A stretch of DNA of 64,000 nt. Origin: Daejeonella sp. JGW-45. Its GTDB lineage: Bacteria; Bacteroidota; Bacteroidia; Sphingobacteriales; Sphingobacteriaceae. The notes under the pieces were generated by a model. The model saw only the letters and a list, made by a program, of their open reading frames with translations, had not been told where the DNA came from and did not search any database. Location of the stretch: positions 1-64,000 of the forward strand of contig NZ_JARKNC010000010.1 in NCBI RefSeq assembly GCF_029360805.1, in the 5' to 3' direction. Both the position numbers and the translations under genes were made by a program. Of the stretch, positions 1-64,000 are shown piece after piece. The number at the start of each line of letters is the position of its first letter. Positions within the stretch are counted from its first letter, which is position 1.

Positions 1-18
1 CCCGCTTTTGGCAGGGCT

Positions 19-285
19 TTACAACTTTTTTTCGATGATCGTTTTGGCAAGTTGATAATCCAGGCTTAGCTCAGCGTACATCTGTTTAAGCCTCCGGTTC
101 TCGTTTTGAAGTGTTTTGAGATCTCGCAAGTGAGAGGCATCCATGCCGCTATACTTCTTACGCCAGTTATAGAGTGTGGCTTTGCTGATCCCGTATTCAC
201 GGCATACATCTGTGGCCGTGCGGCCTCCTTCATACTGTTTGACCGCAGTAGCGATCTGGGTTTCTGTGAATTGCTGCTTTTTCAT
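19..285 (-). CDS. IS3-family transposase OrfA
   Basis: This 88-residue protein is the DNA-binding half of an IS3 transposase. Residues 8-48 form a helix-turn-helix (recognition helix around GISKATLYNWRKKY). Residues 55-85 form a leucine-zipper-like helix (LRDLKTLQNENRRLKQMYAE) used for multimerisation in this family. The length is typical of OrfA. The ORF ends in EKKL-stop directly over a run of seven A followed by G, the usual place for a programmed -1 frameshift producing OrfAB. Reading on in the -1 frame gives KKVVKPCQKR, which resembles the start of an IS3 OrfB. The catalytic DDE domain is outside the window. Confidence 0.9.
   Translation of the reverse strand: MKKQQFTETQIATAVKQYEGGRTATDVCREYGISKATLYNWRKKYSGMDASHLRDLKTLQNENRRLKQMYAELSLDYQLAKTIIEKKL
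25..32 (-). other. A7G slippery sequence for -1 frameshifting
   Basis: The minus strand reads AAAAAAAG seven bases before the orfA stop codon. A_AAA_AAG heptamers at this position direct -1 ribosomal frameshifting in IS3 elements. The -1 frame stays open to the window edge. A downstream stimulatory structure cannot be assessed because it is off the edge. Confidence 0.7.
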
Positions 286-464
286 TTTATGACATTTGAA
301 ATTAAACTTTTTGTCTAATTACTTCATGTCTTAATTTCAGGGAAGCTTACAATCCGCTCCGATGGCTTTAACTTATTCAGACGATCCTTTTTATTGTCAG
401 ATCGGGCACTTTTTCAAACAATTATAACCAGAGAGAGTTTAATAACAAGGACAGAACTACATCT

Positions 465-884
465 ATGAAGAAGCTCTTTTATATACTTTCGATCACGTCA
501 GTTTGTTTTTTCAGTTGTTCAGCAACAAACAATCAGCCAGATTGTGAAAACATGATATGCACACAGGAATTCAGAATGGTTCAGGTAGTGTTTAAAGATT
601 CGGTGGGTAAGCCGCTAAATGTGAAAGCATTCTCAGCCGTCAATAAACGCACCGGTGAGAATATGGCCCAGAACAGCGACCCTTCCAATGAACCTAGTCA
701 GGGCGTGTATATAGTAGCAAGTGATGCAGACGTCAGAAAACTTTCGGAAAAAGGCGACGTAATACAGGTCAGCGCAAGTCATCCTGTTACGAATAAAAAC
801 GTCATATCAGAATTTGTAGTTACCGGCGGTATTTGTGCGTGTCACATAAATAAGATTTCGGGACCCTCAGAAATTGTACTCTAA
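465..884 (+). CDS. small lipoprotein of unknown function
   Basis: I do not recognise a domain. The 139-residue product begins with a lipoprotein signal peptide: a Lys pair, a hydrophobic stretch, and a Cys at about residue 18 in a FFSC context. The mature part holds a short Cys pair region (CENMICTQ) and a second CAC near the C-terminus. The middle resembles a small beta-sandwich (VVFKDSVGKPLNVKAF, then VIQVSASHP), so an extracytoplasmic carboxypeptidase-regulatory-like fold is possible but unproven. It stands alone between the IS end and the convergent YihY gene, with one base separating the two stops. Confidence 0.7.
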   Translation: MKKLFYILSITSVCFFSCSATNNQPDCENMICTQEFRMVQVVFKDSVGKPLNVKAFSAVNKRTGENMAQNSDPSNEPSQGVYIVASDADVRKLSEKGDVIQVSASHPVTNKNVISEFVVTGGICACHINKISGPSEIVL

Positions 885-885
885 A

Positions 886-1866
886 TCATTTTTTGACCTT
901 TTCCGTTCCTTCATATGTTTTATCATGATCCTGTGCTGGTAAAACTGCTACTTTTTTCTCTTCTTCAACCTGTAAAACGTGTACAGCATACTCTGCCGGT
1001 TTGATTTTGCCGCCATAGCAATCTGCGTAAACCTGGGTGAATTCTGCACCGAAGAATAGGATCGATGCTGTATAGTAAACCCAGATTAATATAACGATCA
1101 GTGAACCGGCAGCTCCATAAGCGCTCCCAGGTCCAACCTGCTCTATGTACAGTCCGATTAGAAACTTTCCTAGCATAAACAATGTTGCAGTAAAAAATGC
1201 ACCCATTCGCACATCTTTCCATCCGATCTGAACATCCGGCAGGTACTTAAAGATTATTCCGAATAAAGCAGATATCACGATGAAAGTTAATATGAGATTG
1301 AAAATATTAACAAAAAGGATAGCAACATCCGGAAAATATATCTGAAGCTTGGCGCTAAGCGCAAGTACGAGGCCGTTTATTACGAGCGACACTATCAGTA
1401 AAAAGCCTAATCCGATTACCATTGAAAAAGACAGCACACGATTTGTGATCAGTTTTATCCAACCCTTTTTCGGCTTTGCCTTGACTCGCCATATATGGTT
1501 TATTGAATCCTGAATTTCTATAAACACACCTGTCGTTCCTATAAACAATGTGGCAAAGCCTATTATTATAGCCAGGGTGGACTCCTGACTTTCGGAAATA
1601 TTTTTGATCGTTTCCTGTATCTGGTTGGCGGCATCCGCTCCTACGAACTTGTTCAACTCGGCAAATACCTTTCCTTGAGCTGCCTCCTGGCCATATATTA
1701 TCCCGGCCAATGAAACGATTATGAGCAGTAACGGAGCAATTGCAAAGGTGGTGTAATATGCCAGCGAAGCACTCATTTTTAAAGCGTTATCATCCAGAAA
1801 GGCGTTAAATGACCGATATAAAAGCTGTCCCGAATTTCTAATACTGAATCGATCTTTCTGTTTCAT
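886..1866 (-). CDS. YihY/BrkB family inner-membrane protein
   Basis: This 326-residue polytopic membrane protein belongs to the YihY (formerly called RNase BN/BrkB) family; its biochemical role is unsettled. The hallmark N-terminal motif is visible at about residues 30-55 (ALKMSASLAYYTTFAIAPLL), followed by about five more hydrophobic segments and the family's GPGSAYGAAGSL and ILFFGAEFTQVYA motifs near residues 245-280. The charged cytoplasmic tail of about 40 residues is Lys/Glu-rich. An AT-rich 20-bp palindrome (TTATTAAA-CTGT-TTTAATAA) lies at 1895-1914, 29 bases before the start. It may be an operator or chance. Confidence 0.9.
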   Translation of the reverse strand: MKQKDRFSIRNSGQLLYRSFNAFLDDNALKMSASLAYYTTFAIAPLLLIIVSLAGIIYGQEAAQGKVFAELNKFVGADAANQIQETIKNISESQESTLAIIIGFATLFIGTTGVFIEIQDSINHIWRVKAKPKKGWIKLITNRVLSFSMVIGLGFLLIVSLVINGLVLALSAKLQIYFPDVAILFVNIFNLILTFIVISALFGIIFKYLPDVQIGWKDVRMGAFFTATLFMLGKFLIGLYIEQVGPGSAYGAAGSLIVILIWVYYTASILFFGAEFTQVYADCYGGKIKPAEYAVHVLQVEEEKKVAVLPAQDHDKTYEGTEKVKK

Positions 1867-2033
1867 AAGTATTTTATTCCTAGAATATGATTGCTTATTA
1901 AACTGTTTTAATAAATTTAAAAATTCTCATTTCTGACACATCAGAATAACAAGCAATTGACTGACATAAGCGAATGAAACAATTCTAATTATGGCACACA
2001 TTAATATGGATCAAATCATGAATAAATAATCCG

Positions 2034-3032
2034 GTGAAGTGCAATTTGTCTTTTAGTGGTACAGCATACCTCGAAATTCCAGCAAATGAAAAGTTCAGAA
2101 AATTGGTATTTGACGGAATTAATCTTTACGGAACAAATTTCGGGGCTTCCCGCAACAACAGTGACACGCCCGATATTTTTGAAAAAGCCGAGGCGGAAGC
2201 AGCAAAAAGATCGGGTGCTGAAGATGCAATTGTTGTTTCCAGCGGTTACCTAGCTGCACAGCTTGTAGTTCAATACTACCTGGACGGTCACAAACTTATC
2301 TATGCGCCTGATACTCATCCTGCACTATGGATAGGTAAACCTAATCCCCCTAAGGAAAAATTTAATGAATGGATCGTTAAGACGGTCAGGGAAGTTAACA
2401 ACACGGACGAACCTGTCTTTTTGATAACAAACTCGCTCAATAATCTTGTACCCGAGATTTATAAGTTTGACTGGCTGAATCAACTGAGGACCGAAAAAAA
2501 AGTAACAGTTCTAATCGATGATTCTCATGGACTAGGAATTACCGGTGATAACGGCGAGGGGATTTATTCCAGATTACCGGAGCTACCGCACGTAGAGGTG
2601 ATTGTTATTGCCTCCATGGCTAAGGGACTCGGAATCGACGCCGGACTCGTTCTAAGCAAAAGAAAAATAGCAGATAAATTAAGAAGCTCTCCCGTTTATG
2701 CCGGAGCCTCCCCGCCCTCACCTGCCAACCTGTATGCGTATTTAAACGCAGATGAGATCTATGCTGAAGAATTGGAAAAGCTGAAGTTCAATATAAAGTT
2801 TTTCAATAGTCTTATCGACGGCCGGCCTGGTGTAACTTACGTTGATGACTTCCCCGTTTATTTAATTCATGAATCCCTGCCTAGTGGTCATTTGTTAGCA
2901 AATGGGATAAAAATATCTTCTTTTGCTTATCCCGACCCAAAAGGGAAAGCGCTGAACAGAGTGGTTTTAAATAGCGGTCATACTGAAGAAGACATGAAAA
3001 AGCTGGCAATGACACTTTTTGAGAACGAATAA
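2034..3032 (+). CDS. BioF-like PLP-dependent aminotransferase/acyltransferase
   Basis: This is a fold-type I PLP enzyme of the alpha-oxoamine synthase (BioF/KBL/HemA) group. Visible marks are YGTNFGASRNNSDTP near residue 32, the cofactor-binding LIDDSHGLGITG (Asp162, His165) and the Schiff-base lysine in ASMAKGLG (Lys197). At 332 residues it lacks about 40-50 N-terminal residues found in BioF, and no upstream start is possible because an in-frame TGA sits at 2019. The start is GTG at 2034. No other biotin gene is near, so the substrate is unknown. It may condense an amino acid with an acyl-CoA, or act as a plain aminotransferase. Confidence 0.8.
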   Translation: MKCNLSFSGTAYLEIPANEKFRKLVFDGINLYGTNFGASRNNSDTPDIFEKAEAEAAKRSGAEDAIVVSSGYLAAQLVVQYYLDGHKLIYAPDTHPALWIGKPNPPKEKFNEWIVKTVREVNNTDEPVFLITNSLNNLVPEIYKFDWLNQLRTEKKVTVLIDDSHGLGITGDNGEGIYSRLPELPHVEVIVIASMAKGLGIDAGLVLSKRKIADKLRSSPVYAGASPPSPANLYAYLNADEIYAEELEKLKFNIKFFNSLIDGRPGVTYVDDFPVYLIHESLPSGHLLANGIKISSFAYPDPKGKALNRVVLNSGHTEEDMKKLAMTLFENE

Positions 3033-3057
3033 CGGCATCAAAATAAGCATAGCTACG

Positions 3058-3738
3058 TTACAGTTTATCGAACGCCAGATCCATCAGTTCAAAATTTTTC
3101 CATCCCTTAAAATCGAAGTGCCACCATTCGTTATCCAGGACCTTAAAACCATTGCTTTCCATTACACTGATCAATAAATTCCGGTTCCTGATCACGTTAG
3201 CCGGAAGATTGTTATAGCTCGGACTAGCCGCCGCTGCAAAACTGTCGTAAGGAGTTGGCATAGGCAGTTCTCTGCCGGTTTTTAAATCAATAAGCGTAAG
3301 GTCGACCGCACATCCGCGATTATGCCTTGAGCCATCTTTGGGATTAGCAACAAAGTTTTTATCTGAGGCAATAGCAAAGAATTTAACTGTGACACTGTAC
3401 GGGCGGTATCCATCAAATATTTTAAGCCCCAGACCTTTCCTTTTAAGTTCTGCCTGTACGGCTTTCAATGATTGGGCTACCGGTAACCTTGCAAATGCCC
3501 TGGCTTGCCTGTACACCGCTTGCCGCGCAAAATTGTCCTTAGTGGCGTACTTGATATCCAGTTTAATTCCGGGGATGATTTTTTTCAACTCTACTAATTG
3601 TTTGTCCGGATTATCTGACACCGACTTTTCATAATCTGCCTGGCTATTAATGATGGCCAGGCCAGAAGAATTTGACTTTTGGGCAACGCTACGTGTGCCT
3701 GCCAAAAGAAGCAGGCTAAACAGAATCCGGCTAATCAT
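3058..3738 (-). CDS. D-alanyl-D-alanine dipeptidase (M15D, VanX/DdpX-like)
   Basis: The product should hydrolyse D-Ala-D-Ala to two D-alanines in the periplasm. A signal peptide occupies about residues 1-20 (LLLLAGTRSVAQ). M15 zinc ligands are all present: SRHNRGCAVD (His139, Asp146) and EWWH (Glu204 catalytic, His207). Arg112 in DGYRPY matches the transition-state arginine of VanX. Its ATG overlaps the stop of the upstream alanine-dehydrogenase-like gene by four bases, so the two are translationally coupled. With no VanA ligase here, a cell-wall recycling or D-Ala salvage role is more likely than glycopeptide resistance. Confidence 0.88.
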   Translation of the reverse strand: MISRILFSLLLLAGTRSVAQKSNSSGLAIINSQADYEKSVSDNPDKQLVELKKIIPGIKLDIKYATKDNFARQAVYRQARAFARLPVAQSLKAVQAELKRKGLGLKIFDGYRPYSVTVKFFAIASDKNFVANPKDGSRHNRGCAVDLTLIDLKTGRELPMPTPYDSFAAAASPSYNNLPANVIRNRNLLISVMESNGFKVLDNEWWHFDFKGWKNFELMDLAFDKL

Positions 3739-4949
3739 CGATTGGAAACAATAAGCAGATCAAGGTCTTTAACGGGAATATTAAAGCGCTCTGCAAGATC
3801 TTTGTTGGTCAGTTTTCCCTGATACAGGTAAGTAGCATTCCTGATGCCGGGCCGTTCCCAGATGAGATTCATTACACCGCCCATTTCACCGATATCCAGC
3901 AAAATCGGTGTGAAAATATTTGTTAATGCATACGTGGCTGTTCTCGACACCCTGGAAGCGATATTAGGTACGCAATAATGGATCACATCGTATTTTCTGA
4001 AAGTAGGAACCTTGTGGTTGGTAACCTGCGAGGTTTCAAAACAACCACCCTGGTCGATACTCACATCTATGATAACTGAATTAGGCTTCATTTTGCTAAC
4101 AGTCTCTTCTGACACTATGCAGGGACTACGGCCATGGCTCGCACGAATCGCACCGATGGCAACATCGCAGTTGCGGATCGCCTTCTGAAGAACGACCGGT
4201 TGAATTACTGAGGTGAATACTCTCGCACCAATGTTATTTTGAAGTCTCCGCAGCCTGTAAATTGAGCTGTCGAAAACTTTAACTTCGGCGCCCAGGGCAA
4301 TCGCTGTACGTGCGGCATACTCACCAACAGTACCTGCTCCCAGGATAACAATTTCTGTAGGCGGTACACCTGTAATTCCACCAAGCATGAGGCCCTTGCC
4401 TTCTAAAACATTACTTAAATACTCAGCAGCTATCAGTACGGATGTTGCCCCTACAATTTCACTCATTGCTCTTACAACACTCAGAACGTTGCCCTCATCA
4501 CGGAGATATTCAAAAGAAAAAGCGGTTATTTTTTTCTTCATCAGTGCCTGAAGAAATTCTGCTTTAATAGTAGCCATCTGTAAAGCGGAAAATAACACCT
4601 GCCCTATTTTCATCATCTCAACCTCGTCGTCTGTAGGCGGTGCGATTTTAATGATGATATCGGCTTTATAAACCTCTTTCTTATCATAAACTATCCGGGC
4701 TCCCTGCTCACTGTAATGATTATCATTGAAATTTGCGGCCAGTCCGGCACCAGCTTCTATGACTACTTCGTGACCATTCTGGATCAGCAACCCGACAGAT
4801 AATGGGGTTAGTGCAATGCGGTTCTCCTGAAAAGATGTTTCTTTGGGAATACCTATGAACAGATTGTTTTTCTTGTTCTTAACTTCCAACATTGCTTCCT
4901 GCGGCTGCAGCATAGCCTGTTTTGCAATGTCAGATAATTCACTCATCAT
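3735..4949 (-). CDS. alanine dehydrogenase-like protein with altered active site
   Basis: The fold is alanine dehydrogenase/transhydrogenase: an N-terminal AlaDh/PNT domain from about residue 33 (IGIPKETSFQENRIALTP), a Rossmann NAD site (VILGAGTVGEYAA) and the family loop IIDVSIDQGGCFE. It is about 30 residues longer at the N-terminus than M. tuberculosis Ald. By my alignment from memory, the catalytic Lys75 (in VKEP) is Ala here (KIAPP) and catalytic His96 (FLHLA) is Gln (ALQMA), while the substrate Arg in ENRIALTP remains. It may therefore not be a classical alanine dehydrogenase. It lies between tsaE (73 bases upstream) and the dipeptidase (4-base overlap). Confidence 0.82.
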   Translation of the reverse strand: MMSELSDIAKQAMLQPQEAMLEVKNKKNNLFIGIPKETSFQENRIALTPLSVGLLIQNGHEVVIEAGAGLAANFNDNHYSEQGARIVYDKKEVYKADIIIKIAPPTDDEVEMMKIGQVLFSALQMATIKAEFLQALMKKKITAFSFEYLRDEGNVLSVVRAMSEIVGATSVLIAAEYLSNVLEGKGLMLGGITGVPPTEIVILGAGTVGEYAARTAIALGAEVKVFDSSIYRLRRLQNNIGARVFTSVIQPVVLQKAIRNCDVAIGAIRASHGRSPCIVSEETVSKMKPNSVIIDVSIDQGGCFETSQVTNHKVPTFRKYDVIHYCVPNIASRVSRTATYALTNIFTPILLDIGEMGGVMNLIWERPGIRNATYLYQGKLTNKDLAERFNIPVKDLDLLIVSNR

Positions 4950-5022
4950 GTTATCTCAATAAGGGATTGGAAGGTACGAAATTTTTAAAAAATGAGGAAG
5001 AGTTAAATGCAGATATTTCAAT

Positions 5023-5439
5023 TCATACTTTCTTCAAACTGATGGTTCTTAGCAGGTCTTCGCCCTGATTTATAACAACTTCAATATAAGTGGGAGGCCA
5101 CAGACTTTTTATTTTTTCAGGCCACTCGATAAAGCAAAAATTACCGGAGTAGAGATATTCCTCGAACCCGATGTCGTAAGCCTCAGCTTCATTTTTGATG
5201 CGGAAGAAATCGAAATGAAATGCCTTTCCATATTTGTAATTGTATTCATTAATAATAGAATACGTCGGACTCGAAACGGTATCGGCTATCCCTATCTCGT
5301 GGCAGATAGCCTTTATAAAAGTGGTTTTCCCCGCCCCCATTTCTCCGTTAAAAAGAAAGATCTTTTCATCGTTTGCAAAAGCTAACACCTCCCGGGCAGC
5401 TGCCGGGAGGTCATCTACGTCTCGGACGTCAATTTTCAT
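5023..5439 (-). CDS. tsaE: tRNA threonylcarbamoyladenosine biosynthesis ATPase TsaE
   Basis: TsaE is the ATPase partner of TsaB/TsaD that installs t6A at position 37 of ANN-decoding tRNAs in the cytoplasm. The 138-residue product has the Walker A GEMGAGKTT near residue 34, the family motif SSPTYSIINEY, the HFDFFRI strand and FIEWPEK near residue 105. Length is normal. It follows porX by 25 bases on the same strand. I recall the order porX-tsaE-ald from other Bacteroidota, which supports one transcript. Confidence 0.95.
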   Translation of the reverse strand: MKIDVRDVDDLPAAAREVLAFANDEKIFLFNGEMGAGKTTFIKAICHEIGIADTVSSPTYSIINEYNYKYGKAFHFDFFRIKNEAEAYDIGFEEYLYSGNFCFIEWPEKIKSLWPPTYIEVVINQGEDLLRTISLKKV

Positions 5440-5464
5440 AATTCAAAAATAGAAAATGATCCGG

Positions 5465-7018
5465 TTATTTAGGGCTGTAGGTCACATAAGGCACAATCAT
5501 TTCTTCCAGAGAAATTCCTCCGTGCTGAAATGTTTCATTGAAATAATTTACAAATTGGTTGTAGTTGTTGGGGTAGACGAAATAACTGTCCTCCTTGGCA
5601 AAGACAAAACCAGAGCTCATATGCAGCTTGGGCAGCATCGCCTCATGGGGGTTTTTTACATGGAACACCTCTTTTGCATTGAAATTCAGGTTCTTGCCTT
5701 GCTTATATCTGAGGTTTGAATTTGTGTTACGATCGCCAATGATCTTGCTGGGGTGCTTAACCCGGATCGTGCCATGGTCCGTAGTAATGATCAGTTTGAT
5801 ATCCTTTTGAGCCAGTTTCTTAAGAGCATCCAGTAAAGGTGAGTGTATAAACCAGGAAAGGGTCAGAGAGCGGTAAGCAGCTTCATCATTTGCAAGTTCC
5901 CGGATCATGGCCATATCGGTACGGGCGTGAGAAAGCATATCTACGAAGTTATAGACAATGACATTAAGGTCATTACCCATAAGATTATAGATATTTTCTG
6001 TAATTGTTTTCCCCTGTTCAAAAGTGAGCACCTTATTATACGAATACTTGCATTCTTTACGCATAATTCTTTGAATCTGGTCGGCGAGGAACTTCTCCTC
6101 GAAAAGATTCTTGCCGCCTTCATCTTCATCATTCTGCCACATCTCAGGGAATCGTCTTTCCATTTCAAGGGGCATGAGGCCGGAAAATATGGCATTTCTG
6201 GCGTATTGGGTAGCCGTAGGCAGGATACTGTAATAGCTGTCTTCCTCGTCCACCCGGTAATAATCCATCAGGATAGAGTTTATCATTTTCCACTGGTCAT
6301 ATCGGAGATTGTCGATAAGGATAAAAAAAGTTGGCTTTTTAGCCTCCAGGGAAGGTAATACTCTTTTTGAAAAAAGCTGGTTGGAAGTTACCGGTCCATC
6401 CTGCGGGCTTTTGAGCCAGCTTAGATAATTCTTTTCAACAAACTTAGAGAACTGGACGTTGGCTTCAGCCTTCTGAACGGTTAATATTTCGTGCATCCCT
6501 TCGTCTTCCAGGTTTTCAAGCGAAAGCTCCCAATACACGAGTTTTTTATACACGTCAACCCATTCCGAATGGCTAAGATTATCATTAAGTGTCATACCTA
6601 AAGTCCTGAAATCCTGCTGATAAGCCATAGAGGTTTTCTCGCTGATCAGGCGCTTGTTATCGATAAGCTTTTTTATAGTGAGCAGGATTTGCTTGGGGTT
6701 AACGGGTTTTATCAGATAATCATCAATTTTAAAACCAATCGCGTCTTCCATCATATACTCTTCCTCGTTTTTTGTAATAAGGACAATCGGAATATCAGGA
6801 TCTATGGTTTTTATTTGTGCGAGGGTTTCCAGCCCGGTAAGGCCGGGCATATTCTCATCGAGGAAAACGAGGTCAAAATTCTCTTTCTTGAAACAATCTA
6901 AAGCATCGTTGCCATTGTTAACTGTTTTTATTTTGTATCCTTTTTCGTTCAGAAATAGTATATGTGGCTTAAGCAAATCGATTTCATCGTCTGCCCATAG
7001 AATAGTAGTTTCTTGCAT
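5465..7018 (-). CDS. porX: PorX-type response regulator with PglZ phosphatase domain
   Basis: PorX is the response regulator that works with the kinase PorY to control type IX secretion genes. Residues 1-120 are a receiver (acidic Asp10/Asp11, phosphoacceptor Asp54 in VFLDENMPG, Lys in LIKPVNP). A helical linker follows, and about residues 210-517 form an alkaline-phosphatase-like PglZ domain (ILIDNLRYDQW, LPTATQYARNAIFSG, ITTDHGT). There is no DNA-binding domain. The 517-residue length fits the family. No porY or T9SS structural genes lie in the window. The gene diverges from the HD phosphohydrolase. Confidence 0.93.
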   Translation of the reverse strand: MQETTILWADDEIDLLKPHILFLNEKGYKIKTVNNGNDALDCFKKENFDLVFLDENMPGLTGLETLAQIKTIDPDIPIVLITKNEEEYMMEDAIGFKIDDYLIKPVNPKQILLTIKKLIDNKRLISEKTSMAYQQDFRTLGMTLNDNLSHSEWVDVYKKLVYWELSLENLEDEGMHEILTVQKAEANVQFSKFVEKNYLSWLKSPQDGPVTSNQLFSKRVLPSLEAKKPTFFILIDNLRYDQWKMINSILMDYYRVDEEDSYYSILPTATQYARNAIFSGLMPLEMERRFPEMWQNDEDEGGKNLFEEKFLADQIQRIMRKECKYSYNKVLTFEQGKTITENIYNLMGNDLNVIVYNFVDMLSHARTDMAMIRELANDEAAYRSLTLSWFIHSPLLDALKKLAQKDIKLIITTDHGTIRVKHPSKIIGDRNTNSNLRYKQGKNLNFNAKEVFHVKNPHEAMLPKLHMSSGFVFAKEDSYFVYPNNYNQFVNYFNETFQHGGISLEEMIVPYVTYSPK

Positions 7019-7114
7019 TTGAATGTAAATTTAGTATCATATCGTGCGTTGAACTTTTTTATCAGCGCAATTGTCATTAAAAATAGCAATTTTTGTGCCC
7101 TAGGGTTTGAAAGC

Positions 7115-8353
7115 TTGAATAAGAAGAAAATAATTAATGATCCGGTTTACGGATTTATCACTATTCCATCCGAGTTGGTGTTTGATCTAATTCAGCACCC
7201 CTACGTTCAGCGGCTACGATACATTAAGCAGCTGGGAATGACTCACCTCGTATACCCTGGAGCCCTTCACACACGTTTCCATCATGCTATTGGCGCCATG
7301 CATTTAATGGGTCTGGCGGTAGAAACAATCAGAAGTAAGGGTCAGGCAATTTCTTGCGAAGAAGAAGAAGCCGCTAATATAGCCATTCTTTTGCACGATA
7401 TTGGCCATGGCCCCTTTTCACACGCTCTTGAGCACACTATTGTTGAAGGCATACCCCATGAGCATATTTCAAGGTTACTGATGGACAATCTAAACCATGA
7501 GTTTGAGGGTAAGCTGGAACTCGCGCTCGACATCTTCAATGATCGCTATCACAAAAAATTCCTGCACCAGCTTGTTTCGGGGCAGCTTGATATCGACCGG
7601 ATGGACTATCTTAACCGCGATAGTTTTTTTACAGGAGTTTCTGAAGGAGTGATAAGCTTCGACAGGATTATTAAGATGCTGAATGTTGTGGATGACCAGC
7701 TTGTAGTGGAAGAAAAGGGGATTTACTCGATCGAGAAGTTCTTAATAGCACGCAGGCTGATGTATTGGCAGGTTTACTTGCACAAAACAGTGATCGCTGC
7801 CGAGCAATTGCTGGTCAAGATCCTTGAACGAGCGAAAGAACTTTCAGCACAAGGCCAAAGACTTTTTGCAAGTCCTTGCTTCGCGTATTTTTTAAACAAC
7901 TCTATTAGTAGGGACGATTTCCAAAATGACCCGCGCAACCTGGAACGGTTCACCAGGCTCGATGATAACGATATATTTACATCCATAAAAGTATGGTGCG
8001 ACGACAAGGACCTCATTTTATCAACACTGTGTAAGCACCTGATTAAGCGTAACCTCTACCAGGTTGAGATCAGTAATGAACCCCCATCGCTGGAAAAAAT
8101 CCAGGACCTTGCAGAAAACACTACTCATTTATACGAAATCGATGATGATGACACTTCGTATTTCGTATTTACAGATACTATTAAGAACAACGCGTATAAC
8201 GTGGGCAATGGTAGTATTAAAATATTGATGAAAGACGGCACTATCCAGGACATTACCACGGCATCAGACAACTCAAACCTGGAAGCGCTCGTGCGGACGG
8301 TTCAAAAGTATATTCTTTGCTATTTAAAAGAGGTGAAACTATTTAATGATTAA
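7115..8353 (+). CDS. HD-superfamily phosphohydrolase (dGTPase/YdhJ-like)
   Basis: The protein is a cytoplasmic metal-dependent phosphohydrolase with an HD domain. The motif residues H...HD...D are seen as GALHTRFHHAIGAMHL, AILLHDIGHGPFSHALEH and the later QLDIDRMDYLNRD. The family is annotated as dNTPase-like, but its true substrate is unknown. The reading frame is open from 7013, which would overlap the porX start. The conserved part begins at NKKKIINDPVYGF, so I place the start at the TTG of 7115. A near-match -7 box (AATTTTTG, 7088-7095) lies just upstream and supports this. Confidence 0.85.
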   Translation: MNKKKIINDPVYGFITIPSELVFDLIQHPYVQRLRYIKQLGMTHLVYPGALHTRFHHAIGAMHLMGLAVETIRSKGQAISCEEEEAANIAILLHDIGHGPFSHALEHTIVEGIPHEHISRLLMDNLNHEFEGKLELALDIFNDRYHKKFLHQLVSGQLDIDRMDYLNRDSFFTGVSEGVISFDRIIKMLNVVDDQLVVEEKGIYSIEKFLIARRLMYWQVYLHKTVIAAEQLLVKILERAKELSAQGQRLFASPCFAYFLNNSISRDDFQNDPRNLERFTRLDDNDIFTSIKVWCDDKDLILSTLCKHLIKRNLYQVEISNEPPSLEKIQDLAENTTHLYEIDDDDTSYFVFTDTIKNNAYNVGNGSIKILMKDGTIQDITTASDNSNLEALVRTVQKYILCYLKEVKLFND

Positions 8354-8387
8354 CACATCTTATTCTGAACCTACGGGCAATACAAAA

Positions 8388-8418
8388 TTTGTTCGTTAAC
8401 TTATAAGCTCTAAATTTG
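8388..8418 (+). promoter_or_regulatory. lpxD promoter, full Bacteroidota consensus
   Basis: TTTG (8388-8391), 19 bases, then TAAATTTG (8411-8418) matches TTTG-N19-TAnnTTTG exactly. Only four bases separate the -7 box from the lpxD ATG at 8423, so the transcript should have almost no leader. Confidence 0.75.
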
Positions 8419-8422
8419 CCAA

Positions 8423-9460
8423 ATGCAATTAACTGCACATCAGATTGGAATATTACTGGAAGGTACTGTAGACGGTAATCCTGACGTGGCAGTAAATCAA
8501 TTGTCAAAGATCGAGGATGCACAAAAAGGCTCTCTCTCTTTCTTGTCTAATACCAAATACGAACAGTATCTATATACCTCGGGAGCTTCAATAATAATAG
8601 TCAATGAAGATTTTACGCCCTCGCAGGCTGTTGCCGCAACATTGATCAGGGTAAAGAACTCGTATAGTGCGTTTTCAATTCTTTTGGAAAAGTACGATGA
8701 GATGATTAAGTCTAACAAAAGCGGTATCGAACAGTTCAGCTTTATACACCCTACCGCCAAAATTGGCAAAGATGTCTACATAGGATCTTTTGCTTATATC
8801 GGTCCGGATGTTAAAATTGGTGACGGAAGCAAGATCTACCCGAATACCTACGTTGCAGATAACGTAACAATAGGAAAAGGTGTCACCCTGTATGCCGGGG
8901 TTAAGGTTTATTTTAATTGTCAGATAGGTGACAAAAGTATTATTCATTCCGGAGCAATAATAGGCGCAGACGGCTTTGGTTTTTCCCCGGATGGTGAAGG
9001 TTCTTACCGTAAGATCAGCCAGATTGGAAATGTTATCCTTGAAGAAAATGTGGAGGTGGGATCAAACACAGCAATCGACCGCGCAACCATGGGCTCAACG
9101 ATTATCCGGAAAGGTGTAAAACTTGATAACCTCATCCAGGTAGCACACAACGTCGAGATCGGGGCTAATACAGTCATCGCAGCCCAAACCGGTATATCGG
9201 GAAGCACAAAAATCGGTGACAATTGCGTAATCGGTGGCCAGGCAGGAGTTGTTGGCCACATTACTATAGCAAACGGATCGAATATAGGCGCGAAATCGGG
9301 TATAAACAATTCGATTAAAATCGAAAATAAGAGCTGGAACGGCGTGCCGCTGGCACCTTACCGCGACTCCCTAAAAATTCAGGTTGTTATGAAGAGACTG
9401 CCCGAACTCGAAGCGAAAGTTCTGGAACTTGAGAAGATCATTAAAAACCTAATAAAATAA
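8423..9460 (+). CDS. lpxD: UDP-3-O-acylglucosamine N-acyltransferase LpxD
   Basis: LpxD adds the second, N-linked hydroxyacyl chain to UDP-3-O-acyl-glucosamine in lipid A synthesis, using acyl-ACP. Residues 1-100 are the uridine-binding N-terminal domain ([18 protein letters not shown]). A left-handed hexapeptide-repeat helix follows, with the catalytic His in [10 protein letters not shown] and the conserved [13 protein letters not shown] segment. A C-terminal helix ([18 protein letters not shown]) closes the trimer. Length 345 is normal. It opens the lipid A block: lpxD, lpxC/fabZ and lpxA in order on the plus strand. Confidence 0.96.
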
Positions 9461-9477
9461 CCGTTGGGGAAACGGTT
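9459..9477 (+). other. short hairpin between lpxD and lpxC/fabZ
   Basis: AACCGTT-GGGGA-AACGGTT forms a 7-bp stem overlapping the lpxD stop codon. No T-run follows, so it is not a standard terminator. It may protect or uncouple the two messages, or be incidental. Confidence 0.45.
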
Positions 9478-9489
9478 AACATTGATGCT

Positions 9490-10902
9490 ATGAATGTAAA
9501 ACAAAGAACTATTAAATCTGAGATCTCTGTGACAGGGGTTGGATTACATACTGGCCAGGTGGCTACAATGACATTCAAACCTGCACCAGAAAACCATGGT
9601 TATAAATTTATAAGAACAGACCTTCCGGGTGCACCTGTTATCGATGCGGATGTGGATAACGTAACAGATACTTCACGGGGCACTACCATTTCCCAGAACG
9701 GGGCAAGCGTTAACACCGTTGAGCACGTTCTTGCCAGCCTTGTAGGTGCTGAAGTAGACAACGTGGTGATCGAACTCGACGGACCAGAAACGCCTATAAT
9801 GGATGGCAGCTCCATCATGTTTATGGAAGCACTTGAAAAGGCGGGCATTGTTGACCAGGAAGCTTACCGTGAATACTATACTATCCCGCATAATATTCAT
9901 TATTCTGAACCAGATCGTAAGGTTGAAATGGTTGCGATGCCTCTCGATGATTACAGGTTTACGTGTATGATTGATTATAATTCGCCGGTACTTGGAAGCC
10001 AGCACGCAGCGATAACCACAATTTCAGAATTCAAAAAAGAAATAGCCTCCTGCCGCACATTTTGCTTCCTGCACGAGCTTGAAATGCTATTGAAACATAA
10101 CCTGATAAAAGGTGGTGACCTGAATAATGCGATCGTCGTGGTCGATAAACAGGTGAGTAAGGAAGAACTGAAAAACCTTGCAAGACTCTTTAACCGCGAT
10201 GATATAGACGTAGCCAAGGAGGGTATTCTGAATAACATTGAGCTTCGCCACCAGAATGAGCCGGCACGTCATAAATTACTGGATATGATCGGCGACCTGG
10301 CATTGGTCGGTGTTCCTCTGAAGGGACATATCATGGCCGCCAGACCGGGGCATGCGGCTAATGTCGCATTCGCAAAGAAGATAAAAGCTCAGATCAAAAA
10401 GGAAAAGAATAAAAAGCACATTCAGATATATAATCCCAATGCAACTCCATTATATGATGTAGTTCAGATTATGAACATGCTTCCGCATCGTCAGCCTTTT
10501 TTATTCATCGATAAAATACTTGAACTCTCCAAAACCTATGTTGTAGGCGTGAAAAACGTAACAATGAACGAAGAGTTTTTTAAGGGACATTTTCCGGGCG
10601 CGCCAGTAATGCCCGGTGTTATTCAGATAGAAGCAATGGCACAGACAGGCGGTATTTTGCTGTTAAGCACAGTACCTGACCCGCAAAATTATCTGACTTA
10701 TTTCTTAAAGATCGATAAAGTGAGATTCCGGGCACAGGTATTGCCAGGCGATACGATTATCTTTAGATGCGATCTGATGGAACCAATAAGACGAGGTATC
10801 TGCCAGATGAAAGGCGTCGGCATGGTTGGAGAGAAGATTGTTGTAGAGGCAGAAATGATGGCACAGATTAGCAGAGTTAAAGACAGCGAACCAAGCGTAT
10901 GA
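9490..10902 (+). CDS. lpxC/fabZ: bifunctional LpxC deacetylase / FabZ dehydratase
   Basis: Two enzymes are fused, as is usual in Bacteroidota. Residues 1 to about 300 are LpxC, the zinc deacetylase that commits UDP-3-O-acyl-GlcNAc to lipid A; zinc-site motifs are TVEHVLASL and RHKLLDMIGD, with GLHTG at the N-terminus. From about residue 320 the protein is FabZ, the (3R)-hydroxyacyl-ACP dehydratase, with catalytic His in MLPHRQPFLF and Glu in GVIQIEAMAQ. The Lys-rich linker lies at about 298-312. The fusion places the enzymes competing for hydroxyacyl-ACP in one polypeptide. Its stop overlaps the lpxA start by four bases. Confidence 0.97.
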   Translation: MNVKQRTIKSEISVTGVGLHTGQVATMTFKPAPENHGYKFIRTDLPGAPVIDADVDNVTDTSRGTTISQNGASVNTVEHVLASLVGAEVDNVVIELDGPETPIMDGSSIMFMEALEKAGIVDQEAYREYYTIPHNIHYSEPDRKVEMVAMPLDDYRFTCMIDYNSPVLGSQHAAITTISEFKKEIASCRTFCFLHELEMLLKHNLIKGGDLNNAIVVVDKQVSKEELKNLARLFNRDDIDVAKEGILNNIELRHQNEPARHKLLDMIGDLALVGVPLKGHIMAARPGHAANVAFAKKIKAQIKKEKNKKHIQIYNPNATPLYDVVQIMNMLPHRQPFLFIDKILELSKTYVVGVKNVTMNEEFFKGHFPGAPVMPGVIQIEAMAQTGGILLLSTVPDPQNYLTYFLKIDKVRFRAQVLPGDTIIFRCDLMEPIRRGICQMKGVGMVGEKIVVEAEMMAQISRVKDSEPSV

Positions 10903-11687
10903 TCCAACCCTTAGCATATATACACCCGCAGGCAAAAATTGCTGATAATGTAGTGATTGAGCCTTTTGTTACTATTTATAAAGATGTTGTAGTTGGAGAA
11001 GGAACCTGGATAGGGTCTAACGTAACCATTATGGATGGTGCCAGGATCGGTAAAAATTGCCGGATTTTTCCTGGTGCTGTAATTTCTGCGCCACCACAGG
11101 ACTTAAAATATAAAGGAGAAGCTTCAACGGTTACTGTGGGCGACAACACGATTATTCGAGAGTGTGTTACCCTTAATCGCGGAACTGCTTTAGATAAAAA
11201 CACCACTACCATAGGATCAAATTGCTTGCTTATGGCCTATGTTCACGTAGCCCACGATTGCGTGATCGGAAACAATGTGATCATTGCCAACTCAGTTCAA
11301 TTGGCCGGACATATAGAGGTACAGGACTACGCTTTTATCGGAGGTGCTTCAGCGGTTCATCAATTTGTATCCATCGGAGCACACTCTATTATTTCCGGGG
11401 GCTCACTCGTTCGTAAGGATGTGCCACCATATACCAAGGCAGGCCGTGAGCCCCTTTCGTATGTGGGTATTAATTCTGTTGGATTGAGAAGACGCGGCTT
11501 CTCATCAGAGCAAATTAACGAGATACAGGACATCTATCGCACCATATTCCTTAAAAAATTCAATATAACCCGTGCACTGGATATTATTGAAACAGAACGT
11601 GAGCCAACAGAAATACGTGACGAGATACTGGATTTTATCCGTAACTCCAACCGTGGCGTTATGAAAGGCTTTGGGAGCGGTGTTTAA
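10899..11687 (+). CDS. lpxA: UDP-N-acetylglucosamine acyltransferase LpxA
   Basis: LpxA carries out the first step of lipid A synthesis, moving a hydroxyacyl chain from ACP to the 3-OH of UDP-GlcNAc. The N-terminal two thirds are hexapeptide repeats; the catalytic His lies in AYVHVAHDCVIGN. The helical C-terminal domain begins near residue 190 (VGLRRRGFSSEQINEIQD). At 262 residues it is full length. The ATGA overlap with lpxC/fabZ indicates translational coupling. Confidence 0.97.
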   Translation: MIQPLAYIHPQAKIADNVVIEPFVTIYKDVVVGEGTWIGSNVTIMDGARIGKNCRIFPGAVISAPPQDLKYKGEASTVTVGDNTIIRECVTLNRGTALDKNTTTIGSNCLLMAYVHVAHDCVIGNNVIIANSVQLAGHIEVQDYAFIGGASAVHQFVSIGAHSIISGGSLVRKDVPPYTKAGREPLSYVGINSVGLRRRGFSSEQINEIQDIYRTIFLKKFNITRALDIIETEREPTEIRDEILDFIRNSNRGVMKGFGSGV

Positions 11688-11741
11688 ATTGCATGCGTGT
11701 AGGTGGCAGTTCCTGGTTCGTAATTTTTAATTGCCGTGGCG

Positions 11742-12362
11742 ATGAAGATCATTCTTGAAAAAATCGGAAGGCGCTTTAATCGCGATTGGATCTTCAGAAA
11801 TATTAATTACACTTTCGAAAGCGGCAAATCCTATGCTATCCTGGGAGCTAACGGAAGCGGAAAATCAACTCTTCTGCAGGTTGTTTCAGCGAGTCTTACA
11901 AGTTCCGAAGGCGAGCTTTTTTATCAAAAAGATGGAAGGCCGGTTGATATAGAAAATGTTTTTGATTATTTGAGTATAGCCGCTCCCTATATGGATCTTA
12001 TCGAAGAGTTCTCTTTGGTTGAGCATATCGATTTTCATTTCCAATTTAAAACCTACAGAGAGGGATATTCAAGGGAATCTGTGATAGAGCTTCTCGGACT
12101 GCGTCACTCTCAGCACAAGGCGCTTAAAAATTTCTCGTCCGGCATGAGGCAAAGAGTAAAACTTGCTTTAGCCTTCTGTGCAGATACGGAAGTTCTCTTA
12201 CTCGACGAACCCACTTCCAATCTCGACGCGCAAGGGGTCGAGTGGTACCTCTCTTTAATTAAACAATTTTCCGCCGGTCGCCTGGTTATCGTTTGTTCCA
12301 ACCAGGAACACGAATATGCCTTTTGTGATCACAGGATAGGTGTCGAAGATTATAAGCTCTGA
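11742..12362 (+). CDS. ABC transporter ATP-binding protein
   Basis: This is a single ABC ATPase of about 206 residues with Walker A GANGSGKST, Q-loop region, signature FSSGMRQRVKLA and Walker B VLLLDEPTSNLD. It is short and has no fused membrane part. No permease gene is next to it, so its membrane partner is encoded elsewhere or the protein acts without one. GTG at 11736 and ATG at 11742 are both possible starts; I prefer the ATG. It follows lpxA by about 50 bases and may share its transcript, which hints at an envelope role, but that is inference. Confidence 0.85.
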   Translation: MKIILEKIGRRFNRDWIFRNINYTFESGKSYAILGANGSGKSTLLQVVSASLTSSEGELFYQKDGRPVDIENVFDYLSIAAPYMDLIEEFSLVEHIDFHFQFKTYREGYSRESVIELLGLRHSQHKALKNFSSGMRQRVKLALAFCADTEVLLLDEPTSNLDAQGVEWYLSLIKQFSAGRLVIVCSNQEHEYAFCDHRIGVEDYKL

Positions 12363-12380
12363 TTCAAATCAGCGTCTCTA

Positions 12381-12411
12381 TTTGATATCTGAATTTTTCA
12401 CTGTATCTTTG
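12381..12411 (+). promoter_or_regulatory. efp promoter, full Bacteroidota consensus
   Basis: TTTG (12381-12384), 19 bases, TATCTTTG (12404-12411): an exact match to TTTG-N19-TAnnTTTG. The ATG of efp follows 25 bases after the -7 box. Confidence 0.75.
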
Positions 12412-12436
12412 CGGCTCGAAACCATCAAAATGATTT

Positions 12437-12997
12437 ATGGCAAAAGCGTCAGAAATAAAAACAGGTAATATTCTACGTTATAATGGCGAATTGGTAACTG
12501 TTGATGAGATTATTCATCGTACGCCTGGCAAGGGTGGCGCTTTCTATATTGGTAAGTTCCGGAATATAAAAAGCGGAAAGACGGTTGAAGCCCGCCTGGG
12601 AACTGACGAGCAGGTTGAAATTTGCCGTGTCGAGACGAGTGATTACCAATACCTTTACGAAGAAGGCGATTATTTCGTTGTGATGGATAACACGTCATTT
12701 GAGCAGTTTAGCATTGATAAAAAACTGTTTGGTTCTGCAGCTAAGTTCCTTAAAGAAGGAATGAACGTTATCGTTTCTTTTGAGAGCGAAGAGCCAATTA
12801 TGGCACAGGCGCCTACAACCGTAGAACTTGAGATTGTCTATACCGAGCCTGCAGTAAAGGGAGATACTTCTACCAATGCATTAAAAAATGCTACCGTTGA
12901 AACAGGTATCGAGATCCGTGTGCCTTTATTTGTTAATCAGGGCGATAAAGTAAGAGTTGATACCCGTACCGGGGATTATATAGAAAGAGTAAAATAG
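12437..12997 (+). CDS. efp: elongation factor P
   Basis: EF-P binds the ribosome between the P and E sites and relieves stalling at polyproline stretches. The 186-residue protein has the three-domain EF-P layout: a KOW-like N-domain (KTGNILRYNGELVTVDE), an OB domain, and the C-terminal signature GDKVRVDTRTGDYIERV. The loop that carries the modified residue in other species reads TPGKGGAF with Lys32 at the tip. No modification gene (epmA/epmB, earP) is in the window. It has its own promoter and a strong terminator at 13033-13064. Confidence 0.97.
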   Translation: MAKASEIKTGNILRYNGELVTVDEIIHRTPGKGGAFYIGKFRNIKSGKTVEARLGTDEQVEICRVETSDYQYLYEEGDYFVVMDNTSFEQFSIDKKLFGSAAKFLKEGMNVIVSFESEEPIMAQAPTTVELEIVYTEPAVKGDTSTNALKNATVETGIEIRVPLFVNQGDKVRVDTRTGDYIERVK

Positions 12998-13032
12998 TTA
13001 ATAAGTTTAGTTTTAGGTTTAGGTTGATTATG

Positions 13033-13064
13033 CGGTCTTTCCAGAGGTGGAGAGGCCGTTTTTT
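13033..13064 (+). terminator. rho-independent terminator after efp
   Basis: A 10-bp stem (CGGTCTTTCC / GGAGAGGCCG, with two G-T pairs) closes a six-base loop and is followed by six T. Confidence 0.85.
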
Positions 13065-13102
13065 ATTGGTATCATTTGGACTGAGTTTTATACATTAGTG
13101 TC

Positions 13103-13681
13103 GTGGATAAAGCTACCCTCCGCCAGCAATTTTTACAACGCCGTTTGAATATCCCGCGCTCACGGTACTGGATTCTTACAGATCAAATTGTAGATCAGGT
13201 CAAGTTAATAAACTGGGTGGATTTTAAGATGGTTCACATTTTTCTGCCTATCAGTATGCAGAATGAAATCGATACTTTTTCCATACTACTCTATTTTAAG
13301 CATTCTCATCCAAACCTGCAGATCGTTGTCCCAAGAACTAATTTCAAATCGCTCGAGATGTTAAATATGCTCTATGATCATGAGCACACCATTTTAGGGC
13401 GAAATCGATATGGTATTCCCGAACCTATTCATGGCCGTGTTGTACCGCCTGCAGAGATCGATCTGGTATTTATTCCTTTGCTGGCATTCGACAGAAACGG
13501 CAACCGGGCTGGATACGGAAAAGGTTTTTATGACAGGTTCTTGTCAAATTGCAGACCCGATGTTAAAAAGATCGGTTTGTCATTTTTTGATCCGGTGGAT
13601 GAAATCAGCGATATCAATGAATTTGACGTCCCTCTTGACATGTGCCTTACTCCCGGAAAGACCTGGAAATTTGGTAATTAG
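13103..13681 (+). CDS. 5-formyltetrahydrofolate cyclo-ligase
   Basis: The enzyme converts 5-formyl-THF to 5,10-methenyl-THF using ATP. The 192-residue protein shows the family's N-terminal basic patch (LRQQFLQRRLNIP), the folate/ATP motif region IPLLAFDRNGNRAGYGKGFYDRFL and the final LDMCLTPGKTW. The start is GTG at 13103; the frame offers no nearby ATG that keeps the conserved N-terminus. It stands alone after the efp terminator and meets exonuclease III tail to tail. Confidence 0.92.
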   Translation: MDKATLRQQFLQRRLNIPRSRYWILTDQIVDQVKLINWVDFKMVHIFLPISMQNEIDTFSILLYFKHSHPNLQIVVPRTNFKSLEMLNMLYDHEHTILGRNRYGIPEPIHGRVVPPAEIDLVFIPLLAFDRNGNRAGYGKGFYDRFLSNCRPDVKKIGLSFFDPVDEISDINEFDVPLDMCLTPGKTWKFGN

Positions 13682-13738
13682 TATTCGAGTAAACGGCGAA
13701 TGACACCTCAAAGAGCAGTACTGCTTCTGCCGGCCTAC

Positions 13739-14506
13739 CTACAACGTTAATTCAAGTAATACAGGGCAATGATCGGAATGCCGTGCTTCCGGTAAGATGG
13801 CCGAGCGCCGTATATTTTGTCTTAGTCCTTCACTGACCATATTATAGTCTATGCGCCAGCCAAGATTCTTCATTCTTGCATTAGCACGATAACTCCACCA
13901 GGTATAATTGTGGGGCTCCGCATTTAAGTGCCTGAAGCTATCAACAAAGCCGGTATTGATAAAATTCTCCATCCATTCGCGTTCGGCCGGTAGAAAGCCT
14001 GAAGAGTTAGCATTCGATTTTGGGTTGTGAATATCAATCGCCCGGTGGCAAATATTGTAGTCTCCTGAAATTACAAGTTTGGGATGATCGAGCCTCATTT
14101 TATCAGCATAATCCTGAAAATCCTCAAGAAAGCGATACTTAAACGTCTGTCGCTCTTCACCGCTTGAGCCTGACGGGAAATAAGTGCTCATCACTGAAAA
14201 GCTATCAAAATCGGCTCTTATAACTCTTCCTTCGCGATCATATTCTTGTATTCCGCAGCCATATTCTATGTGCCTGGGCGAATGTTTCGTGAAAATTGCT
14301 GTACCGCTGTAGCCTTTCTTTTCCGCCGGGTTCCAATAGTGTTCATATCCCATTTGCTCCAGAAGAAGCAGATCTACGAGCTGGTCGGGAGTTGCTTTGA
14401 TTTCCTGCAGACAAATAATATCAGGATTTGCTGCCTGCAGCCAGGCCAGCCAGTTTTTACTTAATGCTGAACGTATACCGTTAACATTGTAGGAAATTAT
14501 CTTCAT
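13739..14506 (-). CDS. xth: exodeoxyribonuclease III
   Basis: This Mg-dependent exonuclease/AP endonuclease acts in base-excision repair. The 255-residue protein opens with MKIISYNVNGIRSAL, has the metal Glu in ICLQEIKA, then GYSGTAIFTK, the SGDYNICH motif and the terminal catalytic SDHCPV. Length is normal. It is the third gene of a compact minus-strand group: hypothetical 15222-15566, cyclophilin 14513-15217, then this gene, with gaps of 4 and 6 bases. Confidence 0.95.
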   Translation of the reverse strand: MKIISYNVNGIRSALSKNWLAWLQAANPDIICLQEIKATPDQLVDLLLLEQMGYEHYWNPAEKKGYSGTAIFTKHSPRHIEYGCGIQEYDREGRVIRADFDSFSVMSTYFPSGSSGEERQTFKYRFLEDFQDYADKMRLDHPKLVISGDYNICHRAIDIHNPKSNANSSGFLPAEREWMENFINTGFVDSFRHLNAEPHNYTWWSYRANARMKNLGWRIDYNMVSEGLRQNIRRSAILPEARHSDHCPVLLELTL

Positions 14507-14512
14507 GAGTTT

Positions 14513-15217
14513 TTAAAGAGGACTATTTTTTAACACAAGCCTTCTTTTTTCGATTTTTCTTGCTTCGCGATTTTTAAGAACACTAACTTCCATGCTTATA
14601 TCGTCCATTGGTCTGTCCATGGCATTTGTGCTGACAGAGGCTATTGTATCGACCATCTCCACTCCATGAACTATCTCGCCATAAACCGTGTAGTTTCCAT
14701 CCAGATGGGGAGTGCCGCCGAGTGTTTTGTAAACTTGCCGATGGGCTTCCGGAATAACCCTCCCGTTCATGCGGTTCATCCTTGTTTGGTCGAGTTCAGC
14801 ATCTGTAAATTTTCTGCCCTGCACCAGGTAAAATTGACTTGCGCTCGACGATTTCTCCGGATTGTTATCCCTGGCAGCGGCTAGAACTCCCTTTTTATGA
14901 AAGAGACTGTCACGGAATTCGGCATCTACCCTGTATCCCAGGTCGCCTGATCCCAGGGCTTGTTCTGGTTTTGCCGCTTTTGAATCCGGGTCGCCACCCT
15001 GGATCATAAAGTTTTTGATCACCCTGTGAAAAAGTGTTCCGTTATAGAAGCCTTCATTGGCAAGCTTTAAAAAATTATCGCGGTGCTTCGGAGTTTGATT
15101 ATACAGCATGATGATACACTCACCTTTTGAAGTCTTTATGCGAACATAACTGTGTTTCGGTTTGGCAACTGTTTCAAGAGCGCAAAACAACAACACAAAG
15201 GATATATATTTCTTCAT
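14513..15217 (-). CDS. cyclophilin-type peptidyl-prolyl isomerase, exported
   Basis: The protein catalyses cis-trans isomerisation of Xaa-Pro bonds, probably in the periplasm. An N-terminal signal peptide covers about residues 1-18 (ISFVLLFCALETVA). The cyclophilin core includes LFHRVIKNFMIQGGDP with the catalytic Arg, SASQFYLVQG and YTVYGEIVHGVEMVD. A 20-residue basic tail follows. An insert between the QF and YTVYG motifs (residues about 135-170) is longer than in E. coli PpiA, as is common in Bacteroidota versions. Confidence 0.92.
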   Translation of the reverse strand: MKKYISFVLLFCALETVAKPKHSYVRIKTSKGECIIMLYNQTPKHRDNFLKLANEGFYNGTLFHRVIKNFMIQGGDPDSKAAKPEQALGSGDLGYRVDAEFRDSLFHKKGVLAAARDNNPEKSSSASQFYLVQGRKFTDAELDQTRMNRMNGRVIPEAHRQVYKTLGGTPHLDGNYTVYGEIVHGVEMVDTIASVSTNAMDRPMDDISMEVSVLKNREARKIEKRRLVLKNSPL

Positions 15218-15221
15218 GTCC

Positions 15222-15566
15222 TTAGTCTAATAAGGTTTCAAAATAGGTAATAATCAACGATCTCATAATCATTTCCTGTTCTAATAAGGTGTAAGGTGGG
15301 ATAGGCTTGACAAGAGTCCAGTGCGGCCAGCCATCCTGATCGACACCCTCTAACTCGTAGAAACCCAGTTCACTAAACAAACGGCAGTTGGCGATATGCA
15401 TTAATTCTTCCTTTTGTCTTTTGCTGAACTTTTGCGGCCCTTTTCCCAATTCCTGAACCCCGATCAGGAAAAGCATAACTTTCATGTCCGGAATATCAGT
15501 GTCAAAATCCCTTGCGATTCGCTCCTGCAGCACAGTCCATTTATCATTAATCTCCGATGGTTTCAT
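15222..15566 (-). CDS. conserved hypothetical protein
   Basis: I do not recognise a named family. The 114-residue soluble protein has no signal peptide or membrane segment. It contains a hydrophobic core (MKVMLFLIGVQELG), a basic KFSKRQKEELMHIA segment and an aromatic/proline-rich part (DGWPHWTLVKPIPPYT). It is probably co-transcribed with the cyclophilin and exonuclease III genes four bases downstream. A long inverted repeat at 15607-15655 lies just upstream of its start. Confidence 0.65.
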   Translation of the reverse strand: MKPSEINDKWTVLQERIARDFDTDIPDMKVMLFLIGVQELGKGPQKFSKRQKEELMHIANCRLFSELGFYELEGVDQDGWPHWTLVKPIPPYTLLEQEMIMRSLIITYFETLLD

Positions 15567-15606
15567 CTGTTTATATTTTTGTCTTAGTTGTCAGATGGAG
15601 CCTTTG

Positions 15607-15655
15607 ATAATTAAAATAATCATTGCCATGGGGGTTTAATGATGATTTTAATTAT
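15607..15655. repeat. 18-bp inverted repeat in a divergent intergenic region
   Basis: ATAATTAAAATAATCATT (15607-15624) and AATGATGATTTTAATTAT (15638-15655) are inverted copies with one mismatch, separated by 13 bases. The element sits between the starts of two divergent genes. No T-run follows, so a terminator is unlikely. An operator or a recombination/REP remnant are the alternatives. Confidence 0.7.
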
Positions 15656-15733
15656 GTCGGGTTCATGACTGTAAAAGTCTGTAAAAAATAGATATATGAC
15701 GCTATGCCAGAACAGAAATCTATGTGCAATCAG

Positions 15734-15741
15734 TATATTTG
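15734..15741 (+). promoter_or_regulatory. -7 box TATATTTG before the oxidoreductase
   Basis: An exact TAnnTTTG lies three bases before the ATG at 15745. There is no TTTG at the right distance upstream. If used, the message would be nearly leaderless, and the start at 15724 would be excluded. Confidence 0.45.
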
Positions 15742-15744
15742 CTT

Positions 15745-16767
15745 ATGCAAAAACCAATTGTCACAGCTTTATTGGCTTATGGAATGTCTGGGAAATTATT
15801 CCACGCCCCGTTCATTAATTTTCATCAGGGTTTTAATTTTAAAGGAGTTTTTGAACACAACAATAAGCGCGTTCAGGCTGATTATTCCGGTGTCAAGAGC
15901 TATGACACCTTACAGGAGGTCCTTGATGATAAAGATATAGAGCTCGTGATTGTTAATACTCCAAGCAACCTGCATGTAGATCATACAAGACGGGCTCTGC
16001 TTGCAGGAAAACACGTGCTGGTGGAGAAACCATTTGCACCCACCGTGGAAGAAGCGAAAGACTTATTTGAGCTGGGCCGGAAAGTGAACCGTAAGATCAT
16101 GGTCTATCAGAACCGGCGGTTTTCCAGCGATTTTGAAGTAACGAAAGATATTATTAACAGCGGGAAACTGGGTGAAATCATTGAGATGCATTTGCGTTAC
16201 GATCGTTATAGAGCTGAAATAGGCCCTAAAGCTTTTAAGGAGAATCCTTTTCCGGCCAGCGGCGTAGTTTATGACCTTGCAGCTCACCTATTGGATCAGG
16301 TGATCTGTCTGCTGGGAAGACCTGACAGTTATCGCAAGGTCACTGGTATTTATCGCGACCATTCAAAGGTGGATGATTATGGGCATATTTACCTGTCTTA
16401 TCCGGGCAAAAAGAACGTTTTTATTACAACAAGCCTGCTGGTTGCCGACCCTTTGCCAGGTATTATTATTCATGGCTCTAAAGGGTCTTTTATCAAATCA
16501 TTTTGCGATTCCCAGGAAGATCAGCTGATTGCCGGAATGAAACCCGGAGATTCAGACTTTGGCAAAGAAGATGATGGAAAAGAAGGCCGGCTCACCATCG
16601 TAAATTCTAATGGTGAGAAAAGAACCGAATTGATTGCTTCTGTTAGGGGGAAATATATAGACTTGTTCGAAGCTGTTTATCAGAATATCAGAAACGATGT
16701 TGATTTTCCTGTGAAAGAAGAAGAAGTTCTTATACAGCTTGAAATACTGGAAAGTAAGGCAGATTAA
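15745..16767 (+). CDS. Gfo/Idh/MocA family oxidoreductase
   Basis: This is an NAD(P)-dependent sugar-type dehydrogenase of about 340 residues. The Rossmann start reads VTALLAYGMSGKLFHAPF, and the family motif VEKPFAPTVEEAKDLFELG carries the catalytic-site EKP. The C-terminal beta-sheet domain begins near residue 125 with YQNRRFSSDF, followed by VYDLAAHLLDQ. The protein matches the group often described as oxidoreductases acting on inositol or sugar phosphates, but no neighbour identifies a substrate. The frame also offers ATG at 15724; the conserved N-terminus favours 15745. Confidence 0.9.
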   Translation: MQKPIVTALLAYGMSGKLFHAPFINFHQGFNFKGVFEHNNKRVQADYSGVKSYDTLQEVLDDKDIELVIVNTPSNLHVDHTRRALLAGKHVLVEKPFAPTVEEAKDLFELGRKVNRKIMVYQNRRFSSDFEVTKDIINSGKLGEIIEMHLRYDRYRAEIGPKAFKENPFPASGVVYDLAAHLLDQVICLLGRPDSYRKVTGIYRDHSKVDDYGHIYLSYPGKKNVFITTSLLVADPLPGIIIHGSKGSFIKSFCDSQEDQLIAGMKPGDSDFGKEDDGKEGRLTIVNSNGEKRTELIASVRGKYIDLFEAVYQNIRNDVDFPVKEEEVLIQLEILESKAD

Positions 16768-17507
16768 GTATTCACTTTTCCGATGCGGGTGTACACGGGA
16801 AAAGATACCTTACAGATCTTTTCAGTTCCCCACGCTGTTCTGAATTCTGCTTCCAACTGACCGACAGGGTTGATATTTTTTTTGCCGATAAAATGCTGGA
16901 CTGCCGACCAACTATTCAGGTAACCGAGAAGGTTTTCCAAGGTCCATGAAGTTTCAATTCGAAATTCAGGAAGAAGGATCTCTTCAAAAGGAAAGGGAAT
17001 TGTCTGATAATTCTCTTCTATAAATTTTCTTTCAGGATCCCAATATTGACTTCCGAGTATATCACTGTACAAATTCTGTATCACTTTATCTATTGGTGTA
17101 TTCAGTTCGGGGAGCTTATAGGCCCACACGGCTATAATGCTTTCTGACTTGCCTACACGCCTTGCCTCTTTATAGAACTCTTCGAAATTAAACCAATGTA
17201 TTGCCTGCGCTACTGTTATAAGATCAACAGAGGAGGTTTTGATATCGGTGTTCTCGGCTGGCATTAGCCGGTAATTTATATTAGGCTTTTGTCTGGCATG
17301 TTGTATTTGCCCCGAGCTGATATCTGTTGCAATTACTTCGTCAAAGTGAGCTGAAAGCACACTGGCGACCTGCCCGTTACCGCAGCCACAATCCCAGGCC
17401 GTGTTTTTTTCTTTAACCAGATCTAACAGACGATCATATAACCCTTGCGGATAAACAGGGCGAAATTGAGCATAGGAGGAAGCTTGTGCAGAGAAATTAT
17501 CTTTCAA
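16764..17507 (-). CDS. class I SAM-dependent methyltransferase
   Basis: The protein has the Methyltransf_11 fold: SAM motif I WDCGCGNGQVASVL, acidic end of strand 2 in VIATDISSGQI, motif PAENTDIKTSSVDLITVAQAIHW. The substrate is unknown. The frame is open from 17570, but the first conserved residues are DNFSAQASSYAQFRPVYP. A TAnnTTTG box on this strand at 17533-17540 argues for the TTG start at 17507. With that start the gene no longer overlaps its divergent neighbour. Its 3' end overlaps the convergent oxidoreductase by four bases. Confidence 0.85.
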   Translation of the reverse strand: MKDNFSAQASSYAQFRPVYPQGLYDRLLDLVKEKNTAWDCGCGNGQVASVLSAHFDEVIATDISSGQIQHARQKPNINYRLMPAENTDIKTSSVDLITVAQAIHWFNFEEFYKEARRVGKSESIIAVWAYKLPELNTPIDKVIQNLYSDILGSQYWDPERKFIEENYQTIPFPFEEILLPEFRIETSWTLENLLGYLNSWSAVQHFIGKKNINPVGQLEAEFRTAWGTEKICKVSFPVYTRIGKVNT

Positions 17508-17532
17508 AACAGATACTAGATTGTTACAATGC

Positions 17533-17577
17533 CAAAAATAGGGAATTAGGTTATCATTTACCTTTTGCATATTTTTG
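17533..17577. promoter_or_regulatory. divergent -7 boxes (methyltransferase / Cys-His-rich protein)
   Basis: The minus strand carries TATTTTTG at 17533-17540 and the plus strand TATTTTTG at 17570-17577. Both match TAnnTTTG, and each points at the shorter start of its gene (17507 and 17586). No clear TTTG -33 element accompanies them. Confidence 0.5.
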
Positions 17578-17585
17578 AGCTGGTT

Positions 17586-17936
17586 ATGAAAAGAATAAAG
17601 AAGTCATTAGGTGTTGCGCTCTCGGCAGTTTTGCTGCTGAGCTTCTCCGTGACGTTTATTCCTTTAGATTTTCTTCATAACCATCAAACCAGTCAAACCC
17701 AGGTTTCCTGCTCTAAGGATAAAGCGCATTCTAGCTGCAATCATAAATTACACGTCACCAAGAAAGCTGATTTTTGCTGGGCTTGCGCTGTCCATTTCGA
17801 TAAGACATTTACAAAAATAAGCTTCGTTGAGAAGCTAAAACTTTCTCCGGGATTATCCGTGCTCGTTAATAATGATACAGCAGGATATATCATCGAACTT
17901 CTTTTTACAGTCTTACGGGGCCCCCCAACAGAATAA
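17586..17936 (+). CDS. small exported Cys/His-rich protein upstream of a TonB receptor
   Basis: The family is unknown to me. The product (116 residues from ATG 17586) has a basic N-terminus and one hydrophobic signal or anchor segment (LGVALSAVLLLSFSV). A Cys/His cluster follows: HNHQ, CSKDKAHSSCNHKLH and FCWACAVHFDK. Such spacing suggests metal binding. A conserved-looking LRGPP ends the protein. It lies 78 bases before the TonB-dependent receptor at 18015, which suggests a shared metal-related job; both the metal and the role are inference. Confidence 0.7.
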   Translation: MKRIKKSLGVALSAVLLLSFSVTFIPLDFLHNHQTSQTQVSCSKDKAHSSCNHKLHVTKKADFCWACAVHFDKTFTKISFVEKLKLSPGLSVLVNNDTAGYIIELLFTVLRGPPTE

Positions 17937-18014
17937 TTCTATTTCTTCTACTTAATAATAATGCTATCCGTTTCGGGTAAGCACTTCTATTACATTATTT
18001 TTTATCTCATAGAA

Positions 18015-20315
18015 ATGAAATCTATTATTCTTTATATATTCCTGTTCCTTCCGGCGTCAAACCTTTTTGCTGAAGTAATTTCACTCGATGGACACGTTAT
18101 TGATGCCCAGACTAAAGAAACTTTACCTGGCGCCGTTATAACAATACCAGACCTTAAAATTTCAGCGGTCTCTGATGATTCAGGACAATTCACTTTTACA
18201 AATATCCCTCAAAAAGGACGTTTCCTTATTGAGGTGCGATATATAGGTTATAAAACAATGATTCAAACCGTCGACCTGTCGGCAGCTTCAGGTCTTGAGT
18301 TTGCGTTATCACCCAGCACTATTGAAACAAAGGAAGTTGTGATTACCGGAACAGCTTTTAGTACTGATAATCGTAAAAACAGTACCGCTGTATCGTCCGT
18401 CACTAAGGATCAGCTAATAAATCGCCCCTCTGGTAATCTTGTAGATGCAATTGCCAAAGTTCCCGGAGTTTCCCAGGTTACCACGGGAGGCGGAATATCA
18501 AAACCCGTTATTCGCGGCCTTAGTTATAACAGGGTGGTAACGCTTGTAGATGGAGCAAAACAGGAAGGACAGCAATGGGGTGATGAGCATGGACTTGAAG
18601 TAGATCAATATAGCGCAGAACGTGTAGAAGTTCTGCGTGGTGCAGCAAGTCTGTTATATGGCTCTGACGCCCTGGGGGGGGTAATTAACGTTTTGGAACC
18701 ATTACCATCGCCGGAGGGCAAAATACAGGGAGAGTTACTCACCAGCTATCAGTCAAACAACGGTCTCAGTGGAAGCTCCGCAATGATCCAGGGTAATACT
18801 GATGGGTTTGTATGGCGTGCAAGGGGATCTTATAAAAATGCGTTCAGTTATAACGCACCTGGTGGCCGTATTGCAAATACAGGGTATAACGAGACCAGTC
18901 TTAGCGGACAAGTAGGATTCAATAAGAAATGGGGATATGCTCATCTAAATGCTTCCAGTTTTAGAAACAATATTGGCCTTCCCGATTTTAGCAGAAATCC
19001 GGACGGGCAGTTTGAGGATGAGAATGGAAATGTTCTTTCAAATGATGATCTTAAAAGCCGTGACCTATTCCTTCCTTTTCAGGATATACGCCATTACAAA
19101 CTGGCGATGAACAGTCATATTTTATTCAGCACAGGAAGGTTACGTACAACGCTTGCCTTCCAGAACAATCAGCGGCGGGAGCTTGAAGATAGCAGAACCA
19201 ATCCATCATTGTTATTTGATCTTAAAACCTATAGCTCGGATTTTAAATATTATTTCAACGAAAAAAGGGGATGGGAACCAGTGATTGGCTTGTCGGGTTC
19301 TCTGCAAAATAATAAGAATAAGGCTGAAGAGCTGCTTATTCCGGATTATGATTCCCGTGAGCTAGGCTTATTTGTTTATGCTAAAAAATCATGGGAAAGT
19401 ACCACGTTCAATTTTGGAGCAAGATTTGACTACCGGAATATTGACGGCTTTGCGATGGAGGAAGATGGTGCGCCCAAATTCAATAATTTCAGCAACAGCT
19501 TTTCAAATGTAAGCGGCGCCTTAGGTTTTACTAAGGAGTTTAATGAACACTTCAACTTTAAGGCTAACCTGGGTTCGGCATTTCGTTCACCCAATATTGC
19601 TGAGCTGAGCTCCGATGGCGTTCATGAAGGAACGTTCCGATACGAGATTGGTAACAACGACCTGAAACCCGAAAATAGTTATTATGGTGACCTTGCCTTT
19701 GAATTCAACAACAATACTGTAAGTGCGAGTATCGGGGCGTTTAACAATTACATTGACAATTATATCTTTAGCAGTCAGCTAAATAATGAAACGATTCTTG
19801 TTGATTCGGAGACATTACCAGTATACCGCTTTATCCAGGAGAACGCTAATTTATCTGGTATTGAAGCAAGCCTGACGCTGCATCCGGCAGAGCTTATTCA
19901 TATTGAGAACAGTTTCTCGTATACACGCGGAGTAAACCGGGCAACAAAAAATCCTTTACCCTTTATTCCGGCTGGGGTATTGCGAAATGAATTGCGACTA
20001 GAACCGGAGATAAAAGGGTTAAAAAGCACCTATTTCTCGCTTGCACTAGATAATTTTTTCAAACAAAACAGGATTGATCTTTTTGAAACCAAAAGCGCGG
20101 GTTACAGTCTGGTAAATTTAGGCCTTGGTACAACATTTATCATGGGTAAGCAGCCGATCAGGATGAACATCTCAGCTAATAACCTGTTCGATAAGGCATA
20201 TTATGATCATTTAAGCAGGTTTAAGCCAGGCAGGCTCGATGAGACGGATCCTTTAACAGGATATTATAATCAAGGCAGGAACATCTCTGTTGGGTTATAT
20301 CTTCCATTCAAATAG
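18015..20315 (+). CDS. TonB-dependent outer-membrane receptor
   Basis: The receptor has a signal peptide (LYIFLFLPASNLFA), a carboxypeptidase-like regulatory domain at about residues 25-105 (GHVIDAQTKETLPGAVI), a plug domain (VSSVTKDQLINRPSGNLVDAI ending RGAASLLYGSDALGGVINV) and a 22-strand barrel ending in an aromatic residue (LYLPFK). The plug has the string QQWGDEHGLE, seen in receptors I associate with metal or metallophore uptake. No SusD partner follows, so it is not a SusCD glycan pair. The frame opens at 17961, but ATG 18015 begins the signal peptide. Confidence 0.92.
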   Translation: MKSIILYIFLFLPASNLFAEVISLDGHVIDAQTKETLPGAVITIPDLKISAVSDDSGQFTFTNIPQKGRFLIEVRYIGYKTMIQTVDLSAASGLEFALSPSTIETKEVVITGTAFSTDNRKNSTAVSSVTKDQLINRPSGNLVDAIAKVPGVSQVTTGGGISKPVIRGLSYNRVVTLVDGAKQEGQQWGDEHGLEVDQYSAERVEVLRGAASLLYGSDALGGVINVLEPLPSPEGKIQGELLTSYQSNNGLSGSSAMIQGNTDGFVWRARGSYKNAFSYNAPGGRIANTGYNETSLSGQVGFNKKWGYAHLNASSFRNNIGLPDFSRNPDGQFEDENGNVLSNDDLKSRDLFLPFQDIRHYKLAMNSHILFSTGRLRTTLAFQNNQRRELEDSRTNPSLLFDLKTYSSDFKYYFNEKRGWEPVIGLSGSLQNNKNKAEELLIPDYDSRELGLFVYAKKSWESTTFNFGARFDYRNIDGFAMEEDGAPKFNNFSNSFSNVSGALGFTKEFNEHFNFKANLGSAFRSPNIAELSSDGVHEGTFRYEIGNNDLKPENSYYGDLAFEFNNNTVSASIGAFNNYIDNYIFSSQLNNETILVDSETLPVYRFIQENANLSGIEASLTLHPAELIHIENSFSYTRGVNRATKNPLPFIPAGVLRNELRLEPEIKGLKSTYFSLALDNFFKQNRIDLFETKSAGYSLVNLGLGTTFIMGKQPIRMNISANNLFDKAYYDHLSRFKPGRLDETDPLTGYYNQGRNISVGLYLPFK

Positions 20316-20364
20316 AATACATTCCCCAAAACAGTACTGCGACAACTTTTGCGTTCTTTAAACT

Positions 20365-20372
20365 TATCTTTG
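20365..20372 (+). promoter_or_regulatory. -7 box TATCTTTG before the alpha/beta hydrolase
   Basis: An exact TAnnTTTG lies 29 bases before the ATG at 20402. A TTTG lies 13 bases upstream of it, closer than the usual 19. Confidence 0.5.
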
Positions 20373-20401
20373 CATAGCCAGTTGAATTAAAAAGCAATGC
20401 T

Positions 20402-21385
20402 ATGCAAAGATTAGTTTTATTTCTGCTCCTCGCCTGTTCCCTCGTAAGTTATAGTCAAAAAAAACAGGCACTTTCTATCACCCTTGAAAATGTCGATTAT
20501 GCCTATCCCGTTAAATTCTTACCATTGTCAGTGGAGGGACAGGATCTGCGAATGGCGTATATGGATGTTCAGCCGCTTCAACCAAATGGTTCGACAGTGA
20601 TGCTTTTTCACGGTAAGAACTTTGCCGGCTACTATTGGACAAATGTAATTAAGGGGCTTTCTGAAGAGGGGTATCGTGTTATTGTTCCCGACCAGATAGG
20701 GTTCGGAAAGTCTTCGAAGGCGATTATTAATTATAGCTTTCATACACTGGCCGGCTTTAACAAGCAACTCCTTGACAGCCTCGGTATTAAACAGACTGTA
20801 TTAATGGGGCATTCCATGGGCGGTATGCTTGCTTCACGTTTCGCTTTGCTCTTTCCTGAAAACACTTCACAATTGATTCTTACAAATCCTATCGGCCTGG
20901 AAGATTATAAAACATTTGTACCCTACGCAAGTACAGAGAATCTGTACCGGATTGAACTTAAGACAACACCTGAAAGTGTTAAAAGATACTATCAAAGCTC
21001 ATATTTTGTGAAATGGAAGCCGGAATACGATGAGCTTGTTCGCGTTGCGTCAGGTATTACCGGAAGCTCTGACTTCCCGCGTGCCGCTAAGGTAGCTGCG
21101 CTAACTTCCCAAATGATCTATGAACAGCCTGTAGTATATGAATTTCCTCAATTGAAAGTCCCGGTTCTCCTGCTTATCGGAACCCAGGACAAAACAATAG
21201 TAGGTAAGGGCCGCTTAGGCGATGACGATCAGAAAAAATATGGTCAGTATACTGTGTTGGGTAAGCAAACTGCCGCCAAAATTCCTGGCTCCAAACTGAT
21301 TGAGTTTAACAATTCCGGTCATATCCCGCATCTGGAGATCCCGGAAGAATTTATGAAAGCATTAATGGCTAATATCAGGAAGTGA
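20402..21385 (+). CDS. exported alpha/beta hydrolase
   Basis: The 327-residue enzyme starts with a signal peptide ([15 protein letters not shown]). The hydrolase fold shows the oxyanion segment [13 protein letters not shown], the nucleophile elbow GHSMGG, the acid strand [12 protein letters not shown] and the catalytic His in NSGHIPHLE. Periplasmic esterase or peptidase-type hydrolase activity is expected; the substrate is unknown. Its 3' end overlaps the convergent hisS stop by 11 bases, so no terminator can lie between the two genes. Confidence 0.9.
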
Positions 21386-22763
21386 GATCGGAGATGATCT
21401 GATCGATTGACCGCCTGCACTGATCGCCACTTTTCATATTCTTCAGGGTGAGTACATTGCTTTCCATCTCGTCGCTTCCAATAAGGATCACATAAGGTAT
21501 CTTCTTGTCATCGGCATAATTTAGCTGTTTTTTAAGCTTGGCCGATGAAGGATATAACTCAGAATTTATTCCGGCCATCCTCAATTTCTGAAGCAATGGA
21601 AGTGCATATTTTTCCGCATTTTGGTCAAAATTACTGATCATAACCCGGGTGCTTTCGGATGAAGTTTCCGGAAAAAGGTTCAGCTCTTCAAGAACGTCAT
21701 AGATGCGGTCGGCGCCAAAAGAAATACCGACGCCTGTTAAGCCTTTCAGGCCGAACATTCCGGTGAGGTCATCATAGCGGCCACCGCCTCCTATACTTCC
21801 CATCGCTACTTCGTTAGTTTTTACTTCAAATATCGCTCCCGTATAATAGTTAAGGCCGCGGGCCAGGGTAATATCTAGTTCAAGGTTCAAGGCTGCTGGG
21901 CCTGCGTTCTGAGGCCTTAGCAATGAGAGATATGTAAATATCGTTTCGATCTCTTCGATGCCTTTCAGTCCGGTAGAAGAATCTTTTAAAACCTGCTTCA
22001 AGTCCCCGATCTTAGCCTCGTTAAGGCCCTCAAGCAGAATTACCGGCTTAAGTTTTTCTATATCTGCGGAGGTGAAGCCTCGTTCAATTAACTCCTTCGT
22101 TACACCTTCAAAACCAATCTTATCCAGCTTATCTATTGCAACGGTCATATCGACGATAAGTTCCGCTTTTCCAATTATTTCAGCGATTCCCGACAGGATC
22201 TTGCGATTATTGATCTTGACAGTAAAATCTTTTAGTCCAAGTTCGGTCAAAGCTTCGTGGTAAATAAGAACAAACTCAGCCTCGTTTAGAAGACTGTCTG
22301 ATCCGACCACATCTGCATCACACTGATAAAATTCGCGGTATCTGCCTCGTTGAGGGCGGTCTGCCCGCCATACCGGCTGGATCTGGAAGCGTTTAAAGGG
22401 AAGCGAGATATCGTTTTGGTGCATGACAACGTACCTTGCAAAAGGTACGGTCAGATCGTAACGAAGCGCTTTCTCGCTGATAACCGGCACCAGACCTTGA
22501 GAAGTATACGCTGAGAGTTTTTCGGCAGGAACCTTAGACAGAAAATCCCCGGAATTCAAAACTTTGAAGATCAGCTTATCACCTTCATCGCCATACTTTC
22601 CTGTCAGAGTTTCCAGATTTTCCATTGTAGGAGTCTGGATCTCCTGGTAACCATATTTCCTGAAAACAGAGCTTATTGTGTTAAAAATATAATTTCTCCT
22701 TACCATTTCTAACGCAGAGAAATCTCGGGTTCCTTTTGGGATGGACGGTTTTATGATTGCCAT
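21375..22763 (-). CDS. hisS: histidyl-tRNA synthetase
   Basis: HisRS charges tRNA-His. The class II motifs are visible: motif 1 near residue 60, motif 2 in [20 protein letters not shown], the histidine loops [12 protein letters not shown] and motif 3 [11 protein letters not shown]. The anticodon-binding domain covers the last 95 residues ([19 protein letters not shown]). Length 462 is normal. It lies 18 bases after the LMW phosphatase gene on the same strand. Confidence 0.97.
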
Positions 22764-22781
22764 AGGAATAAAGGTACAGGT

Positions 22782-23228
22782 TTAAGCCGGAGTGTTCATT
22801 TCAGCGATGATCTCCCGGCAACGCCTTTCGACCATTTTATATACAGGATCAAACAGGTTATCATCATAATACGGATCAGGTACTATCTCATTTTTTAAAA
22901 AGAGGCTTACTTTACCGTGATCCTCATCGTGCCTGGCCAAAGCTTTCACGTCGCTGAGGTTGCTATAATCCATTACAAAAATATGATCATAATTGTCGAA
23001 ATCGCCTATTTCAAATTGCCTGCAGCTCTGCTGGGAGATATCAACACCATAATTCTTCGCTACTGCAATAGAACGGTGGTCGGGCTTTTCACCAATATGC
23101 CAGTGGCCTGTCCCCGCGGAGTCGATTTCCCATTCAAGGCCATTTTCCTTTGCAAGATGTTCAAGGACACCGTGAGCTAGCGGTGAACGGCAGATATTAC
23201 CCAGACAAACCATCAGTATCTTCATCAC
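22782..23228 (-). CDS. low-molecular-weight protein-tyrosine phosphatase
   Basis: The enzyme removes phosphate from phosphotyrosine. The P-loop CLGNICRS starts at Cys8 near the N-terminus, and the general-acid Asp lies in VPDPYYDD. The 148-residue length is typical. No bacterial tyrosine kinase or capsule operon is adjacent. It starts one base after the upstream nuclease gene ends, so both are probably on one transcript that also includes hisS. Confidence 0.95.
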   Translation of the reverse strand: MMKILMVCLGNICRSPLAHGVLEHLAKENGLEWEIDSAGTGHWHIGEKPDHRSIAVAKNYGVDISQQSCRQFEIGDFDNYDHIFVMDYSNLSDVKALARHDEDHGKVSLFLKNEIVPDPYYDDNLFDPVYKMVERRCREIIAEMNTPA

Positions 23229-23229
23229 C

Positions 23230-24024
23230 TTACTTAAAAATGTCGTTAAGCAAGGCGGCCAGGTGTATTCCCCCCTTAAGCAGCTGTTGGTCGGCGACTC
23301 CTATATAGTCATAGATGTACCTGTAACTTAATTTGTCGCCAGTTTTTACATTAGCGTAGATCTTCTCGCTGATTTTATAAGAATCTTCTACCCACAGATT
23401 AATGTCCTCATTTTGGAGTTGAAAAAGTCGCGGCTTATCAATGAAGTTTATTGATCTGGCATATTCGGTATAACTAAGCTCTTGCGAATCAATCAGGTCG
23501 CTGTCCCAGATACGGTGAAGATTTGACGGCTGCCCGAACCAGGTAACCTGCACTTTATTCCCGCCGAGATCTTCAAATCTGCCGGTATGCATAGGTTGGT
23601 GCAGATCACCCACCAGGTGAATTAAAAGACGCAGATACATTATTTTTTTGTTCTTGTCCAATGATCTGTCTTTCAGTTCCGAACTTAGAAACCGGATTTT
23701 CGTATAGGCGTCGGTTACGGTGTCGGTAAGCAGGTAGCTTTGCAATCGATCACTGGTCAAACCAGCCGGCAGATTAATATAATGCCAGTTGCTGAGATAA
23801 TTATATGCAGGTTCCGACTTAATAAAGTCCGCCCAATTACTTGCCATTGCCAGGGATTCATTACCCAGGATATTTTTTATTTCACGCTGGGTCCTTTTTT
23901 TGAGGTAATCCTGCGCAATTTCGCCAACAACCCGGTGACCCAGTAAACCCCAGGCCATGCTTTGCAGAGGCAGGTAAGCCAGCAAAGACAGTAACGCAAT
24001 TTGACGGATAATCTTAATTTTCAT
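23230..24024 (-). CDS. S1/P1 nuclease family protein
   Basis: This exported Zn-dependent single-strand nuclease has a signal peptide (LLSLLAYLPLQSMA) and then a mature N-terminal Trp (WGLLGHRVVGEIA), the first zinc ligand of this family. Further ligands are visible in WADF, LSNWHYINLP, LIHLVGDLHQPMHTG and NLHRIWDSDLI. At 264 residues it is full length. Likely role: nucleic-acid or 3'-nucleotide scavenging in the periplasm. Confidence 0.93.
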   Translation of the reverse strand: MKIKIIRQIALLSLLAYLPLQSMAWGLLGHRVVGEIAQDYLKKRTQREIKNILGNESLAMASNWADFIKSEPAYNYLSNWHYINLPAGLTSDRLQSYLLTDTVTDAYTKIRFLSSELKDRSLDKNKKIMYLRLLIHLVGDLHQPMHTGRFEDLGGNKVQVTWFGQPSNLHRIWDSDLIDSQELSYTEYARSINFIDKPRLFQLQNEDINLWVEDSYKISEKIYANVKTGDKLSYRYIYDYIGVADQQLLKGGIHLAALLNDIFK

Positions 24025-24082
24025 CTTGATCTTTTAGAGAGGAAGTTATATACTGAGTTCTCCAGGTTGGTGTGCGAGTATG

Positions 24083-24601
24083 TTAGTTTAATGGTTTCGG
24101 AACACAACCGGTTCGTTCTTTTAAAGCCAGGTTGAGAGGTAAATGATCCTGCAACCCCTCTAAAAATAGACTGTCAGAGGTACTTTTCCTGATAACAAAA
24201 ACAGGGAGATATTGGCCGCTTCGGTAGCAGCCGGAAATCTTCTGTTTAAAATCAGGCTTTGTAAACGTGGCAGTAATGACCAAAGTGTCATTTTTCGTTT
24301 CATATACACCCTTCGCATATTCGGTCCACCTGCCATTGTTAAAGCAGCTGTCGGGATAAGTACTCACCTTTGCGAATGTATTTATCGTAACATAAACAGA
24401 GTCGCAGCTGAAACGGAAATTATGCTTCGAATACTGGAGCCTTTCCTCCTGATAAGCTACATCATTTTCTTCCCATACGCCCTGTATATCTTCACGGCCG
24501 GTTCCCTGAAGATTTGGATTGAACTTGCAGGAATATACCGTCGCGAAACTCAAAGCGAGTAAACTCAAGGTTAGTACTCTTGTGAAACTTGGTCCTGACA
24601 T
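24083..24601 (-). CDS. lipoprotein of unknown function downstream of fumC
   Basis: The 172-residue product has a lipoprotein signal ending in TVYSC (Cys at about 25). The mature part reads like a lipocalin-type small beta-barrel (IQGVWEENDV, then YETKNDTLVITATF, LPVFVIRKSTSDSLFLEG), with three later Cys residues. The gene begins 15 bases after the fumC stop and is probably co-transcribed. Any enzymatic name carried over from its neighbour would be unjustified. Confidence 0.75.
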   Translation of the reverse strand: MSGPSFTRVLTLSLLALSFATVYSCKFNPNLQGTGREDIQGVWEENDVAYQEERLQYSKHNFRFSCDSVYVTINTFAKVSTYPDSCFNNGRWTEYAKGVYETKNDTLVITATFTKPDFKQKISGCYRSGQYLPVFVIRKSTSDSLFLEGLQDHLPLNLALKERTGCVPKPLN

Positions 24602-24616
24602 AGTGTCCCGGATATC

Positions 24617-26014
24617 TTACTTCAATCCGCCAATCATATCCTCGGGGCGGACCCACTGATCAAATTGTTCATTAGTTAATAAACCCAACCCGAGTGCTGC
24701 CTCCCGTAAAGATTTATTTTCCTTAAGAGCCGTTTTAGCGATTTTGGCCGCGTTTTCATAACCAATATGGGGGTTGAGGGCGGTAACGAGCATCAAGGAG
24801 TTTTCAAGATGCTTTTTGATGCCTTCATAATTTGGCTCAATTCCCGAAACACAGTTATCAGTGAAAGACACACATGCGTCGCCAATTAGCCGTGCAGACT
24901 GAAGGAAATTTGCCGCCATAACAGGTTTAAAAACGTTAAGTTCATAATGCCCGTTAGAACCTCCAATAGTGATAGCTACGTCGTTACCCATGACCTGGGC
25001 AGCTACCATTGTTATAGCTTCATTTTGAGTAGGATTAACTTTACCTGGCATGATAGAAGATCCGGGTTCATTATCCGGGATATGGATCTCTCCAATACCC
25101 GAACGTGGACCCGAGGCAAGCATTCGAATATCATTGCCTATCTTCATTAAGGAAACCGCAATCTGTTTTAATGCCCCGTGTGTTTCCACGATAGCATCAT
25201 GCGCAGCAAGCGCCTCAAATTTGTTTTCGGCAGTGCGGAAAGGCAGGCCGGTAAATTTTGCGATGTAATCGGCTACGTTCACATCATAACCTTTAGGCGT
25301 ATTAATACCTGTTCCTACAGCGGTTCCACCTAAAGCGAGTTCAGATAAATGATCCAGCGTGTTTCTGAGGGCTTTAAGACCATGATTTAATTGAGAAACA
25401 TAGCCCGAGAATTCCTGGCCCAGAGTCAACGGCGTGGCGTCCATTAAATGTGTACGACCGATTTTAACCACATCTTTGAAACTGTCAACCTTCTTCTGAA
25501 GAGCATCCCTGAGCTTCTCAACCCCCGGGATGGTTACTTCAGATACCATTTTATACGCAGCAATATGCATAGCGGTGGGAAATGTGTCATTAGACGACTG
25601 CGATTTATTGACATCATCATTAGGATGTATAAAAGTCTTCCCTTCGCCGAGCTTGTTTCCCTGAAGTACATGGGCGCGGTTGGCAATCACTTCATTCACA
25701 TTCATATTCGATTGGGTACCTGAACCTGTTTGCCATATGACCAATGGAAACTCAGACGCCAGCTTCCCCTCGAGAATTTCGTCGCAGACCCGGGCAATAA
25801 GATCACGTTTTTCCGGGCTTAAGATATCGCTGTCGGCGTTGGTATATGCGGCAGCCTTTTTCAGATAAGCGAAAGCTTCAATAATCTCTTTCGGCATTGA
25901 AGCCTCAGGGCCAATTTTAAAATTATTTCTTGAGCGTTGAGTCTGTGCTCCCCAATATTTATCAAGGGGTACCTGAACCTCGCCCATAGTATCATGTTCT
26001 ACTCTGTAAGTCAT
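24617..26014 (-). CDS. fumC: class II fumarate hydratase
   Basis: FumC interconverts fumarate and L-malate in the TCA cycle. The superfamily signature [15 protein letters not shown] is intact. Other marks are the start [30 protein letters not shown] and [11 protein letters not shown]. Length 465 is normal. A -7 box (TAAATTTG on this strand) lies at 26039-26046. Confidence 0.97.
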
Positions 26015-26038
26015 GGAAATAGGAATTTATATCTGGTG

Positions 26039-26046
26039 CAAATTTA
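26039..26046 (-). promoter_or_regulatory. -7 box for fumC
   Basis: The minus strand reads TAAATTTG, an exact TAnnTTTG, 24 bases before the fumC ATG. No clear -33 TTTG is seen. Confidence 0.5.
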
Positions 26047-26202
26047 GATTTTTTTAGATAGTGTTGACGTCATTTGTTCAGATTTTGCAGCTTAATCCCC
26101 GAAATGTGACCATCGAAAATGATATGTGTAAAACTCTTTACCCTGCCTGATTGTAATATTTTATAATTTTCACCTCTAAATACTTATTCGATAACCTTCC
26201 TG

Positions 26203-27417
26203 ATGAATTTATATATACAGCAACCCTTCCTGCTTCTTTTTATTTCAGTTGTATTATTTTCCTGCTCATCATCGCCTTCAGAAAAACGAAAACAAGAACG
26301 GACGGTCTCTGATGACCAGTTGGACAGTATTGCCCTGATCTACGATCCCAAGAAATCAGATCCCCGTTATGAGGATTTTGTGATGAGGCTGCATAAGCGC
26401 TCAGGCTTCAACGGTAATGTATTGGTTGCAAAAAAGGGAAAGATCATATACCAAAAGGCGATCGGATGGGCTGATCATCTTCACCGGGATAGTCTTAAGA
26501 TTAATTCAGTATTTGAATTGGCTTCCGTGAGCAAGCCCTTTACTTCGGTGGCGGTTATGATGCTGGTCGAAGACGGGAAGCTTCGCCTCGATCAGGATGT
26601 CAGGGAGTTTTATCCTGAGTTTCCCTATGAGGGGATTACGATCAGGATGCTGTTATCACATCGTTCGGGCATGATGAATTACGTGTATTTTGTTGATGAC
26701 CTGTGGAAGTCGCAAAAGAAGGACGAACGGCCCGGAATCTCAAATCAGGATGTGATGGGACTTATTGCTGAACATAAACCGAAGCCTTATATGAAACCCG
26801 ACAGAAAATTCCATTATAACAACTCAAATTATATGGTTCTGGCAGCTATCATAGAGAAGGTCACCGGCCAGAGGTATTCGCAATTTATGGCTGAAAACGT
26901 TTTTAGGCCGGCCGGTTTAAAAAATACTGCTGTTTTTTCAAAAGCTGAGTATGAAAAGATTCCTACAGACGTCGTCGGGCACGACCGGACCTGGCGTCGC
27001 TCTGTTGCGCAGAATTTTCTTGATGGTCCCGTAGGTGATAAGGGAATTTACAGTACCGTGCATGATCTGTTTCTTTTCGATCGTGCGATGCGAAGCGGAA
27101 GACTTTTAAAGAAATCTTCTCTCGATTCAATGTATGCACCACGTAATGAAACACAGAGAGGACATTTTAACTATGGTTATGGATGGCGTCTTTTTGAGAA
27201 TGAACAACACAAAGTAGTGTATCATACCGGGTGGTGGCACGGCTTCAGGCATATTTATTTGCGTCAGCTGGATGAAGATATAGTTGTTATTTTGTTGAGC
27301 AACCTCACTAACGGCAGCTTGTTAAAGCTGGATGAAATATACAATCTGGCAGGTATGCCGGTAGTGCGGAGAAGCGCATACTCAGGAAGCGGCCAGACTG
27401 CTTCTGACGACGACTAA
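26203..27417 (+). CDS. serine hydrolase of the beta-lactamase/class C family, lipoprotein
   Basis: This penicillin-binding-protein-like hydrolase is anchored as a lipoprotein (LFISVVLFSCSS). The SxxK motif is in ASVSKPFTSV, the YxN motif in HYNNSNYMV, and the third motif is HTGWWHG. Length 404 fits the group of periplasmic esterase or D-aminopeptidase-like proteins. An antibiotic-resistance role is not indicated by the sequence. Confidence 0.9.
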   Translation: MNLYIQQPFLLLFISVVLFSCSSSPSEKRKQERTVSDDQLDSIALIYDPKKSDPRYEDFVMRLHKRSGFNGNVLVAKKGKIIYQKAIGWADHLHRDSLKINSVFELASVSKPFTSVAVMMLVEDGKLRLDQDVREFYPEFPYEGITIRMLLSHRSGMMNYVYFVDDLWKSQKKDERPGISNQDVMGLIAEHKPKPYMKPDRKFHYNNSNYMVLAAIIEKVTGQRYSQFMAENVFRPAGLKNTAVFSKAEYEKIPTDVVGHDRTWRRSVAQNFLDGPVGDKGIYSTVHDLFLFDRAMRSGRLLKKSSLDSMYAPRNETQRGHFNYGYGWRLFENEQHKVVYHTGWWHGFRHIYLRQLDEDIVVILLSNLTNGSLLKLDEIYNLAGMPVVRRSAYSGSGQTASDDD

Positions 27418-27531
27418 TTATCTTTAAATAATTTTTTATTCTTTTAACGAAAGATTTAAAACTTTCCTATAAAGTTCTCCTTTATCTTGATAAAGACTTA
27501 AATTGCTAAAAGTTATAAGACAAATTAGACA

Positions 27532-27915
27532 ATGAGCACAGCATTTATAATTGATGATGATCCTATACATCAGCGTATTGCTCAAATAATGATTGCCAAG
27601 CATGGGTTATTTGAGTGGCATACCAGTTATACCGATGCTGAACGTGCACTTGGCTTTCTGAAGGAAAATGCTAAAAATGCCGATAGTTTACCAGATGTGA
27701 TACTGCTCGATTTGAATATGCCGGTAATTGACGGTTGGGACTTTTTGGAAGCATTCGCTAAATTTCAGGCTGAATTAAGCAAAAACGTTCGGGTATTCAT
27801 TGTAACGTCGTCTGTTGACGAAAAAGACAAATTGCGTTCTCAGGCTTTCCCATTTGTTAAAGGGTTTATATCTAAGCCTTTATCCCCTGATATAATAAAA
27901 AGTACCTTGATATAA
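27532..27915 (+). CDS. single-domain response regulator
   Basis: A stand-alone CheY-like receiver of 127 residues. The acidic triad is DDD near residue 8 and phosphoacceptor Asp in VILLDLNMPVIDG, with Thr in VTSS and Lys in ISKPLS. No output domain. It resembles the receiver at 51121-51522 (both have the GxxFxEAF helix after the phosphorylation site). No kinase gene is adjacent. The YbaB gene follows after 12 bases. Confidence 0.92.
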   Translation: MSTAFIIDDDPIHQRIAQIMIAKHGLFEWHTSYTDAERALGFLKENAKNADSLPDVILLDLNMPVIDGWDFLEAFAKFQAELSKNVRVFIVTSSVDEKDKLRSQAFPFVKGFISKPLSPDIIKSTLI

Positions 27916-27927
27916 AATTTCTAAGCT

Positions 27928-28236
27928 ATGTTTGATAAGTTATTTGAAGCTCAGCAAAAAGCTGAAGAAATCAAGAGGCGGCTGGATACAATTACAGTAA
28001 CGTCAGAGATTGAATCCGGAAAAATCAAAGTATCATCGACCGCAAATAAACGTATAACGGCTATCTCAATTGATCCTGCTTTTCTTGCCTCTGCGGGGCC
28101 TGAAGAATTGGAAGAATTGTTGGTAACCGTAATTAACAAAACACTCGGGCAAGCCGAAAGTGTAAGTCAGGCTGAAATGCAGGCCGTTACACGTGATATG
28201 ATGGGAGGTCTGGGCAACCTGTTCGGAAGCAAGTAA
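27928..28236 (+). CDS. YbaB/EbfC family nucleoid-associated protein
   Basis: YbaB proteins are small dimeric DNA-binding proteins. The 102-residue product shows an N-terminal helix (LFEAQQKAEEIKRRLD), the sheet with VSSTANKRITAISIDP, and a Gly-rich tail (MMGGLGNLFGSK). It is not next to dnaX/recR as in many bacteria. Its stop directly abuts the convergent glgC stop. Confidence 0.92.
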   Translation: MFDKLFEAQQKAEEIKRRLDTITVTSEIESGKIKVSSTANKRITAISIDPAFLASAGPEELEELLVTVINKTLGQAESVSQAEMQAVTRDMMGGLGNLFGSK

Positions 28237-29502
28237 TTAAATAACTGTTCCGTTCGGGATTACTGCCATTTTTTTAATTACAACAATACCATCTTTAATG
28301 GTGTGAGTTTTAAAATCTCCATCTTTAAGCTGGGGGCCGCCATTGATCCGAACATCATTTCCTATAAAGCAGTTTTTGTCAATAATAGCATTTTTAATGT
28401 AGCAGCGTTCACCAATGCCCATGATCGGGCAGCCGGTCTTAGCGGCCTCATCTAATTCCATTAGCGTCTGGTACCTGTCGCCGCCCATGACATAGGTATT
28501 GACAATGGTAGTGCCTGTTCCTATACGTGTTCTGATGCCAATAACAGATCGCTCTATCCGGCTGGCATTTATAATACATCCATCCGAAATAACAGTTTTT
28601 TCAAGAGTTGTACCCGATATTTTCGACGGCGGGAGCATTCTTGCACGAGAATAGATGGATCTTTTGTCAAAAAGGTTAAACTCAGGTATGTCGTCAGTCA
28701 GGCCGAGATTTGCATCAAAAAATGAGTGAATATGACCAATATCCGTCCAATAGCCCTGATATTGATAACTTACAACTTTGTGGTCTTCAAGCGACTGTGG
28801 GATGATCTCTTTTCCAAAATCTGTCCGCGTATTATTTTCAAGAAGATCAAAAAGGAGCTTTTTATTAAACATATAGATCCCCATAGAAGCCAGATAGTGC
28901 TTTCCCTTAGCCTTCATTTCGTCATCAACTTCTGATTTCCAATCAGGAAGCAGGTCAGGCTTAGGCTTCTCGATGAAAGATGTTATAAGATTATTTTCAT
29001 CCGCCTTCAGAATGCCGAAATCAGGTGCATCTCTCGCTGTTACAGGAATAGTAGCAATTGATATTTCAGCGCCGCATTCCTCATGATTTTTTATCATTAG
29101 CTCAAAATCCATCTGATACAATTGATCGCCCGATAATATCAAAACGTATTCACAATCGTGCTGAACAAGGTGATAAAGACATTGACGGACCGCATCGGCA
29201 GTTCCCTGGTACCAGGTAGCATTATTAGGGGTTTGCTCCGCTGCCAGTATATCCACAAAAGCATCGCTGAAAAAACTAAAATGATAAGTGTTTTTGATAT
29301 GCTTGTTCAGCGAGGCTGAGTTAAACTGGGTCAGAACGAATATTCGTTCAATACCTGAATTCAGACAGTTAGAGATGGGAATATCTACAAGCCTGTACTT
29401 TCCCGCAATCGGAACTGCAGGTTTCGAACGTGTATCGGTTAATGGATAAAGACGTGAACCTTGTCCACCTCCAAGCACAACGGAAATTACTTTAGATTGC
29501 AT
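28237..29502 (-). CDS. glgC: glucose-1-phosphate adenylyltransferase
   Basis: GlgC makes ADP-glucose from ATP and glucose-1-phosphate, the regulated step of glycogen synthesis. The nucleotidyltransferase domain starts LGGGQGSRLYPLT, with SKPAVPIAGKYRLVDIP and LSGDQLYQMD; left-handed helix repeats form the C-terminal part from about residue 290 (VISDGCIINASRIERSVIG). Length 421 is normal. It overlaps glgA by 11 bases, so the pair is one unit. Confidence 0.96.
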   Translation of the reverse strand: MQSKVISVVLGGGQGSRLYPLTDTRSKPAVPIAGKYRLVDIPISNCLNSGIERIFVLTQFNSASLNKHIKNTYHFSFFSDAFVDILAAEQTPNNATWYQGTADAVRQCLYHLVQHDCEYVLILSGDQLYQMDFELMIKNHEECGAEISIATIPVTARDAPDFGILKADENNLITSFIEKPKPDLLPDWKSEVDDEMKAKGKHYLASMGIYMFNKKLLFDLLENNTRTDFGKEIIPQSLEDHKVVSYQYQGYWTDIGHIHSFFDANLGLTDDIPEFNLFDKRSIYSRARMLPPSKISGTTLEKTVISDGCIINASRIERSVIGIRTRIGTGTTIVNTYVMGGDRYQTLMELDEAAKTGCPIMGIGERCYIKNAIIDKNCFIGNDVRINGGPQLKDGDFKTHTIKDGIVVIKKMAVIPNGTVI

Positions 29503-30922
29503 GAAGCTTAATTAAGCGTTTATAGAGATTAATATATTCTTTAGCCGACCTGTCCCAGGAAAAATCCAGGGCCATCATTTTTTTTCTGAAAGAAGCCATT
29601 TGATTGCTGCCGGCATAAGTTTCCAATGCTCGTCCGATAGCTTTTACCATCTCACCCGTTTCCAGTTTATCAAAGGTTATCCCATATCCTCCGGGATCAC
29701 TTAAATCAATCACTGTATCACTTAATCCGCCTGTTTTGTGAACTACAGGCATGGTTCCGTATCTAACCGCATAAAGTTGGTTTAGTCCGCACGGCTCCAC
29801 TCTGGAGGGCATGATAAGAAAATCAGCACCGGCATAGATGCGGTGTGAAAGCTCCTCATCATAACCAATATAAAGGCCACAGTGTTTTTTATGTTTTAAG
29901 GCTGTTTTTTGAAGTTCCGTTTCAACTTCAGCTTCTCCTGAGCCTAGTATGATAAAACTCATTTTACCTGCATAGCTTTTCAGGCACGAGTCGATAAGCT
30001 CAGGTAAGAGCTCAGCGCCTTTTTCGCCGACAAGCCTGCCAATAAATGCGACCAAAGGCTTTGTTTCATCAAGACCGAATTGCTCGCACAAGCGCTTTTT
30101 GTTCTCTTTTTTTCCTTCATCCACGGTTTCAGCTGTATAGTTTTGAAAAACCATTGGATCATTTTCTGGATTCCAGACACCCGTATCGATTCCATTGATA
30201 ATGCCTGTTCCTTTTCCTTTCTCCATTTCAAATAACTTCTCCAACCCGTTAGAATTGATCGATAATTCCTCAAGGTAGGTCGGGGAAACGGTCGTAAAAC
30301 TCCAGCAACATTTCACAGATGCAGCCAGAGAATTGATGCAATTATTCCAGTCGAGCAGACCTGCTTTATCAAGGTCTACAGGCGGAAGATAAGCAACTTT
30401 GTCCCAGCCCAACCAGCCCTGGTATTGTCCGTTGTGAATAGTACAGACCGTGGGAATCATAGCCAGATCCCTATATAAACCAGAATGTGACATCAGGAAT
30501 GGTACTAGGCCTGTATGATGATCATGACAATGAATAATATCAGGCTTTTTTTCCGACTGGTTTATCCAGTCTAAAAACGAGACTTGATAACTTATAAATT
30601 GTTTGATCTCATCCGGATAACTGTATATTTCCTTCCGGTCCAGTAAGCCGTGAATATAGATCAGGTACAGGTCAAAACCCAGTTTCCCGGTTTTCTCTTT
30701 CAATACTTTGTACTCAAATGTTTTTCCGCCGGCTGTCGCAACCGAACTGTATATCTCATAGAATTCATTCTCCTGAACAAACTTGCGGTCGTAGTACGGC
30801 AGGACTACCGAGGCATTTATGCCCGCTGAGCGAAGGTATTTTGGAAGGGCGCCCACAACATCACCTAAGCCGCCAACTTTGGCAACAGGGTAACATTCTG
30901 CACTTAGGTGGATCACATCCAT
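29492..30922 (-). CDS. glgA: glycogen synthase (GT5)
   Basis: GlgA extends alpha-1,4-glucan chains from ADP-glucose. The GT5 start is HLSAECYPVAKVGGLGDVVG (the KxGGL motif binds ADP-glucose). The C-terminal GT-B half includes AFIGRLVGEKGAELLP and the catalytic region MPSRVEPCGLNQLYAVRYGT. Length 476 is normal. It precedes and overlaps glgC. No branching enzyme or phosphorylase is in the window. Confidence 0.96.
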   Translation of the reverse strand: MDVIHLSAECYPVAKVGGLGDVVGALPKYLRSAGINASVVLPYYDRKFVQENEFYEIYSSVATAGGKTFEYKVLKEKTGKLGFDLYLIYIHGLLDRKEIYSYPDEIKQFISYQVSFLDWINQSEKKPDIIHCHDHHTGLVPFLMSHSGLYRDLAMIPTVCTIHNGQYQGWLGWDKVAYLPPVDLDKAGLLDWNNCINSLAASVKCCWSFTTVSPTYLEELSINSNGLEKLFEMEKGKGTGIINGIDTGVWNPENDPMVFQNYTAETVDEGKKENKKRLCEQFGLDETKPLVAFIGRLVGEKGAELLPELIDSCLKSYAGKMSFIILGSGEAEVETELQKTALKHKKHCGLYIGYDEELSHRIYAGADFLIMPSRVEPCGLNQLYAVRYGTMPVVHKTGGLSDTVIDLSDPGGYGITFDKLETGEMVKAIGRALETYAGSNQMASFRKKMMALDFSWDRSAKEYINLYKRLIKLHAI

Positions 30923-31004
30923 GGCATCGGGCTTTTGATCTTAAAAGTGAATTTAGTAAATGTTATTCAGCTATTCTAAACAAAAGCAATAAGGAAAATA
31001 TCCC

Positions 31005-33812
31005 TTAATGCGCCTCAAGCCAGTTGGAACCTTCCCCAACTTCGACCAGGATGGGCACGCTGGTTTCGATGGCATTTTTCATTCTTTCCTCAATGATCTT
31101 TTTCATTTGGCTGACCTCCGGTTTAGGAACATCAAAAACGAGCTCATCATGAACCTGCATGGTCATTTTGGAAGCTAAGTTCTGGTCTTTAATATCCTGA
31201 TGGATCCGGATCATCGCAATTTTTATCATATCAGCCGCAGACCCCTGGATCGGAGCATTTATTGCATTTCGCTCTGCAAAACCACGGACAGTTTGGTTGG
31301 CCGAGTTAATATCGCGAAGATAACGCCGCCTTCCCATGATCGTTTCAACATAGCCGTTTTCGCGGGCAAAATTCATGGTATCGTTCATATACTTCTTGAT
31401 ATTAGGATAGGTATTGAAATAATTTTCAATAATTTCGGCAGCTTCTTTTCTGGGGATGCTAAGATTCTGCGAAAGTCCGAACGCCGACTGGCCGTAAATT
31501 ATTCCGAAATTCACGGCTTTAGCATTCCGGCGCTGGGTTGACGTTACATCCTCAAGGGAAATTCCATAAACCCTCGCCGCCGTAGCTGTATGGATGTCCA
31601 GTCCTCTGCTGAAAGCATCCATCATATTTTCATCCTTGCTGATCTCTGCTATCAGCCGGAGTTCGATTTGCGAATAGTCGGCAGACAGCAGCACATGATT
31701 CTCGTCCCTTGGAATAAAGGCTTTGCGCACCTCCCTTCCCCGTTCTGTCCGGATCGGGATATTCTGAAGATTAGGATTATTTGAACTTAGCCGTCCCGTT
31801 GATGCCACAGCCTGATTATATGACGTATGAATGCGGCTGGTTTTGCGGTTGATCATCTGTGGTAAAGCATCGACATACGTCGATTTAAGCTTTTGCAGCT
31901 GGCGGAAATCGAGGATATCGGCTACGATATCGCTTTTGTTAGCCAACCGGCTCAGAACGTCCTCGCCGGTTTGATACTGACCGGTTTTCGTCTTTTTTGC
32001 CTGCGGGTCAAGCTGCAGCTTATCAAAAAGCACTTCGCCCAGCTGCTTTGGCGAAGCAATATTAAATTTGACCCCCGCTTTTTCATAGATATTTGTTTCA
32101 AGCTGTTTTAAATCGGTTCTTAGAACTTCCGAGAACTCGGCAAGAGCTTGCTGGTCAATTTTGACGCCCTCTCGCTCTATATCTGCCAATACATAGATCA
32201 GCGGGTTTTCTATTTCACGTGCCAGCTTAAGGGCATTCACCCCTTCAAGTATAGGTTCAAAAACGTCCCGTAACTGTAATGTGATATCTGCGTCTTCCGC
32301 AGCATATTCCGTTATTTTCTCGATTTCCGCATCGCGCATATTTCCCTGATTTTTTCCTTTTGGTCCAATCAGGGATGTAATACTTACAGGGCTGTAGTTT
32401 AAATAATTTTCCGCTAACAGATCCATATTATGCCGCGAATCCGGATCGATAAGATAATGGGCAAGCATGGTATCAAATAGCTCGCCACGTACAGTTATAC
32501 CGTACCAGTTAAGAACGAGTATATCATATTTTAGATTCTGCCCTATCTTGCCAATGTTGGGATTCTCAAAAACAGATTTAAAATCGTTCACGCAGGCCTG
32601 GCATTCAGCTTGATCTGCCGAAAGTGGTACATACCAGGCTTCACCAGGTTTGATGCTGAATGACAAACCGACGAGCTCACAATCGTTGGCATCAAGACAG
32701 GTTGTCTCAGTGTCGAAACAAAAGCGATCTTGTTTCGAAAGTATTTCTGCCAGCTCCTTCCTCGTTTCAGGGCTGTCTGCCAGCATATAGTTATGTTCTG
32801 TGTTCGAGATGTTTTTAGCCGCCGGCCCCTTTTCGGAAAAAGGGTCTGTGGGTTTTTGAACTGCTTCAGCCGGTGCATTGCTCGCGAACATGTCCATTTG
32901 TCCATTTGCGGGGCCTGTAGCCTTACTTTCACTTACGTTGAAGTCATCGCCAAAAACACGCTTCCCCAGCGTCCGGAATTCAAGTTCTGCAAAAAGGGGT
33001 TCGAGCACATCCCGGTTTGGTTCATCAATACGTAATGCATCTACATCTAATTCTACCGGGGCGTTAAGCATTATAGTAGCCAGCTTTTTAGACACCAGGC
33101 CCTGCTCAGCAAAGTTTTCGACATTTTCACGAAGCTTTCCCTTCAGTTCATGGCTGTTGGCTATAATGTTTTCAACTGAACCATACTGTTTTATCAGTTG
33201 TTTGGCTGTTTTCTCCCCTACGCCGGGTATTCCCGGAATGTTATCCACTGCATCGCCCCATAGTCCGAGAATATCAATAACCTGCTCAACGTGGTCGATC
33301 TCCCATTTCTCAAGGATTTCCTTCACTCCCAGTATCTCCATGCCGTTGCCCATGCGTGCAGGCTTATAGATAAAAATATTGTCTGAAACCAGCTGGCCAA
33401 AATCCTTATCCGGGGTCATACAGAAAACCGTAAATCCTTCTTTTTCTGCCTTTTTCGCCAGGGTTCCAATGATGTCGTCAGCTTCATAACCATCTGAAAA
33501 AACACAGGGAATATTAAATCCCTCAATTAACCGAACGATATAGGGAATGGCTATGGACAGGTCTTCGGGCATTGCCTGCCGGTGAGCTTTGTAGTCGGTG
33601 AAGTCGGTATGTCGTTCTGTGGGCGCGTCGGTATCAAAAACAACAGCCATATGCGTTGGCTGCTCTTTTTTTAATACTTCGAGCAGTGTATTCGTAAATC
33701 CCATAATGGCCGAAGTATTTAAGCCGCCTGAAGTGAACCGGGGACTTTTACTGAGGGCAAAATGAGCCCTGTAAATGAGTGCGAAGGCGTCGAGGAGAAA
33801 TAGTTTCTTCAT
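31005..33812 (-). CDS. polA: DNA polymerase I
   Basis: A 935-residue Pol I for gap filling, Okazaki-fragment maturation and repair. Residues 1 to about 290 are the 5'-3' exonuclease (FLLDAFALIYRAHFA, DGYEADDIIGTLA, NIPGIPGVGEKTA). The 3'-5' proofreading domain has its acidic residues intact (CFDTETTCLDA, NLKYD, AAEDADITLQL), so proofreading is expected. Polymerase motifs are LLSADYSQIELR (A), RRNAKAVNFGIIYG (B) and QVHDELVFDVP (C). A possible -7 box (TAACTTTG) lies at 33874-33881 on this strand. Confidence 0.97.
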   Translation of the reverse strand: MKKLFLLDAFALIYRAHFALSKSPRFTSGGLNTSAIMGFTNTLLEVLKKEQPTHMAVVFDTDAPTERHTDFTDYKAHRQAMPEDLSIAIPYIVRLIEGFNIPCVFSDGYEADDIIGTLAKKAEKEGFTVFCMTPDKDFGQLVSDNIFIYKPARMGNGMEILGVKEILEKWEIDHVEQVIDILGLWGDAVDNIPGIPGVGEKTAKQLIKQYGSVENIIANSHELKGKLRENVENFAEQGLVSKKLATIMLNAPVELDVDALRIDEPNRDVLEPLFAELEFRTLGKRVFGDDFNVSESKATGPANGQMDMFASNAPAEAVQKPTDPFSEKGPAAKNISNTEHNYMLADSPETRKELAEILSKQDRFCFDTETTCLDANDCELVGLSFSIKPGEAWYVPLSADQAECQACVNDFKSVFENPNIGKIGQNLKYDILVLNWYGITVRGELFDTMLAHYLIDPDSRHNMDLLAENYLNYSPVSITSLIGPKGKNQGNMRDAEIEKITEYAAEDADITLQLRDVFEPILEGVNALKLAREIENPLIYVLADIEREGVKIDQQALAEFSEVLRTDLKQLETNIYEKAGVKFNIASPKQLGEVLFDKLQLDPQAKKTKTGQYQTGEDVLSRLANKSDIVADILDFRQLQKLKSTYVDALPQMINRKTSRIHTSYNQAVASTGRLSSNNPNLQNIPIRTERGREVRKAFIPRDENHVLLSADYSQIELRLIAEISKDENMMDAFSRGLDIHTATAARVYGISLEDVTSTQRRNAKAVNFGIIYGQSAFGLSQNLSIPRKEAAEIIENYFNTYPNIKKYMNDTMNFARENGYVETIMGRRRYLRDINSANQTVRGFAERNAINAPIQGSAADMIKIAMIRIHQDIKDQNLASKMTMQVHDELVFDVPKPEVSQMKKIIEERMKNAIETSVPILVEVGEGSNWLEAH

Positions 33813-33907
33813 GGAATGGTATTTTGCGTTGAGCCTACTCTAAAAACGGAAGAGCAATTTAGTAGCGTTATGTCAAAGTTAATAAACTAATTAATGTCAG
33901 CCGGCTT

Positions 33908-34480
33908 TCAGTATTTTGCTATACAGCCATCAATATGATCATTAACCATGCCCGTGGCCTGCATATGGGCATAGCATATTGTGGTCCCGAAAAATTTGAA
34001 CCCACGTTTTTTCATATCTGCGCTGATCCTATCCGATAATTCTGTCCGTGCCGGAACATTCGTATGATCTTTCATGGAATTTATTATCGGCTTTTTATCG
34101 GGAAGGAAGCCCCATATATAGTCGTAGAAACTGCCAAAATCCTCCTGAATCGCAAGAAAGAGACGCGCATTGGTAATTGCAGCTTCGATTTTCTGTCGGT
34201 TGCGGATTATTCCAGCATCCTGCATCAGGGTTTGAACATCGGCGTCGGTAAATGCAGCAACTTTTTTTGCATCAAAATTCGCGAATGCCTTGCGGTAGTT
34301 ATCACGTTTTCGTAACACGGTGATCCAACTAAGTCCAGCCTGAGCGCTTTCGAGCACTAGAAACTCAAACAAGGTTTTATCATCGTAGACAGGTTTTCCC
34401 CACTCCTCATCGTGATATTTAACATATAATGGATCGTTTCCGCACCAGCTGCAACGGATCGGCTTAGTTTCTTCATTCAT
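33908..34480 (-). CDS. tag: DNA-3-methyladenine glycosylase I
   Basis: Tag excises 3-methyladenine from alkylated DNA. The 190-residue protein has the zinc Cys near the N-terminus (RCSWCGNDPLYVKYHDEEWG), the helix LESAQAGLSWITVLRKR, and the C-terminal zinc motif region TTICYAHMQATGMVNDHIDGC. It begins nine bases after trmB ends, so the two are likely co-transcribed. Confidence 0.96.
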   Translation of the reverse strand: MNEETKPIRCSWCGNDPLYVKYHDEEWGKPVYDDKTLFEFLVLESAQAGLSWITVLRKRDNYRKAFANFDAKKVAAFTDADVQTLMQDAGIIRNRQKIEAAITNARLFLAIQEDFGSFYDYIWGFLPDKKPIINSMKDHTNVPARTELSDRISADMKKRGFKFFGTTICYAHMQATGMVNDHIDGCIAKY

Positions 34481-34489
34481 AATTAGAGT

Positions 34490-35140
34490 TTAATCAAAGC
34501 TGAACTTCAAATAATTAATATTCTTGTTATGAGCAAGATACTTTTTCTCATAATAGGTTTTTATAGAAAGTACCTCGTCGGCGAATTCAGAATTGTAAAG
34601 ATCCGCCGTACTGACGTCTAATTTAAGCCCCAGCTGATTTACCTTTTCCAGGGTATAAGAATATAGGGAATCACTATCTGTTTTCAGGTGTACCGGCCCT
34701 CCTTTCTTAAGTAAAGAACGATACATTTCCAGGAAGCGCGGCGACGTGAGCCGCTTTTTTTCGCGGCTGATCTGTGGTTGCGGATCAGGGAACGTTATCC
34801 AGATTTCTGTAACTTCTTTTTCCATAAAATAGTCCAATAAGTTTTCAATCTGAATTCTTAAAAATGCCACGTTAGGGATGCCTTCTTCAAGCGCGGTCTT
34901 GGCACCGCGCCATATCCGGTTTCCCTTATAGTCCAGGCCAATAAAGTTTATACCGGGAAATAGCTTAGCTAAATTAACCGTGTATTCGCCCTTACCGCAG
35001 CCTAGTTCAAGTATAACGGGGTTGCTGTTTTTAAAATGACCCTCAGACCATTTACCTTTTAGTTTTTTACCGTCCTCCAGCTCTATCACATTCTCAAATA
35101 ACGCGATTTCAGCAAAGCGTCGTAGTTTATCCTTACCCAT
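34490..35140 (-). CDS. trmB: tRNA (guanine-N7-)-methyltransferase
   Basis: TrmB methylates G46 of tRNA. The SAM site ILELGCGKGEYTVNLA, the FIGLDYKGNRIWRG segment, and the catalytic motif WITFPDPQPQ are all present. Length 216 is normal. A -7 box (TATTTTTG on this strand) lies at 35158-35165. Confidence 0.95.
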   Translation of the reverse strand: MGKDKLRRFAEIALFENVIELEDGKKLKGKWSEGHFKNSNPVILELGCGKGEYTVNLAKLFPGINFIGLDYKGNRIWRGAKTALEEGIPNVAFLRIQIENLLDYFMEKEVTEIWITFPDPQPQISREKKRLTSPRFLEMYRSLLKKGGPVHLKTDSDSLYSYTLEKVNQLGLKLDVSTADLYNSEFADEVLSIKTYYEKKYLAHNKNINYLKFSFD

Positions 35141-35157
35141 TTCTTACATTAAGCTTG

Positions 35158-35165
35158 CAAAAATA
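35158..35165 (-). promoter_or_regulatory. -7 box for trmB-tag
   Basis: The minus strand reads TATTTTTG, an exact TAnnTTTG, 17 bases before the trmB start. No clear -33 element. Confidence 0.45.
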
Positions 35166-35195
35166 GTTTTAACTTCGCATCATTAATATACACGG

Positions 35196-36125
35196 GTGGA
35201 AAAGAACTCTAAAATTTATGTAGCCGGACACAGGGGAATGGTAGGATCAGCCATTCACAGGAAATTGTTAAAGGAAGGTTATACCAATATTCTTACCAGA
35301 ACATCCAAAGAGCTGGACTTGCGTAACCAGTCTGACGTTTCCCTTTTTTTTGAAACTGAGAAACCGGAGTATGTCTTTTTGGCGGCAGCAAAGGTGGGTG
35401 GGATCATTGCTAACAGCACTTACAAGGCCGACTTTTTGTATGAGAATTTAGCGATCCAAAATAATGTGATCCACCAGTCGTATTTGACCGGCGTTAAAAA
35501 GCTTTTGTTTCTTGGATCCAGTTGTATCTATCCGAAGCTTGCACCTCAACCTCTACGGGAAGAGTACCTGCTTACGGGTTTATTAGAAACAACCAATGAG
35601 GCCTACGCGGTTGCAAAAATCGCTGGCATCAAGATGTGCGCAGCTTACAGGGAGCAATATAATTGCAACTTTATTTCCGTGATGCCCACTAATCTCTATG
35701 GATATAATGATAATTACCACCCGGAGAACTCTCATGTCCTGCCTGCATTGATCAGGAAGTTTCATGAGGCGAAGGTTAACTCCCAGCCAACAGTCACTGT
35801 TTGGGGTACAGGAACTCCGCTCCGTGAATTTCTTTTCTCTGACGACTTAGGTGATGCATGTTTCTACATCATGCAGAATTATAACGGAAAAGATTTTTTG
35901 AATATAGGTACGGGTAAAGACCTGCCTGTAAAAGACCTTGCGCTTCTTGTAAAGAAGATCATTGGTTTTGAGGGACAGATCGTTTTTGATACCTCGAAAC
36001 CCGATGGTACGCCGCGTAAACTCATGGATGTATCAAAACTCGAGTCTCTGGGTTGGAAATATACAACCGAGCTGGAAGAGGGGATTCGCTTGGCTTACGA
36101 AGACTTTCAAAAGAACAATACCTGA
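35196..36125 (+). CDS. fcl: GDP-L-fucose synthase
   Basis: The epimerase/reductase converts GDP-4-keto-6-deoxy-mannose to GDP-L-fucose. SDR marks: [16 protein letters not shown] at the N-terminus, [10 protein letters not shown], the Ser in LGSSCIYP, and the [12 protein letters not shown] Tyr-Lys pair. The start is GTG at 35196. Length 309 is normal. The partner GDP-mannose dehydratase is not in the window, and no surface-polysaccharide cluster surrounds it. Confidence 0.95.
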
Positions 36126-36136
36126 AGCTTAGTATT

Positions 36137-36173
36137 AAAAAAACCCGCTTAGCCTTTTAAGCGGGTTTTTTTT
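36137..36173. terminator. bidirectional terminator between fcl and a convergent gene
   Basis: AACCCGCTTA / TAAGCGGGTT forms a 10-bp stem with A-run before and T-run after, so it can end transcription in both directions. It reaches into the stop codon of the convergent gene at 36172. Confidence 0.9.
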
Positions 36174-36633
36174 AATATGTTTCACTGTCTGGCGGGATAC
36201 CGTAATCGGCAAGAACTGGCTCTTTTCTCTTTTTAGGTCTGGGGGATTTGATCCAGTTAGTAACCTTGTCGATCAACTCAGCAATACTGTCTTTATTTAC
36301 ATTTTTCGCAGCATTCTGGGACACCATAGCCACTATTGATTTCACAAAAAGACCGGAACTGGGAAAAAAATATTTGTTCAGAAATACGGGGAGTCCTACT
36401 CTGAATATATTTGTAACCCAGTCGCGTTCTTCCTTATGTGCAGGATCATTCTCCGCACCGATAAAGGATTTTAGAAAATCGCCTGCCTTATTATAAATTG
36501 TTATGGGAAGATGAAACTTTGCTTTTATCTTTTCTGGTATCTGCCGAAACTCATTTTCATGCTCTAAACGCTGCAATCTTAATCGGCTTATTTCTAAACG
36601 CAGGTCGTTTAGGTTTTCAATCCTGGTGTTCAT
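36172..36633 (-). CDS. hypothetical protein in a small membrane-stress cluster
   Basis: I do not recognise a family. The 153-residue product has an N-terminal coiled-coil-like segment (LNDLRLEISRLRLQRLEHEN), a hydrophobic middle (LPVFLNKYFFPSSGLFVKSIVAM) and a Lys/Pro-rich tail (SPRPKKRKEP). It overlaps the 3' end of the holin-X-like gene by 17 bases and clearly shares its transcript. A role with the neighbouring membrane proteins is likely, but nothing more can be said. Confidence 0.7.
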   Translation of the reverse strand: MNTRIENLNDLRLEISRLRLQRLEHENEFRQIPEKIKAKFHLPITIYNKAGDFLKSFIGAENDPAHKEERDWVTNIFRVGLPVFLNKYFFPSSGLFVKSIVAMVSQNAAKNVNKDSIAELIDKVTNWIKSPRPKKRKEPVLADYGIPPDSETY

Positions 36634-36985
36634 TTATATTTCGGTCTTTAAAAAACTTTTTGATAACCGCGTTAATTATATGTTTCTCGATGTGGTTATC
36701 CTTAAACGCATATATAATGATAGCCACCAAAAGATACGTTCCCGTCACAATAAGAAATCCTGAATAAGAATCTCCTATCACTTCAGATAAATAGAACCCT
36801 AACGCGAGGCTGCCAAATAAGATAGCCAATACAGCGAAAAGCAGAACCAGGCCATCGGTAATTAAATTTGCAAATAGCCGCGAACCTTTTTCAACTGCCG
36901 AAAGGATTGCGAGTTCTTTACGGACTTCTACGTAGTCCTTAACTTTTTCTGCGATCTCCTTCGCATCAAGTCCCTTATCTTCCAT
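36617..36985 (-). CDS. phage holin family / Holin-X-like membrane protein
   Basis: The 122-residue protein has an amphipathic N-terminal helix (IAEKVKDYVEVRKELAIL) and two adjacent membrane segments (LVLLFAVLAILFGSLALGFYL and GFLIVTGTYLLVAIIIYAF). This is the layout of the Holin-X/DUF1469 group. Despite the family name there is no prophage here. It lies between the YtxH-like gene and the hypothetical gene at 36172 on one strand. Confidence 0.75.
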   Translation of the reverse strand: MEDKGLDAKEIAEKVKDYVEVRKELAILSAVEKGSRLFANLITDGLVLLFAVLAILFGSLALGFYLSEVIGDSYSGFLIVTGTYLLVAIIIYAFKDNHIEKHIINAVIKKFFKDRNINEHQD

Positions 36986-37001
36986 TTTTTAACGAGGAGG
37001 T

Positions 37002-37331
37002 TTATGAGTTAGGTGATTTGCTCGCGGCTTTTTCTGCTTTGTTTGCAGCGTTTGATGCGGCTGTTGAAGCCGATGCCGTAGCAGCAACATACTCTTCCTC
37101 AGCTCCTCTTAACTTAGTTTTAATTGAGTCAACCACCTTGTCTTTAAAATCACTAAGGTTACCGATTTCGTCTGCTGCGCGGTCCTTAATACTATCGCCT
37201 AAATTTTTCAGCGACTCGTTTAATTTGTCACGTGTGTCAGATCCTTTTTCAGGTGCGAATAAGATACCTATAGCAGCCCCTGCAGCTAAGCCAGCAAGTA
37301 ATGCCGCTAAAATTTTTGAGTTGTCGTTCAT
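37002..37331 (-). CDS. YtxH domain-containing protein
   Basis: A 109-residue protein with one N-terminal membrane segment containing the YtxH motif ([19 protein letters not shown]), followed by a charged helical part and a low-complexity Ala/Ser tail ([19 protein letters not shown]). YtxH proteins are linked to general stress in Firmicutes; the function here is unknown. It heads the group 37331-36172. Confidence 0.88.
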
Positions 37332-37401
37332 GTTAATAATTTTAAAGGTTATTATAATATATGTACTTAATTATACAATTTAACCCATAAACTGTTTTTA
37401 T

Positions 37402-38445
37402 TTATTCATCTTCTGCTGATTTCAACTTTTCTAATTTTTCTGTTGCGAGTTTGCTGGTTTCATAAATTTTTATCGTTAGAATAAAGTATGATAAAAGGAG
37501 CGGCCCGAATACGAGACCCAGGATTCCAAAGATGGGTATCCCTATGATCACCCCGACAACGGTGATAATCGGATGGGTATCAGACACATTCTTCGCGATA
37601 ATAAGCCTGATGACATTGTCGATATTTATGATCACTATAAAGCCCCATAGAAGTAAGCCCCAACCTCCGGAACTGTTGCCGCTTGCTATTTCCATCAATG
37701 CAGCAGGTACAAATACTACCGGCGCACCAACTACCGGTAAAAACGATAGAAAAGTAGATATTACACCCCAGAATATGGGGTCGCGTATATCAAACATAAA
37801 AAAGCCTAAGCTTACCAGCGCACCCTGCACAATAGCAATGAATCCTTGTCCCAGTACATTCGAATACGTGGTCATCTTTAACTCATTCGCAAACTTCAAA
37901 GCATTTTGTTCTCTGAAAGGCGCATACTTGAGCAATCCGGCTTCAAACTCTTCTTTTTGAACAAACATAAAATAAAGCAGGAAATACATGATCAGCAGGC
38001 CCAGAATAATGTTCGCTGCGCCGCTTAATACCGATGGAAACAATTCCTCGGCCACCTGGTTCATTTTTCCCATAGCCTTGTCGAAGAGGTCCGGCTGATC
38101 GATCTTATTGCCTATAAATTCATCAATCTTATTCATGATGTTTTTTATACGTATAGGGTCGTCCTGAAACTCTGAAACCTTATCTATAACCATCAAGCTG
38201 AGTGTCAAAAATGGCAGGACAATAATTACCAGGGAGAGAATGATGATCAGGCTGGCGGCAACCCATCTTTTCATATTCCATGTATCAATAAAAAAAGTAA
38301 AAACCGGAACCAGGATAGTATATAGCACAATAGTGCTTAATAAAGTGCCGGCGATAGTACGGAGCGAATACAGGACAAAGCATCCCAGTATGATCAGGAT
38401 GGCTAGGACAATTGTGTTACGCTGTTTGTAGCTATAGATAGACAT
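37402..38445 (-). CDS. AI-2E family (PerM/YhhT) permease
   Basis: This polytopic inner-membrane protein of 347 residues has about eight hydrophobic segments. Family marks are the pair of N-terminal helices, the long soluble loop around residues 90-140, and the C-terminal PVVGAPVVFVPAAL and GPLLLSYFI segments. The family was named after a proposed AI-2 exporter, but many members have other or unknown substrates. No luxS is in the window. Confidence 0.9.
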   Translation of the reverse strand: MSIYSYKQRNTIVLAILIILGCFVLYSLRTIAGTLLSTIVLYTILVPVFTFFIDTWNMKRWVAASLIIILSLVIIVLPFLTLSLMVIDKVSEFQDDPIRIKNIMNKIDEFIGNKIDQPDLFDKAMGKMNQVAEELFPSVLSGAANIILGLLIMYFLLYFMFVQKEEFEAGLLKYAPFREQNALKFANELKMTTYSNVLGQGFIAIVQGALVSLGFFMFDIRDPIFWGVISTFLSFLPVVGAPVVFVPAALMEIASGNSSGGWGLLLWGFIVIINIDNVIRLIIAKNVSDTHPIITVVGVIIGIPIFGILGLVFGPLLLSYFILTIKIYETSKLATEKLEKLKSAEDE

Positions 38446-38461
38446 ATATATATTCTTATAA

Positions 38462-38490
38462 AAAAACCCTGCTTAGATAACAGGGTTTTT
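38462..38490 (-). terminator. terminator after the NtrC-type regulator
   Basis: Read on the minus strand, AACCCTG-TTATCTAAG-CAGGGTT is followed by a T-run. It lies 19 bases after the stop of the gene at 38509. Confidence 0.85.
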
Positions 38491-38508
38491 AGAGAATGTT
38501 TTGTTCAA

Positions 38509-39918
38509 TTAGCCTAAATTTATTGCTTTCATCTTATTGTAAAGGGTCTTCCTGTCAATATTAAGGATCTTAGCGGCCTTAGTTTTATTGAAGTTAACTT
38601 CCTTCAAGACGTTTAAAATAGTTTCATACTCGGCTTCCATGGCCGCATTCTTAAGATCATGGCGGTTGCTGTGCTGGTTTACATTAACATTTGTTTCGAA
38701 CGTGCTTTCAATGGCGGAGACCTTAGCAAAAGTAGAGATCTCCAGCGGCAGGGTCTTTAGCGTAATCTCAGAACTTTCGGATAAAAGTGTAGCCCGCCGT
38801 ATCACGTTTTTTAGCTCCCTGACGTTGCCGGGCCAGTTATAGGTCATAAAGCAATCCACCACCTCAGGCGAAAAATCTGTTACATTCCGGTTAAGTTCGT
38901 TGTTTGCCACTCTCAGAAAGTGCTCGGCAAATGTTATAATGTCCTTTCCCCGTTCACGCAGAGGGGGTATTGTAATGCTGAACTCATTAAAGCGGTGGAA
39001 AAGGTCTTCCCGGAACCGGCTTTTTTGAATAGCGTCCATTAAATTTTCATTAGTTGCTACAATGATCCTTACATCAAGATCAATTTCCTTCGTGCTTCCA
39101 ATACGTTTAACTTTGCGCTCCTGCACAACCCGGAGAAGCGCCGCCTGAATATCGTATGATAGGTTTCCAACTTCGTCCAGGAATAGGGTTCCGCCATTGG
39201 CCATCTCGAAATGGCCGATCTTTGTATACAGCGCGCCTGTAAATGAGCCTTTCTCATGACCGAAAAACTCGCTTCCGGCCAGATCCTTGGTTAAAGATCC
39301 GCAGTCCATAGCAATGAACGGTTTATCTTTCCTGGGACTATTCAAATGAATGCTTTTAGCGACAGACTCTTTTCCGGTCCCGCTCTCGCCACTAAGTATA
39401 ACACTGTAATTTGTCGGAGCTACCAGTTTGATCTGTCTGATAAGTTCCTGAGAGGCAGTGCTTTTGCCTACAACAAACTCTTCAGGGATCATATCTGTTT
39501 TGCGATCACGGTTTTTATCCGTTTCAGCCGAGCTGGCAGCCGGCTGGTTAATTATCTTTTGAGCCTCGATGGCTTTATTGACTGTGTTAAGGATTTCGTC
39601 CGGATAAAGTGGCTTGGTAATGTAATCGTACGCGCCCATCTTAATGAGTTCTACAGCCAGCTTTATGTCAGAATAGCCAGTAATAATGATTACCCCTGTA
39701 TCCGGATATGATGTTTTTATTTTACGTAGCATTTCCCGCCCGTCCGTATCCTCCAGACGGAAGTCACATAATACCAGGTTGAAACTTTCTTTAGACAACA
39801 GCTCTAAAGCATTGGCTCCATTTGTACTGGTTGCAACTTCAAAACCGTTACGGGTTAAAAATTTTGATAAAATAAGTCCAATGTTTATTTCATCATCAAC
39901 AATTAAGATCTTATTCAT
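38509..39918 (-). CDS. NtrC-family sigma-54-dependent response regulator
   Basis: The protein has a receiver (ILIVDDE; phosphoacceptor in LVLCDFRLED), a AAA+ domain (Walker A GESGTGKE, Walker B GGTLFLDEVGNL) and a C-terminal Fis-type helix-turn-helix (NFNKTKAAKILNIDRKTLYNKM). The sigma-54 loop reads GSFTGA rather than GAFTGA, a common variant. It should activate RpoN promoters when phosphorylated. No cognate kinase is adjacent. I choose ATG 39918, which begins MNKILIVDDE; the frame is open from 39933. Confidence 0.94.
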   Translation of the reverse strand: MNKILIVDDEINIGLILSKFLTRNGFEVATSTNGANALELLSKESFNLVLCDFRLEDTDGREMLRKIKTSYPDTGVIIITGYSDIKLAVELIKMGAYDYITKPLYPDEILNTVNKAIEAQKIINQPAASSAETDKNRDRKTDMIPEEFVVGKSTASQELIRQIKLVAPTNYSVILSGESGTGKESVAKSIHLNSPRKDKPFIAMDCGSLTKDLAGSEFFGHEKGSFTGALYTKIGHFEMANGGTLFLDEVGNLSYDIQAALLRVVQERKVKRIGSTKEIDLDVRIIVATNENLMDAIQKSRFREDLFHRFNEFSITIPPLRERGKDIITFAEHFLRVANNELNRNVTDFSPEVVDCFMTYNWPGNVRELKNVIRRATLLSESSEITLKTLPLEISTFAKVSAIESTFETNVNVNQHSNRHDLKNAAMEAEYETILNVLKEVNFNKTKAAKILNIDRKTLYNKMKAINLG

Positions 39919-40036
39919 AGGATGAAGATTCACATAAAACGATGACAGATGTTTCGGGACAGCAATATAGCGAAAAGAATATGAATTGGGAAATTTTCTC
40001 TACACTTTTAGCATTACCGGAATATACGACCGGACG

Positions 40037-40813
40037 TTATTTTCCTGTAAAAAGGGCTTTTCTTTTATTTAAAAATGCATTTACTCCTTCTTTGAAATCT
40101 GCTGAGTCAAAGCATTTGGCAAATTCATTAATTTCCACCTCATATCCATTTTCACCATCCCTCAAACCCGCATTTATTGCCCTAATTGCGCTTGATACAG
40201 CAAAAGGCGACCGCGTCATAATCTTCTTCAATAATTCCTGGGCTTGAAATATCAGCTCATCCGGTTCAGTCAGGCGATTAACCAGACCAGTGCGATAAGC
40301 TTCTTCTGCCGAAATCATCTCTGCAGTCATGATCATCTCGAAAGCCCGGCCTTTTCCTACAAGCTGAACGAGACGTTGAGTGCCTCCGTAACCGGGAATC
40401 AAGCCTAAACTAACCTCTGGAAGGCCCATTTTTGATGTTAAAGAAGCAATCCTTATATGACATGCCATGGCGAGTTCCAAGCCGCCGCCCAGAGCAAAAC
40501 CATTAATTGCAGCAATTACCGGTTTATTTGCGTTCTCTATAAAATTGAACACATGATCCTGCCCCTTACGTGCCAGGTCTCTCCCTTCTTCCACACTGTA
40601 GGCAGCAAATTCGGATATATCGGCTCCCGCGATAAATGCCTTAGATCCGGCGCCGGTAATAATTATGCCCCCGACTCCCTCGTCTTGAAATGCGGAGGCC
40701 AGGACCTCATGAAGTTCAGTAAGCGTTTCTCTATTTAACGCATTTAGTTTGCTTTCACGGTTTATGGTGATTTGAAGTATACCGTTATTAGCTTGCAGGA
40801 CAAGATTATTCAT
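40037..40813 (-). CDS. enoyl-CoA hydratase/isomerase family protein
   Basis: A crotonase-fold protein of about 258 residues. The oxyanion-hole segments are KAFIAGADISEF and NGFALGGGLELAMACH, and the catalytic-Glu region reads PEVSLGLIPGYGGTQRLV. This pattern fits an enoyl-CoA hydratase. The frame opens at 40876, but the family start is MNNLVLQANNG at 40813. It lies downstream of the B12-binding protein gene, with about 65 bases between if this start is used. Confidence 0.92.
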   Translation of the reverse strand: MNNLVLQANNGILQITINRESKLNALNRETLTELHEVLASAFQDEGVGGIIITGAGSKAFIAGADISEFAAYSVEEGRDLARKGQDHVFNFIENANKPVIAAINGFALGGGLELAMACHIRIASLTSKMGLPEVSLGLIPGYGGTQRLVQLVGKGRAFEMIMTAEMISAEEAYRTGLVNRLTEPDELIFQAQELLKKIMTRSPFAVSSAIRAINAGLRDGENGYEVEINEFAKCFDSADFKEGVNAFLNKRKALFTGK

Positions 40814-40878
40814 GTAGGTAGTATTAGTGATAAGAACCAAATGGGGTAAACCCGGTTCAGCCTGATGGCCTTGCAAGT

Positions 40879-41298
40879 TTAAAATTGCCTGTTAACGGCA
40901 ACCCATTCATTAATATAACTGACTATGTCTTTCGTGTTTGTTCCCGGGGGAAAAAGCGCGCCCACTCCCAAATCGTGTAATGTTTTCATATCATCAGCAG
41001 GTATTATTCCGCCCCCGGTAAGTAAAACATCTTCTATGCCCTTTTCCTTCATAAGGCTTGCTATCTTTGGAAAGACGGTCATGTGAGCACCCGAAAGTAT
41101 CGAAATGCCTATCGCATCCACGTCTTCCTGTAAGGCGGTGTTTACCACCATCTCTGGTGTTTGTCGCAGACCGGTATAAATTACCTCCATACCGGCGTCT
41201 CTGAGTGAAGTTGCGATAATCTTTGCACCCCGGTCATGGCCATCCAGTCCAACTTTGGCCACAAGAACACGAACCGGGCGATTTAATGAGTTAGGCAT
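40879..41298 (-). CDS. stand-alone cobalamin-binding protein (methylmalonyl-CoA mutase C-domain)
   Basis: The 139-residue protein is a B12-binding domain alone. It shows the DxHxxG signature with the cobalt-ligating His (LDGHDRG, His21), the [10 protein letters not shown] helix, SILSGAHMT and [10 protein letters not shown]. It matches the C-terminal part of methylmalonyl-CoA mutase large subunits or the small subunit of split acyl-CoA mutases. The catalytic TIM-barrel subunit is not in the window. Confidence 0.92.
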
Positions 41299-41341
41299 AT
41301 GTAAAAGTAAGAAGAAATACCGATTGTGTGTTTTTGTTTCC

Positions 41342-41349
41342 TATTTTTG
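41342..41349 (+). promoter_or_regulatory. -7 box TATTTTTG for glnS
   Basis: An exact TAnnTTTG lies inside the longer open frame and 17 bases before ATG 41367, which supports the shorter glnS start. A TTG lies 15 bases upstream of the box. Confidence 0.5.
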
Positions 41350-41366
41350 TACCCTCAAAGCAGATT

Positions 41367-43037
41367 ATGACTGAAGAAAGATCGTCAAACTTTTTAGAAG
41401 AGATTATCGAGGAAGACCTCAGTAACAACAGAAATGATGGTCGCGTACTCACCCGTTTTCCTCCTGAACCGAATGGGTACCTTCATATCGGACATGCCAA
41501 ATCTATCTGTCTTAATTTTGGGATTGCACAGAAATATAATGGCAAAACCAATCTAAGATTCGATGACACTAATCCAACAACAGAGGAAACGGAGTACGTA
41601 AACAGCATCCGTGCAGATATTCACTGGCTGGGATTTGAGTGGGATAAGGAGCTCTATTCATCTGATTACTTTGACACACTGTATGGCCTGGCCGTAGCGC
41701 TTATCAAAAAAGGCCTGGCGTATGTCGATGACAGTAGTGCTGAAGAGATTGCTCTCGCGAAGGGAACACCAACAGAGCCCGGAATACCCACGCCATTCAG
41801 GGCCCGGAGTGTCGAAGACAATCTGCTGCTTTTTGAAAATATGAAGGCGGGGAAATATCCCGATGGTGCAAAGGTTCTCCGGGCTAAAATAGACCTTGAA
41901 TCGCCTAACATGCATTTAAGAGATCCTTTGATGTACCGTATTAAGCATGCCCATCATCACCGCACTGGCGACAAATGGTGTATCTACCCGATGTATGATT
42001 TTGCTCACGGACAGTCAGACTCGATTGAAAATATTACCCACTCCATCTGTACCCTTGAATTCGTACCGCATCGCCCGCTATATGAGTGGTTTATTGAAAA
42101 ACTTGACATTTTCCCTTCAAGACAGTATGAATTTGCCCGGCTGAATATGAATTTCACCGTAATGAGTAAAAGAAAGCTCCTTCAGCTGGTGAATGAAAAG
42201 TATGTTACAGGCTGGGATGACCCCCGTATGCCCACGATCAGTGGCTTAAGACGCAGGGGATATACGCCCGCATCAATAAGAAATTTTTGTGAGCGGATAG
42301 GCGTCGCAAAGCGCGAAAATCTTATTGACCTGAGTCTGCTCGAATTTTGTATACGCGAGGATCTTAATAAGACAGCTCTAAGAAGGATGGCTGTCATGGA
42401 TCCTGTTAAACTGGTGATTACCAATTATCCTGAAGGCAAAGCTGAGATCATGCAGGGCGAAAATAATCCGGAGGCTGAAGATGGCGGCGGGTCGAGAGAT
42501 ATTCCATTTGGCCCGGAGCTTTGGATTGAGCGCGAGGATTTTATGGAAGAGGCTCCAAAGAAGTTCTTCCGCCTGGGGCCGGGTTTGATGGTTCGGTTAA
42601 AGAATGCCTACATCGTGAAATGCGACGATTTTATGAAAGATGACAATGGTCGCATAACAGAGATCCGATGCTCTTATATACCGGAATCAAAAAGCGGATC
42701 GGACACCAGCGGTATCCATGTGAAGGGCACCATCCATTGGGTAAGTGCCAGGCATGCTAAAACCGCAGAGATTCGCTTGTATGACAGGCTTTTCAGGGTT
42801 GAAAACCCTTCGAGCGAGGAGGGGGATTTTAAAGAATATATTAACCCGGACAGCCTGACAGTTATAAAAAATGCCTTTATTGAACCGGATCTTGGGAATG
42901 CGCAACCGGGCTTAGGATACCAGTTTATCCGCAAAGGTTATTTCAGCGTGGATAACGATTCGACGCCTGAAGCCCTCGTGTTCAACCGTACAGTTACCCT
43001 GAAAGACGCCTGGGCAAAAGAAGTTAAGAAGAGCTGA
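41367..43037 (+). CDS. glnS: glutaminyl-tRNA synthetase
   Basis: GlnRS charges tRNA-Gln directly. The class I motifs are [15 protein letters not shown] (HIGH) and [11 protein letters not shown] (KMSK-like). [16 protein letters not shown] marks it as GlnRS rather than GluRS. The C-terminal anticodon-binding beta-barrels end near WAKEVKK. About 556 residues, normal for the family. The open frame extends to 41328, but ATG 41367 follows the promoter and starts the conserved sequence. It meets the amidase gene with no bases between stops. Confidence 0.96.
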
Positions 43038-43844
43038 TCAGAGATATTTCTTATAAAGATTAAAAAGCACCTTTTTTTCTTCTTCGTTCAATATGCCGGT
43101 AATTTCCTTTTGAATGAAGTGAAGTTGGAATGATTTTACGGCATTTACCGGGTTTTTTATATCGTATCCTATAATTCGAAGTGCCTCGACATCATTGAAG
43201 TTTGCTGGTATGCTGTCTGATAAGCCGGCATCCGGCCATAAGCCGAAGCCCTTTTCGGCCAATAACTTCCACGGAAAAGTTATGTTCGGATCTACTTTCC
43301 GCCCCGGAGCGATATCAGAATGGCCTATAAAATTAGCTGCCGGTATATTATGCTTTCTTTTGAGAGTATCCAAAACAGTCAGTAAACTGTTGATCTGTGG
43401 TTGTGCAAAAGGTTCAAAGCCGTTGTTGTCAAGTTCGATCCCTATAGATGACGAGTTGATATCGGTTAAATTACCCCATCTCGCGGCACCTCCGTGCCAG
43501 GCGCGTAAATAATCATTAAGCATCTGGTAAACTACACCATCCCTGCCAATTACATAATGAGCACTTACCTGGGTTTTGGGCATAGTAAATGTCTTTAACG
43601 TTTGCTCGGTCGAATTCTGTGCGGTATGGTGGATGATCACATAATTGGGCTTTCGGAGGCCAAAGTTTACCGTTCCAACAAAACTCTGGCCCGCAGGATT
43701 GACAGGAGTTTCACGAATGGTATTAGCCAAGCTTTTAGTTTGCTTTTTATAGACCTTATTTGTTGGTCCGTAGGGCGAAGAGGAGCAAGCTGATAAGGCA
43801 GTTAATGCCGCCGCAAAAAGGAGCATCTGTGGTTTTGACTTCAT
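43038..43844 (-). CDS. N-acetylmuramoyl-L-alanine amidase, lipoprotein
   Basis: The zinc amidase cleaves the bond between MurNAc and L-Ala in peptidoglycan fragments. It is a lipoprotein (AALTALSACSSS). The amidase_2 zinc ligands are in VIIHHTAQNS, DYLRAWHGGAARWG and IGHSDIAPGRKVDPN. About 85 C-terminal residues after the catalytic domain form a helical extension (LRIIGYDIKNPVNAVKSFQL) that resembles a peptidoglycan-binding region. This is an AmpD-like layout in the envelope. Confidence 0.93.
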   Translation of the reverse strand: MKSKPQMLLFAAALTALSACSSSPYGPTNKVYKKQTKSLANTIRETPVNPAGQSFVGTVNFGLRKPNYVIIHHTAQNSTEQTLKTFTMPKTQVSAHYVIGRDGVVYQMLNDYLRAWHGGAARWGNLTDINSSSIGIELDNNGFEPFAQPQINSLLTVLDTLKRKHNIPAANFIGHSDIAPGRKVDPNITFPWKLLAEKGFGLWPDAGLSDSIPANFNDVEALRIIGYDIKNPVNAVKSFQLHFIQKEITGILNEEEKKVLFNLYKKYL

Positions 43845-43988
43845 AGGGATTGCTTTGAGATCTGCAATTTACTAAAATGAACTATGGTGGAATAGTTTTT
43901 TGAAACATCAGGCAATAACTTACCGTATAAAGTCTACGATGTCAGCTAATTCTGTTGATTTATATCGTTATTGATTTAGGTGTAAAAG

Positions 43989-44076
43989 CATCCGCTGAAG
44001 TTCTTTAGCCGATGTGAAGGTTTGTTATGAGTGATTGACCTTTGAAAGTGCTGACATAATATGCAGCACTTTTTTT
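43989..44076 (+). ncRNA. candidate small RNA with terminator
   Basis: No gene precedes the plus-strand terminator at 44045-44076 closer than glnS, about 1 kb away, with an opposite-strand gene in between. Just before it, 43989-44014 folds as a 12-bp stem with one mismatch and a tiny loop (CATCCGCTGAAG / CTTTAGCCGATG). Two hairpins in a row ending in a T-run suggest a short independent transcript. I find no convincing -7 box, so the 5' end is unknown. Confidence 0.25.
44045..44076 (+). terminator. rho-independent terminator without an upstream plus-strand gene
   Basis: AAAGTGCTG and CAGCACTTT pair over a 10-base loop, and a T-run follows on the plus strand only. Confidence 0.75.
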
Positions 44077-44095
44077 GTAAAATAATCGATGCCGT

Positions 44096-44548
44096 TTACC
44101 CCACACCCGGTATCGCCAGGTTTCTGACAAAGGAGCTTCCTTCTTTTACCCTACGTGCAAGCTGTTCTATCGTAGTCCTGCTGAACGAATCCAGGAGCGT
44201 TTCCCTGGCCATTTTATACTGGTCATGCATTGGGCAGGGGCGGCTTGCAGAGCACTGTTTAAGCCCCAGCCCGCATTCGTAAAAAACATCCAGTCCATCA
44301 ATGGTGTCGACAATATTTATTACTGCTTGGTCAATCTGCAGCCTTTCCATGTAGAATCCTCCGTTCGGACCCTTTATGGAACTTATGATACCGCTTTTTG
44401 TCAGAATCTGGAGGATTTTTGCCGTATAAGCCTCGGGCGCATCAACTTCGCGCGAGATCTCCGCGAAGCTTGATTTTGCCGTCTCACCATATCGTGAAGC
44501 GAGATAGACAACAGCCCTGATCCCGTATCTGCAAGCTTTCGAGATCAT
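44096..44548 (-). CDS. Rrf2 family transcriptional regulator with cluster-binding cysteines
   Basis: The 150-residue protein starts with the Rrf2 winged helix (ISKACRYGIRAVVYLA, then SFAEISREVDAPEAYTAKILQ and GPNGGFYM). Three cysteines lie at 92, 99 and 105 (ECGLGLKQCSASRPC), the arrangement that holds an Fe-S cluster in IscR/NsrR-type sensors. It follows the truncated haemoglobin gene by three bases, which suggests sensing of nitric oxide or oxidative stress and control of that operon. This is an inference from family and context. Confidence 0.92.
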   Translation of the reverse strand: MISKACRYGIRAVVYLASRYGETAKSSFAEISREVDAPEAYTAKILQILTKSGIISSIKGPNGGFYMERLQIDQAVINIVDTIDGLDVFYECGLGLKQCSASRPCPMHDQYKMARETLLDSFSRTTIEQLARRVKEGSSFVRNLAIPGVG

Positions 44549-44551
44549 TGT

Positions 44552-44941
44552 TTAAAAGACGTGCCTTGAAGTATTGCTATTAATGTCAAGCTTGCTACGG
44601 AACATTTCAGCCATTAGTAGTGCCCGGCGTTTGGCGTCGCTCGCTACAGGCCCCTCAAAATGTTCGTCGATTGTACGGTTAAAGAGGTTTAGCCACCGTT
44701 CGAAATGCTCACTGTTCAAATCCATCGTAGCATGTTTCATAAACGGACTGCCGCTGTAGCCCTTAATTCCGAATAAAGCAGCATTCCAGAATAGATACAT
44801 TTTTTCAAGATGCGGGCCCCAATGCGTAGAAAGCCTGAAATTGAAAATAGGAGCTAAAAGTGCGTCATGCTGTATCCTGCCGTAAAAATCATCCACGAAA
44901 ACTTTAATGTCATCAAGACCCCTTATATCGGCTTTTCCCAT
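44552..44941 (-). CDS. truncated haemoglobin (group III-like)
   Basis: The 129-residue globin starts at ATG 44941; the frame is open to 44959, but that TTG lies inside the promoter box. Marks are DDFYGRIQHDALLAPIF, HWGPHLEKMYLFW, the SPFMKHATMDL segment and the likely proximal His in NSEHFERWLNLF. Truncated haemoglobins bind O2 and NO; with an Rrf2 regulator in the same operon and a ferredoxin facing it, NO detoxification is the most likely job. Confidence 0.92.
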   Translation of the reverse strand: MGKADIRGLDDIKVFVDDFYGRIQHDALLAPIFNFRLSTHWGPHLEKMYLFWNAALFGIKGYSGSPFMKHATMDLNSEHFERWLNLFNRTIDEHFEGPVASDAKRRALLMAEMFRSKLDINSNTSRHVF

Positions 44942-44956
44942 AACAAATAATTTAAA

Positions 44957-45011
44957 CAAAAATAGGTATTTATAATAAAGGATTAAAATATCTTTTATTA
45001 TAATATATTTG
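44957..45011. promoter_or_regulatory. divergent promoters sharing a palindromic operator
   Basis: The minus strand has TATTTTTG at 44957-44964 (haemoglobin) and the plus strand TATATTTG at 45004-45011 (ferredoxin), both exact TAnnTTTG boxes. Between them lies a 30-bp palindrome: ATAATAAAGGAT (44972-44983), six bases, ATCTTTTATTAT (44990-45001), with 11 of 12 pairs matching. It covers the -33 zones of both promoters. The Rrf2 protein encoded in the haemoglobin operon is the obvious candidate ligand. Confidence 0.6.
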
Positions 45012-45022
45012 TCCGTGTTATT

Positions 45023-45358
45023 ATGAGGGAACCCCGCATCAGGATCTTGTTTACTGTGCTTTATGCCGGCGATGAATATACGATACAGACGTTTCCAGGC
45101 GAATACCGTGATCTCAAAACCCTGATAGAAGATAAACTCTATCCGGAGGATTTCGGCCAGTGTGGTGGTATGGGAAGATGCGCTACCTGTATGGTAGAGA
45201 TCAGTTCTCCGGATGGTTATAGCGGAGCATTAAGAAGAAACGAAGCTACAACTCTAAGCCGGATGTCTCCGAAGTCTGGAAATATAAGGCTTTCCTGTCA
45301 GGTGGAAATAGACTCGGAGCTCGCAAATACCCTGGTTAGCGTGCTGGAAACGATATAA
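45023..45358 (+). CDS. 2Fe-2S ferredoxin
   Basis: A 111-residue plant/adrenodoxin-like ferredoxin. Four cysteine ligands are visible: Cys47, Cys53, Cys56 (CGGMGRCATC) and Cys92 (RLSCQVE). It could pass electrons to an oxygenase or to the haemoglobin. It is transcribed divergently from the haemoglobin-Rrf2 pair across a 30-bp palindrome, which suggests joint regulation. Confidence 0.92.
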   Translation: MREPRIRILFTVLYAGDEYTIQTFPGEYRDLKTLIEDKLYPEDFGQCGGMGRCATCMVEISSPDGYSGALRRNEATTLSRMSPKSGNIRLSCQVEIDSELANTLVSVLETI

Positions 45359-45360
45359 AA

Positions 45361-45726
45361 TTAATCTGTCCGCCGGTGATGTTGTCTTACCAGGTCAAGC
45401 AAGTCTTCTATCAAAAATGGCTTGGAGATATAATTATCTGCTTTGCATTTTCTGGCAATTTCTGAAAGATCATTTACAGCAGAGATAAGGATAACCGGAA
45501 GATGCGATGTGCCCGGATTAGCCTTTATGTCCAGGCATAGCTGGTGTCCTTTCTGAATTCCAAGATTCTCATCAAGAAGGATGAGATGAGGATTAATATC
45601 CTCCAGGCTTTTTATAGGCTCGGCATCGAGAGAAGCAAGTACCTCATAATCTTCATTTTCGAGGATAAATCCTAAAAGTTCCAGAATATCATGATTATCT
45701 TCTATAACAACAATTTTCTTCTTCAT
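45361..45726 (-). CDS. single-domain response regulator
   Basis: A CheY-like receiver of 121 residues (VVIEDNHDILELLG; phosphoacceptor in LILLDENLG; VILISA; Lys in ISKPF). The phosphoacceptor loop has DENLGIQKG instead of the common DxxMPxxxG. No output domain and no adjacent kinase. It is convergent with the ferredoxin gene, two bases apart. Confidence 0.92.
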   Translation of the reverse strand: MKKKIVVIEDNHDILELLGFILENEDYEVLASLDAEPIKSLEDINPHLILLDENLGIQKGHQLCLDIKANPGTSHLPVILISAVNDLSEIARKCKADNYISKPFLIEDLLDLVRQHHRRTD

Positions 45727-45743
45727 CGGTGATTCTTAGAATA

Positions 45744-45773
45744 CAAATATAGACTTAGTTTATTAAGCTCAAA
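45744..45773 (-). promoter_or_regulatory. promoter of the response regulator at 45361
   Basis: On the minus strand TTTG (45770-45773), 18 bases, TATATTTG (45744-45751), one base short of the ideal N19 spacing. The gene starts 17 bases downstream of the -7 box. Confidence 0.65.
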
Positions 45774-45899
45774 TTAGCATTAATATAATCAATCAATAAC
45801 CACGTATTTATAACGGTTTTGAAGCACGCATTTTTTATAAGACGGAGTGCCTTTATTGGACGGAAAATAAAAAACATAATCTTCCTTGTAAGGAACTCC

Positions 45900-46703
45900 C
45901 TACTTAAGAGTGATAGTGTATGCCGCTCGTGTATTAGCGCTGAAAATTCCGAGTGCGCCGTTATCTATATTGGATTCAGGGTTAGACGGTGCCACGGGCG
46001 GACCGCCGTTCCCGTCGACCTGGCTTACAGCAAAGTAATATTTAAAAACATTTCTGTCGATACATTGCACCTCAAGATCTACTTTGTCCCCCCGTTCCAC
46101 GCCATCATCTAATGTGATAATATCGGAAGTTGGATTTCCATCACTGAACCGGTCTTCGTTTACCTGGTCGGCTTTCAAAACCCCGTTCAGGCGTACTATA
46201 AAACGATATTGATTTTGAATTCCCGGCGGATCTTTGTAATATACAGCAGGGTAGATGGAAGAATTTCCGAAAAAGGAAAGCTCCTTGAACGCAACCGAAT
46301 CAATCCTTACAGCAGCAGGCATGACCGAGCTTGCCTTATATGTTTTCCCGCCTGTTACAACCTCCAATGTATACCGGACACCGGGTATGCCGCGGAAACG
46401 CTGGCTTCTGTAAATGCCATCAGTTGACGCGTTAAAGGCAAAGGTTTGGTTATTGCTTGAATATACTGTTACCCGTGCGCCCTTAATGCCTTTAAAAGTA
46501 TTGGGCTGATCAAAAGCGATCGTCTGTGAAACTTTAACCGTGTGAACCTCTGGCTGGTCACTTATATTTCCCTCGATCACAACGAGAGGCGGGGCCGTGG
46601 ACAGGTCGGGTTCTATCACTTCTTCGCAGGAAGAAAAGCTAATAGCCAAACCTATCAGAACACTCTTTAATATAATTTTATATGACGGGATACCTGAAAT
46701 CAT
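45900..46703 (-). CDS. DUF4249 family lipoprotein
   Basis: The 267-residue product has a lipoprotein signal (LIGLAISFSSCEE) and the DUF4249 pattern: VVIEGNISDQPEVHTVKVSQT, an immunoglobulin-like domain, PGVRYTLEV, and a late QVDGNGGPPVAPSNPESNI segment. DUF4249 genes are typically paired with TonB receptors of the FecA/CirA type in Bacteroidota. This one begins two bases after its receptor gene ends, so the two form an operon. The protein may be an outer-membrane partner; the ligand is unknown. Confidence 0.9.
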   Translation of the reverse strand: MISGIPSYKIILKSVLIGLAISFSSCEEVIEPDLSTAPPLVVIEGNISDQPEVHTVKVSQTIAFDQPNTFKGIKGARVTVYSSNNQTFAFNASTDGIYRSQRFRGIPGVRYTLEVVTGGKTYKASSVMPAAVRIDSVAFKELSFFGNSSIYPAVYYKDPPGIQNQYRFIVRLNGVLKADQVNEDRFSDGNPTSDIITLDDGVERGDKVDLEVQCIDRNVFKYYFAVSQVDGNGGPPVAPSNPESNIDNGALGIFSANTRAAYTITLK

Positions 46704-46705
46704 AT

Positions 46706-49027
46706 TTAAAACTTAAAGTTCCATGTAATAGACGGAATTATACCAAATAACGTTGTTTTAACCGCCTGGGTTTGTGTCACGTCATCAGGATTGTCACGAA
46801 AATCAATAGAGTATGCATTCTTCTTATTGTAGATGTTGTAAAAACCCAGCGACCAGCTTGATTGTAATTTTTTTCCGGGTTTGGCCTCAAGCGTTGCTGC
46901 AAGATCAAGCCGGTGATAATCAGGCATCCGGTCAGAGTTTCGCTTTGAATAGTAAAAATATGTTTGATTGTTTATCTGATATTTTCCCGCCGGGAAAGTC
47001 ACCGCATTCCCGGTATTATAAACAAAGGTAGAAGAAAGAGTCCAGCGGGTCCCTGCTTTGTATATCCCAACCACCGATAGATCATGTGTACGGTCCTGCT
47101 TTGCAAAAAACCATCTTCCATCGTCAATGTCGTCAAATTGCCGTTCCGTTTTTGAAAGCGTATACCCAACCCATCCGTTGAGTTTTCCGAACCGTTTCTT
47201 AACAAAAAGCTCTATACCATAAGCCCTGCCTTTTCCATAAAGAAGGTCGGCCTCTACGTTCTGGTTTCCACGAAGGTCTGTCCCACTCCGGTATTCTATC
47301 TGATTCTGCATCGTTTTGTAATATAATTCTGCAGAAAACTCATACTTATCGTCCCTGAAATTCCTGAAGTAACCCCATGCAACCTGGTCGGCAATTTCAG
47401 GCTTCACATTATTACTGCTCATTATATATAGGTCCGTTGGCGATGCCGCAGTTGAATTAGACATCAAATGCAGATTTTGAGTATTCCGGGTGTAAGAGGC
47501 TTTTATTGACGATGTGGGGCCGAGTATGTAGCTGGCTGATAATCTCGGCTCAACGCGGAAATAGTTTTCTACAAGTTCACCCTGATGGTACGTCTTGCTA
47601 GCGGTTATTATTCCCTCGCTGTCGTAAGTGTTAAATATTCCCGGGCCTTTCAAAAAAAAGGAGCTGCCTCTGATACCGTATACAATATTAAAGTTTTCGT
47701 TAATTTCCCACTCATCAGAAACATACAAGGCGACTTCATTCCCCTTCCTCCTTTCGATAGTTTCTTCGTTTACGCTCGAACCGGCGTTTGAAGTGATGCT
47801 TCCGGGGGCTATTGTATGGCTGATCAAATCCAAACCAAAACGAAGATTATGACTATTGTTCAGGGAAAGTTGAAAGTCCTGTTTAAGATTGATGTCTCTG
47901 ATGGATGAGCTGACCTTAAAGTTATTTTCTTCGATAAAGTTCTCAATCACATAATTGTAATTGCTATAAATTAATGAAGTGTTTGAAAACAAACGGTTGC
48001 TGTACAGATGATTCCATCGGAGGGTTGCCGTTGCATTACCCCATCCGAATCCGAAGGTTTCGTTCAGACCCAGTTCGTCCCGGCCGAAATATCCTGACAG
48101 ATAAATAGTGTTCTTATTATCCAGCTGATAATTTGCTTTCGCATTCAGGTCATAAAAATACAGTGTGTTTTTCCGGACAGAAGTATCCTTTGCAAACGCC
48201 AGGAAAGCATCAGCATAGGTTCTCCGGCCGCTTACCATAAATGAGCTCCTGTCTTTTGCAATAGGGCCTTCGACTTTCAGCCGTGATGAAATTAGGCCGA
48301 TCCCACCTTCAGTAGTATATTCCTTTTTATTCCCGTCATTCATCCGGATATCGAGCACGGAAGAGAGTCTTCCGCCATATTGTGCCGGCATGCCGCCTTT
48401 AAAAACGCTGACGTCCTTTATCGCATCAGAGTTAAAGGTAGAAAAGAACCCCAGCAGGTGCGATGCATTGTAAACCGGAGCCTCGTCCAAAAGAATGAGA
48501 TTTTGATCTGCCGATCCGCCGCGGACATAAAAACCGCTGTTTCCTTCTCCGGCCGACTTGATGCCCGGAAGCAGCTGAAGCGTTTTAAGTACGTCCCGTT
48601 CACCGAAAAGCACCGGTACATTTCTGATTTCGGCCAGGTTAACTTTCGCTATGCCCATTTGGGCGCTTACCACGTTGTCATTTCTTTTTTCCGCGCTCAC
48701 AACTACTTCATCAATGCTGTTGTCGGGAAAGAGATTTAGATCTATCCGGGTATCTGAGCTGATCACAATGCTTCGAATCAATGTGCGGTAGCCTATATAG
48801 CTTACGCTCATTAGATATTTTCCGGGGCTTAATTTATAGGAGTAAAAGCCATAAGCATTAGTACTGGTGCCGTTCTGTATCTTCCCGCTGAACTTAATTG
48901 TAACCCCGATCAGGCTCTCACCTGAAAGAGAATCGGTCACAGTGCCATTTATGGTGAAACTATCCTGGGACCGGCTTACAGTTGTAAAGCCTAATAGGAA
49001 AATAATGAGAACAAAGGTATACTTCAA
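46706..49027 (-). CDS. TonB-dependent receptor (DUF4249-paired)
   Basis: The 773-residue outer-membrane receptor has a signal peptide, a carboxypeptidase-like regulatory domain (INGTVTDSLSGESLIGVTI; residues about 24-105), a plug (MGIAKVNLAEIRNVPVLFGE; GFYVRGGSADQNLILLDEAP) and a beta-barrel ending in WNFKF. The plug is of the type seen in receptors paired with DUF4249. The ligand cannot be deduced. Confidence 0.93.
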   Translation of the reverse strand: MKYTFVLIIFLLGFTTVSRSQDSFTINGTVTDSLSGESLIGVTIKFSGKIQNGTSTNAYGFYSYKLSPGKYLMSVSYIGYRTLIRSIVISSDTRIDLNLFPDNSIDEVVVSAEKRNDNVVSAQMGIAKVNLAEIRNVPVLFGERDVLKTLQLLPGIKSAGEGNSGFYVRGGSADQNLILLDEAPVYNASHLLGFFSTFNSDAIKDVSVFKGGMPAQYGGRLSSVLDIRMNDGNKKEYTTEGGIGLISSRLKVEGPIAKDRSSFMVSGRRTYADAFLAFAKDTSVRKNTLYFYDLNAKANYQLDNKNTIYLSGYFGRDELGLNETFGFGWGNATATLRWNHLYSNRLFSNTSLIYSNYNYVIENFIEENNFKVSSSIRDINLKQDFQLSLNNSHNLRFGLDLISHTIAPGSITSNAGSSVNEETIERRKGNEVALYVSDEWEINENFNIVYGIRGSSFFLKGPGIFNTYDSEGIITASKTYHQGELVENYFRVEPRLSASYILGPTSSIKASYTRNTQNLHLMSNSTAASPTDLYIMSSNNVKPEIADQVAWGYFRNFRDDKYEFSAELYYKTMQNQIEYRSGTDLRGNQNVEADLLYGKGRAYGIELFVKKRFGKLNGWVGYTLSKTERQFDDIDDGRWFFAKQDRTHDLSVVGIYKAGTRWTLSSTFVYNTGNAVTFPAGKYQINNQTYFYYSKRNSDRMPDYHRLDLAATLEAKPGKKLQSSWSLGFYNIYNKKNAYSIDFRDNPDDVTQTQAVKTTLFGIIPSITWNFKF

Positions 49028-49134
49028 AAGAACTTCTTGTTAAGGCTTGAATACAGATACGATTATCTCCACTTATTAAGTTGGGAAATACTATCCAATA
49101 AAAATTAAGAAGGTAAAAATACGTTTTTAAAGAT

Positions 49135-49332
49135 TTAATTTACCTTGTCAAAGTCATATTTGCCTTTGATGTGAAAGTTAAGGAACCTGCCTTTTGAGCC
49201 GGCAATTTTTAGCGATTTATATACTTCAGGGGGCACACCGCGATAATCATAGATCAGGCCGGAAACAAATTTAACCCGGAGGGTTAGACTCTCCTGGAAA
49301 TAATCAATTTTATCTATTACACTGGAAGGCAT
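49135..49332 (-). CDS. KTSC domain-containing protein
   Basis: A 65-residue protein that is one KTSC domain: PSSVIDKIDYF, LTLRVKFVSGLIYDYRGVP, then a lysine and serine-glycine region (SLKIAGSKGRFLNFHIKGKY). The domain is named after a lysyl-tRNA synthetase C-terminal region and its role in single-domain proteins is unknown. The gene stands between the TonB receptor and the divergent M49-like peptidase. Confidence 0.85.
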   Translation of the reverse strand: MPSSVIDKIDYFQESLTLRVKFVSGLIYDYRGVPPEVYKSLKIAGSKGRFLNFHIKGKYDFDKVN

Positions 49333-49433
49333 TTCATTGAATGAACTAAGGTTCCTGAAAAAATAATGCCAAACAGATCTTCGTGCATGTCACGTTAACA
49401 ATTCTTATATTTATTATCCTTAATATATTAAGC

Positions 49434-51092
49434 ATGACCAATAAGCTTCAAACAATTTTGCATATCGGACTGGTAATAGCAACTGTAGTTTCCTCCTGTA
49501 CAAATAGGAGTGGCGATCAGGAGACGGGCAAGGACAGCCTGCAGACATATGTCGCAGAGCGGCTTCCTATCTATGCTAAGGTGACGCTGACGACAGACAT
49601 TCAAAAGCTCACAGATAACCAGCGGCAAGTATTGCCGCTTCTCATCCGGGCGGCAGAGGTGATGGATGAGCTTTTCTGGCAACAAGCCTATCCGGCTCGG
49701 GATAGTTTGATGGAAACCATCAATGATGAAAAAACCAAAGAATTCGTTCTGATAAACTATGGTCCCTGGGACCGGCTTAACGGCAATAAACCTTTTGTTA
49801 ACGGAGTCGGCGCAAAACCGGCAGGTTCGGGCTTCTATCCCCCGGACATGTCCAAGAAAGAGTTTGAGAGTTCAGACGTAAAAGATAAAATGGGTTTATA
49901 TTCTATGGTAAGAAGGGATACGGCCGGCAAGCTCTATTCGGTACCTTATCATGTTTATTTTAAAGATAAGCTTAAAAAGGCGTCCGACTTGCTTAAGAGG
50001 GCGTCAGAACTTTCTGATGAGCCCCAGTTAAAAAAGTATCTGAGTCTGCGAGCGGAAGCCCTTGTTACCGACAATTATACCGCAAGTGACTATGCGTGGA
50101 TGGATATGAAGGAGAATGGTCTTGATATCATCATAGGCCCGATAGAGAATTATGAAGATGCTTTGTTCAATGCCCGGGCAGCATTCGAAAGTTATGTGCT
50201 TGTCAAGGATAAGGAATGGAGCAAGCGATTGGAGAAGTACGTATCAATGATGCCTGAACTCCAAAGAGGCCTGCCCGTAGACGCCAAATATAAAAATGAA
50301 ACCCCCGGCGCCGAATCCCAGCTCGCGGCGTTTGACGTGGTTTATTATGCCGGCGATGGAAATTCCGGAGGTAAAACCATTGCCGTCAATCTTCCCAACG
50401 ATGAAGAGATCCAGCAGAAAAAAGGTACGCGCAGGTCGCAGTTAAAGAATGCTATGAGAGCAAAGTTCGACAAGATCATGATTCCTATCGGCGAAGAATT
50501 GATAGATAAGGAACAGCAGAAGTACCTGAACTTTGATGCTTTCTTTACAAATGTAATGTTTCACGAAGTAGCTCACGGCCTGGGAATAAAATCGACTGTA
50601 AACGGTAAGGGTTATGTAAGGGAAGCGCTTCAGGAACAATCTTCATGGCTTGAAGAAGGAAAGGCCGACATTCTGGGGCTTTACATGGTAACCAGTATTC
50701 TTAAAAAGGGAGAGCTGGAGGGTGACATTAAAGATTATTATACCACATTTATGGCCGGTATTCTGCGTTCCGTGCGATTTGGTGCCAGCGCTTCCCATGG
50801 GAAAGCGAATATGCTATGCTTCAATTTCTTTAATGAAAATGGTGCATTTGAAAGAACCCCCGGGGGACGCTACAAGGTGAACTACGAAAAATTCGCTGTG
50901 GCCATGAACAGCCTTAGTAATAAGATATTAACCCTTCAGGGAAATGGTGATAAGGCGGGCGTTGAAAAGGTGCAGAATGAGATGGCCATTATTCATCCTG
51001 AATTAAAATCTGACCTCGATCGCCTGAGTAAAAAGGGCATACCAGTGGACGTTATTTTTGAACAGGGCATTGACGTCCTTAGGCTTAAGTAA
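49434..51092 (+). CDS. M49-like (dipeptidyl-peptidase III family) zinc hydrolase, lipoprotein
   Basis: The protein is a lipoprotein (LVIATVVSSCTNRSG) of about 552 residues. The metal site reads FHEVAHGLG with a downstream EEGKADILGLYMV. Classical DPP III uses HExxxH (HELLGH); this one has plain HExxH, about residue 394 of the open frame. The overall arrangement (helix, then EEGKAD ligand about 50 residues later) still fits M49. Peptide hydrolysis in the periplasm is likely. The frame opens at 49383; ATG 49434 begins the signal peptide. Confidence 0.82.
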   Translation: MTNKLQTILHIGLVIATVVSSCTNRSGDQETGKDSLQTYVAERLPIYAKVTLTTDIQKLTDNQRQVLPLLIRAAEVMDELFWQQAYPARDSLMETINDEKTKEFVLINYGPWDRLNGNKPFVNGVGAKPAGSGFYPPDMSKKEFESSDVKDKMGLYSMVRRDTAGKLYSVPYHVYFKDKLKKASDLLKRASELSDEPQLKKYLSLRAEALVTDNYTASDYAWMDMKENGLDIIIGPIENYEDALFNARAAFESYVLVKDKEWSKRLEKYVSMMPELQRGLPVDAKYKNETPGAESQLAAFDVVYYAGDGNSGGKTIAVNLPNDEEIQQKKGTRRSQLKNAMRAKFDKIMIPIGEELIDKEQQKYLNFDAFFTNVMFHEVAHGLGIKSTVNGKGYVREALQEQSSWLEEGKADILGLYMVTSILKKGELEGDIKDYYTTFMAGILRSVRFGASASHGKANMLCFNFFNENGAFERTPGGRYKVNYEKFAVAMNSLSNKILTLQGNGDKAGVEKVQNEMAIIHPELKSDLDRLSKKGIPVDVIFEQGIDVLRLK

Positions 51093-51120
51093 GCTTTTAA
51101 CCGATTATTTTAAAAGAGAA

Positions 51121-51522
51121 TTAAACAGCATTTACTAAACTAGACACAATTTCTTTTGAAATTGGTTTTCCGTAAAATTTGCGAATGCAGGGATGGTTTT
51201 CCAGCCGGTTCTTATCGCTCTCGTTGATCGACGAGCTGAACATAAAAATGGCATAGTTTGATCTGATATCTTCGGGAAGGAGTTCAAATGCCTCCACAAA
51301 CTGAAAGCCGTTCATAACCGGCATCTGAATGTCCAAAACAATAATCGTCATCGCGTCTGCAGGACCGGGAGCCGAATTTTTTATATGTTCGTATGCGTCT
51401 GTAGCCTGGGTGTAAGTTTTAATGCTTGAATAAGTTCCTGTATTCTGAATAATTTTCTCTCCGATAAAACAATCCAGCTGGCTGTCGTCGATAATGATAA
51501 AGTGGGGAAACGGAGCTGACAT
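51121..51522 (-). CDS. single-domain response regulator at the end of the signalling operon
   Basis: A 133-residue receiver (FIIIDDSQLD; phosphoacceptor in IIVLDIQMPVMNGFQFVEAF; Ser in MFSSS; Lys in YGKPIS). No output domain, so it acts by phosphotransfer or protein contact. It begins one base after the hybrid gene ends and is the last gene of the five-gene minus-strand run 57999-51121. It resembles the receiver at 27532. Confidence 0.92.
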   Translation of the reverse strand: MSAPFPHFIIIDDSQLDCFIGEKIIQNTGTYSSIKTYTQATDAYEHIKNSAPGPADAMTIIVLDIQMPVMNGFQFVEAFELLPEDIRSNYAIFMFSSSINESDKNRLENHPCIRKFYGKPISKEIVSSLVNAV

Positions 51523-51523
51523 T

Positions 51524-52615
51524 TCACTTGTTTTGAATAGTAACTTTAAAACTTGTACCCTTATTTATTTCTGAATCTACAGTTATTTTCCCATTCAGCT
51601 TCGTTACTGCTGCCTTAACATTGTATAACCCGAACCCCGAGCCAACTTCCTGTGAACTCGCACGGAAGAACATATTAAAAATATCCCCTACGTAATTTTT
51701 ATCAATACCGACCCCGTTATCGGTTATTTCTATTACAGCCTTCCCGTTTTCTACCAGTATCTTAAGCTCCACGAGCTTCTCCTTATTATCCCTTTTCTGG
51801 TACTTGAAAGCATTCGATAACAAATTGTTAAGGATCAGCTTAATTGAAACCTCATCGCCCCGGAATGTTTCTTTCTGCTCAATACTTGGTTTGAACTCCA
51901 CATCACTTACCAGGTAAGTAAAGTTAAATATTCTGGTCTGCTCTTTGACGATTTCATTGAAATCAATTTCTTTGATTTCAAGTTCACCGCGGTTCAGATT
52001 ATAATAATCATGAACGCTCTTAATGAAATCATCTAGATTACGCACCGAATCTTTCATCATCAAAAGCATTTTCCTTATTTCGGAGATGTCTTCTATATGC
52101 TGTGCGGCTTCGATAGCACCCAAAATACTGAGAAGCGGACCGCGCATATCATGTGTAACGCTGTATGAGAATTTGTCAAGCTCGTTGTAGGCTTTTTGTA
52201 ATTCCTCATTTTTTACTGCGAGCAGCGAATTGGATACATAGAATTTATTGGCCTCATTAATAGCGCCAAGTATATCTGCATCTTTCCACGGCTTTTTTAC
52301 ATACCTGAATACATTCCCCAGGTTTATAGAATCGATCACGGATTCTATATCGGCGTAACCGGTCAGCAGAATACGGATAGGTTTAGGATAACGGCTGCGG
52401 ATCTCCTCGAAAAACTGTACCCCGGTTTTGCCTGGCATCCTCTGATCGCAGAAAATAACACGGATGTCCGGGTGCGAATTCAGGTGTTCCATCGCATCTG
52501 TCGCGTTCACAGCGATCATAATATTATAGCTCATCCTGAACGAAGCCTTAAACCCGGTCAGGTTGTTTATCTCGTCATCAACATATAATATTTTTATTTT
52601 TTCTTGTTTCTCCAT
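51524..52615 (-). CDS. receiver-histidine kinase hybrid
   Basis: Residues 1-120 are an N-terminal receiver (ILYVDDEINN; phosphoacceptor Asp57 in IFCDQRMPG; LLTGYAD; VKKPW). A coiled-coil linker follows, then a HisKA region (FSYSVTHDMRGPLLS with His155) and a HATPase domain (N-box LNNLLSNAFKYQ, G1 ITDNGVGIDKNYV, G2 GSGFGLYNVK). There is no membrane segment, so it is a cytosolic relay kinase taking input through its receiver. It starts immediately after the 7TM kinase gene stop. Confidence 0.94.
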   Translation of the reverse strand: MEKQEKIKILYVDDEINNLTGFKASFRMSYNIMIAVNATDAMEHLNSHPDIRVIFCDQRMPGKTGVQFFEEIRSRYPKPIRILLTGYADIESVIDSINLGNVFRYVKKPWKDADILGAINEANKFYVSNSLLAVKNEELQKAYNELDKFSYSVTHDMRGPLLSILGAIEAAQHIEDISEIRKMLLMMKDSVRNLDDFIKSVHDYYNLNRGELEIKEIDFNEIVKEQTRIFNFTYLVSDVEFKPSIEQKETFRGDEVSIKLILNNLLSNAFKYQKRDNKEKLVELKILVENGKAVIEITDNGVGIDKNYVGDIFNMFFRASSQEVGSGFGLYNVKAAVTKLNGKITVDSEINKGTSFKVTIQNK

Positions 52616-54766
52616 TTACATCTCTTCTTCAACATTTTCATGAACTATTGGTAATTCCAGAATAAACTCTGAACCTTCACCCGGCGTACTGTTAATTTGA
52701 ATTTCACCCTGATGCCTCCTGATTGTATTGTAAGCAATTGACATTCCAAGACCGGTACCCTCTCCTACATCTTTAGTGGTGAAGAAGGGCTCAAATATCT
52801 TCTTCTTTGTAGCTTCATCCATTCCAATACCGTTATCCTCTATTTTGACATATACTTTCGTGTCACTATTGCTCGTCGTTATTCTCAGCACTCCGCCCTC
52901 CTCATCGCCAAATTTCTTATTTATTGCATAAATTCCATTCGACAGAATGTTCAGGAATACCTGGTTGAGTTTCCCGGGGTAGCATTCGATGAGGGGGATA
53001 TCCGCGTATATTTTCTCCAGTCTGATCTTGTTACTTAATAAATTATTAATGACAATAAGAGTCGAGTCTAATCCATCATTCAGGTCTGCTTTTTTAAGAT
53101 CGTCTTCATCCAGGCGCGAGAATACACGGAGACCCTTAACTATTTCGGACGTTCGCGAAGCTCCCTCCTTGATACCTTTTAAGAGCTGGTTAATTTCTAT
53201 TTTGAGATAGTCATAATCCAGTTCTTCTTTTTGCTCTTCGATCAGCCTTTGTTTCTCTTCAACAGGGAGATCTGAAAGGCCTATTTTTTCCATTTCCTGG
53301 ATAAAATCAATAAGAATATCTACATCCCGGTTAAGCGGAGTAATGTTCGAGGTTACAAAATTGATGGGGTTGTTTATCTCATGGGCAATACCTGCTGTCA
53401 GCTGGCCGAGAGATGCCATCTTCTCTGCTTCCACAAGCTGACCTTCCGCTTCCTTCAGATCGATAAGCGTTTGATTAAGCTCATTGTTTGCTTCGCTTAA
53501 TTCAAGGGTACGTTCATTAACTTTGGTTTCAAGTATTACATTTTGTTCCCGGATAATGCGTTCATTTTCTTTAAGAGCCTGTAAGGTTTGTTCCTGCGAG
53601 CGCTCCTTATCTCTTTTAAACGTATTTATCTTGTCGGCCAGCGCGAAGGCGAGTAAAACAACGTCGAGTGCAGTACCCAGTTCTTTCGTGTAGTTGGTGA
53701 AATCGTTATATGGTACAACCCCCAAATTTCGAAGGACAAAAAGCAGCAGGCCGGTAAAGAACAGCGAGAATGCAAGCAGGAACAGTTTCGCGGGCCGGTA
53801 ACCCTCCAGCGATAGCGTGATAGTCACCGTAAAAGTGACCAATACGGTAGAAACTGCCGCAAAATCTATTGCCCGGAAGCTAACCCTGTCATAACCCAGA
53901 AGTCTGAGAACTATGGCTGCAGAATATATCAGGATTGACAGGTAAATAAAACGATGCATCCTCGGAGAATTCTCCCTGGTCTGGAGGAAATTCATCATGA
54001 AGAGGTTGCCTGCAATGCCCGCGAGACCCGGAAATACTATAATGCCGAGATGATTAAGACCCGGATAATCGAACAGAATAAAGCGGTAGGTATAGCCGCT
54101 TAAGGTAATAGAACTGAGCCCGATAAATAAACTGTAAAAGACATAGTACAGGTAGCTCTTATCCTTCACAGAAAAATATATGAACGAATTATATATGATC
54201 ATTACCAGGATCAGACCCATAAAAAGCCCCCACGCCAGGTCGTTGGTGAGGAGGTTCTCGGCTGTAGTTTTCGGCGTGCCCAGGATTAGTGGCAGCACCA
54301 TCTGTTCGGAACTTCTAACCCGCAGAAAATAAGCTTCAGTGGTGCCTGGTCTTATGTACACATCAAAAAGAAAATTTTGATGCTTGTATTTTCGGTTTGC
54401 GAATTCGGTATCGTAGCTTAATTTCTGTACCAGCCCATCGTTCATCGCATAAAACTCGCAGGTGCTCAGCATAGGATATTCCAGTGCCAGGATAAGGTGT
54501 TCCTGCTCACTTTCATTCCTTATCGAGAATTTAAGCCAGAAATCCGAACTGCTTAGTTTTAGGTTGGGTATGCTTACGCCCTGGTCCACAAAGCTATCTG
54601 AGCTGCGAATATCATTAAGGGTCAATTTATTCGTGGGATCTTCCAGAATGGAAACGTGATCTCCGATAACAATATTTCCACCTTTAAAGACTACGGGTTC
54701 TTGTGCAAATATATCAGCCGAAAAAAATATAGGCAGTAAAAAGACTATAAACCAATACCTATTCAT
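52616..54766 (-). CDS. 7TM-DISM sensor histidine kinase
   Basis: The 716-residue kinase has a signal peptide, a 7TMR-DISMED2 extracellular sensor domain (about residues 30-165), seven membrane helices (about 175-385), a coiled coil, and a kinase core with His462 in [18 protein letters not shown]. The ATPase part has [19 protein letters not shown] and [17 protein letters not shown]2 domains are beta-sandwich, carbohydrate-binding-like modules, so a small extracytoplasmic ligand is expected. Its gene lies 49 bases after the ThiF-nitroreductase gene with no visible terminator between. Confidence 0.94.
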
Positions 54767-54815
54767 TTCTAACAGCTTCGGTCATTATGAGTGGTTCCAA
54801 TTTCCCTGTAATTTA

Positions 54816-57158
54816 TCAAATCTCACCGTCGAATACCAAAATATCTTCAAGTGCCAGGCGGTGGGCTTTCAGCACTGGTTCTTCAGCAATAGCTATTTTT
54901 GCCAGAAACACCTCGGCATCATTGTTTCCCGAACCGGTGATCTTATTAAACCGTTCCCGCAACATGCTTAGTTCCCGGATATTTGCTTCTTCCAGGCCTT
55001 CTCCATTTCCATGTAAAATACGTGAGAAAAGATAGAGAGGCGAAATCAGCGGATGAATGGCAAGATTAAGGTTTGTTGCCTCCAGCCAGAACCTTTCCAT
55101 GGAACGGCCCCCTTCAAAAAAGTTTTTAAGGCTATATCCCGGAAGGCTTATCAGGCAGAGTGCCGAAGCAGTCGAAACCGTTCTCATGGCAAGCATGCCC
55201 AAAGCATTTCCCCCGCCAAGCTCCTTAACTGCATTTATCACTTTCTCGCTCCGGATAACCCCCATTGCCGCCATCAGGGAATGGCCAAGGCCGAGAGTCT
55301 GAATGTCGATGCCATCGCGGGTGCGTTCAGCCTCTTCATTGGTCCAGCGCATCTCACGATGCACAAAATCATAATGCCCTTCCGGGTTGAGGAGCCGTAT
55401 CTTATCGCAGGCGCCGATGATCATCGCAAGGCTCCGAAGATCTGCCTCGTCAGTAAAATACTTAAGCTGAACACCGGGTATGGATTCAGCCATCACCTTC
55501 AGCCGTGATAACAGGTCTTCCCCGACAGATGATTTGGGCGCAAGCAACCGGTTGGTATGCCTTCTGAATATGGCACTGTCAAGTGGTTTTACAAGATCAG
55601 TTTCCCGCTTCGGCTGAAGTGCTCTAAAGCGGATAGCAGCAACGACCTTTTCTGTGGAGCTGTCCGGGAAAAGAGCGTAGTATGGTTCCAGCCCAAGATT
55701 TAAGGCATGGATGCTCAGGTTTTCATAGGCCGCTCCTAAACTTATGAATGATGCGGTTTTTTGGAAGTCGCCAAAGGAAAATGACCTGAATTCATCATGG
55801 AAAAGATATAATACACCATTTTTATAGAACCATTTCCACGGCTGGTCATTACCTGTTGAGGGAGCCGCTGATGCCGCTGAAACCAATTGCTTAATGGTTT
55901 CGTTATCCGGGATGATATCGTCCGGCAAGGTTTCAAGTTTTACTCCGGCACTCAGGCTCTTCATATCTTCTTTCCAAAGCGGCGCAAAAGGGTTGTGTTT
56001 CGTGTGAACCTTTTCATCCGTTTGTTTTTTGTCTGATATGAGTTCATCCAGGTCTATATAATATCTTCCTGATTCGTGAAACTGATCGAGCAGTATGCGC
56101 CGGCAAACATCAGCTCCTAATGCCCCTCCAAGAACGACAGAACTCGCCAGCTGCGGCCATGTGTTTATGGTTTGTTCCACTTCCAGCATGGACGCCTTTG
56201 CCCTCAGGGAGATGTTCTCTATCCCCAGCATTTGCAGCATTACAGGTATCTTATCCTCTGTGCTGAGGCCTCTGATTGTTTTAGGATCTACATTGTCGAT
56301 TGTTCCGTGAAGCAAGGGACGATCAGGCTCCAGATCAAAGCGCTCTACGTCAAGCATTCCGCGGTCGCTGGTATCCATCAGTACCGGGATGCCAAGATCC
56401 CTTGCCTTGAAACGGGAAATGATCTTAATATCGAGGCTGTCGCATTCGTCTACAAGGAGATCAATTTTTCCATTGCCGGTGAAAAAATCATCCATATTTT
56501 CTTCAGTGAGCCCGTCGAAATAACAAATAACGTGTAAGAAGGGATCTATTTCAGCAATTTCGCGTGCGGTTATCACCACTTTGGGAATGCCGAGGTTATG
56601 AACACCCGAACGGATCCGGTTGAGATTGCTTAATTCCAGCGTGTCAAAGTCGGTTAGACGAAGCTCCCCAAACCCTCTTTCCATCGCCAGGGTAAGTGCA
56701 ACAGACTGCCCGACCGAAAGTCCGATAATGCCAATGATCTTAGTGGCCAGTTCGTCTTGCTCCTTTTTGGTTATCTTATACTGGTTACGGTTGCTTCGGA
56801 CCTGGATAAATTCTTGTTTATCAAGCATGTGGACCAGGCGCCTGCTCCAGGGATAATAAACCCATACACCGTATGAATCAATATCTTTCCCCCCCAGGTG
56901 GCTGTTTATCAGATCCGCGTAATCAGTTTCTTTAATTTTAACAGCCGGACTTTTCATTTTAATCAGCTCGCGCAGCTGGCCATGAATTTCATCATGGGCA
57001 AATACAACATCGCCTGACGCCAGCAGCCCGTCAAGGGCGCTCCGGTCAGAGGGATTATCCAGCCTGAAAAATGTAGGGCGATAGGTTAGTTGTATTTGTC
57101 TGGATGCATCTGAAAGTGCATTGATCCTGGCTTTCATAGTAGGTGATTTTAATAGCAA
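54816..57158 (-). CDS. ThiF-nitroreductase fusion (Rv1355c-like family)
   Basis: The 780-residue protein joins two enzymes. A leading region of about 130 residues precedes an E1/ThiF-type adenylating domain: IGIIGLSVGQSVALTLAMERG (GxxGxxxG), LTDFDTLELSNLNRI and the nearby Lys (LGIPKV). Zinc CxxC pairs of many E1-like proteins are absent. From about residue 415 a nitroreductase-type FMN domain follows (VSAASAAPSTGNDQPWKWF; RRHTNRLLAP; AMRTVSTASALCLISLPG). I recall this architecture as the Rv1355c family. It follows the acyltransferase-like gene by 31 bases. Activation plus redox chemistry on a small molecule is the likely role; the substrate is unknown. Confidence 0.85.
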   Translation of the reverse strand: MLLKSPTMKARINALSDASRQIQLTYRPTFFRLDNPSDRSALDGLLASGDVVFAHDEIHGQLRELIKMKSPAVKIKETDYADLINSHLGGKDIDSYGVWVYYPWSRRLVHMLDKQEFIQVRSNRNQYKITKKEQDELATKIIGIIGLSVGQSVALTLAMERGFGELRLTDFDTLELSNLNRIRSGVHNLGIPKVVITAREIAEIDPFLHVICYFDGLTEENMDDFFTGNGKIDLLVDECDSLDIKIISRFKARDLGIPVLMDTSDRGMLDVERFDLEPDRPLLHGTIDNVDPKTIRGLSTEDKIPVMLQMLGIENISLRAKASMLEVEQTINTWPQLASSVVLGGALGADVCRRILLDQFHESGRYYIDLDELISDKKQTDEKVHTKHNPFAPLWKEDMKSLSAGVKLETLPDDIIPDNETIKQLVSAASAAPSTGNDQPWKWFYKNGVLYLFHDEFRSFSFGDFQKTASFISLGAAYENLSIHALNLGLEPYYALFPDSSTEKVVAAIRFRALQPKRETDLVKPLDSAIFRRHTNRLLAPKSSVGEDLLSRLKVMAESIPGVQLKYFTDEADLRSLAMIIGACDKIRLLNPEGHYDFVHREMRWTNEEAERTRDGIDIQTLGLGHSLMAAMGVIRSEKVINAVKELGGGNALGMLAMRTVSTASALCLISLPGYSLKNFFEGGRSMERFWLEATNLNLAIHPLISPLYLFSRILHGNGEGLEEANIRELSMLRERFNKITGSGNNDAEVFLAKIAIAEEPVLKAHRLALEDILVFDGEI

Positions 57159-57189
57159 AAGCTATCGTACATTAAATATTCTGTCTTAC

Positions 57190-57999
57190 CTACAGCAAAT
57201 TTAGATTACTTTCATCAATACTGCCGGTTGATTTTCCTTTCGTCGTATTGGCAATTGTAGCCTGAAGATCCCATTTATCCATATTTGGGATTTCGATATC
57301 GTAGTGTATTTCTATTTTTTTCCTGCGGAGCTCCTCTATCCTGACCCCCTGCAGATTTTCCCGGAGCGACATGATAGCAGCTTTATTCTCCGCATCAGCC
57401 GCGCTAAGGTCCTTCAGATCGCGGAGAATAAGTACGGTTGCCAGCAGGTCTAGCTTGGGATAATAGAACGTGCCATTATTTCCGATCCCTTCCTCAATTT
57501 CATAGCCCACGCTTTGCGCCATCTTTACGGTGTAGGGGGCGCAAAGACCAAACAGTGAATCCAGTCCTATCTGTGTCGACATGGCCACTCCAACACGGGT
57601 TAAAAAGATACTGCCTATACCATAGCCGGCAATCTCCCGCGAATTCCACAAACCGCAGCCCTCTCCGGTACCTTTCTGGGCGTAATCCCATACCATATCG
57701 TAAATAGCAGGATCTAAAGCGCCCGTGGCCTGCTCAATTGGCAGCGGTTCTGTTCCGCCCGCCACGTGGATACGTGCGCCTCCGTAAATGTGCTCTTTGT
57801 CAAGCGACTCTACAATCATGACAAACGCTGCGGGGTTATTAACCCATTCGTTATTAGAAGAGGTTACCTTTTCTACGCCTATGCTTGTCAGCACCCGCTT
57901 ATGCCCTTCCACAAATAATTCACACGACCGCGGGTCGTCAATGGCCCTGAATGCCCTTAAACGCACAACAGGGTTGCCATTATTAAATTGTATCTCCAT
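57190..57999 (-). CDS. GNAT-fold N-acyltransferase-like protein (autoinducer-synthase-like)
   Basis: The 269-residue protein has no signal peptide. Its middle reads like the acyl-donor part of GNAT or acyl-homoserine-lactone synthase folds: YGGARIHVAGG, an NSREIAGYGIGSIFLTRVGVAM helix region, then GLDSLFGLCAPYTVKMAQSVGYEI. This resembles LuxI/FeeM-type N-acyl amino acid synthases more than short-chain GNATs, but my assignment rests on pattern alone. A charged C-terminal extension of about 75 residues follows (LRRKKIEIHYDIEIPNMDKW). It is the first gene of the five-gene operon and faces the divergent receiver at 58140. Confidence 0.65.
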   Translation of the reverse strand: MEIQFNNGNPVVRLRAFRAIDDPRSCELFVEGHKRVLTSIGVEKVTSSNNEWVNNPAAFVMIVESLDKEHIYGGARIHVAGGTEPLPIEQATGALDPAIYDMVWDYAQKGTGEGCGLWNSREIAGYGIGSIFLTRVGVAMSTQIGLDSLFGLCAPYTVKMAQSVGYEIEEGIGNNGTFYYPKLDLLATVLILRDLKDLSAADAENKAAIMSLRENLQGVRIEELRRKKIEIHYDIEIPNMDKWDLQATIANTTKGKSTGSIDESNLNLL

Positions 58000-58120
58000 T
58001 TATATACTATATCCCGCCTTGTCTTGCTGAATATATTTTACTATCATTAGATAAGATTTATAAGAATTGTTTCAGCCAGTAATTTAGGGGATAATTAGTA
58101 TCTTTTTTATTAATTATCCT

Positions 58121-58128
58121 TATTTTTG
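58121..58128 (+). promoter_or_regulatory. -7 box TATTTTTG for the receiver gene at 58140
   Basis: An exact TAnnTTTG lies 11 bases before the ATG at 58140, in the 140-base region between divergent genes. No clear -33 TTTG and no obvious minus-strand box were found. Confidence 0.5.
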
Positions 58129-58139
58129 CTAAAATATTA

Positions 58140-58616
58140 ATGTTACAACAAATGTCTGATAAAAAGATTGATATCCTGTATGTCGATGATGAAGAAAATA
58201 ATCTGATATCATTCAAGGCTACTTTCAGACTTAAATATAATATTATGATCGCGGTCAGTGCTGATGCCGCTATGAAAATATTGGAAACAAAGCCCGTTGA
58301 GATCATAATCACTGATCAGCGCATGCCTAATATGACCGGCATTGAATTCCTTGAAAAGGTTATTGAAAAATATCCAGATCCTGTACGAATTCTTCTGACC
58401 GGTTATGCCGACATGAACGCCGTTATTGATGCTGTTAACAAAGGTAAGATTTATCACTATCTAAGCAAGCCGTGGAGCGAACAGGAGCTTGAGGAAACTA
58501 TTCAAAAAGCGTTTGAAGCCTATCAGGCGAGCAGGGAAGTTAAAGAAATGAATAGTAAGCTCGCCGTGTCTAATGATCAGCTTGAGTTTTTGCTAAGGCA
58601 GAAGCTGCTTTCATGA
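58140..58616 (+). CDS. response regulator paralogous to the hybrid receiver
   Basis: The 158-residue protein is a receiver (ILYVDDEENN; phosphoacceptor Asp59 in IITDQRMPN; LLTGYAD; LSKPW) followed by a short coiled coil (KEMNSKLAVSNDQLEFLLRQK). It is closely similar to residues 1-140 of the hybrid at 51524 (both have DQRMP, ILLTGYAD, KPW and the same linker), but stops where the kinase part would start. ATG 58140 and 58152 are both usable. It diverges from the biosynthesis operon and may report on or modulate the same relay. Confidence 0.92.
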   Translation: MLQQMSDKKIDILYVDDEENNLISFKATFRLKYNIMIAVSADAAMKILETKPVEIIITDQRMPNMTGIEFLEKVIEKYPDPVRILLTGYADMNAVIDAVNKGKIYHYLSKPWSEQELEETIQKAFEAYQASREVKEMNSKLAVSNDQLEFLLRQKLLS

Positions 58617-58618
58617 TA

Positions 58619-58770
58619 CGGGAAGCGAGAGACGAGAAGCGAGTTTCTTTCCAACGTACCTTCTGAGATTCTCATAGATCCAATCATTTTTCATTTAATC
58701 GTTCTTCTACTGGTATAGAAACAATCAGTCTCGGCCTCATCGTTCGTTTCTCGCATCTCGTTTCTCGTCC
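58619..58770. repeat. inverted copies of a GAGAnACGAG repeat
   Basis: GAGAGACGAGAAGCGAG (about 58626-58642) and, on the opposite strand, GAGAAACGAGATGCGAG (58743-58770 region) match at 15 of 17 positions and face each other across about 100 bases. A third copy lies at 59400-59426. The pair looks like a REP-type or miniature repeat following the receiver stop codon. The enclosed 100 bases hold no gene I can support. Confidence 0.7.
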
Positions 58771-58840
58771 CAGTTAATTACACTTTCCCGAAACCAAATC
58801 CGGAATCGAGCTGTTTTCAAATCAAACAACATCAACGATT

Positions 58841-59293
58841 ATGGAAACTAAAGAAAAAACAGAGGTATTAAACGACCTTATTTTGATAAACAATGACAGG
58901 ATTGAGGGTTATCAAAAAGCTAAGGAAGAATTGAAAGATGGAAATGACGATCTTAAAGAATTGTTTACATCAATGATAGCGGAGAGCCACGCTTTAAAGA
59001 TGGCCCTGGCCACTGAAGTTACAGCCTCCGGTGAAGAAGTAGAAGAAGGAACAACGAACAGCGGAAAGATCTACCGCGCCTGGATGGATGTAAAAGCTGC
59101 ATTCAGCGGTGCTGATCGTAAAGCCGTGCTCGAAAGCTGTGAGTTTGGCGAAGATGCTGCACAGAAGGCTTATCAAATGGCACTTAAAGAAGAAGATCTG
59201 CCGGCACATGTACGCTCGCTGATCTCCGAGCAAAAGGCAACACTGAGAGCTTCACACGATAAGATCAAAGCTTTGCGCGACGCACAGGCCTGA
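58841..59293 (+). CDS. PA2169 family four-helix-bundle protein (DUF2383)
   Basis: The 150-residue, ferritin-like four-helix-bundle protein is all helical and acidic. Helix 1 is EVLNDLILINNDRIEGYQKA; a second begins KELFTSMIAESHALKMAL; the tail is LISEQKATLRASHDKIKAL. The domain is known from proteins of unknown role, often stress induced. Repeats at 58619-58770 and 59400-59426 flank it, and it has its own terminator. Confidence 0.92.
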   Translation: METKEKTEVLNDLILINNDRIEGYQKAKEELKDGNDDLKELFTSMIAESHALKMALATEVTASGEEVEEGTTNSGKIYRAWMDVKAAFSGADRKAVLESCEFGEDAAQKAYQMALKEEDLPAHVRSLISEQKATLRASHDKIKALRDAQA

Positions 59294-59315
59294 GATTAAG
59301 TCAAATCACTGAATT

Positions 59316-59356
59316 AAAAAGATCCCCCGGTTCTCCTCGAAGCGGGGGATCTTTTT
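59316..59356 (+). terminator. terminator after the PA2169 family gene
   Basis: GATCCCCCG pairs with CGGGGGATC over a 13-base loop and is followed by TTTTT. An A-run precedes the stem, so it may work both ways. Confidence 0.9.
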
Positions 59357-59700
59357 AATTTACAGAAACGCGGCGGCAAAATACGGAAGATACGATCATC
59401 TCGTTTCCCGCATCTCGTCTCTCATTCACCGCCCATTTCCCCCCCATTCACCGAGTACTTGACGGCGCCTGCCTAATTGCAGTTTACCTGTTCCCGCCTT
59501 CCATATACTTTTGATCAGACAAAACGAAGAGATCAAACAGAGCGCTGCTAAATATATTTTCACTCGGCTGTATCATTTTATATGCAAGCGGCGTCTTAGC
59601 TGTAATAAACTGTTAATCTGCTGCTAACGTCATGAACACGCAGTATACAAATTGCAACAGAAATGCTGATGATATAGCTTAAACGACAAATTATTTTTTC
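59357..59700. other. intergenic stretch with one repeat copy
   Basis: This stretch of over 300 bases holds no gene I can support. It contains the third GAGAnACGAG repeat (minus-strand sense, 59400-59426) and a TACTTTTG at 59506-59513 that matches TAnnTTTG but lies about 190 bases from the next start. Confidence 0.6.
59400..59426 (-). repeat. third copy of the GAGAnACGAG repeat
   Basis: On the minus strand it reads GAGAGACGAGATGCGGGAAACGAG (written here in parts: GAGAGACGAGATGCG then GGAAACGAG). It has the same orientation as the second copy near 58743. Confidence 0.65.
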
Positions 59701-59898
59701 ATGAAAACTGTACATTTTGAGATCCCAACCATGACCAGGCTCAACCGGCAGCTTGAGGTATGCAACTCTGTAAAAAAACTGAACGTAGTGAATATAACTA
59801 CCGAAAGTGGCCGCGCTGCTGTTACCTTTCAGGATACCTTATTGAAAGTGGATATAATCAAGGCTATAGAAGAAGCCGGGTATATTGTTAAGTACTAG
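59701..59898 (+). CDS. small HMA-like protein lacking the CxxC metal motif
   Basis: The 65-residue protein has the beta-alpha-beta pattern of heavy-metal-associated domains: a strand VHFEIP, a loop plus helix TRLNRQLEVCNSVKKLN, VVNITTESGRAAVTF, and KVDIIKAIEEAGYIVKY. The metal-binding CxxC is replaced by TMTRLNR, with one Cys further on. It may be a degenerate HMA used for protein contact, or bind metal differently. Its stop overlaps the convergent sensor gene by four bases. Confidence 0.7.
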   Translation: MKTVHFEIPTMTRLNRQLEVCNSVKKLNVVNITTESGRAAVTFQDTLLKVDIIKAIEEAGYIVKY

Positions 59899-60572
59899 TT
59901 AAGGTTATATTTCTCCTGCCTGATATGCACCTGCTTATCTGTAATAATCAGGATCATAATAACCAGGCCCAGAATAATAGCTATTACAAACTGGAGCTGG
60001 GTTAAAAAAGTAGAGCTCGATTCACTTTTTTTGGACTCGGTTAACAACTCTTTCCCTACCCGGGTCTGGACCTGTGTTAATCGCATCAGGTCTTTGTTCA
60101 GATCATTATAGAGATGTACTGTAGTACTCAGGTACAGATCCCGTGCGGCTTCTTTATTTTCTTCGGCAGTTTTTATCAGTAGCAGCTCATCCCGTCTGTA
60201 ATCCCTGACATTCTTTTTCAGGCTGCTAAGATAATTCGATTCGGCCTTTACCAGGTAGGTGTTCTCGTATTTGCTGATCAGCTTATCCATCTTCAGGTTC
60301 TCTTCCCCGATAAAACGATTTATCTCCGTGCTGCTGATCTTATCTGTAAAAAGGTAAGTAAAAAGCTGGTTTCTCTTGCTATGAATATGGTCGGCTATTG
60401 TATAAAGATCTACTGCCGGTATAAGCCTGTCTTCATAAATAGAATTGAACGACTTTGAAATACGCGTAACGTTATAGGATTCCAGGAGACTGAAGATCAT
60501 TATAAACAGCATTAACACTGCCAGCATGATGGCGAGGCGGATTTTACGTTGTATTGCGAAAGCCCATTTCAT
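59895..60572 (-). CDS. membrane sensor with MCP four-helix-bundle domain and no output domain
   Basis: The 225-residue protein has two membrane segments (IRLAIMLAVLMLFIMIFSLL near 15 and LQFVIAIILGLVIMILII near 190) and between them a periplasmic helical bundle of about 145 residues. This is the layout of the 4HB_MCP sensor domain of chemoreceptors. After the second segment only about 15 residues remain, so there is no HAMP, kinase or signalling part. It may act through partners. A downstream coding extension is ruled out by the stop and the overlapping convergent gene. Confidence 0.8.
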   Translation of the reverse strand: MKWAFAIQRKIRLAIMLAVLMLFIMIFSLLESYNVTRISKSFNSIYEDRLIPAVDLYTIADHIHSKRNQLFTYLFTDKISSTEINRFIGEENLKMDKLISKYENTYLVKAESNYLSSLKKNVRDYRRDELLLIKTAEENKEAARDLYLSTTVHLYNDLNKDLMRLTQVQTRVGKELLTESKKSESSSTFLTQLQFVIAIILGLVIMILIITDKQVHIRQEKYNLN

Positions 60573-60590
60573 ACACATTAAGTTTTAGAT

Positions 60591-60623
60591 AAAAAAGCCC
60601 TGAGCCTTTTAGTGCTCAAGGCT
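60591..60623 (-). terminator. terminator after the DUF2911 gene
   Basis: Read on the minus strand, AGCCTTGAGC and GCTCAGGGCT form a 10-bp stem (one G-T pair) followed by TTTTTT, 20 bases after the stop codon. Confidence 0.88.
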
Positions 60624-60642
60624 GTATTTTATTCCGGCGTTT

Positions 60643-61485
60643 CTATTTGCCGGCCTGTGCAATTATTGCACTATTAAGCCGGATGTATTCGGCATTGTTC
60701 ATTGTCTTTGCAATTTCGAGACCTGTCTTTGCGCTGGCAGCCGCTCCTGCCTTGTCACCTGCTTTAAGCTGGATCTTTGCTTTATAGTAATTGTACCATG
60801 GAGTCTTCTGATCGGCCGGGTCTACCGCGTTCATCCATTCCAGAGCCTTGTTAAGATCCTTGCCGTTATCTAAATAATAGATGGCCGACTGCATATAAGG
60901 CTTTTTCTCTCCTTTCATAGCCTGATCGATGTTTGCCATTACCCGGCTGTCCACATCCACAGTCATTCCAATGCCAACCCTTGTGTCTGCCCAATCCAGG
61001 TTTAGTTTCGCCGACGCAGGTGTAACATCACCAAAGGAAATGGTAAAGGTCTCTGTCTTTTCAGGAAGCCTGGATGGCTTTACCGTGAAACGCAGAACAT
61101 CTTCAGATTGTTTGTACGAATATGCACCCCACTGCTTGGTGTCTTTATTAAGGATAACTGTCCAGGAAGCTTTACCCGGGATAGTCAACAGCGCATACTC
61201 TCCCGCTTTCACAGGATTGCCCGCCAGGCTGATATCCTCAGAAAAGGCGATAGTCGTAATTGTGTTTGCCCCTGTACGCCACACCTCGCCATAAGGTGTA
61301 AGATCGGTAAAAACGTTTCTGCCCTTAACATTCGGACGCGAGTATTTTACCGTGACCGTACCAAGGCCAAACTCCTGGATAATTGTTTGTGCACTGCTTA
61401 CCTGAGGCATTTTTAACTGTGCTGATGCCGGAGCAAGGAATAAGCAGCAAAGGATAAAGACAAATAAAATTGAGATCTTTTTCAT
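60643..61485 (-). CDS. DUF2911 domain-containing exported protein
   Basis: The 280-residue protein has a signal peptide (ISILFVFILCCLFLAPASA). A DUF2911 beta-domain covers about residues 28-175 (VKYSRPNVKGRNVFTDLTPYG, RTGANTITTIAFSEDI). A helical TPR-like tail follows (ALEWMNAVDPADQKTPWYNYYKAKIQLKAG, split here as ALEWMNAVDP then AKIQLKAGDKAGA). The function of DUF2911 is unknown. It is common in Bacteroidota. A strong terminator follows. Confidence 0.9.
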   Translation of the reverse strand: MKKISILFVFILCCLFLAPASAQLKMPQVSSAQTIIQEFGLGTVTVKYSRPNVKGRNVFTDLTPYGEVWRTGANTITTIAFSEDISLAGNPVKAGEYALLTIPGKASWTVILNKDTKQWGAYSYKQSEDVLRFTVKPSRLPEKTETFTISFGDVTPASAKLNLDWADTRVGIGMTVDVDSRVMANIDQAMKGEKKPYMQSAIYYLDNGKDLNKALEWMNAVDPADQKTPWYNYYKAKIQLKAGDKAGAAASAKTGLEIAKTMNNAEYIRLNSAIIAQAGK

Positions 61486-61641
61486 GGTTAATTTTTTTAA
61501 TACTTAAAATTAGTCAAATATCGCTTAAGAAATCCAATAGTACCGTCTTTTACTAATTCTTAATCCAGGCCCAGCCGGGATACGTGGTCGGGTTTTGCCC
61601 GGATAAAAATACCAGGCTGATATGAACAGACAGGAAACGAT

Positions 61642-62253
61642 TTACTTAAGCACGATCTTTCCCAGGTACACACTATTCGAACACCTGTCACGCTCCTCAG
61701 AAACGAATGCTATATACAGGTCGACTTCCTTGCCTGAGATATATTCGTACGGGAGGATGTGCTTTCCCTCATTTCTCCGCGCTCCGCATACATCCCATAC
61801 CCGGTCTTCGCCGCCCGCATAAGCCAGCACCATTGCCCGGTCGGTCGTATCCCCGCCTGGCTCCCACCTAAAATCAATTATGCCTTTTTCAGGGTTACTT
61901 ACAGCCGGTGCTGAAGGCAGAGCTAAGTCGCCCCAGGAGATTAACGCCCGCGATGGGTCGAGGGTCAGATCTTCGTTAAGCGCGTTGAGTTTGAGGTACG
62001 ACAAGGCGCTTCCGAAGCCATGCTGCTTGTCCGAATAATTCTGAAATCCTATCCTGACACATGGCGTAATGTTGGTCAGCCATGCCTGTACCGCTGCCAT
62101 TGCTTTTCGGTTGAGGATCTGTTTTTCGCTCGGGGGCTTCGTTGTATGTTTGGGGACACCGCGCATGTAAGTACGACCATATCTGGTATAGCCAACCACT
62201 GATGCTACCCGGCCACTGAAAGCGCCTGTTATCCCGTTTGTTATTCGTGCCAT
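61642..62253 (-). CDS. DUF6266 family protein
   Basis: The 203-residue protein starts with the family N-terminus MARITNGITGAFSGRVASVV, a basic Gly/Arg-rich segment, then a region of helices and a second beta-rich half (DFRWEPGGDTTDRAMVLAY). It has no signal peptide. DUF6266 is a family I know only by name, from Bacteroidota. Its start lies 72 bases from the phased repeat array at 62325. Confidence 0.85.
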   Translation of the reverse strand: MARITNGITGAFSGRVASVVGYTRYGRTYMRGVPKHTTKPPSEKQILNRKAMAAVQAWLTNITPCVRIGFQNYSDKQHGFGSALSYLKLNALNEDLTLDPSRALISWGDLALPSAPAVSNPEKGIIDFRWEPGGDTTDRAMVLAYAGGEDRVWDVCGARRNEGKHILPYEYISGKEVDLYIAFVSEERDRCSNSVYLGKIVLK

Positions 62254-62324
62254 AACAAAAATTTTAAGGTTAAAATTGATTATCTAAATTAATAATTCAA
62301 TGTGATACTTTACAGAAAATATTG

Positions 62325-62401
62325 GGATAAATAACGGATATTATAAGGATAAATTCCCATGGTTATCCGTAGAATATCCGAGTAATGTCCGAAGAATGTC
62401 C
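62325..62401. repeat. 11-bp-phased inverted array of GGATA / TRTCC words
   Basis: GGATA starts at 62325, 62336 and 62347 (period 11). After a 12-base centre (62352-62363), TATCC starts at 62364 and 62375, and TGTCC at 62386 and 62397 (period 11). The left words are the reverse complement of the right words, so the array has two arms facing each other. The right arm also repeats beyond the core word: its 11-mers end in GTAGAA, GAGTAA, GAAGAA and GAAGAA. Confidence 0.85.
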
Positions 62402-62548
62402 GAAGAAATAAAAGATTAATTAAGTAAAATTACACCGTAAACTCCGGTAAGTATTGAACCATCAATTTTCCTCATTTACAGGCCGCAACATCGAATAAAT
62501 GATTTTTATAATTCCATAGATTTTATCTATATCAACATAAATTTATAA

Positions 62549-64000
<1,452 letters not shown>

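Follow-up and report, generated by a model that had tools for sequence, protein, structure and literature searches.

Why should two enzymes of small-molecule metabolism share one run of genes with a sensor kinase and its receivers? The question is raised by a locus in a 64,000-nucleotide stretch of Daejeonella sp. JGW-45 DNA, referred to below as the window. An earlier sequence-only reading had described five minus-strand open reading frames there, with intervals of 31, 49, 0 and 1 bases between them and with a receiver gene diverging from the set. Our ORF calls agree on all of these (Table 1; the kinase gene as a whole runs from 54766 to 52616), and the domain calls were upheld as well: ThiF with a divergent nitroreductase-type domain, a 7TMR-DISM kinase, a REC-HK and two REC proteins. 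The claimed lack of a terminator also held, as we found no minus-strand terminator-like site between 50900 and 58800; the six terminator-like matches in that interval all fall on the plus strand and are no more numerous than in shuffled sequences. Consensus promoter scans likewise gave matches not clearly in excess of shuffles. The answer that we consider quite probable, judging from sequence comparisons, is that these genes form an autoinducer module complete in itself, in which a capping enzyme and the sensor half of the kinase are exchanged together.

Table 1. Genes and domains of the locus, with their positions in the window
Feature	Position	Strand	Family or match
Putative TrzA-type N-acyl-amino-acid synthase, 269 aa	57190..57999	-	
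Predicted TrzS/OxzB-type fusion, ThiF cyclase + flavin-dependent oxidase, 780 aa	54816..57158	-	NF005901
ThiF (adenylating/cyclising) domain core, residues 128-260	56379..56777	-	PF00899, 62 bits
Acg-like flavin oxidase domain, residues ~414-774	54837..55919	-	2ymv Acg, NF047509
Kinase sensor half (signal region, 7TMR-DISMED2, 7TM bundle), residues 1-~430	53477..54766	-	PF07696, PF07695
Kinase core (HisKA + HATPase), residues ~440-716	52616..53449	-	PF02518, PF00512
REC-HK, soluble receiver + histidine kinase, 363 aa	51524..52615	-	PF00072, PF02518
Single-domain receiver, 133 aa	51121..51522	-	PF00072, 35.3 bits
Divergent receiver, 155-158 aa	58140..58616	+	PF00072, 71.1 bits

The enzyme pair

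The acyltransferase (TrzA) has no Pfam or NCBIfam family above cut-off, its one Pfam match being at chance level (E 0.075), and its structure model contains the FeeM/LuxI-like variant of the GNAT fold. By fold and family we infer that it is an N-acyl-amino-acid synthase of the TrzA/TyzA type. Four hhalign comparisons with actinobacterial partners yielded no match (at best E 0.0064 with a probability of 5.9), the partners being neighbours of ThiF genes or a region fused to ThiF rather than characterised TyzA, TrzA or OxzA sequences.

The second protein is, by its sequence matches, a ThiF-oxidase of the Rv1355c family and of the TrzS/OxzB type. It scores 816.6 bits against NF005901, the Rv1355c family (cut-off 476), with residues 20-774 covering positions 5-718 of the 722 in the profile, and two actinobacterial family members align with it over its whole length. 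The oxidase domain is more divergent by profile: PF00881 (nitroreductase-type) reaches 22.3 bits, just below its cut-off of 23.5, and the Acg family NF047509 gives 124.7 bits, under a cut-off of 199, while the comparison with Acg itself (2ymv) gives E 2.3e-8 over residues 418-705. Asp240, in the ECDS-type adenylation motif of the ThiF domain, is kept in all nine aligned sequences and would correspond to Asp217 of Mycobacterium smegmatis TrzS. For two FMN-site residues of that enzyme the candidate columns are Lys586 and Arg588 of the window protein for Arg540, and His702 for Gln651, histidine also being present there in a Rhodococcus sequence (L044). The gene may start at an ATG at 57137 instead of the TTG at 57158.

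A TrzA/TyzA-type synthase together with a TrzS/OxzB-type fusion points to an N-acyl oxazolone as the likely product of the pair. The N-acyl-oxazolone pathway is described for OxzAB, TyzACB and TrzAS (PMC12856293, PMC10404671), and we rejected the notion of an unfamiliar enzyme chemistry since, by these accounts, the window's pair falls within it. The sequence-only reading, which knew of no described system with this set, thus needs correction as far as the enzymes go, although the whole set with the kinase was not found in the literature. More precisely, we found no literature joining the TrzA/ThiF-oxidase pair to a 7TM sensor kinase in a search that did not extend to subscription papers or preprints. 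What appears to be new is the link of the known pair to the 7TM kinase set.

Linkage of the enzymes and the kinase

Besides the window's genome, 159 genomes have a TrzA match, and we examined 112 loci; the 47 genomes left out comprise 34 of a single genus code (g2) that was already well covered and 13 from the end of the list. A 7TMR-DISM kinase lies beside TrzA in 111 of the 112 Bacteroidota loci, and the exception ends at a contig edge. A receiver on the opposite strand is present in 106 loci, and a same-strand REC of 120-200 aa occurs somewhere in the examined stretch in 73 (43+17+13). The REC-HK was called in 104; five of the loci without it are at contig ends (L068, L110, L157, L175, L188) and three are not (L159, L176, L177), having 6.9-7.1 kb of downstream sequence. 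Approached from the other enzyme, a TrzS-family search at 146 bits or more found ten other Bacteroidota genomes, all of which also have TrzA and the kinase. The possibility that the enzymes usually occur without the kinases, which the sequence-only reading had named as fatal to a joint system, is thus rejected for the Bacteroidota.

The linkage holds across five family codes and differing flanks. Other neighbouring genes recur in at most 10 of the 112 loci, so no linked exporter or transcription factor, nor any regulator beside the module other than the receivers, was found in more than that number. The REC-HK seems to keep company with TrzA: among 16 relatives lacking TrzA, a full-length REC-HK orthologue was found in one, two had a match to the kinase part within a longer protein, and 13 had no match at E <= 1e-30. 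In the window's own genome we found only two proteins with this 7TM domain. The earlier claim that an acylated amino acid is made and then sensed by the linked 7TM kinase is therefore well supported within the Bacteroidota; outside the phylum, such a kinase is absent beside the enzymes in all five loci viewed (L043-L047). A TrzA profile matched none of 185 genomes of a single class outside the Bacteroidota in a search that had no positive control.

Capping enzymes and sensor halves

The carboxylate-modifying enzyme varies among the 112 loci: 55 have the ThiF-oxidase fusion, 33 ThiF alone, 21 a SAM methyltransferase, two an ICMT-like protein and one a FAD oxidase. These labels rest on HMM matches and on the ORF found in the gap. 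All 21 methyltransferase loci match the protein of L122 at E <= 2.1e-52 and have a GCGxGxD-type motif; the Pfam check of variant enzymes covered L117, L122, L070 and L186, and L071 is called ICMT-like through its alignment with L070. Trees were built from the 103 complete loci, leaving off one with its kinase in two frames (L137) and the eight without a called REC-HK.

The sensor half of the kinase follows the type of capping enzyme, and the kinase core, TrzA and the REC-HK do not. Enzyme type changes 8 times on the sensor-half tree, against 26 for the core, 21 for TrzA and 24 for the REC-HK (7, 27, 20 and 24, respectively, on ML trees). For methyltransferase versus ThiF, the sensor-half tree needs a single change and the other three need 10-11; all 20 methyltransferase loci, and no others, sit on one sensor-half branch, and in the AU test a single clade of methyltransferase loci is rejected both for the core (p 2.5e-46) and for the REC-HK (p 1.7e-6). 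Sliding windows place the break between the sensor-type and core-type signals at residues ~400-440, inside the kinase gene. The pattern is illustrated by one pair of loci, L130 (ThiF) and L121 (methyltransferase), which are 84% identical in TrzA and 80% in both the core and the REC-HK, versus 27% in the sensor. Given the core, enzyme and sensor distances correlate at 0.52 in 80 ThiF loci and at 0.81 in 20 methyltransferase loci; in the ThiF loci, the enzyme-core partial correlation given the sensor is 0.41. Sensors of the same enzyme type also diverge, with identity down to 0.26-0.27 at core identities of 0.75-0.85. Tracking of enzyme type by the sensor half is the pattern expected of matched signal-receptor cassettes.

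We considered other explanations of this pattern. The product might be a membrane or stress lipid, with the kinase regulating the operon or the envelope as a homeostat that monitors the state of the membrane, or an intermediate, rather than a signal. Tryptazolones are reported to be enriched in cells rather than in the medium, and oxazolones to be linked to stress (PMC12856293); moreover, of the 60 kinase positions most informative about enzyme type, 41 lie in the 7TM bundle, the expected site of action of a membrane lipid. A sensor of general membrane state would have no need to track the cap, however, and the matching of enzyme and sensor types class by class makes this explanation unlikely. 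Less likely still is hitch-hiking, by which the enzymes and kinase would stay together simply because they are transcribed as a unit within a recombining island, and would be matched by exchange between conserved flanks. Enzyme and sensor half do adjoin in all 21 methyltransferase loci, and where they adjoin in loci with the swap signal, the block between TrzA and the kinase core, both of them sufficiently conserved to act as arms for recombination, could therefore be exchanged without selection. The contrast is also gone in the 39 loci with TrzA between ThiF and the kinase, where oxidase-versus-none changes number 4 for the sensor, 5 for the core, 4 for TrzA and 5 for the REC-HK. Against this stand the breadth of the linkage, the exclusive sensor branch of the methyltransferase loci and the position of the breaks within a single gene. 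An antimicrobial or toxic role for the acyl amino acid, with the kinase sensing competitors or the cell's own export to time production, is very improbable: Stieleria N-acyl tyrosine derivatives are said to be antimicrobial (PMC12856293), but the recurrent neighbours, as judged by cluster size and one sequence start each, include no exporter, immunity or resistance gene.

A proposed autoinducer module

In the autoinducer module that we favour, TrzA would acylate an amino acid, as its fold and family suggest, and the TrzS-type fusion would then act twice, the ThiF domain using ATP to cyclise the resulting N-acyl amino acid into an oxazolone and the flavin oxidase using O2 to desaturate it, both steps as demonstrated for homologues. 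Closure and desaturation would cap the carboxylate, with a neutral and lipophilic product. This product would reach the membrane or other cells and, as the co-segregation suggests, the adjoining kinase would bind it with its 7TMR-DISM sensor half. The kinase may then signal through the REC-HK and the two output-less receivers to a regulator encoded elsewhere, much as the Phc proteins (discussed below) act on PhcA. Across the Bacteroidota the cap (oxazolone, saturated oxazolone or methyl ester) would be swapped along with the sensor half, and TrzA, the kinase core and the REC-HK would stay. Tryptazolones are described as more abundant inside cells and acid-labile (PMC12856293), and neither property speaks for an extracellular signal.

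On balance, we lean towards a broader reading of these sequence patterns, namely that the Bacteroidota hold a widespread kinase-based quorum-sensing family with an acyl-amino-acid core made by TrzA and an interchangeable cap, be it an unsaturated oxazolone, an oxazolone or a methyl ester, in which each cassette of cap enzyme and sensor would be a private dialect, oxazolone lipids the signals and 7TMR-DISM proteins the receptors. If true, this would add a family of kinase-based small-molecule signalling to a phylum where few are described. It would also be a novel way for cells to communicate chemically, assembled from parts already known, in which a small fatty molecule derived from an amino acid is the signal and a membrane protein its receptor. 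To our knowledge, few ligands of 7TMR-DISM receptors have been reported. Authors in the field, in turn, regard what N-acyl oxazolones do physiologically as a major unresolved question (PMC12856293). A conserved operon with a synthase and a candidate receptor in matched variants makes both directly testable.

Likeness to known systems

In Firmicutes, the agr and comQXPA systems have a signal-processing gene and a kinase sensor half that vary together over a conserved kinase core. Their signals are peptides, whereas those of the module proposed here are probably lipid-like small molecules. Within the Bacteroidota, Linares-Otoya et al. reportedly described, in Nature in 2025, N-acyl-cyclolysines (ACLs) sensed by the transcription factor AclR. 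If so, the ACL system differs from the window's module, which has a 7TM kinase and in which we found no transcription factor. Both the ACL system, which PMC13419125 mentions, and the module proposed here would use an acylated, cyclised amino acid as signal. TrzAS (Mycobacterium, Rhodococcus) and OxzAB (Pseudoalteromonas) are the same two-gene set of a FeeM/LuxI-fold acyltransferase and a ThiF-flavin-oxidase fusion, but no sensor kinase is described for them, the term "histidine kinase" being absent from the two JBC papers in their main text, whereas in the Bacteroidota the enzymes almost always come with the kinase set. The TrzAS-type locus of M. tuberculosis adjoins cyclic-di-GMP genes (PMC12856293).

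The layout as a whole resembles phcBSRQ quorum sensing of Ralstonia and relatives, operons described as sharing a signal-capping enzyme with a sensor kinase, a soluble REC-HK without a DNA-binding domain, and a C-terminally extended REC (PMC8578825, PMC6989110). PhcB is of the SAM methyltransferase kind, as in 21 of the 112 Bacteroidota loci, while the window has the ThiF-oxidase instead, and the Bacteroidota module has TrzA, for amino-acid acylation, in addition to the phcBSRQ-like parts. At the sequence level, searching with the REC-HK among 200 genomes related to one of Thiobacillus, without a positive control, gave nothing at E <= 1e-30; a receiver-profile search matched 97 of 200 genomes in many kinds of REC protein, with no Phc locus identified; and tblastn of the REC-HK against plasmids gave 23.5-27.2% identity among the matches listed (30 of 216 records).

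The signalling proteins themselves do not support the complete phosphorelay of the sequence-only reading. The sensor half of the kinase matches PF07696 (100.6 bits) and PF07695 (151.9 bits); its core matches PF02518 at 78.7 bits and PF00512 at 22.6 bits, under the cut-off of 26.9. The REC-HK matches PF00072 (57.6 bits) and PF02518 (79.1 bits), and Pfam finds no DNA-binding domain in it, nor one above cut-off in any operon protein. As neither an HPt nor an output domain was found by Pfam in the four signalling proteins of the window, a complete multistep phosphorelay (HK-REC-HPt-REC) is rejected. As in the Phc type, the soluble REC-HK is accompanied by a single REC with a conserved C-terminal tail. 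This is the divergent receiver, whose tail reads LEFLLRQKLLS in the window, with R153, Q154, L156 and S158 invariant in 20 of 20 sequences. Translation of this receiver probably begins at 58152 (Met5), a methionine that is itself invariant in the 20 aligned sequences.

Linkage of the enzymes and the kinase

A profile of TrzA, the N-acyl-amino-acid synthase, matched 13 of 395 genomes sampled across the Bacteroidota, under 5 family codes, and 151 of 301 genomes (21 of 25 genera) within the window's own family. The profile gave 159 matches outside the window, and for 112 of them we compared the neighbouring genes. The 7TMR-DISM histidine kinase (7TM kinase) adjoins TrzA on the same strand in 111, and the sole locus without it meets a contig edge 223 bases downstream. 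The soluble receiver-kinase (REC-HK) was called in 104 loci; five of the other eight lie at contig ends, and the remaining three (L159, L176 and L177) are followed by 6.9-7.1 kb of sequence. In 106 loci a receiver stands on the opposite strand. Neighbours other than the enzyme adjoining TrzA recur in at most 10. A search of 296 genomes with the family of TrzS, the ThiF-oxidase fusion, gave ten matches of at least 146 bits outside the window's genome, all with adjacent TrzA and kinase; matches below this group score 111 bits or less, each spanning a single half of the family. The set is present in 11 of 12 named loci and missing from the twelfth, in Thiobacillus (25% identity). Of 16 relatives without TrzA, 13 lack a REC-HK match at E <= 1e-30; in two a longer protein matches in its kinase part, and in one (G523, about 210 contigs) a full-length orthologue is present. 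The window's genome encodes two proteins with this 7TM domain. From these counts it follows that the joint enzyme-kinase system, as proposed in the sequence-only reading, is real in Bacteroidota.

An M49-family peptidase gene faces the module's 3' end in the window. Related genes hold the same place in L032-L036, and a group of related ORFs occurs in just 6 of 112 loci. In L195 the ThiF-oxidase is split over two open frames, and TrzA and ThiF are separated by an additional small receiver.

Coordinates of the module and of features at compared loci
Feature	Location	Strand
TrzA	window 57190-57999	-
ThiF-oxidase fusion	window 54816-57158	-
7TM kinase	window 52616-54766	-
REC-HK	window 51524-52615	-
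Small receiver	window 51121-51522	-
Divergent receiver	window 58140-58616	+
Divergent receiver tail	window 58578-58616	+
M49-family peptidase	window 49383-51092	
FAD_binding_4 oxidase	L186:5401-7011	-
Streptomyces plasmid ThiF	L046:7929-9727	
Streptomyces plasmid ThiF	L047:7164-10078	
Rhodococcus plasmid region with GGDEF gene	L044:4940-9142	

Variation of the cap enzyme

The variable enzyme adjoining TrzA, here called the cap, is a ThiF-oxidase in 55 of 112 loci, ThiF alone in 33 (L061, L067, L069 and 30 others) and neither in 24. In 21 of these 24 the gap holds a class I SAM methyltransferase, all 21 related to that of L122 and carrying a GCGxGxD-type motif; two others have an ICMT-like carboxyl methyltransferase and one (L186) a 536-aa FAD-binding oxidase in the position otherwise held by ThiF or the methyltransferase. 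Every cap except the FAD oxidase would plausibly act on an N-acyl amino acid at its free carboxylate, giving a methyl ester or an oxazolone. The ThiF-alone modules, which lack the oxidase domain, would yield a saturated oxazolone; we know of no described system of that kind.

The sensor half follows the cap type

Trees were built for 103 loci with all parts, counting the fewest changes of enzyme type. The kinase sensor half follows the cap: it requires 8 changes, against 26 for the kinase core, 21 for TrzA and 24 for REC-HK with FastTree, and 7, 27, 20 and 24, respectively, by maximum likelihood. For methyltransferase versus ThiF, the counts are 1, 11, 11 and 11 with FastTree and 1, 11, 10 and 11 by maximum likelihood, and the methyltransferase sensors (n=20) form a single branch (SH-aLRT 100). 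Both the core (p 2.5e-46) and REC-HK (p 1.7e-6) reject a single methyltransferase clade (AU test, 20 versus 80 rows). In windows of 110 residues along the kinase, the number of changes is 6-13 as far as residue 430, 16 at 361-470 and 25-30 past that, with about 44 for shuffled labels. One ThiF locus (L130) and one methyltransferase locus (L121) are 80-84% identical over TrzA, the core and REC-HK but 27% identical over the sensor. With kinship ignored, 41 of the 60 kinase positions most informative on enzyme type fall in the 7TM bundle, which makes up 215 of 707 columns. The enzyme-sensor distance correlation beyond the core is 0.52 within ThiF loci and 0.81 within methyltransferase loci; in ThiF loci an enzyme-core partial correlation given the sensor also remains (0.41).

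Some results weigh against this reading. Where TrzA lies between ThiF and the kinase (39 loci), oxidase versus none costs 4 changes in the sensor, 5 in the core, 4 in TrzA and 5 in REC-HK; the other 41 ThiF loci give 3, 8, 6 and 5. The pairing signal thus stems from loci with adjoining enzyme and sensor. Unselected exchange of an enzyme-sensor block between conserved flanks would produce part of the pairing pattern. Sensors also diverge strongly even inside one enzyme type. Tryptazolones are acid-labile and located mainly in cells (PMC12856293), not ideal for a diffusible signal. As judged from sequence, we rate the module a probable autoinducer-kinase system, its enzymes known and its setting new, conserved and modular. 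The earlier proposal that an acylated amino acid is made and sensed through the linked 7TM kinase is upheld in its main claim, but not in its relay.

Signalling genes

The five-gene arrangement was confirmed. Pfam assigns DISMED2, the 7TM bundle and a HisKA/HATPase core to the 7TM kinase, whose gene is followed by those of the soluble REC-HK and the small receiver. Pfam detected no HPt and no output domain in the module's four signalling proteins, and the "complete phosphorelay" once proposed is therefore not supported. The divergent receiver (155-158 aa) ends in a tail, LEFLLRQKLLS in the window, that lies beyond the REC domain and is strongly conserved in the same gene of relatives. PhcQ, too, is described as carrying a C-terminal part, in which Arg154 is conserved.

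Known systems and loci outside Bacteroidota

The two enzymes have already been described from Actinobacteria and Proteobacteria, and our literature search found no paper with the TrzA-TrzS-7TM kinase set. The N-acyl-cyclolysine system reportedly uses a transcription factor. It is a separate Bacteroidota system, reported in Nature (2025) and mentioned in PMC13419125. Clusters of Stieleria and relatives contain genes for ThiF, a nitroreductase and an N-acyl amino acid synthase (PMC12479983). None of the four actinobacterial plasmid loci (L044-L047) has such a 7TM kinase beside the enzyme; in L046 a sensor and regulator gene lie about 5 kb off. The Streptomyces plasmid ThiF proteins (L046, L047) show 47-48% identity with the ThiF portion of the window's fusion protein, compared with 33-35% for actinobacterial TrzS over most of its length. 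Their genes adjoin a GNAT or beta-ketoacyl-ACP synthase gene, and the L047 protein has an additional N-terminal region. On the Rhodococcus plasmid (L044), a GGDEF gene lies near an Rv1355c-family gene, with one hypothetical gene in between, recalling the Mtb locus, which likewise has cyclic-di-GMP neighbours.
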